From a virus: a stretch of DNA of 24,643 bases. Shown one piece after another: positions 1 to 24,643 of this stretch (position 1 is the stretch's first letter; every line of letters begins with the position of its first letter). Under the pieces are notes generated by a model. The model saw only the letters and a program-made list of their open reading frames with translations. It was not told where the DNA came from and did no database searches. The DNA lies in IMG/VR virus record IMGVR_UViG_3300025163_000014, positions 1 through 24,643 of that record. The stretch is one strand, 5' to 3'. The position numbers and the translations under genes were made by a program.

Positions 1-3000
1 ATGACTAATATGAGGTGTTAAAGAGACATTTATCCGTTTCAGCACAGATTTAGGCAACACATCTTTAAGCCATTCATAAACACTCTTACGAAGTTCTTCA
101 AGGGCTTCAGGGTTTGCTTCACGGATTTGTGGTATAGAATCATCTCTGTGAACCTTTGCATACCGTATATCAGACTGATAAGCCTTCCTTTCCTCTTGCG
201 CTTTATTCCAAATATCGGTTAGCTGTGCTTTGGTTTTAATTGCTTTTGGGGTTAACTCGATGCTAAAACTCGTCCCGTCCCCGTCCCTAACTATCCATTG
301 GTCTTCCGGTATGCCTTGTGACTCGTAAGGGAATTGTTCACGGCGTTGCTTAGTTGTTAATTTGGAACGGGCTGATGTGTCTCTGGCCTCTATTTCCCCG
401 GCAAGGCGATCGTATGAAATATCTGATGTCGCTCCTCCAATTGCAAAACCTTCAATATATTGAATTAAATGCTGTATCTCGTGTAAAAGGGCTTCTCGAT
501 ACCATTTTTGATCGTACATAGAAGGATATTGCTCAGCATTAGGGATGTGTATAATATTGTCCCCGGCTTGCATACCATAACCAGGGTATTCAATGCGGAC
601 ATTCTTTAATTGCGGGTATGCTTTGAATAATAAAGGATGGTCAATTATATCTTCAAGATTAAAATCACCTGCTTTTTGGGCCTTGCGATTAATGCGCCAA
701 AACTTTTTTGTTTGTCTTCGGTATTCTCCTTTTCTATCCTTGTAATATTCTGCCTCTTCTTTTGTGATAAAACCTTTTTGCAAAGCATTCTCAAGGAAAA
801 GGTTTACATATCCAGGGATTTTTATTTTTGCCCCACTATCATCAATCTCAAACTTCCATTTTCCTTCAGCCCCTTTCAGCCAACCGGTTTCCTTCCATAC
901 CTTTTTTTTATCTACACCCTCAGCAAGCATCTTCTGCGCTTTTTGCAGTGCGCCTTTGTCAGCCCCTATGGCTTTTTCCCCTGCCATTTGAAACAGTGGC
1001 ATCCCTTCATTTCCTATGGCCTTCTTCCCTGCCATTTGATTAATCCCCACCCTGTCAGAGGTAATCCCTCTCTCAACATAATGTCGGGCATCTTCAAGTA
1101 TCTGTGTGATTTCATCCATGGACAGCCTTAGGTTGGGGAGGAGACGTCTTGCGAATCTCCTTATAGCTCGCATCACCTTTCTAACCCATTTGGATGTAGG
1201 GTTATTTACGGCTTCCCTGGCAAGCCATTCTTCAGCAGATAAGATTCTCCCTTCTCTGGTATTTGTATCATACTCATAATTATCTGCGACCTTTTGGATT
1301 TCTGCTGGTTTTGCCTCATAGACATCTTCCATGATCTTCTCGAACTCAAGGCCAAGACTCTTTCTCAGACCATGGTGCCCAAACGATTCATGCATAAGAG
1401 CGCGGACAGTATCTTCAATAGAAGCCATATTATCTGCGACTATAATAACTTTGCCGTTATCATACACAGCATCAATAATATCATCTTCCGCAGCACCGCT
1501 TAGGATTCTCTCAGACAATTCAGATTGAGACTGGACAACTTTCACAGGAGGTGCGTTTTTCCATCGGGCAGTAATTTCATCAACTTCGGATTGGAGGTCT
1601 TTTGCTTTGAATTTACCTTTTGCTTCTGCTGTTTTGCGTTTCTTGTATAGGGGCGGCTGTGCTTTAAGCTCTGCGATAGCTCCTTCATAATCATGGCGTG
1701 TCATTTTCTTTGGGTATGGCATCGCAGATTTAAGAGTATTCTGGTCCGCCATAGAACGCCCTCTGTCAATAATATCTAACAAAGCAACTCCATCGCCAAT
1801 CATTAGATGTAAATTCTGCAAGAACTTTTGCCTTGCCCCTCCGAAAACTCTCTTATTTGGGGAATTAAAAATTGTTGCGGATACCCCGGACATATCAAAT
1901 CGAGACACCAACTTAGCCGCAGCTTTTAACGGAGTTTCTCCTTTGGGATATGGTATGAATTCAATAACTTGATGGGCTGTATCCAGTAAAATGAATCCAT
2001 CCTTATATTTATTCCCACTTTTGTTTAAATAAGTTTCTACATCTGCCGAGCTTTGAATCTTTAATCCTGCCCCACGTTTTGTTATCTTGCGCTCTTTAAC
2101 AGGAAGAGAAACTTTCCGTATAGTTGGGCGTATAGGTAAAGCTTTTTTCCCCCTAACATTTGGAGTAAAATCTATATATTTCGTGTCTCCAATTATAAGA
2201 GCGTGTATTTTAATATCATTTAGCTTCAAAAGGCCTTCTATCTTGTCTCTAATTGCATAGTCTGCCGCAGAAGGTTCAGTTCCCCCTGATGGATGATTAT
2301 GGACAAAATAAAAGGATTCTGCTCCAGGCATGGTCAGGACATGGCCAACATACTCAACCGGCCTTAATTGACTTTGATCTATCAGACCTTTGGTATATTT
2401 ATGTATCTCAAGGACTACTCCATCCTTGTCTGTGGTTATGCCATAACAAAACTCTTGCGCTGATTTCCTGATAGAGGCCAAGAGAGCGGCAGCATCTTCA
2501 GTGTTCCGTACTATATTCCCATCTGAGGCGATATAACCTGTTGTGGCCATTCGTATACGAGGTCTTCGTGCTTTGGGTACTGTTTTGGCAGGCCGTGAGA
2601 AATCAAAATTTTGTTGTTCAGATTTAATGTATTGCCGTTTGGGTTTGGATTTGTTCCTTGTGGCCATTCGTTTACGAGGTCTGCGTGTCTTCGATATAGT
2701 TTCGGGGGATTGTGAGAAGTCAAAACTTTGCTGCTCAAACTCAAAGTCTTCCCGCTCGAATTTAAATTCGTCTTTTGCTTCTTTAACGCTAAGTGTGTGA
2801 TATTTAATGTCTCCATCTTTTATCCCTTCTGTCTTGATCTCATCAGCCTCTGAAGAGGGCTCGCCACCCTTTGTGTCCCCGGTATCAGGCTCCCGTCCTT
2901 CACCATGTCGTTCAGCTCCCTTAGAAACTTCTTTTTGTATCCCAGGGACTTCTCTCTGAATGGAGTCTCTGACTGCATCGTAGAATTCTCTTTTTGTATC

Positions 3001-6000
3001 ATCTCTTTCTTGTTTGTTTGTGGCATTAGATAATTTCTCCGCATACTTGTTGATCGTATCGTTAATTGGCCCCGCGTAATTTGCAAGCTTGATAAAAGTG
3101 GAAGCAAGTTGGCCGGCTTCTTCTGACAACTTCCTGTTTTCTTTTGCTTCAATAACATTTCCTGCTTTGCTTAACCTTTCAGCCTCTGCCTCCTTACTTA
3201 CTGTTCCAAACAATTTTTTATCTGATAACAGCTTATTTAAAACATAATCTCTTAACTCTGCTCTTTCAATAAGTAGGGGTCGGGTTTTGATCTCATCACC
3301 AAACAAACTTGTTTGTGTTTTAGTTGTCTTGCCTGCATTTTGAATATCATCAATAATCTGCTCGATAACCCCAACATTAATATTATGCTTTGCCCCTTTC
3401 TTTTTAAGCAAAGCAAGAAGTTCTATCTGAGCGTCAAAATCACCTCTAAGTTTCTCACCAATGGCAATGCCCCAGTTCCTGGGTAACTCGCCTATTTCAA
3501 TTTTATGAAAAATTCCAGGTTCTAAGCCGGCTAATGCCATGCCCTCTTCTGCAACCTTTCCTTTGAGAGATATTCCATGTAACTCACTAATCGTTTCTGG
3601 TGTAATATCGTTTTGCCTGAATATTAAGGCTGCATCTTCAGGGGTACCCTGGTTTTCTGCTATATTGATTAAAGCACCTTTCAACTTTGCTTCTTCAGCA
3701 TTCTTTGCTTCCAAATACCGGACAGTTAAATCTTTCTGCCCTGTCCTTTTTGCGAGCTCATACCTGTGATGACCATTTATAACATAGAGTTTATTATCCG
3801 CAGGGTCTCTCCATACTGAGATTATTCCCCCTAATTCAGGATTATAATGTTTTATGTGTTTAAGTTTTGAACTTACCCCTTTTTCCCCAAGGAACCGTTT
3901 ATACTGGAATCTTGGAGCGTCAATATTTAGATTCTCTATAGACTCTTGGCCTATCCTGTTTGTTGATGGGACTTCTTCTTTGCCTTCAACCGGCATGTTT
4001 TCTTTATCTGTTGATTCGTTGCCAGGATATGGAGTGCCAGTTTCCTCCATTTCTTTATCAATTACTACCAACCGTGTCTTTACACCAGTTTGATTAAACG
4101 CTTCCTTCCCTTTAAAAGCCCCTTCTGGTAATTCTTCAGACCATCCCTTATCTGAAAGCCATTCACGGAAAGCTACTGATTCTTTATCATTTGCAAAGAA
4201 GGCATGTTCGCTCATAATAGCCACAATTCGGCCACCAGGCTTTAATAAATCGTAAGCATGATAAACATGCTTGATATCCTGATTTTTGGAAAATGGAGGA
4301 TTCATAAGAATACGCTCATACTGACCATCTTTGAATTCCAGAAAATCAGAACCAACAATGTTGTGCCCTTTGAGTTCGAGTAATTCTTTCAGTGTTGGAG
4401 ATACTTCAATTACATCCGGTTTAACGTTAGTCTTTTCCTTGATGGTATCGGCAATATCCCCTTTACCGGCTGACGGCTCAAGGACACGCATCCCATCTTC
4501 AATGCCTGCTTCCTCAACCATCCTTTTAATTATTGATTTAGGTGTTGGGAAAAAATCAACTCCAACCTTTTGGCCAATTAATTCTCGCTCTTTAGCTTTT
4601 ATCGGGTCTTCCTTGATTTTGTCGGCACGAATGTCAACCAACTCCTTAATAGCTATTTGAAGACCAGGCGTATCGGTTATTCCCATAGCCTTTAGGCGTT
4701 TAACTTTCTTTAAATTTGCCTCAAGCATCCAGGGTAAATCATCTACAATCCCATATTTTTTGGCAAATCTTACAATTTTTTCGGCAAGCTCTTGTGAAAA
4801 CGTATTTCTGTACCCAATTTCTCTGGAGAGTTTCTTTCCCCCTCTATGCTTTTTAAGCGTATTCTTGAGATTTGGTAGAAAATCAGGATCAATATCTATA
4901 GTTGGATATTTAACCAAATCAATAGATTTAACAGACACCGGATCATTTTTGTGCCGCCGATATTCGGAGGGATCCTTGTATTTATTTCTCAAGTAATCGA
5001 AGCGAACCTTTTCAAGAATGTTATCAAGCATCACAACCTGCGTTTTGTTACGCAAACCAGACAACACTTTTGCCTCACCCCTTTCAATGGCATCAGCAAT
5101 GTTTACCATTGTATCAGCAATTTGAATTTCTTTGGCTGCATCCGCTCTTGCCCTCGCGGCTATCCGTGCCCGCCTTGCAGTATTTTCATTCCTGTCTTGG
5201 TTATATTTAGCTTCTGCCCTTCCCTTAATCCTTTTTGCTGTCCCCCTTAATTTATTTGCAATGATTTGATTTTGTTTGTTCTCTGTTGTAATTCTCTTTT
5301 TAATCTTTGGGGTGGGCTTCGGTTTTCCAACGATCATGGACGGGCTGACGCCTTCTTGAGGCGTTTCTTTTGCCTCAACTTGCTTTGGCGTCTTTGCTTT
5401 TGGTTCTTCTGCGGACATGTTTTGTTCGCTTGTGGGCGGTGCCCCTGGTTTTTTCTTTGCCTCCCTTAACGATTCATCCGTTTCTGGGGGGGCTGATAAA
5501 GCAGAAGCCTCAAGTGGTTCTTCCCCTTGCTCTTTAGTCTGAACAGGAGGTTTTACTTCTTTCTCCCTTGGTTTCTGTTCTTTCTCCCCCCGGGTTTCTC
5601 CCTCCGGGGTTTCCATCCGGTCTTTCTCAACGTCCCGTAAATGTACGCCTTCTTCCTTTTCCCAAGAAGTCCCTTCCTGGCCGCTTGGCGTTTCAATCTT
5701 TCTTCCAGTCTCTTTGGCATCTTGTATTCTCCTTTCTGCTTGAATCCGGGTGTGTTCACTCAGAATATCATTAAGCTCGGATTTTAACGTGGGATATTGA
5801 TCTTTAAGTATATCAATGTGTGCGGTTGTTATGGCCCCGGACAAAAGGTCTTTCCGGATAGCTTTTAAAACTCCTTCACGCTTATTCTCTAACTTCTCAC
5901 TCTCTGAACCACCTGCCTCAACAATTCTTGATATTTCGTCTGCGATTTCAGGAACACCTTTTTTTATCCGCTCAATATCTGTTTCATTAAATAAATTTTG

Positions 6001-7392
6001 AACAAAACCTTTTTGGAAAGCATCAACCGATTCCTGTTTTGTTTCCCCTGCCCCATTTATAATAATGCTGTCTATAAATTCTTTTTTTAGTTTGGCAGCA
6101 GATTTATCATCTCTTTTTTTAATGAAAGGGTGAAGGAATGTTGCAGCTCCACCTCCTCCAACAGCACCCATGATTCCGGCATCTATCAATCTCCTGCCTA
6201 TTTGTTCAGGCGGTGTATGCTCATTTATAATCCCTTCGTCATAGGCGATTTGCATTGCTTCGTTTATAGCTTCCTGTAATCCTTCTGCTGTTGCACTTTT
6301 GAAAACTCTTGTTACAAGTTTCCCACCTTCTTTAGTGAGAATCCCTAACGGGATCATTTCACTTAAAACTTCTGTGGCTGCATAAAATCCCGCTGTTTGC
6401 GCTGACTCTGTTGTGCTTTTCCCTTTTGCTCTTTGTTCATGATATACCTGTCCAAAAACAGAAGGATACATTGCTGCAAGGCCTAACTCTGGGTTTTTAG
6501 TTATTAGAGTCGTTAAAATCCCTGTCCCGAGGCTTGGCAAAACGCCTTCTATTGCACCCGTAGAATAATATAATAATGACCCTGGCTTTACATTAGGACG
6601 TATCCATTCTGCTGCTTTTTTGAATTCTTTTGCATAAGTTCTCCCAGCCGATGCTATTGGTTCTGCAATACTTTTTTCAACCCACGATTTATCACCAAAA
6701 CCTTTCCCTTGTTCTAATAATTCCTGCGCCTTTTTTAATGATTCTCTATCCCCTGTCTTCAAATAATTGTTAATCTGGTTTTTAGCTTCGGACTCTACCT
6801 TGGATGGCAAAAGACCTGCTTTAAGTGGATAAGGGTATATTGTAGAAAAAACTTTTTCGATAATATCAGCGGTTGGGATTTTACCTGTCGCTCTTTTAAG
6901 CACATTTTCCGCTTTCCATACTGCCAGTTCTTTAACTGGGTCAGTGTTCTTTACCCATTTTGTTACATCGCTTACGCCCCCAGCTATATCACTTGCCGCT
7001 GCTTCTGCAAGCTTTCCCCAAGTCCAATGTTTTGGCGTCGGATACGGCTCACGCTCAGTTCCAGGCTTAGGGGCACCTTTCCTCAGTAATGTTAAAAGGG
7101 CATCTTTTACTACTTGCCGCCTTCTTTCGGGAGTTTCACCAAGATATTCTATCCCACCACCAACATTCTCGTTAAGACCTGCTACTGCTGAAAGCCCCGA
7201 TCTGATTAATGCAGGGATAGTTGATGTGTATCCACTTTTATCCCTTTTGCCAATACTCCCTTGATCTGTCTCAAAATTGAAATCATTAAGGTTATATTGT
7301 CTTCTACTCTTTTTCTCGGGGGTGGTTAAAGGAGATTCCTGTCTCTCACTCTTCCCAAGATTGAAGTCATTAAGGTTATATTGTCTTGGCAT
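1..7392 (-). CDS. Giant phage polyvalent protein (MTase, ParB-like, JAB x2, zincin x2), partial at left edge
   Basis: I read this frame through from ATG at 7392 (Shine-Dalgarno-like GGAAAATAAGGG just upstream) to base 1 without a stop, at least 2464 codons; the C-terminus is outside the window. Domains by residue: repeated motif RQYNLNDFN at 3-11 and 31-39; Ala/Gly-rich hydrophobic region about 275-420; acidic, Pro-rich disordered linker about 570-715; basic helical region to 945; adenine-specific DNA methyltransferase about 950-1090 with LEPSAGKG at 971-978 and catalytic NPPF at 1031-1034; ParB/DdrB-like domain about 1170-1330 with NGHHRYE at 1206; two FDFS plus RRPRxRMAT repeats 1553-1617; RadC/JAB domain about 1625-1750 with HNHPSGG at 1698 and D1711; a degenerate JAB-like copy 1785-1878; zincin with HESFGHHG at 2001-2008; a domain resembling large-polyvalent-protein-associated domain 23 with HEIQH at 2304-2308. 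Such proteins are known from phages and conjugative elements as counter-defence multi-enzymes. As the last gene after ejection-type genes it is probably packaged and injected (inference). Confidence 0.9.
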   Translation of the reverse strand, partial: MPRQYNLNDFNLGKSERQESPLTTPEKKSRRQYNLNDFNFETDQGSIGKRDKSGYTSTIPALIRSGLSAVAGLNENVGGGIEYLGETPERRRQVVKDALLTLLRKGAPKPGTEREPYPTPKHWTWGKLAEAAASDIAGGVSDVTKWVKNTDPVKELAVWKAENVLKRATGKIPTADIIEKVFSTIYPYPLKAGLLPSKVESEAKNQINNYLKTGDRESLKKAQELLEQGKGFGDKSWVEKSIAEPIASAGRTYAKEFKKAAEWIRPNVKPGSLLYYSTGAIEGVLPSLGTGILTTLITKNPELGLAAMYPSVFGQVYHEQRAKGKSTTESAQTAGFYAATEVLSEMIPLGILTKEGGKLVTRVFKSATAEGLQEAINEAMQIAYDEGIINEHTPPEQIGRRLIDAGIMGAVGGGGAATFLHPFIKKRDDKSAAKLKKEFIDSIIINGAGETKQESVDAFQKGFVQNLFNETDIERIKKGVPEIADEISRIVEAGGSESEKLENKREGVLKAIRKDLLSGAITTAHIDILKDQYPTLKSELNDILSEHTRIQAERRIQDAKETGRKIETPSGQEGTSWEKEEGVHLRDVEKDRMETPEGETRGEKEQKPREKEVKPPVQTKEQGEEPLEASALSAPPETDESLREAKKKPGAPPTSEQNMSAEEPKAKTPKQVEAKETPQEGVSPSMIVGKPKPTPKIKKRITTENKQNQIIANKLRGTAKRIKGRAEAKYNQDRNENTARRARIAARARADAAKEIQIADTMVNIADAIERGEAKVLSGLRNKTQVVMLDNILEKVRFDYLRNKYKDPSEYRRHKNDPVSVKSIDLVKYPTIDIDPDFLPNLKNTLKKHRGGKKLSREIGYRNTFSQELAEKIVRFAKKYGIVDDLPWMLEANLKKVKRLKAMGITDTPGLQIAIKELVDIRADKIKEDPIKAKERELIGQKVGVDFFPTPKSIIKRMVEEAGIEDGMRVLEPSAGKGDIADTIKEKTNVKPDVIEVSPTLKELLELKGHNIVGSDFLEFKDGQYERILMNPPFSKNQDIKHVYHAYDLLKPGGRIVAIMSEHAFFANDKESVAFREWLSDKGWSEELPEGAFKGKEAFNQTGVKTRLVVIDKEMEETGTPYPGNESTDKENMPVEGKEEVPSTNRIGQESIENLNIDAPRFQYKRFLGEKGVSSKLKHIKHYNPELGGIISVWRDPADNKLYVINGHHRYELAKRTGQKDLTVRYLEAKNAEEAKLKGALINIAENQGTPEDAALIFRQNDITPETISELHGISLKGKVAEEGMALAGLEPGIFHKIEIGELPRNWGIAIGEKLRGDFDAQIELLALLKKKGAKHNINVGVIEQIIDDIQNAGKTTKTQTSLFGDEIKTRPLLIERAELRDYVLNKLLSDKKLFGTVSKEAEAERLSKAGNVIEAKENRKLSEEAGQLASTFIKLANYAGPINDTINKYAEKLSNATNKQERDDTKREFYDAVRDSIQREVPGIQKEVSKGAERHGEGREPDTGDTKGGEPSSEADEIKTEGIKDGDIKYHTLSVKEAKDEFKFEREDFEFEQQSFDFSQSPETISKTRRPRKRMATRNKSKPKRQYIKSEQQNFDFSRPAKTVPKARRPRIRMATTGYIASDGNIVRNTEDAAALLASIRKSAQEFCYGITTDKDGVVLEIHKYTKGLIDQSQLRPVEYVGHVLTMPGAESFYFVHNHPSGGTEPSAADYAIRDKIEGLLKLNDIKIHALIIGDTKYIDFTPNVRGKKALPIRPTIRKVSLPVKERKITKRGAGLKIQSSADVETYLNKSGNKYKDGFILLDTAHQVIEFIPYPKGETPLKAAAKLVSRFDMSGVSATIFNSPNKRVFGGARQKFLQNLHLMIGDGVALLDIIDRGRSMADQNTLKSAMPYPKKMTRHDYEGAIAELKAQPPLYKKRKTAEAKGKFKAKDLQSEVDEITARWKNAPPVKVVQSQSELSERILSGAAEDDIIDAVYDNGKVIIVADNMASIEDTVRALMHESFGHHGLRKSLGLEFEKIMEDVYEAKPAEIQKVADNYEYDTNTREGRILSAEEWLAREAVNNPTSKWVRKVMRAIRRFARRLLPNLRLSMDEITQILEDARHYVERGITSDRVGINQMAGKKAIGNEGMPLFQMAGEKAIGADKGALQKAQKMLAEGVDKKKVWKETGWLKGAEGKWKFEIDDSGAKIKIPGYVNLFLENALQKGFITKEEAEYYKDRKGEYRRQTKKFWRINRKAQKAGDFNLEDIIDHPLLFKAYPQLKNVRIEYPGYGMQAGDNIIHIPNAEQYPSMYDQKWYREALLHEIQHLIQYIEGFAIGGATSDISYDRLAGEIEARDTSARSKLTTKQRREQFPYESQGIPEDQWIVRDGDGTSFSIELTPKAIKTKAQLTDIWNKAQEERKAYQSDIRYAKVHRDDSIPQIREANPEALEELRKSVYEWLKDVLPKSVLKRINVSLTPHISH
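2542..2736 (-). repeat. Duplicated FDFS + RRPRxRMAT motif in the polyvalent protein
   Basis: Two units encode residues 1553-1578 and 1592-1617. Each has E-Q-Q-(S/N)-F-D-F-S, a Ser/Thr/Pro-rich spacer and a basic R-R-P-R-x-R-M-A-T end. They lie immediately before the JAB domain, in a linker rich in Phe and charged residues. The spacing (39 residues) and order are preserved although the spacer residues have diverged. Confidence 0.85.
7277..7387 (-). repeat. Duplicated motif at the N-terminus of the polyvalent protein
   Basis: 27-bp units at 7361-7387 and 7277-7303 differ at one base and are 84 bp (28 codons) apart. Each encodes RQYNLNDFN followed by L or F. The strong nucleotide conservation at the extreme N-terminus suggests a short linear motif used twice, for example as a packaging, docking or cleavage signal (inference). 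Confidence 0.9.
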
Positions 7393-7432
7393 TTTCCCTT
7401 ATTTTCCTTTGTTTATGGCTCTTGAACATCTT

Positions 7433-8368
7433 TTATTTTTTTATTTGATATCTAAGCCTTACCCCACCTTTTGCTGTTCTTTCATATTTGGGGCTATTTT
7501 CATAAAAAGGTTTCTCCCCATAAGGGTCTAAAAATAATTGGCCTGCCGCATTATAATATACTGGCGTACCTTCATGGTATCCATTAGTAATAACAGTATG
7601 CCCAATTATTTTTTTGCTTTTTGGGTCAGGTACATAATTTGGATATACAGCTTTCCTGTATTCTTCTCCCAACCTGTTCTTTTCGAGTGCAATATCCTGG
7701 TCTGATAAATTTTCACCAAAGTGATTTTCTTTAAATTTTCCTATACCTTCAGTAACATATTTGAGTTCCCCTTTTCTGAGCTGTATCTGTTGATTTGTGG
7801 TAAGATCTCCTTTTTGTAATGGCTTTCGCTCAGCATTCTTTATTTGGGCTTTTAAAAGCCTGTCTCTTAAATTCCGTTCAGGCTCAGTAATCTTACGTTC
7901 CTCTTTAAAACGATACAATGGGTCTCTCTCAACATTCTTTATCTGGGCTTTCAAAAGCCTGTCTCTTAAATTCCGTTCAGGCGCCCCCCGTTCATAAGCC
8001 ATCCTTTGACCATAGATTGAACCACCAAGAGAGGCTAACTTCCCTCCCATTCTTCCCCCCCATTCATTTGGGGCAATAGATTCAGCTAACATACCTGCAA
8101 GAGTTACCCCCAAATCCAAAGGTATCCCATTTTTGCCACCAAGTTTCCGACCCCACATCCCAAACGGGCTGGTTTGCTGTTGTGAACCTATAGGGGGTAG
8201 GTTAGTTCTTGCGTTCTTATTGTTTATTATTGGTGATGGTTTGCTAACCCTTGGCCCTAATACCCCTTCGACTGACAATGGCTCATCTTTATAAATTCTT
8301 TGCTGCCATGTTTCGGGAAAACCCTGAACTCCTGCCCCGGAGTATATTGTTTGATTGCTGACTGGCAT
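7433..8368 (-). CDS. Virion-associated protein with internal 33-residue repeat, unrecognised
   Basis: A 311-residue protein starting at ATG with AAGGAG nearby upstream; the giant polyvalent gene begins 40 nt after its end. I do not recognise the family. The first 70 residues are polar with Gly, Pro and Asn. Residues around 75-125 are Gly/Ala-rich and mildly hydrophobic. A tandem repeat follows, with PERNLRDRLLKAQIKN appearing twice 33 residues apart, predicted as charged amphipathic helix. The C-terminal third has a Gly/Tyr-rich segment (YHEGTPVYYNAAGQLF) that could form small beta hairpins. Its position between two membrane-active-looking paralogues and the polyvalent protein suggests an ejected internal virion protein or a loader for the polyvalent protein. 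That role rests on gene order only. Confidence 0.75.
   Translation of the reverse strand: MPVSNQTIYSGAGVQGFPETWQQRIYKDEPLSVEGVLGPRVSKPSPIINNKNARTNLPPIGSQQQTSPFGMWGRKLGGKNGIPLDLGVTLAGMLAESIAPNEWGGRMGGKLASLGGSIYGQRMAYERGAPERNLRDRLLKAQIKNVERDPLYRFKEERKITEPERNLRDRLLKAQIKNAERKPLQKGDLTTNQQIQLRKGELKYVTEGIGKFKENHFGENLSDQDIALEKNRLGEEYRKAVYPNYVPDPKSKKIIGHTVITNGYHEGTPVYYNAAGQLFLDPYGEKPFYENSPKYERTAKGGVRLRYQIKK
7829..7982 (-). repeat. Two-copy tandem repeat inside the 311-residue gene
   Basis: Two 55-bp units at 7829-7883 and 7928-7982 are offset by 99 bp (33 codons) and differ at three positions. Both encode PERNLRDRLLKAQIKN followed by V/A-E-R. The last 30 or so bases of each unit are identical, so the duplication is recent or has been homogenised. 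Confidence 0.9.
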
Positions 8369-8380
8369 AACCTTTTCTCC

Positions 8381-9199
8381 TTATTCCAAAAATAGCATTG
8401 CTACCCCTATCACAAACCCTACCACTGCGCCTATCCAACCGCCTATGCATGCCCCTTGAACAGTATAAGAAGCTACGAATAACACTGCTGATACTGCGGA
8501 TCGTCTCTTTTTCTCCTGAGTTTTCCGAAAAGATACACTTCCTCGTAATGTGCCTAAAGCTGCTTGCTCAAATTTTAATGAAGTAAACGGCCATAATGCA
8601 GTTTTGCTTTTAAACCTGTAGTTCCTTTCATCTGTAACTGTCTTCCAAATAAAATATTTTTTCAGAATTATTGCGTATTTAATTACTGTTCCCCTTTGCC
8701 AATTTAATCTGGCTGAGTATTCTTGCCCTATTTCTGGGAGGAACTTAACCTTAGCATTAAGCCTTATCTCGCTAATTGTTTTTATCCTTTTATCTTCTAA
8801 CTTAGCTTTTCCTATAATAAATGAAGAAGTTATAACAGCATTTATATTTCTCATACTAACTTTGAAATCAGCGATTGCACCTTTAACCATCTTTTCATCT
8901 GCAAGTTTTATTTCAGCTTCAACATCCGCATTTATCTCTGAACTTTTTAGCTTGTTCTCAAAAACTGATTTCCACACAATCCCAATATCAAGTCCGGCCA
9001 TAAATTTCCCGAACATATCATAAAGAGATGGGAAGCTACTCAATACATAACCTGTACCAAAGAAAGCAGCATCAACTTCTATTGTTTCATAATCAGGAGC
9101 ATCATCAATAACCCGGTTCGCCACTGTAGTATTAAGAAAATCCCCATGGTGGGCTTCAACATACGGGGCATACCTTGTTATTGCTTTGCTACTACTCAT
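8381..9199 (-). CDS. Paralogous virion protein B with C-terminal membrane segment
   Basis: A 272-residue protein starting at ATG with AAGGAG 9-10 nt upstream. It is a clear paralogue of the next upstream gene. Both share RYAPYVExHHxDFLN near the N-terminus, an identical stretch from IEVDAAFFGTGY to AGLDI, MRxxNAVxxSSFxIGKA in the middle, and LWPFT followed by FExAALG near the C-terminus. The last 40 residues are hydrophobic and Gly/Ala-rich (GACIGGWIGAVVGFVIG), which resembles a transmembrane hairpin or glycine zipper. I do not recognise a named family. The position after neck genes and the membrane-like tail suggest a pore or ejection protein that helps DNA cross the host envelope. That function is inferred. 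Confidence 0.8.
   Translation of the reverse strand: MSSSKAITRYAPYVEAHHGDFLNTTVANRVIDDAPDYETIEVDAAFFGTGYVLSSFPSLYDMFGKFMAGLDIGIVWKSVFENKLKSSEINADVEAEIKLADEKMVKGAIADFKVSMRNINAVITSSFIIGKAKLEDKRIKTISEIRLNAKVKFLPEIGQEYSARLNWQRGTVIKYAIILKKYFIWKTVTDERNYRFKSKTALWPFTSLKFEQAALGTLRGSVSFRKTQEKKRRSAVSAVLFVASYTVQGACIGGWIGAVVGFVIGVAMLFLE
8983..9082 (-). repeat. 100-bp perfect direct repeat, copy 1
   Basis: Bases 8983-9082 are identical to 9902-10001 (offset 919), with mismatches at both flanks. The copy encodes the segment from IEVDAAFFG to MAGLDI, in frame in both paralogues. Identity includes every synonymous position, whereas the flanking coding sequence has clearly diverged. Confidence 0.97.
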
Positions 9200-9212
9200 A
9201 ACAACCCTCTCC

Positions 9213-10253
9213 TTAATATGTTAAAGCTGCCCCTACCCCAAGTACTGCACCTATCCCAGCGCCCCAATAGCTGCCTGCTGAGCTTACTGTTTTCACTCCT
9301 ATATTCTCTACCCCCCTCTTAGCCTGATCAGCTAAAACAGGAGTTGTATTCTGAAAAGCGCTCCCAACCATTGAGCCCATTGCAGCTCCGCTCAATGCTC
9401 CACTTATTACCTTAGACACGGTTGAAGCACCGGCGACATCTGTCTTTGAGTTTACTGCTCCCTGAAGTGCCCCTAATGCTGCTCTTTCAAAATCAAGGAT
9501 TGTAAACGGCCATAAACGTTCTTTTACTCTCATTGTATAGTTAATTTCATCTATATCAGTCTTGGCAGAGAAATAAAACTTCATTATTTCAGAATATATA
9601 CCAATAACACCTTTGTTCCATTCAAGGTGTGTTACCCATCTCGATGAGGCAATAGGTATTAAGTCATACTTTAACTTTGCCCTCATCCTGGTTAACGATT
9701 TGACTCTTGCATCTTCAATTATTGCCTTGCCTATAACAAATGAACTACTCATTACAGCATTCATATCTCTCATGCCTGTTTGGAGCCTTGGTATTGCATT
9801 TGCGTTTATGTCGTCATCCATTAAAGCAGACTCAGCAGAAATAAGATCATTCACTATAGGAGAATTTACTGTACTTTCAATCATTTGATCCCATAATGCT
9901 TCAATATCAAGTCCGGCCATAAATTTCCCGAACATATCATAAAGAGATGGGAAGCTACTCAATACATAACCTGTACCAAAGAAAGCAGCATCAACTTCTA
10001 TAAAAGAATAATCTTTAAATGGATTTTCTCTATTTAAAGCTTCATTCCTCTTAACCAGTATCCAATTTAGAAAATCGGCGTGATGTGTTTCTACATAGGG
10101 CGCATACCTTATATAAGTTTTTTGGGTCCCTCCTCCTCCACCACCACCACATTGGCTTATTTCCCCTTCATATTCATATGATTCTGAATATGTTATCTCA
10201 TACCTCTGATTTTCTTCGTTCCATTCACTCTCGGTATAAGTATATATTTTCAC
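9213..10253 (-). CDS. Paralogous virion protein A with poly-Gly linker and glycine-zipper tail
   Basis: A 346-residue protein. The start is GTG at 10253, with GAGGA 7 nt upstream and the previous stop 2 nt before it. It is a longer paralogue of the downstream gene. It has an extra N-terminal module of about 35 residues rich in Glu and Tyr, then seven consecutive glycines (36-42) before the shared YIRYAPYVE block. The middle carries MRDMNAVMSSSFVIGKA. The C-terminal 80 residues contain two Gly/Ala-rich hydrophobic stretches (SGALSGAAMGSMVGSAF and GAGIGAVLGVGAALTY), which look membrane-active. Role as an internal or ejection protein is inferred from order and from the membrane segments; the family name is unknown to me. 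Confidence 0.8.
   Translation of the reverse strand: MKIYTYTESEWNEENQRYEITYSESYEYEGEISQCGGGGGGGTQKTYIRYAPYVETHHADFLNWILVKRNEALNRENPFKDYSFIEVDAAFFGTGYVLSSFPSLYDMFGKFMAGLDIEALWDQMIESTVNSPIVNDLISAESALMDDDINANAIPRLQTGMRDMNAVMSSSFVIGKAIIEDARVKSLTRMRAKLKYDLIPIASSRWVTHLEWNKGVIGIYSEIMKFYFSAKTDIDEINYTMRVKERLWPFTILDFERAALGALQGAVNSKTDVAGASTVSKVISGALSGAAMGSMVGSAFQNTTPVLADQAKRGVENIGVKTVSSAGSYWGAGIGAVLGVGAALTY
9902..10001 (-). repeat. 100-bp perfect direct repeat, copy 2
   Basis: Second copy of the exact repeat described at 8983-9082, here inside the 346-residue paralogue. Same strand, same reading frame. Confidence 0.97.
10128..10150 (-). repeat. GGN trinucleotide tract encoding seven glycines
   Basis: A CCN run on the plus strand gives consecutive GGN glycine codons in the 346-residue gene. 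It sits exactly at the joint between the N-terminal extension and the region shared with its paralogue, so it acts as a flexible linker and may change length by slippage. Confidence 0.8.
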
Positions 10254-10255
10254 TG

Positions 10256-10687
10256 TTAAATCCTCAGCATAAACTTTCTTGAGTCTTCTTTAAAACCTGC
10301 TTTTTCACCAAGTTCCCAAACCCTTGGGTTCTTTGATTCAAAAGATATGAATGTACAATCCTGGCTTTTTGCAAATTCCCGGATGAGAGATGAAAATCCG
10401 CCTAAACTTTCATTGCTTATATTCCCCCATGAATATAAGCCTTTAATATTGAGTTTTTTAATCCCGGTAATTTTGTTTATCTCGATTTCTGTTATCACTA
10501 TTGAGAGAAGTTCTCTTTTTTTATTCAATCTTACAAAACATTGGCTTTTATCATTTAAAAGAGAATGCAATAGCGCATTGAAATAAACCTGCTGGTCTCT
10601 TTCCGCTACACCATCTACCCGTGCCATAGCATATTTAATCGTTTGCCAAAAGCTCTTAATTTGTATAGGCAGTAATTTAACAATCAT
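10256..10687 (-). CDS. GNAT-like small protein in the tail/ejection cluster
   Basis: I place the start at ATG 10687 (143 residues), because AAGGAG lies 8 nt before it; a TTG at 10693 would be only 2 nt from that site. The protein resembles the GNAT acyltransferase fold. It has an alpha-helical N-terminus with SFWQTIKYAMARVD, central strands (QCFVRLNKKRELLSIVIT then LNIKGLYSW), a helix, and a C-terminal NPRVWELGEKAGF, which is the usual GNAT end motif. Many short-tailed phages carry such a protein near the ejection genes, and T7 gp13 is a similarly sized internal virion protein described as GNAT-like. Catalytic activity is not evident, since I see no clear acetyl-CoA loop. Structural or assembly role is likely. 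Confidence 0.65.
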   Translation of the reverse strand: MIVKLLPIQIKSFWQTIKYAMARVDGVAERDQQVYFNALLHSLLNDKSQCFVRLNKKRELLSIVITEIEINKITGIKKLNIKGLYSWGNISNESLGGFSSLIREFAKSQDCTFISFESKNPRVWELGEKAGFKEDSRKFMLRI

Positions 10688-10699
10688 ATTCAACTCTCC

Positions 10700-11962
10700 T
10701 TAATGATCATGGATAATCCCTTTTATATTGATATAATCCAATTCTATGTATTCATAGGCTGTCATTTTCGCTTTGAACCTGAATTCTCTGCCTAATGCCG
10801 TTAAAAATACGTTGCCTTTTTTCATAACATCTTTCCATTCTGTTTGTTTAAAATCTCCTGTAAAATCACTTCTATATTCTATAGCAGCCTGCAACACTCC
10901 TGAAACATTTGTGCCAAACTCAATCTCATGTATTGTTTTATATTTCGTTGTACCAAAATCATAAATGTCAGTCCCGATTTCAAAAGCCGGTGTTGATATT
11001 AATGTTGGGGAAGCTATGTATAATATCCCCCCTTGAGAACCTACGCCTGTGATAGTAGCCGGCCCTGCCCCAAGACTATAATTTTCTGGATTATATACAT
11101 ATCCTTTTTCACCATCGCAAATATATAAAAGCCTGTTCTCTTCGTCCCATGATAAAACTAAATCAGACATATCTGAAAGATATTCAGAATAATCTAATTT
11201 TTGTGGATACGATGAAGCTTCAAAAACATTTGATTTCATTGGTATTTCGCCGAGTGAAAACAAACGTCCTTTTGTATCTACAAAAAACTGGATTGAATTA
11301 TTCCCGGAAACAGCCTGCCTGCCTTTTAATCCTACTCTATGGATAGTATTTAATCCATACGTATTACCAACTGGGACAAGAAACGACACCCCATTTTCAC
11401 CATATGCAACTACTTTGTTTCCTAATTTTTTGAGTGAATATACTGCCCCCTTCCAGTCAAGAGGTCTTTCCCCTGCAATATTGTCTTTCCATACGGTGAA
11501 GTTTAAATGGCCTATATTCGACCATTTAACCCAATTTAATTTTAATGAAGTAGCAAAATGGATATAATCATCATTGGGTTTGAGGGTAAGAGATGTATTA
11601 AATATACAAGAAAAGCTTATGCTTTTATCATAATCCCCGGATATTGTTAAATTTACCTTTAAGGGGTCTGCAGCTATAAACGTATTTAACCATTCTCCGA
11701 AAATCTCCCCCATCGAAATTAATATGCCTTGTTCATCATTACTAAGGCAATCAAACGTTATATCAAGCACAGGGTCTCGATGGTGTGCTGTAATAACGGC
11801 GGAGAGACCCATAGTCGAAGCAGTTATGCTACAACTACCATCTATAATAAAAACATCTTCACTTTTTTCACTTGTAATAAGACGAGAAACATTATCCAGC
11901 TCTAACACCGGAGGGAAGGGTTCTTTTTGTATAACTTTGTTGGGATAAAGGAGTGTAGGCAT
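10700..11962 (-). CDS. Beta-rich neck/tail structural protein, possibly gp10-like
   Basis: A 420-residue, almost entirely beta-strand protein. It contains alternating blocks such as VYSLKKLGNKVVAYGENGVSF, a short glycine-rich stretch around GLKGRQAVSGNN, FVDTKGRLFSLGE, LDYSEYL and LLYICDGEKGYVY. This resembles beta-propeller-type neck or tail proteins found in phages with P22-like portals. A functional match to the P22 packaged-DNA stabilisation protein gp10 is plausible but not provable by eye. The start at 11962 lacks a clear Shine-Dalgarno sequence (upstream is AT-rich, with only AAG near it), unlike most genes here, so expression may depend on coupling with the gene ending 17 nt upstream. 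Confidence 0.65.
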   Translation of the reverse strand: MPTLLYPNKVIQKEPFPPVLELDNVSRLITSEKSEDVFIIDGSCSITASTMGLSAVITAHHRDPVLDITFDCLSNDEQGILISMGEIFGEWLNTFIAADPLKVNLTISGDYDKSISFSCIFNTSLTLKPNDDYIHFATSLKLNWVKWSNIGHLNFTVWKDNIAGERPLDWKGAVYSLKKLGNKVVAYGENGVSFLVPVGNTYGLNTIHRVGLKGRQAVSGNNSIQFFVDTKGRLFSLGEIPMKSNVFEASSYPQKLDYSEYLSDMSDLVLSWDEENRLLYICDGEKGYVYNPENYSLGAGPATITGVGSQGGILYIASPTLISTPAFEIGTDIYDFGTTKYKTIHEIEFGTNVSGVLQAAIEYRSDFTGDFKQTEWKDVMKKGNVFLTALGREFRFKAKMTAYEYIELDYINIKGIIHDH

Positions 11963-11979
11963 AATCTTATTATTGTTTA

Positions 11980-12411
11980 TTATATTTCAACAACAGCATA
12001 CATATCAGCGATACTGACGCTGGATATATTCCATATTCCAAGAAAGGATGCTGTTGGGATCACAATTCCATGGGGGAAACTCCATATTATTCCAGCCCCT
12101 ATTGTTGCGGGAAGAGATACTCTTCTAAAATAGTTAGAAGGCCCAGAAGAGGCAGAATCCCAATCAGTGATTGACTCAATTACTCCGGAAGCTAACACAT
12201 CATCTGGGTCTTCTAATAAAAAATCTTCTGAAACTGGGTTTACCATGGGCCCAGACATTCTACCAATCCCAAAACTTGAAGCAGTGGCTGTCACTAAAGT
12301 AATGCCAATCTCAAGCACTTTTACCCTGCCTGGTGTTGTACCAGTGCTAATTATCCAAGAAGGTTCATCTATAGATACGTGTGATGTCCTCGCTGCAAAC
12401 GATAACCTCAT
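11980..12411 (-). CDS. Small beta-rich virion protein, unrecognised
   Basis: A 143-residue protein starting at ATG 12411 with AAGGAG 9 nt upstream, immediately after the stop of the preceding paralogue gene. It opens MRLSFAARTSHVS and carries alternating hydrophobic and small residues (KVLEIGITLVTATASSFGIGR, then a C-terminal IADMYAVVEI). The pattern suggests a single beta-sandwich or jelly-roll domain. Similar short proteins are common among phage capsid or tail decoration genes. The specific family and binding partner are unknown. Confidence 0.65.
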   Translation of the reverse strand: MRLSFAARTSHVSIDEPSWIISTGTTPGRVKVLEIGITLVTATASSFGIGRMSGPMVNPVSEDFLLEDPDDVLASGVIESITDWDSASSGPSNYFRRVSLPATIGAGIIWSFPHGIVIPTASFLGIWNISSVSIADMYAVVEI

Positions 12412-12423
12412 ATTCTCTACTCC

Positions 12424-12864
12424 TTATGCTATTAAAATATTTATATTAGTAATTCTTAACATTTGGCCTTTTGATACGGTTACATCCTCCATAAAATCTA
12501 TATAACTTATTATAGCATCAGTATAATCGTCACCATTAACTATGTCCGTACTATCATTATAAATGATAGCCCCAGATGCAACGAGACTCCCTCCACTTGC
12601 TAACCATTGAACATTATTCCAAGAAAGGGAAGCCTTTCCTGAAGAGACATTAACACTTCTATTTATACCTTTAAGCTGTATCCCCCCCGTAATATAGCCA
12701 TATCCACTTATTAATTCATCCGCTGAAACATCTGCATAGCTTTTATGGATAGTTCCATCAAAATCAAAACCAGCATTCATCAAAATTATATAATATGTAT
12801 GAGATGTTTTGATTTGTCCGTCTAATAACATTCCTTTAGCATAAATTGCTACTTCATTTGCCAT
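12424..12864 (-). CDS. Tandem paralogue 2 of a beta-rich decoration/tail protein
   Basis: A 146-residue protein, ATG at 12864 with CGGAG about 11 nt upstream. It is a diverged paralogue of the gene just upstream. Both share IILMxxGFxF, YADVSxxEL, GxGYI, ISWNN or LSWNN followed by W-x-A-S-G-G-S, an AII block and a C-terminal (V/I)(S/G)YxDF segment. The predicted fold is a compact beta-sandwich. No enzyme motif is visible. A decoration or fibre-associated role is inferred from its place among neck and tail genes. Confidence 0.7.
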   Translation of the reverse strand: MANEVAIYAKGMLLDGQIKTSHTYYIILMNAGFDFDGTIHKSYADVSADELISGYGYITGGIQLKGINRSVNVSSGKASLSWNNVQWLASGGSLVASGAIIYNDSTDIVNGDDYTDAIISYIDFMEDVTVSKGQMLRITNINILIA

Positions 12865-12912
12865 AACTTATTAGCTCCGCTCAATTATTGAATTTGACTT
12901 TTATAAATTAAT

Positions 12913-13347
12913 TTAAGAAAGCCAGAACTCAATATTAGCTATTGTTGCTATCCCACCATCAGCTTGAGTTTGCGCTTCACCAAAATCAACATAGCCTACA
13001 ATAGCATTAGCCACAGGTGTTGTAATAGTAGAATCAAGAATTATTGCCCCAACAACAGGGCCAATACTCCCGCCACTGGCCGCCCACGAAGCATTATTCC
13101 ACGAAATTTCAGTCCGATTGTCTGTATCATTTTCAGTAACAACTACTCCAGTAAGGACTTTTGTATTTTGGATATATCCATTACCTGTTGGAAGCTCATA
13201 CTCGGATACATCAGCATATCCTTGATGACTGACTCTATTAAAAACGAACCCTTCTGCCATTAAAATAATACGAAATTCATCTGTAGAAAAGTCTATTTTC
13301 TTTGTTACTAACAAAAACATTATTTTATTTGCCAAAGTAGTCGACAT
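12913..13347 (-). CDS. Tandem paralogue 1 of a beta-rich decoration/tail protein
   Basis: A 144-residue protein, ATG at 13347 with CGGAG 7 nt upstream. The diagnostic shared blocks with its downstream neighbour are ILMAEGFVF, YADVSEYELPTGNGY, ISWNNASWAASGGS and VGYVDFGEA. Upstream of these the N-termini differ. It lies directly after the RCC1-like gene. A gene duplication followed by divergence explains the pair; the two copies may occupy different positions in the particle. Function is otherwise unknown. Confidence 0.7.
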   Translation of the reverse strand: MSTTLANKIMFLLVTKKIDFSTDEFRIILMAEGFVFNRVSHQGYADVSEYELPTGNGYIQNTKVLTGVVVTENDTDNRTEISWNNASWAASGGSIGPVVGAIILDSTITTPVANAIVGYVDFGEAQTQADGGIATIANIEFWLS

Positions 13348-13378
13348 TTTATTTCTCCGTTAAAGTTAAATTAAACCA

Positions 13379-14689
13379 TTAAAAATGCCCCCAGCTACCA
13401 CCGCTCGGAGGGTCTTCATCTATTACCCAGTAATATTCGTCCTCCCGCTTAACTCCAAAAGTAGACCGATGAGCCCATATATCCAGCCAAAAGTCATCCC
13501 CAAGTTGTTCAAATTCTGTTCTTGCGTCCGTGTCTCCAGTCCCAAACTCACCATGAGAATTTAAACCACACCCCCACAGAGTTCCATCTTCTTTTATCCC
13601 CATAACAGAAGTATCTTTAGAACTAATCTTATCCCATCTTGAACCTGCCAGTTGAACAAAATTAAGCTTATCAGATGTATCAGGAAGTCCCATGATATTG
13701 TTAAGATTGCTTCCAGCGGCCCAAAGAGTTCCATCTCTTTTTATAACAAAGAGAACTCCAGAATACGCATATAAGCCATTATACCCCATACAGATTTCCG
13801 TTACTTCAGCCCCAATGTCTTCAACTTGGGTAAACTCATTCTTGGCTGTCGTATCTCCTAAACCTAACTGGCCATCAGCATTACTCCCTGTAACCCAAAG
13901 CGTTCCATCCATTTTTAATGCAGCAGTAGAATAATATCCACAACTAACTTTATCAATATCACTTACATCAGGGATATAAGTAAATTCATCTGGGCTTCCA
14001 ATAGAACCCATTGAACCTTCATATGAATCCCCTGAACCAAAGATATTTCTATCACTATCCATAGCAATGGAGTAAAAACTTCCACATTCAACACTTATCC
14101 AATTTACAGAATCTCCAACCTGTGTAAAAATATGAACATCATCATGATTTCCAAGTCCAAGTTGGCCATAGTTATTTGATCCTGTAGCCCAAAGCGTTCC
14201 ATCTTTTTTCACAGCCATTGTATGTGTATAATAAGGAGAACAAGCAAAATCTTTCCATAAACCCGGGACTTGTGTCCAAACTTCCCTTGCATCAGTATCA
14301 CCCAAACCAAGACAACCATTTTGGTTACTTCCAACTACCCAAAGAGTACCATCACTTCTTAATGCAAATGAATAGCTTCCTGTATTACCACTTTGAGCTT
14401 TAGTAAAAAACTCACTCTCGCCAGTTTGAGTAAAAGTTGATACAGGACTTGTATTATGTCCAAGTCCAAGTTGATAACTACCATTACTTCCAGCTCCCCA
14501 AAGTGATCCAAATATTACTTTTTTTGGATAAGCACGGCGAATAGACTTATTAAACCAATACCCACAAGGCGTATGAGTTGGTGTTACAGGCTTCGCCCCC
14601 TGAGTTGGACAATCCCATACAGGATTATCACTCGTGGTGATTTTACTGCCCTCGTTATATTTTGTTTTATGTACTTTCCAACTGGTCAT
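13379..14689 (-). CDS. RCC1-type seven-bladed beta-propeller protein
   Basis: A 436-residue protein whose ATG overlaps the previous stop (TAATG). Seven RCC1-like repeats begin near residues 61, 112, 162, 212, 261, 317 and 366. Most follow DGTLWxxGSNxxGQLGLGD; the fourth is the most degenerate (DRNIFGSGDSYEGSMG). Seven repeats suit a closed propeller. The first 60 residues, rich in Pro, Thr and Lys, lie outside the propeller and could anchor it. The C-terminus ends in a Gly/Ser-rich tail. RCC1 repeats are widespread in eukaryotes and also occur in bacterial surface proteins. Within this neck and tail cluster, a surface-exposed binding head such as receptor-binding or tail accessory protein is the best guess. 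No guanine-nucleotide exchange role is implied. Confidence 0.85.
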   Translation of the reverse strand: MTSWKVHKTKYNEGSKITTSDNPVWDCPTQGAKPVTPTHTPCGYWFNKSIRRAYPKKVIFGSLWGAGSNGSYQLGLGHNTSPVSTFTQTGESEFFTKAQSGNTGSYSFALRSDGTLWVVGSNQNGCLGLGDTDAREVWTQVPGLWKDFACSPYYTHTMAVKKDGTLWATGSNNYGQLGLGNHDDVHIFTQVGDSVNWISVECGSFYSIAMDSDRNIFGSGDSYEGSMGSIGSPDEFTYIPDVSDIDKVSCGYYSTAALKMDGTLWVTGSNADGQLGLGDTTAKNEFTQVEDIGAEVTEICMGYNGLYAYSGVLFVIKRDGTLWAAGSNLNNIMGLPDTSDKLNFVQLAGSRWDKISSKDTSVMGIKEDGTLWGCGLNSHGEFGTGDTDARTEFEQLGDDFWLDIWAHRSTFGVKREDEYYWVIDEDPPSGGSWGHF

Positions 14690-15174
14690 TATTCAGGGAC
14701 TCCAATTATTTCCACCGGTGAACCAACAACAACTTGCCCGTTGTTATTAACCATACTCCCCGCGATAGGTAAATCATTTGTTACACTATATTTTTTTGTA
14801 TCCGGATCCCTTATTACAGCCACTGCGCCGTTACTCATATAAACATAATCATTAAAGGCTACAACTGACCAAGGGGTTCCCCCTGTTACTGTCAATTTTT
14901 CAACAAGAGAACCTGTCCATTCATAGATTTTTGTTTGAGAGCAAACAATCACCAGATTGGTTAAAACAAAAAGCTGTGGATACGGAAAGCCATCTGTTAT
15001 GGCCGATGTATCTATGCTTGTAAGCTCATCAAGAGCGCTGAGAGTGCCGTCTTTACCTATAGCGCCATTACAGGTAATAAGAGATTGAGAATTACGAGGG
15101 ATTCTTTTAGATGGCCGCAACCCTCTTGCGAGGTTTTTCGCCCCTATAGCAATCTCAAATCTCTTTGACATCAT
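14689..15174 (-). CDS. Short neck/tail protein, beta-rich
   Basis: A 161-residue protein starting at tandem ATGATG (15174 or 15171) after GGAG; it overlaps the preceding stop (ATGA). The N-terminus is basic (RFEIAIGAKNLARGLRPSKRIPRNSQS). Beta-strand blocks follow (LFVLTNLVIVCSQTKIYEW, then VVAFNDYVYMSNGAVAVIRDP) and it ends in GQVVVGSPVEIIG. Similar sequences occur next to adaptor genes in phages with P22-like portals. It may form one assembly with the 420-residue beta-rich protein at 11962-10700. In this window the two are separated by the RCC1 and paralogue genes. The precise role, neck or tail hub, is inferred. Confidence 0.65.
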   Translation of the reverse strand: MMSKRFEIAIGAKNLARGLRPSKRIPRNSQSLITCNGAIGKDGTLSALDELTSIDTSAITDGFPYPQLFVLTNLVIVCSQTKIYEWTGSLVEKLTVTGGTPWSVVAFNDYVYMSNGAVAVIRDPDTKKYSVTNDLPIAGSMVNNNGQVVVGSPVEIIGVPE

Positions 15175-15581
15175 ATTTCTCCATTGGAAAAATTCCTGTC
15201 AACGGTTGCAGGGGCAGTCATATCTATCCCCTCCATATTTTTTATTCTTTCTTTAATTTTCGGGATGGCTATTTGAATCAAATCTTTATACTCCATTAAA
15301 GGATTTTCACCTTCAACCATCTCGATAACAGAGGCCACAACATCTTCCTTGCCTTTAAACTCAGGGTGATTTTTATAAAACTCAGAGTTTATCTTGGTTG
15401 CCGCTATATGATTCTGGATTAAATTACCCACTGTTTCGGGAAGCATCAACAGGTCTCTTTCTGTCGTTAAAGCTGAAAGTTCCTGCTTTTCTTTTTCAAC
15501 TTCCTTTAGAAGTGTTTCAAATTCAAGTTCGCTGAAAATATCAGGGAATTTTTTCTTTAAAAATTGGACTATTTTTATCAC
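15171..15581 (-). CDS. Helical protein sharing a motif with the scaffolding protein
   Basis: A 136-residue helical protein. The start is GTG at 15581, with AGGAG 5 nt before it. Residues 15-50 are Leu/Glu/Lys-rich and probably coiled coil. Residues 67-75 (EFYKNHPEF) match EFYREHPDF in the scaffolding protein at residues 169-177, and both are followed by a similar pattern of acidic helix, proline and a tyrosine-containing helix. It lies between the adaptor and neck genes. The motif could be a portal or capsid docking element shared by two assembly factors. The family is not recognised. Confidence 0.65.
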   Translation of the reverse strand: MIKIVQFLKKKFPDIFSELEFETLLKEVEKEKQELSALTTERDLLMLPETVGNLIQNHIAATKINSEFYKNHPEFKGKEDVVASVIEMVEGENPLMEYKDLIQIAIPKIKERIKNMEGIDMTAPATVDRNFSNGEI

Positions 15582-15590
15582 TTTATCTCC

Positions 15591-16301
15591 TTAATCGCAG
15601 ATACCTCCATCAGTATAATCCAACCCATTACTTTGATAATATACTGGTGTTGCATCTGTCTCACCTATAAAATCCTGAAGGTCTCGCATGGCATTCCAGA
15701 ATTCCACGTTATGATAATTGGCCATTCTTTCCGTGCCATCTACCATTTCAAAACTTAATTGCCTGCCTATATAATGCTTGATCAATCTTATCTGGAGATG
15801 AGAAGGGATACCATCAGGGGTATCATCATCAGAAATCATCGGTATTGGTTTGCGGTAAAAAAAGACTGTTATATTCTTTTCACTCTGTGGGATGCCCTGG
15901 TAATACAGATTTGTGCCTTTAACACATGCAATATAAATATCCCCAGTTTCAGAGAGATCCTGATTATTAATTCTATTTAGAAACAGTCCAAAGGAATAAT
16001 ACCCTCCACCTTTTGGTGGCGGAATTTTATCCTTATTCTCATCAATTACAAGAAAAACATTTCTTTGATACGTATCAGGAAGAGGTATATATGCAGAAGA
16101 TATATTAGTTTCAATTATTTGGAATGAAAATAAATCAGGTAAGGGAGACGATATTTGACCGTTAGGCAAACGCAATCCCCCTGTAATCTCTGTTATCGCA
16201 TTGTTTATTCGGAACGCAAGCTGTATATCAGAATCATTTTGGATATAATGGTTCTTTGAAATATCAAGGATTGCTGTTCGTAATTCCAAGAATGTTGGCA
16301 T
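15591..16301 (-). CDS. Head-to-tail adaptor protein (P22 gp4-like position)
   Basis: A 236-residue protein, ATG at 16301 with GAGGTG about 10 nt upstream. The N-terminus is helical (FLELRTAILDISKN, FRINNAITEI). A beta-rich middle region includes YIPLPDTYQR and ITVFFYRKPIPM. The C-terminal helical part has LQIRLIKHYIGRQLSFEMVDG followed by FWNAMRDLQDFIG. This arrangement is typical of adaptor proteins that dock under a portal ring and complete the head in short-tailed phages. The position between capsid genes and neck genes agrees. The assignment is by pattern rather than by a definitive motif. Confidence 0.7.
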   Translation of the reverse strand: MPTFLELRTAILDISKNHYIQNDSDIQLAFRINNAITEITGGLRLPNGQISSPLPDLFSFQIIETNISSAYIPLPDTYQRNVFLVIDENKDKIPPPKGGGYYSFGLFLNRINNQDLSETGDIYIACVKGTNLYYQGIPQSEKNITVFFYRKPIPMISDDDTPDGIPSHLQIRLIKHYIGRQLSFEMVDGTERMANYHNVEFWNAMRDLQDFIGETDATPVYYQSNGLDYTDGGICD

Positions 16302-16324
16302 TAGGTATGCACCTCTATATATTT

Positions 16325-16344
16325 GTGCGCCCGTTAAGGCGCAC
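16325..16344 (-). terminator. Strong stem-loop between the 123-residue gene and the adaptor gene
   Basis: A perfect 7-bp GC-rich stem (GTGCGCC with GGCGCAC) and a 6-nt loop lie in the 79-nt gap. On the minus strand the stem is followed by AAATATATAG rather than a run of T. It may therefore be an RNA-stability or processing element, or a weak terminator at the end of the capsid block. Confidence 0.6.
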
Positions 16345-16380
16345 GGTTAAATTAAAAGAGGTTTATTTATGCTACCGATT

Positions 16381-16752
16381 TTATACAGATGGCTGCGTAA
16401 CGGCGGCAGATTCATCATACTGTATATGAATTCCGACCATAGTGTTCGCAGATGCAAGTGCGGAAACAACAATTTTTATCGCTTTGTTATTTTCAACGAT
16501 GCTATCCGGGTCAAACACCAAATCTTTATTTGTGGCATCCGGCGTACCGACATAAAGCTTCCCGGCACTTGTATCACCGGTAGTAATTAAGTTGACTGAC
16601 GTGCTGCCTCTTTGAATATCAACAGTATCATCATTGGCCACAGCTTTATTAAATACAGCTTTAACCGATTTTACTATCCCACGGCATGGGGCTGGTACAT
16701 AATGAGTTACTGAACCCGTCCCTCCGTTTATGCTTACTTGTATATCTTTCAT
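16381..16752 (-). CDS. Small beta-rich capsid-proximal protein
   Basis: I place the start at ATG 16752 (123 residues), because AAGGAG lies about 10 nt upstream; a TTG at 16782 would overlap the preceding gene and lacks a good ribosome site. The sequence is rich in Thr, Val, Gly and Ser. It has alternating strands (IQVSINGGTGSVTHYVPAP, GIVKSVKAVF, IKIVVSALASANTMVGIHI), which suit a small beta-sandwich. It sits two genes after the major capsid gene, so a capsid decoration or head-fibre role is likely. The family is not recognised. Confidence 0.7.
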   Translation of the reverse strand: MKDIQVSINGGTGSVTHYVPAPCRGIVKSVKAVFNKAVANDDTVDIQRGSTSVNLITTGDTSAGKLYVGTPDATNKDLVFDPDSIVENNKAIKIVVSALASANTMVGIHIQYDESAAVTQPSV

Positions 16753-16775
16753 AATAAAACGCTCCTTATTGTGAT

Positions 16776-17231
16776 TTACCAAGCCAAAAAGTAATAAAGT
16801 GAAACAATCATAGACCCAGCAGTAATTAACCCAAAGTCGGAACCGCCTGTAACGGTAACTCTTGGAGTTTGAGATGTAATTGCAAGGGCATTATCCGTGT
16901 TTCCTAATGCCCCTACCGTAGTAGCTGTAAGGCAAGAAACCGATGTAATCCCTGAATATTTATTTAAGTCTCCTGTAATCCCTACCTGCATAATGGCAGT
17001 AGTATCGCCTGTAAACCCAGTTAAGATAACCGCTTTCCAACCAATAACAATAGCATTGGCTGGTAGATCCGTATCAATGTCTATATAACCGGTTGCATCA
17101 CCATTATCGGTAAAATCAGCGATTGCAAGTATTTGACTTTCCAATTTGTTTAAGAATACGTTCCTGCATTCCCGGTAAGTATGGGCATTGTTGACATTTA
17201 CAGTATCATTATACCCGATTATTTTCCCCAT
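16776..17231 (-). CDS. Small beta-rich protein, probable capsid decoration
   Basis: A 151-residue protein directly after the major capsid gene; ATG at 17231 with AGGAG about 8 nt upstream. After a helical N-terminus (RECRNVFLNKLESQILAI) it is beta-rich with Thr, Gly and Val (ANAIVIGWKAVILTGF, AIMQVGITGDL). It ends in a hydrophobic MIVSLYYFLAW, typical of a final strand. Genes placed here in many phages encode capsid decoration or stabilisation proteins. That assignment is from position and composition. Confidence 0.7.
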   Translation of the reverse strand: MGKIIGYNDTVNVNNAHTYRECRNVFLNKLESQILAIADFTDNGDATGYIDIDTDLPANAIVIGWKAVILTGFTGDTTAIMQVGITGDLNKYSGITSVSCLTATTVGALGNTDNALAITSQTPRVTVTGGSDFGLITAGSMIVSLYYFLAW

Positions 17232-17257
17232 GTGACTATTCTCCTGTAATATTGTTT

Positions 17258-17294
17258 AATGGGGGGCAGGTCGGGACGCCTCTATCCCCCCATT
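17258..17294 (-). terminator. 9-bp stem-loop just after the major capsid gene
   Basis: AATGGGGGG at 17258-17266 pairs perfectly with CCCCCCATT at 17286-17294, with a 19-nt loop. It begins 8 nt after the capsid stop codon and ends before the ribosome site of the next gene. No T-run follows on the minus strand. Partial termination or 3'-end protection of capsid mRNA would explain it. Confidence 0.6.
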
Positions 17295-17301
17295 TCATTG
17301 A

Positions 17302-18279
17302 TTAAGTCGGCTCTGTTAGGTTCTCATGCCTCACGTGCATTTGCCTATTGCTGCAATACAAGTTCCCACGCCATCTGCTATTGGCTGTAATGGTATCAGG
17401 TTGCCCGCCTTCCCTCTTCGCTACCCATTCCGGGGTGGTAAAGTTATAATCCTTATGGGACCTTAAACTCAGGAAGTTAAGGTTAAGGGCATCCAATACA
17501 CCAGAAGAATAATACGGATCAGCTACGATGGGAGCGCCTTTGTGCATAATATTATCCCAACCGGCTTCAACCATGTTCCCTTCTTTGTATCTCTGTTGAG
17601 GATGAAGTGACCTCTCATACCCATCAGCAAGAACCTCCGTGGTACAACAAAAATTCGGTCTTGTCCCAACATATCCACCAAAGCCAGGCTTTCTGAAAAT
17701 CTTCTGCATAACCTCAAAAGATATGGCTTCACTGTCTGTAATAACATTGGCTTTCCACTGCGCCATGTCATCCTCGGCGATAGAACCATATTCCACTGAC
17801 GTACTTGTATTAAACAAATCTCCCAACCCGTTAATACTATCGCTATCTCCGGCGGCAGCAATCACCTGGGAAGCAAGATCAACCCGAAGAGCCTTTTTAA
17901 TATTGCTCATGTACAGTTTTGTCAGTCGGATGATAGCCTCATCCCCGGTATTCTGGGTAAGATCATCCAGGTTAAGGGTGTTGCTTCCGTATGCTCCAGC
18001 CCATCTAAACCTTGCAGCATCGACAATACTTTTCTTCGATTGGTTTATTACTGTATCCTTACCATAGCTGCCATGATTTGAGATGTCGTATTCCAGTGGT
18101 ACTTTCACCATCAATCCACCGTCAACAATCTCGTCTGGTTGTATTTCCCAATTACCTAAACGTATAGCCTTACCCATCAACTTCCAGAGCAAGGCAGAAG
18201 CTTTATTAAGAATATCTTCCGGCTCAGTCTGGAGCCAGTAGTATTCAGTTGTCGCATTTAATTGATTGATTAATCCCAT
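17302..18279 (-). CDS. Major capsid protein
   Basis: A 325-residue protein, ATG at 18279 with AGGAG 10 nt upstream. Position (after scaffold, before small beta-rich genes) and size suit the major coat protein, probably of the HK97 fold. Recognisable blocks include VDAARFRWAGAYG near residue 86, NGLGDLFN near 149, YGSIAEDDMAQWKAN near 163, GAPIVADPYYSSGVLDALN near 252, and a C-terminal GNLYCSNRQMHVRHENL. These are the type of blocks found in capsid proteins of uncultured and environmental tailed phages. No separate protease gene or cleavage site is visible, so maturation probably proceeds without cleavage of a capsid delta domain (inference). Confidence 0.85.
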   Translation of the reverse strand: MGLINQLNATTEYYWLQTEPEDILNKASALLWKLMGKAIRLGNWEIQPDEIVDGGLMVKVPLEYDISNHGSYGKDTVINQSKKSIVDAARFRWAGAYGSNTLNLDDLTQNTGDEAIIRLTKLYMSNIKKALRVDLASQVIAAAGDSDSINGLGDLFNTSTSVEYGSIAEDDMAQWKANVITDSEAISFEVMQKIFRKPGFGGYVGTRPNFCCTTEVLADGYERSLHPQQRYKEGNMVEAGWDNIMHKGAPIVADPYYSSGVLDALNLNFLSLRSHKDYNFTTPEWVAKREGGQPDTITANSRWRGNLYCSNRQMHVRHENLTEPT

Positions 18280-18289
18280 TTTTTATATT

Positions 18290-18312
18290 CTCCTGTCCGA
18301 CCCGGCACAGGA
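18290..18312 (-). promoter_or_regulatory. Hairpin that overlaps the ribosome site of the capsid gene
   Basis: TCCTGT at 18291-18296 and ACAGGA at 18307-18312 form a 6-bp stem with a 10-nt GC-rich loop. On the mRNA the downstream arm contains most of the AGGAG that serves the capsid start at 18279. Folding would mask the site, while ribosomes finishing the scaffold gene (stop at 18321) would open it. This suggests coupling of capsid to scaffold translation. Confidence 0.5.
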
Positions 18313-18320
18313 ACTTAATA

Positions 18321-19160
18321 TTAAGAAGCATTCTTGGCCTTTTGAAGAGCCTCCATCATACCTCTATCCAAGTCTGCGCCTGTCGCTTTTGGTTGTTTTG
18401 TTTTTTGTTGCCCTGGGCCTTGGCCTTTTGTAACGACCTTGCCTGTATTTTCTTCACCTTGTTTTAAGTTTAACAGACGTTGCATCTCCGCTGCCTGCTC
18501 TTCAAGTGTTGCTTTTTCATTTGCAGCATCTTGAGCTTTGATTTCCCAATAAGCACTTAAAGGATCAGCCATCCCTGTGGGGTCTGTGGCGATACGTTCC
18601 TGTATTCTCATTTGCATTTCAGGCTCGTTAAAATCAGGATGCTCACGATAAAACTCCTTCTGTGTTGCTTGAATGTCCCGCTCATCCAATATTTTTTTAA
18701 ATTCAGATTGAGCCGCATTAAGCGCATCCTGTTTGGCCTTTTCTGCCGCAAGCCTGTTCGACTTGACAATAAGTTTCCCCAATTCCTGTTGATAATCAGG
18801 TTCGTCAGGATCCAGTTCGTCCATCTGTTTTTGGATGGCCTGCATTTCCTGAGCGTAATCTGGCCCTTTTGGGTTTTCCTTGTTTTCTGGTTTAGGCTGA
18901 TTACCCATCCCTTCGATCTGCTTCTGGAAGAATTCAGTTTGCTTTCTCAGCAATCCTAATTCGTTCCCTTGGCTATCCAGGAGCTTTTGGAGGTTTGCCA
19001 ATCCCTCTTCCGCAGCCTCCCTGGTCTTCCATGTCCCTAAATAGGGGTCTTCGGAGGCTTGCCCGCTTGCATTTGCATTGGCGTTATCCTGCTGATCAAG
19101 CTTGGCGCTATCATCTGTTTTAACCGGCTCATTAACATTCTGCAAATTCTGAGTACCCAT
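18321..19160 (-). CDS. Scaffolding protein
   Basis: A 279-residue, highly charged, Gln/Glu/Lys/Ala-rich protein with AAGGAG 7 nt before ATG 19160. It has a disordered N-terminus, the motif YLGTWKTREAAEEGLANLQ near residue 40, a predicted coiled coil at about 60-160, EFYREHPDF at 169-177, a second coiled coil to about 230, and a basic, Lys/Gln-rich C-terminal tail (KTKQPKAT). The composition and the place directly before the capsid gene are characteristic of internal scaffolding proteins, whose basic C-terminus binds the coat. It is rich in Met and Gln and lacks cysteine, as many scaffolds are. Confidence 0.85.
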   Translation of the reverse strand: MGTQNLQNVNEPVKTDDSAKLDQQDNANANASGQASEDPYLGTWKTREAAEEGLANLQKLLDSQGNELGLLRKQTEFFQKQIEGMGNQPKPENKENPKGPDYAQEMQAIQKQMDELDPDEPDYQQELGKLIVKSNRLAAEKAKQDALNAAQSEFKKILDERDIQATQKEFYREHPDFNEPEMQMRIQERIATDPTGMADPLSAYWEIKAQDAANEKATLEEQAAEMQRLLNLKQGEENTGKVVTKGQGPGQQKTKQPKATGADLDRGMMEALQKAKNAS

Positions 19161-19256
19161 CTTACTTCTCCTTCCCGGGCCGCTTGTCTTACAGGGGTTG
19201 TCCTGTTGTCAGGCCCCACAATACGGTTATCCCAAGGGTTTAAAAAATTAATAAAA

Positions 19257-19283
19257 AATCCTGGCTATAGAACTACCGGGATT
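19257..19283 (-). terminator. Candidate rho-independent terminator after the zinc-ribbon gene
   Basis: AATCC and GGATT form an imperfect stem with two further GC pairs inside. On the minus strand it is followed by TTTTTTATTAATTTTTT. It starts 3 nt after the stop of the 94-residue gene and precedes the roughly 90-nt leader of the scaffold gene. It could attenuate read-through from the packaging genes into the capsid genes. Confidence 0.5.
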
Positions 19284-19286
19284 ACT

Positions 19287-19571
19287 TCAACCCGCCGCAA
19301 TGATGTTTTTCTCTTTAAGATATTTTTTATACTCCCCACGAGTCTGTAAAGGCTTTTCTCCATCCGGCTGAAGGACTTCTAACGCAGATGGAAGCCATGG
19401 CACATCAACAATACTGTCACACTGTATTGTTCCGTGTCCGTGTACAATAATCTTATGAGCATCATTGCCGCATTCGGGACATTTGACAGTCCCGGGGCAG
19501 TCGTTAATATTATAAAACTGTTCCTGAATATTACCACAAACTGGACATTCAAAATCATATAACGGAGCCAT
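19287..19571 (-). CDS. FmdB-like zinc-ribbon protein
   Basis: A 94-residue protein starting MAPLYDFECPVCG. Two CxxC pairs (C9/C12 and C31/C34), with the second as VKCPECGND, form a zinc ribbon of the FmdB or CxxC-CxxC regulatory type. The remaining 60 residues are not cysteine-rich and end in a Lys-rich helix (RGEYKKYLKEKN). Small zinc-ribbon proteins of this type often lie between portal and scaffold genes in podovirus-like genomes; their function there is unknown. The ribosome site before ATG 19571 is weak (GGGGAT about 14 nt upstream). Confidence 0.75.
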   Translation of the reverse strand: MAPLYDFECPVCGNIQEQFYNINDCPGTVKCPECGNDAHKIIVHGHGTIQCDSIVDVPWLPSALEVLQPDGEKPLQTRGEYKKYLKEKNIIAAG

Positions 19572-19591
19572 TATATATATTCTATCCCCTT

Positions 19592-21586
19592 TTAAAACTC
19601 ACCTTGTACTTCCGCCGGTGGCATTTGTCCTTGCCCTGACTTCGCTCCAGCAGGTTTAACAGGCCGTATTTGTTGGTTTCCTTGGTTAGTATCCCCTGGC
19701 CCACCTTGTGGTTGCATAAGAAATTGCTTAAGTGTCATCGCCTCTTCTTCAGGCAATCCCGCCTCAATTAAAATCTGTAACGCCTGGTCAATCTCATTTT
19801 CCCCCATCCGTTCCATAATTTTTTTCCAATCGGGGAAATTGATTGTTTCTAACAATGCTCTTCTGTCTATAGCACGTTCTTTGTACAGGGCTTGCGCCAT
19901 TTCCTGATTTTGTAGGCTTGTCCTCGGGGTTGTTGATCCTGCTTCCACAACGTAAGAAAATTTTCTGCCGGCATAACGAGCTCCAATAAACTCAACAGGA
20001 TCGCCGGATACTTCGACTAATTCCGGTTTAATCCCAAAATTTTGCCATAACCCAATCGCCCATCGGCTCCTTTGTTCGACTAAAGAATCAATCGCTGAAG
20101 TCTTGGCCTGCATTAACATCTGATTACGCTCTTGTAATGCAACAATCGCAGATGCCGCAATAACTCCTTTAGGGGCTTGCCCCCTGTCAGCATCTTCAAT
20201 TTGATACACCCTGTCATAAAGCTTGATAATAAGATCCAATACATTAAAAAACGTTGCAGGCAGATTGGGGATTTGCATAAATTCAATCCGAGCATTAGGT
20301 GTTGTAGGCATCAGGATAAGACGCCCAGCTTTTGATATTGTACTCTCTATCATCTCTCTTGAAATTCCGCAATGTTTCTGGACAATCAGCGGAGGAGACA
20401 TAACATTAATCACATAAGCAACCAGCTTGGATACAATACGATTGATCTTTACGACCAGATCACCTACCTGCTCAGCAGCCGCAAAACCCCATATTGTAAC
20501 AAGATCACGATAACTATTAGCCGCGTAAACAGGGAAACGACCCCATGGATGAGTTTGTGACGCCAGGGATATTTCTAAGGCAGGATTAATATTCGGGTTC
20601 GGGGAATCATCAAGAACCATATACCCGCTTCTATCTTTTGATTTCTGCCCTGGTTTTCTTGCTGTAATCGTTATTTTTCTTACCCCATCAGGATAAACTG
20701 ATTCTTCCCGGGTACTTTGTTCGATTATAGGATTTCCCCCCTCATCTGCCAAAGGGAAGCCATTATCATCAAATATAGGGGCACTTTCCTTTATTATCTT
20801 TGTTCGATTATCTCTAACCCAAACTTCTATTATCAAGCATCTCTCAACTTTTTTATCAGATGATACCATGCCTGAATCCTTTACCCTGGCCATAGAGTCT
20901 TTATAATTACCAATCCTATTTTTTGTCGCTTCGTAATTATCGGCTTTGTATTTTTCTCTTTCTGTCCCTAAAAGTTCATATGCCTCATCGGGAGCAACAC
21001 CGGTAACGCCAAACTCTTTTTCAATCTTATCTACAAAATCAAGATAAGCAAAACAAACATAAGGGGGCTCAGTTCCAAGATCATCATAATACCCTGGCGC
21101 AGGGAAGAAAGCAAAAGGGTCTGTAAGCATAATATTCGGTTGTTTTTGTTCTTTATCCCAATACGGTTTCTCTGTTGTAATGCCATAAATTTCCATTGTT
21201 CTGGCTGACAAACGGGTTTTGCCTTGTTGATTGGTATCTTTCCACCACTTTTTAAGTTTTGTGGTAAAGATTTCTTCTGCCCCATCCTCAATACCGTCCA
21301 GGTCCACAACCTCGCCGGTAGGATTTCGAGCTGTGATATTAGATACAGTCCTTTCAATGTTGGCAAAATAAAGATTAACAGGGGTCTGTGCTTTATTTAT
21401 AACTGGCGTCCCAGCCATTTGCCTGCCACGGTAAAGGGCATAATTTGTCAGAAAATCCGCAGGCTTATTCAACCTCTCTTTTTCGATTCGTGCAATCTCG
21501 AAAAGACTAAAAGCGAACTCCGCTACATCTTTATCCCCTTTTGGAGGAATATTTGTTAAATTCCATTTGTCATTAAATTTAGGCAT
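19592..21586 (-). CDS. Portal protein (P22-like)
   Basis: I place the start at ATG 21586 (664 residues), which has GGGG 4-6 nt upstream and overlaps the preceding stop as ATGCCTAA; an ATG at 21604 has no ribosome site. The protein opens with a helical segment including FLTNYALYRGRQMAGTPV and the portal-like NIERTVSNITARNPTG. A beta-rich part follows (LTDPFAFFPAPGYYDDLG). A conserved helical core includes AAEQVGDLVVKINRIVSKLVAYV and RGQAPKGVIAASAIVALQERNQ, a stem or channel-helix pattern. The C-terminus is Gln/Gly/Pro-rich. Size and layout match large portals of P22-like phages. It forms the dodecameric ring that the terminase docks on and the adaptor completes. Confidence 0.85.
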   Translation of the reverse strand: MPKFNDKWNLTNIPPKGDKDVAEFAFSLFEIARIEKERLNKPADFLTNYALYRGRQMAGTPVINKAQTPVNLYFANIERTVSNITARNPTGEVVDLDGIEDGAEEIFTTKLKKWWKDTNQQGKTRLSARTMEIYGITTEKPYWDKEQKQPNIMLTDPFAFFPAPGYYDDLGTEPPYVCFAYLDFVDKIEKEFGVTGVAPDEAYELLGTEREKYKADNYEATKNRIGNYKDSMARVKDSGMVSSDKKVERCLIIEVWVRDNRTKIIKESAPIFDDNGFPLADEGGNPIIEQSTREESVYPDGVRKITITARKPGQKSKDRSGYMVLDDSPNPNINPALEISLASQTHPWGRFPVYAANSYRDLVTIWGFAAAEQVGDLVVKINRIVSKLVAYVINVMSPPLIVQKHCGISREMIESTISKAGRLILMPTTPNARIEFMQIPNLPATFFNVLDLIIKLYDRVYQIEDADRGQAPKGVIAASAIVALQERNQMLMQAKTSAIDSLVEQRSRWAIGLWQNFGIKPELVEVSGDPVEFIGARYAGRKFSYVVEAGSTTPRTSLQNQEMAQALYKERAIDRRALLETINFPDWKKIMERMGENEIDQALQILIEAGLPEEEAMTLKQFLMQPQGGPGDTNQGNQQIRPVKPAGAKSGQGQMPPAEVQGEF

Positions 21587-21986
21587 TCTTCCCCTTTCGA
21601 ACATGAGTTTTCATATGCCGGGAAAGAGATGATTGGTGATTATATTCTTTCCCGCATTTTGGACAACGAAACAACAGTTTCTCAGGCATTTCACTATCTG
21701 TCTCTTTTTCTACAGGAGAGTCTTCTTTTTTAATCTCTTGTTTTATGCCCCGTACCACTTGCAACCGACCAGCAGGGGCTAAAGGGGCCTCACAACATGG
21801 GCATTGCATATCGCTTGCCATAATTTCGCTCCCGCCATTTCTGTAATCTCCAAACTTCCCCCATCCCCATGATTTCCATGGTTCTAAAAGTTCAACCATA
21901 GCGCCATTTGCCCGGATATCAGGATCATAAGCATCTGTAGTTTTATGGCAAATCTTTTTACAGTTTGGGCATTGGACTTCAGGCAT
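21579..21986 (-). CDS. Zinc-binding protein with a canonical C2H2 finger
   Basis: A 135-residue protein, ATG at 21986 after a G-run ribosome site (GGGGGGAG). It has CPNC at 6-9 and CPCC at 62-65, which could together form a split zinc ribbon. The linker at 85-100 is acidic. A C-terminal finger spans F106 to H128: C108-x2-C111-x12-H124-x3-H128, with Y115 and L121 at the hydrophobic positions. It is an exact fit to the TFIIIA-type C2H2 consensus. The last residues are basic (VRKGKNA). The gene overlaps its neighbours on both sides. A DNA- or RNA-contacting role near portal and terminase is possible but inferred. Confidence 0.8.
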   Translation of the reverse strand: MPEVQCPNCKKICHKTTDAYDPDIRANGAMVELLEPWKSWGWGKFGDYRNGGSEIMASDMQCPCCEAPLAPAGRLQVVRGIKQEIKKEDSPVEKETDSEMPEKLLFRCPKCGKEYNHQSSLSRHMKTHVRKGKNA

Positions 21987-22260
21987 TCTCCCCCCCCAAC
22001 TTCTTCAAAAACTGTTCTGTTCTTTTCAATATGTTTTTTTCTTCCTCACTTGGTTCTTCGTTCCCAGGAAATCCACCAGCTTCGTCAAGGCCATCAGTTA
22101 CTGTAAATACTTCGCCTTTTGGGTTTTTTATGAAGCCTTGTCCCATCTCTGATGTTGCTTTACCTCGGTACATCACCCACGCACCGACAATCATGGAGAT
22201 AAGTCCCAAAAAAAAACCTGCTGAAATTAAAACCAAACATTGTAACCATCCATATGCCAT
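21979..22260 (-). CDS. Small single-span membrane protein
   Basis: A 93-residue protein whose ATG shares a base with the previous stop (TAATG). Residues 4-30 (WLQCLVLISAGFFLGLISMI then VGAWVMYRG) form a membrane helix with small and aromatic residues. The rest is a cytosolic, acidic tail ending in a charged helix (EEKNILKRTEQFLKKLG). It is not holin-like in length or in having two or three helices, although a holin or inhibitor role cannot be excluded. Its position between terminase-linked and portal genes is unusual for a lysis gene. Confidence 0.7.
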   Translation of the reverse strand: MAYGWLQCLVLISAGFFLGLISMIVGAWVMYRGKATSEMGQGFIKNPKGEVFTVTDGLDEAGGFPGNEEPSEEEKNILKRTEQFLKKLGGENA

Positions 22261-23018
22261 TATATAGTTTCCTCGACTTTAAAAACATTGCTCTTTACAT
22301 TATCCATCCACATACACCTGCTTAGCATCGTATGGATAAGACCACCAGCAGCCAGTACAGCAGGGTCATCACGATGGAAATTCCTGAGTCTTTCTTTCAG
22401 TATATCACACTTGCCAAAATAAAACCTGATTTTCCCTGGAACCAAACATGTACGTATTGATCTAACATAATTATCAAAAATTGAAGGAGAATAAAAATCA
22501 TCAGGGGGAGTGATTAAAATTGCATTATGATCACCTTTACCTCTGATTAAACGTTCATTGTAAAGGGCAAGTGTTGTCATAAATCGTTCAGGATCCCCTA
22601 ACCATACAGTTAAAAGATTTGGCTGTATCCCAAAACCATACCTCTCTCTCATTTTAACGCATTCGTCTAACAATAATGGTACATGAGGACTCTGCACCTC
22701 ATCTAACAACAGAAACTTGGCGTCTTGTGTATCACAATGGTCATCTTTGCCTAATTCCTTCGGCTTGACTACCCCAACAATAGCGGCGTATCCTGGCATA
22801 CCAATATCATTCTCTTTGACTTCGGACGGCCATCCAATACAAGCATAAAGGTCATGATAAAGATAACCTCGATAAAAATCGTCATCTCTTATATCCTCGT
22901 ACCAAAAAGGTCTTTCAACTAATGGCTGTTTAGTTATATGAGCATGATCTTTCCTTGCCTGCCATAATTCCGGCGCATAAGGATGAGATATAAATTTAAT
23001 TACACATGGTTCAGGCAT
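22260..23018 (-). CDS. Conserved-looking protein after terminase, function unknown
   Basis: I place the start at ATG 23018 (252 residues, MPEPCVIKF), as it has GAGG 9 nt upstream and overlaps the large-terminase stop as ATGCCTGA; an ATG at 23048 lies within the terminase gene and has no site. The protein is mixed alpha/beta and includes RPFWYEDIRDDDFYRGYLYHD, GYAAIVGVVKP, FLLLDEVQSPHVPLLLDE, LTVWLGDPERFM, ILITPPDDFYSPSIF and FYFGKCDILKERL. I see no nucleotide-binding loop or nuclease motif that I trust. The tight coupling to terminase suggests a packaging or head-assembly helper. Function is unknown. Confidence 0.7.
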   Translation of the reverse strand: MPEPCVIKFISHPYAPELWQARKDHAHITKQPLVERPFWYEDIRDDDFYRGYLYHDLYACIGWPSEVKENDIGMPGYAAIVGVVKPKELGKDDHCDTQDAKFLLLDEVQSPHVPLLLDECVKMRERYGFGIQPNLLTVWLGDPERFMTTLALYNERLIRGKGDHNAILITPPDDFYSPSIFDNYVRSIRTCLVPGKIRFYFGKCDILKERLRNFHRDDPAVLAAGGLIHTMLSRCMWMDNVKSNVFKVEETI

Positions 23019-24237
23019 TCGGGAAATCCTCATAAATACAGTCATCAAAAAAATTGGATTGCTTTATAATCCCTGACAGTGCATATCTGAGCGCATCAAT
23101 ACAGTGATTATGTTTATCTTCGATCAATGGCAAAATATCATTAGTTTGTTTATCAATCTTGTACGAATAAAGTCTGAACTCCTCCGCTGTGTGTTTACAC
23201 CTTTCGTGGATTACGATCCTGTCGAACCCTTTGATAACAGCAATACCGTCCTCTATGCTGCCATGCCATTTAGGCGCTGCCTCGCAGTTAATTCCTCTGC
23301 GGCGCAAATGACTGATTGTTTCGGGGCGTGAATTATCTGCTTTAATAGGCCATTTATCTACCCCAGGGACTCGTTTTGTAAGATAATCAACGATATCATC
23401 CAGTTCGATGCCAATTCCCCATGCCTCATTGTCTATATACAGAATGTTATTTTGAATAAAACACCTGATTAACGCCAAAGGGTCTTGAGAAAAACCAAAA
23501 TCTAACCCATAATAAAACCTTGTCTCAGGTATAGGGGCGTCAAACGTGCTAATTTCGAATTTGCCTCTAAAAATAACGGCATCGCTAATTTGCCTGCAAA
23601 ACCCTTCCCATACATGCTGATACGCTTCAGGGTCTGTTTTGAGCATATACAGTCTTTCTTTGTCCAATACATCAGGGAAAAATGGATTATCCTGCCATCC
23701 AACTTTTTCTATAATTGAATTGGGAGGAGTATTTACAATAAACCTTTGATAAGTGGGGTCATTTTCTTCCTGGGGGTTAAAACTAATCCAAATTTCAGAG
23801 TTTTCGCTCCGGATTGTAGGGATCAATATCTCCCACGAATTTTCCGATATTGTTTGAGCTTCCTCAACCCAACAGATGTCTATACCCTCGGTCGATTTTA
23901 TTTCCTGTATTGACCTCTGGAGCCCCTTAAAAATAAACTGTGCGCCTGCTTTCGAAGTAATTTCCGTGCGTGTAACATTAAACCAGTCTGACAATCCCAT
24001 ACTATTGATTTTATCAACCAATAACCTATGCACCGAATCGGCAATTGAACTTTGAAACTCTCTGGTGCATAAGATACGCAAACCCTCGCAATATGCCTTT
24101 GCTATCAATGCCATTGCAAAAGAGTTACTTTTAGCGCCACCTCGACCTCCGTAATAAACCTTATAACGGGCAGGCATAAATAACCCATCAAACTTTTCAG
24201 GAAGTTCGATTAGGATTTCTTTTTTTGCTTTTCCCAA
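23011..24237 (-). CDS. terL: Terminase large subunit (PBSX-type)
   Basis: A 408-residue ATPase-nuclease that cuts phage DNA and pumps it into the capsid through the portal. Walker A is GGRGGAKS at 30-37. Walker B is IDICWVEEA at 119-127, with E125/E126 as the catalytic acid. The nuclease half carries YGLDFGFSQDP (D246), KADNSRPETI (D301) and NHCIDALRYAL (D381), a set of acidic residues as expected for an RNase H-type nuclease. The order and spacing match the PBSX/Terminase_3 family. The start is TTG at 24237 with AAGG 7 nt upstream and a 41-nt overlap with the small-subunit gene, so the two subunits are probably co-translated. Confidence 0.95.
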   Translation of the reverse strand: MGKAKKEILIELPEKFDGLFMPARYKVYYGGRGGAKSNSFAMALIAKAYCEGLRILCTREFQSSIADSVHRLLVDKINSMGLSDWFNVTRTEITSKAGAQFIFKGLQRSIQEIKSTEGIDICWVEEAQTISENSWEILIPTIRSENSEIWISFNPQEENDPTYQRFIVNTPPNSIIEKVGWQDNPFFPDVLDKERLYMLKTDPEAYQHVWEGFCRQISDAVIFRGKFEISTFDAPIPETRFYYGLDFGFSQDPLALIRCFIQNNILYIDNEAWGIGIELDDIVDYLTKRVPGVDKWPIKADNSRPETISHLRRRGINCEAAPKWHGSIEDGIAVIKGFDRIVIHERCKHTAEEFRLYSYKIDKQTNDILPLIEDKHNHCIDALRYALSGIIKQSNFFDDCIYEDFPNA

Positions 24238-24625
24238 AGATTACCTTAAGTTTTGGGGGCATGGCCACAGTATGCTCATTGTCCGACCTGTCACGCCATC
24301 CATGCATATTCATCATGGCACGCCATGCAAAACTGGCATTATACCGATTCTGCAAAGCGTTTGTTATTATCATTTCCATTTGCAGTTGTTTTGCAGTTCT
24401 GTACGCTTTTTTAAATTCCGGGTGTTTTTTCGCCCATTCCAGCATCGTATCAATGTGCACACCAATTTCCCTTGCAAACGCCGAAATGTAGATAGGATCA
24501 CGCGCCTTACCTTTTTCGTCAACCGCAGGCTTATCAAAATAATCAATCATTTGATCACAGTATTTTGGATCATATTTTGACGGTCTGCCTCCCTTTTTTT
24601 TAGGTATACCTTTAATATTGCTCAT
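24197..24625 (-). CDS. terS: Terminase small subunit
   Basis: A 142-residue protein that recognises phage DNA for packaging. The N-terminus is basic (KGIPKKKGGRPSKYD). A helix-turn-helix at about 47-66 reads YISAFAREIGVHIDTMLEWAK, followed by a helical oligomerisation region (FKKAYRTAKQLQMEMIITNALQNRY). The C-terminus is basic (IFGKSKKRNPNRTS). Size, order and overlap with the large subunit agree. The ATG at 24625 has no visible Shine-Dalgarno sequence in the 18 nt left before the window edge. Confidence 0.9.
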   Translation of the reverse strand: MSNIKGIPKKKGGRPSKYDPKYCDQMIDYFDKPAVDEKGKARDPIYISAFAREIGVHIDTMLEWAKKHPEFKKAYRTAKQLQMEMIITNALQNRYNASFAWRAMMNMHGWRDRSDNEHTVAMPPKLKVIFGKSKKRNPNRTS

Positions 24626-24633
24626 AATATTAT

Positions 24634-24639
24634 ATTATA
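24634..24639 (-). promoter_or_regulatory. Possible -10 element just before the small terminase gene
   Basis: TATAAT on the minus strand ends 8 nt before the ATG at 24625. If used, transcription would start about at the ATG and give a near-leaderless message, consistent with the missing ribosome site. The -35 region is outside the window, and the sequence is AT-rich, so chance matches are likely. Confidence 0.25.
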
Positions 24640-24643
24640 AAGC

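Follow-up and report, generated by a model that had tools for sequence, protein, structure and literature searches.

The giant protein encoded at the left end of the window, the stretch of 24,643 bp analysed here and the whole of its virus record, is probably a phage-type polyvalent protein that is produced late, incorporated into the head and ejected with the DNA into the next host, where its domains would be at work. Its frame is free of stops on the minus strand from 7392 down to 1 and runs off the left edge of the contig after 2464 codons, in agreement with the frame of at least that length claimed by a sequence-only reading of the same DNA, and the missing C-terminus lies beyond that edge. 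From the N- to the C-terminus, domain calls from Pfam and PHROG family models, motifs, homology and a structure model give an adenine methyltransferase of the TaqI/EcoKI type, a ParB-like domain specific to phages, RadC, a second JAB-like domain (JAB2), a zincin (HExxxH), LPD23, a further zincin (HExxH) and the probable start of a third (Table 1). All five motifs named by the earlier reading are present at the residues given there: NPPF at 1031, NGHHRYE at 1206, HNHPSGG at 1698, HESFGHH at 2001 and HEIQH at 2304.

Table 1. Features of the giant protein gene and of the neighbouring late genes in the window.
Feature	Residues	Position	Strand	Remarks
Giant polyvalent protein gene		1..7392	-	ATG at 7392; open to contig end, 2464 codons
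Gly/Ala-rich, mildly hydrophobic stretch	270-430	6103..6585	-	Weak as membrane segments
Highly charged, probably disordered linker	505-700	5293..5880	-	Start common to relatives G6 and G69
Gamma-class N6-adenine DNA methyltransferase core	944-1118	4039..4563	-	FFPTP, EPSAGKG, NPPF at 1031
ParB-like domain (putative)	1153-1513	2854..3936	-	Invariant NGHHR at 1206; viral contigs
Imperfect tandem duplication, 114-nt, 73%		2541..2771	-	Linker leading into RadC domain
RadC/JAB domain	1626-1743	2164..2517	-	Complete JAMM motif, HNHPSGG at 1698
Second JAB-like domain (JAB2)	1782-1880	1753..2049	-	bb-a-b-a-b in model; without HxHP
Zincin-like metallopeptidase 1	1930-2109	1066..1605	-	HExxxH (HESFGH, 2001), Glu 2054/2055
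LPD23 (large polyvalent protein associated domain 23)	2135-2190	823..990	-	Pfam E=2.9e-19
Zincin-like metallopeptidase 2	2245-2385	238..660	-	HEIQH (2304), GEIEAR (2332)
Start of probable third zincin	2418-2464	1..141	-	Ends at contig edge
Gene directly upstream of giant gene, 311 aa		7433..8368	-	Function unassigned
Late protein, one of two paralogues		8381..9199	-	Gly-rich hydrophobic C-terminus; 46% identity to 9213-10253
Late protein, second of two paralogues		9213..10253	-	Gly-rich hydrophobic end; 46% identity to 8381-9199
Major capsid protein (MCP)		17302..18279	-	59% identical to MetMV
Portal protein		19592..21604	-	58% identical to MetMV
Terminase large subunit		23011..24237	-	Without the intein found in relatives

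Phage-type polyvalent proteins were defined as a class by Iyer et al. in 2017 (PMC5512222), and the features that place the protein among them are at least two biochemically unrelated domains, an LPD together with zincins, and a gene that stands alongside the portal and terminase virion genes and closes the structural region. With the proteins described there it shares unrelated enzymatic domains, zincin MPTases including the HEXXXH form, an adenine methyltransferase, an LPD and a late context by portal and terminase, while it differs in that the available part shows no helicase next to the methyltransferase, in the presence of RadC in a phage and in giving no DdrB-ParB match. The genes upstream, all on the same strand, encode terminase, portal, MCP, an SU10-adaptor-like protein, an RCC1-type propeller, a fibre and the two paralogues, whose relationship had already been recognised from the sequence. 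The RCC1-type beta-propeller protein (13379-14689) stands among tail or fibre genes, and a separate pair of tandem paralogues with 39% identity (12424-12864 and 12913-13347; phrog_644) is located in the late region with function unassigned. Intein-like inserts ending in HN are carried by the terminases at L010 1301-3511, G6 (L084-L086) 38631-40820 and L089 7994-10291, placed at the nuclease motif (HNHC/CDAIRYAL) in L010 and G6 and earlier, before TVGIAIF, in MetMV.

The adenine methyltransferase claimed from the sequence is upheld, with residues 703-1149 matching a DNA methyltransferase PHROG (E 1.5e-122) and the motifs of the core intact. An associated helical region precedes the core from residue 703, and the TP motif and NPP(F/Y) of the gamma class, described for polyvalent proteins in PMC5512222, are found as FFPTP and NPPF. 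Among solved structures the methyltransferase profile matches TaqI (E=0.003), and the Pfam methyltransferase match is sub-threshold. In polyvalent proteins a SWI2/SNF2 helicase is nearly always found beside the methyltransferase (PMC5512222), whereas in the 2464 available residues there is no Pfam match to such a helicase and no Walker A, and the C-terminal neighbour is the ParB-like domain rather than the fused helicase of the DarB-type methylase-helicase dyad. Towards the N-terminus, the membrane-like regions of the earlier reading reduce to two Gly-rich stretches (279-297 and 402-420) with a mean hydropathy of 1.3-1.4, which are not strong membrane segments; parts of residues 270-430 match methylase-bearing giant proteins of Vibrio phages. 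An N-terminal motif, RQYNLNDFN, is duplicated at 7269-7387, and the N-terminus of G67 has a comparable doubled motif (YEPVDYDPF/YEPVEYNPF-like). The duplications at 2541-2771 and 7269-7387 could be candidate packaging signals.

For the ParB-like domain, the motif and a PHROG match are in keeping with the earlier claim, and neither of the two ParB family models tried, Pfam ParB_N and ddrB-ParB, recognises it. The ParB/sulfiredoxin superfamily is marked by a GHxR active-site motif in a ParB fold. NGHHR is invariant across 16 viral sequences and residues 1153-1479 match the tail end of phrog_21, with a single weak HTH_ParB match; Pfam ParB_N gave no match to the domain, the ddrB-ParB family model gave none at E<=10 in the window or five relatives, and neither solved ParB structures, by profile, nor 72,556 plasmids yielded one. 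The domain, recognised by motif and PHROG only, is accordingly described as putative. Two labels were rejected: 'DdrB-type', given the outcome with the ddrB-ParB model, and 'portal', the annotation of PHROG_21, as only the C-terminal end of this 1362-position family is matched and the contig has its own portal gene.

RadC is matched by Pfam at residues 1629-1742 (E=1.3e-14), with the JAMM residues H87, H89, S97 and D100 (A8 numbering) invariant in 15 sequences. In a structure model of RadC, JAB2 and zincin 1 (residues 1612-2109; 15 sequences, mean pLDDT 79.6), the first 138 residues superpose on RadC 2qlc with Z 17.0 over 120 residues, whereas the same region reaches only Z 8.4 with the JAMM deubiquitinase JAMM1 of P. 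furiosus and about 7.4 with Rpn11. A task 'deubiquitinase- or RadC-like' had been proposed; the RadC half of this is supported, and the deubiquitinase half is disfavoured because the model fits RadC far better than it does any of the JAMM deubiquitinases compared. JAB2 recurs after RadC in relatives and, in the model, follows a secondary-structure order resembling the RadC core with the HxHP motif absent; a profile comparison with RadC is weak (E=0.05, a single pair, in register), and an origin of JAB2 as a duplicated RadC is suggestive only. With regard to RadC in general, one passage of PMC5512222 confines it to conjugative elements and another reports it in prophages.

The two zincin motifs are not chance occurrences. 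Zincin 1 aligns with HELTHSGL...EEWL of MetMV and HEVFGHYG of G68, the downstream Glu helix included, and in its model HESFGH falls within a single helix and Glu 2054/2055 within the following one, in the order of three strands, HE-helix and Glu-helix that is reported, along with the HEXXXH form, for polyvalent MPTases (PMC5512222). In zincin 2, HEIQH and the downstream GExEAR are invariant in L274, L296 and H66. Both regions match PHROG families of giant proteins, and the Pfam MPTase-PolyVal model gave no match to either; the LPD23-zincin 2 region has no profile match among solved structures, and its structure model (three sequences, mean pLDDT 44) is too poor for use. The last 44 aa of the available chain are 50% identical to G69, where HELFH follows, and a third zincin resembling the one in G69 is likely to lie beyond the left edge, probably followed by an LPD38-type C-terminus by analogy with MetMV and G53.

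In every relative with enough sequence (n=8), the strand that carries the MCP gene also carries a giant frame of 2.5-4.6k aa, a long way downstream of that gene, with lengths of 2580 aa in G6, 3002 in MetMV, 4580 in G41, 3468 in G43, 2801 in G53, at least 3456 in G54, 3365 in G56 and 3492 in G62. The domain sets differ among them (ART-PolyVal, RadC, LPD1, LPD5, LPD38), with Pfam RadC present in G6, G53, G56 and G62. The same order of ParB-like domain, RadC and JAB2 is found in two IMG/VR proteins, L213/G56 (3365 aa) and L214 (3694 aa), at 40% and 33% identity; the former shares ParB-RadC-JAB2 with the giant protein at E 1e-160, and the latter continues into zincin 1, as the giant protein does, at E 1e-132. 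Neither has an adjoining methyltransferase; a zeta-toxin-like kinase stands in front in L214, and an ART-PolyVal domain comes after in G56. H66 has the methyltransferase and then LPD23-zincin 2, in L274 ParB precedes LPD23-zincin 2 and then RadC, and in L216 ParB precedes the methyltransferase. Since the blocks are joined in differing orders in these five proteins, they are independent, reused modules. Two of the relatives' genes call for separate mention. The 3002-aa 'hypothetical protein' of MetMV (AZF89913; L089/L090 33685-42693) contains a zincin and LPD38 and had gone unrecognised as a polyvalent protein, and the giant frame of G6 (L084 10531-19157) ends inside an intein-like insert in its LPD38 region, with the next frame carrying on LPD38-like sequence, as in a split or interrupted gene.

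The fusion of several domains in a metagenome contig, in a frame that stops at the contig edge, could in principle be an artefact of assembly or annotation in which separate genes have been run together. The chance of this is slight in the extreme, as the 2464 codons are stop-free, and the independent contigs in which adjoining domain pairs are likewise fused (G56, L214 and H66) largely refute it.

The host of the lineage appears to be bacterial. In a portal scan, the genomes were mostly deltaproteobacterial/Syntrophaceae MAGs, with one Cloacimonadota and one Methanoperedens MAG. In one deltaproteobacterial MAG contig (G062:C57, 188,783 bp; L192, L193, L205-L212), a syntenic relative of about 62 kb (95957-158162) is present as a prophage integrated at tRNA-Lys, flanked by a direct repeat made up of two 46-bp copies of the tRNA 3' end (95957 and 158117). 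Beside the right copy, at 157052-158050, is a frame which by eye resembles a tyrosine integrase, and apparent housekeeping genes of bacteria, also read by eye from the sequence, are situated on both sides of the prophage. It follows that this lineage has bacterial hosts. That casts doubt on the Methanosarcina host published for MetMV (MK170447), an in silico assignment from CRISPR matches to four unrelated genera together with correlation of abundance and tetramers (PMC7164591). An archaeal host for the window phage, considered in view of its 58-59% MCP and portal identity to MetMV, is disfavoured by the bacterial prophage and the mostly deltaproteobacterial MAGs; for some members of the lineage an archaeal host is possible.

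Packaging finds its strongest support, by homology only, in the F116-like Pseudomonas phages. Gp60 of H66 (3.8k aa) has residues 699-1126 and 2134-2368 in common with the giant protein, in order, and according to its record it has a methyltransferase-like domain and was verified in the virion by mass spectrometry; the gp60 note is incomplete, and that of the neighbouring gp64 supplies the whole wording, 'as part of the virion'. H66 gp60, phiC725A_54 and F116 p59-p60 share with the giant protein the methyltransferase and its helical preamble (35-48% identity) followed by LPD23 and zincin 2, and are likewise encoded last among the virion-type genes, ahead of holin and lysozyme, gp60 directly preceding a holin, a GH24 lysozyme and a spanin. 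The arrangement differs in that H66 passes directly from methyltransferase to LPD23-zincin 2, where the giant protein has about 1,000 residues (ParB-like domain, RadC, JAB2 and zincin 1) in between, and in that H66 ends in PLxRFG, while the C-terminus of the giant protein is beyond the contig edge. The phiC725A paper (PMC5217972) states that this very large protein has been described as structural in H66, and likens the family to injected N4-type internal virion proteins. P1 DarB/DdrB are alike in concept, being a head-packaged methyltransferase (DarB) and a ParB/zincin protein (DdrB) that protect injected DNA, but are two separate proteins, as against a single chain with no DdrB-ParB model match and no helicase found.

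On this analogy the presence of the giant protein in the virion is well supported, so that the earlier suggestion of an injected particle protein stands as far as packaging is concerned, through H66 gp60; the injection of this protein itself, its self-cleavage and the target of each domain are what we infer. In a tailed bacteriophage, probably a temperate one, the protein would be made late, taken up into the head and ejected with the DNA into the next host, in which its two or three zincins would probably cleave the chain into separate functional units. The methyltransferase would then mark adenines in the DNA as it arrives, so as to shield it from restriction, and nucleic acid or nucleotides would be what the ParB-like/RadC/JAB2 block acts on. 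Against this explanation it must be weighed that the protein is known only from one metagenomic contig with its C-terminus missing, that H66 is a distant phage whose protein shares no more than roughly a quarter of the chain, that the helicase companion of the methyltransferase is absent from the 2464 residues and that the zincin 2 model is poor.

Two other accounts of a late giant protein have to be set beside injection of working enzymes. One holds that it is packaged but is essentially a structural ejection protein of the internal or ejectosome type, like the N4-type giants, with enzymatic domains that are incidental or partly dead. Giant ejected proteins do form a DNA-ejectosome in N4-like phages (PMC12633501), zincin 1 of L214 reads EEILH and so has lost its motif, as some copies have, and JAB2 is without HxHP; but the methyltransferase motifs, the JAMM residues, HExxxH with its Glu and HEIQH with GEIEAR are all intact in the giant protein, and this account is unlikely. 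It is still less probable that the protein stays unpackaged and acts in the producing cell, for example in head maturation, in the exclusion of superinfecting phages or in proteolysis during assembly, a role in which zincins could serve. The place between structural and lysis genes in relatives would fit any late function, whereas mass spectrometry records the H66 homologue in the virion, and an adenine methyltransferase and RadC are without an obvious assembly role.

As to the possibility of a new architecture, raised by the sequence-only reading, the protein is not a categorically new class, polyvalent proteins having been known since 2017; each has its own domain order, and a new order therefore makes a new member of the class. 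Two points are less expected: that RadC occurs in proteins of the phage type, and that the ParB-like-RadC-JAB2 block recurs. With the zincin present in some members, this block spans about 950 residues and has so far been found only in phage giant proteins. A speculative proposal, to which we give a rather low likelihood, is that it is a dedicated, injected nucleic-acid-processing cassette. The JAB pair, one half catalytic and the other not, would make up a nuclease or a machine that cleaves nucleotides; the ParB-like domain would load this machine and the neighbouring zincin would release it, and its task upon entry would be to remove a defence signal or to process the ends of DNA.

The analysis adds a previously unannotated phage lineage, the published MetMV included, in which a polyvalent protein occupies a fixed place and its domains are swapped between relatives. 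RadC is placed firmly in phage-type polyvalent proteins, the ParB-like-RadC-JAB2-zincin block becomes testable, and the record of a homologue in virions by mass spectrometry makes the idea of injection concrete.
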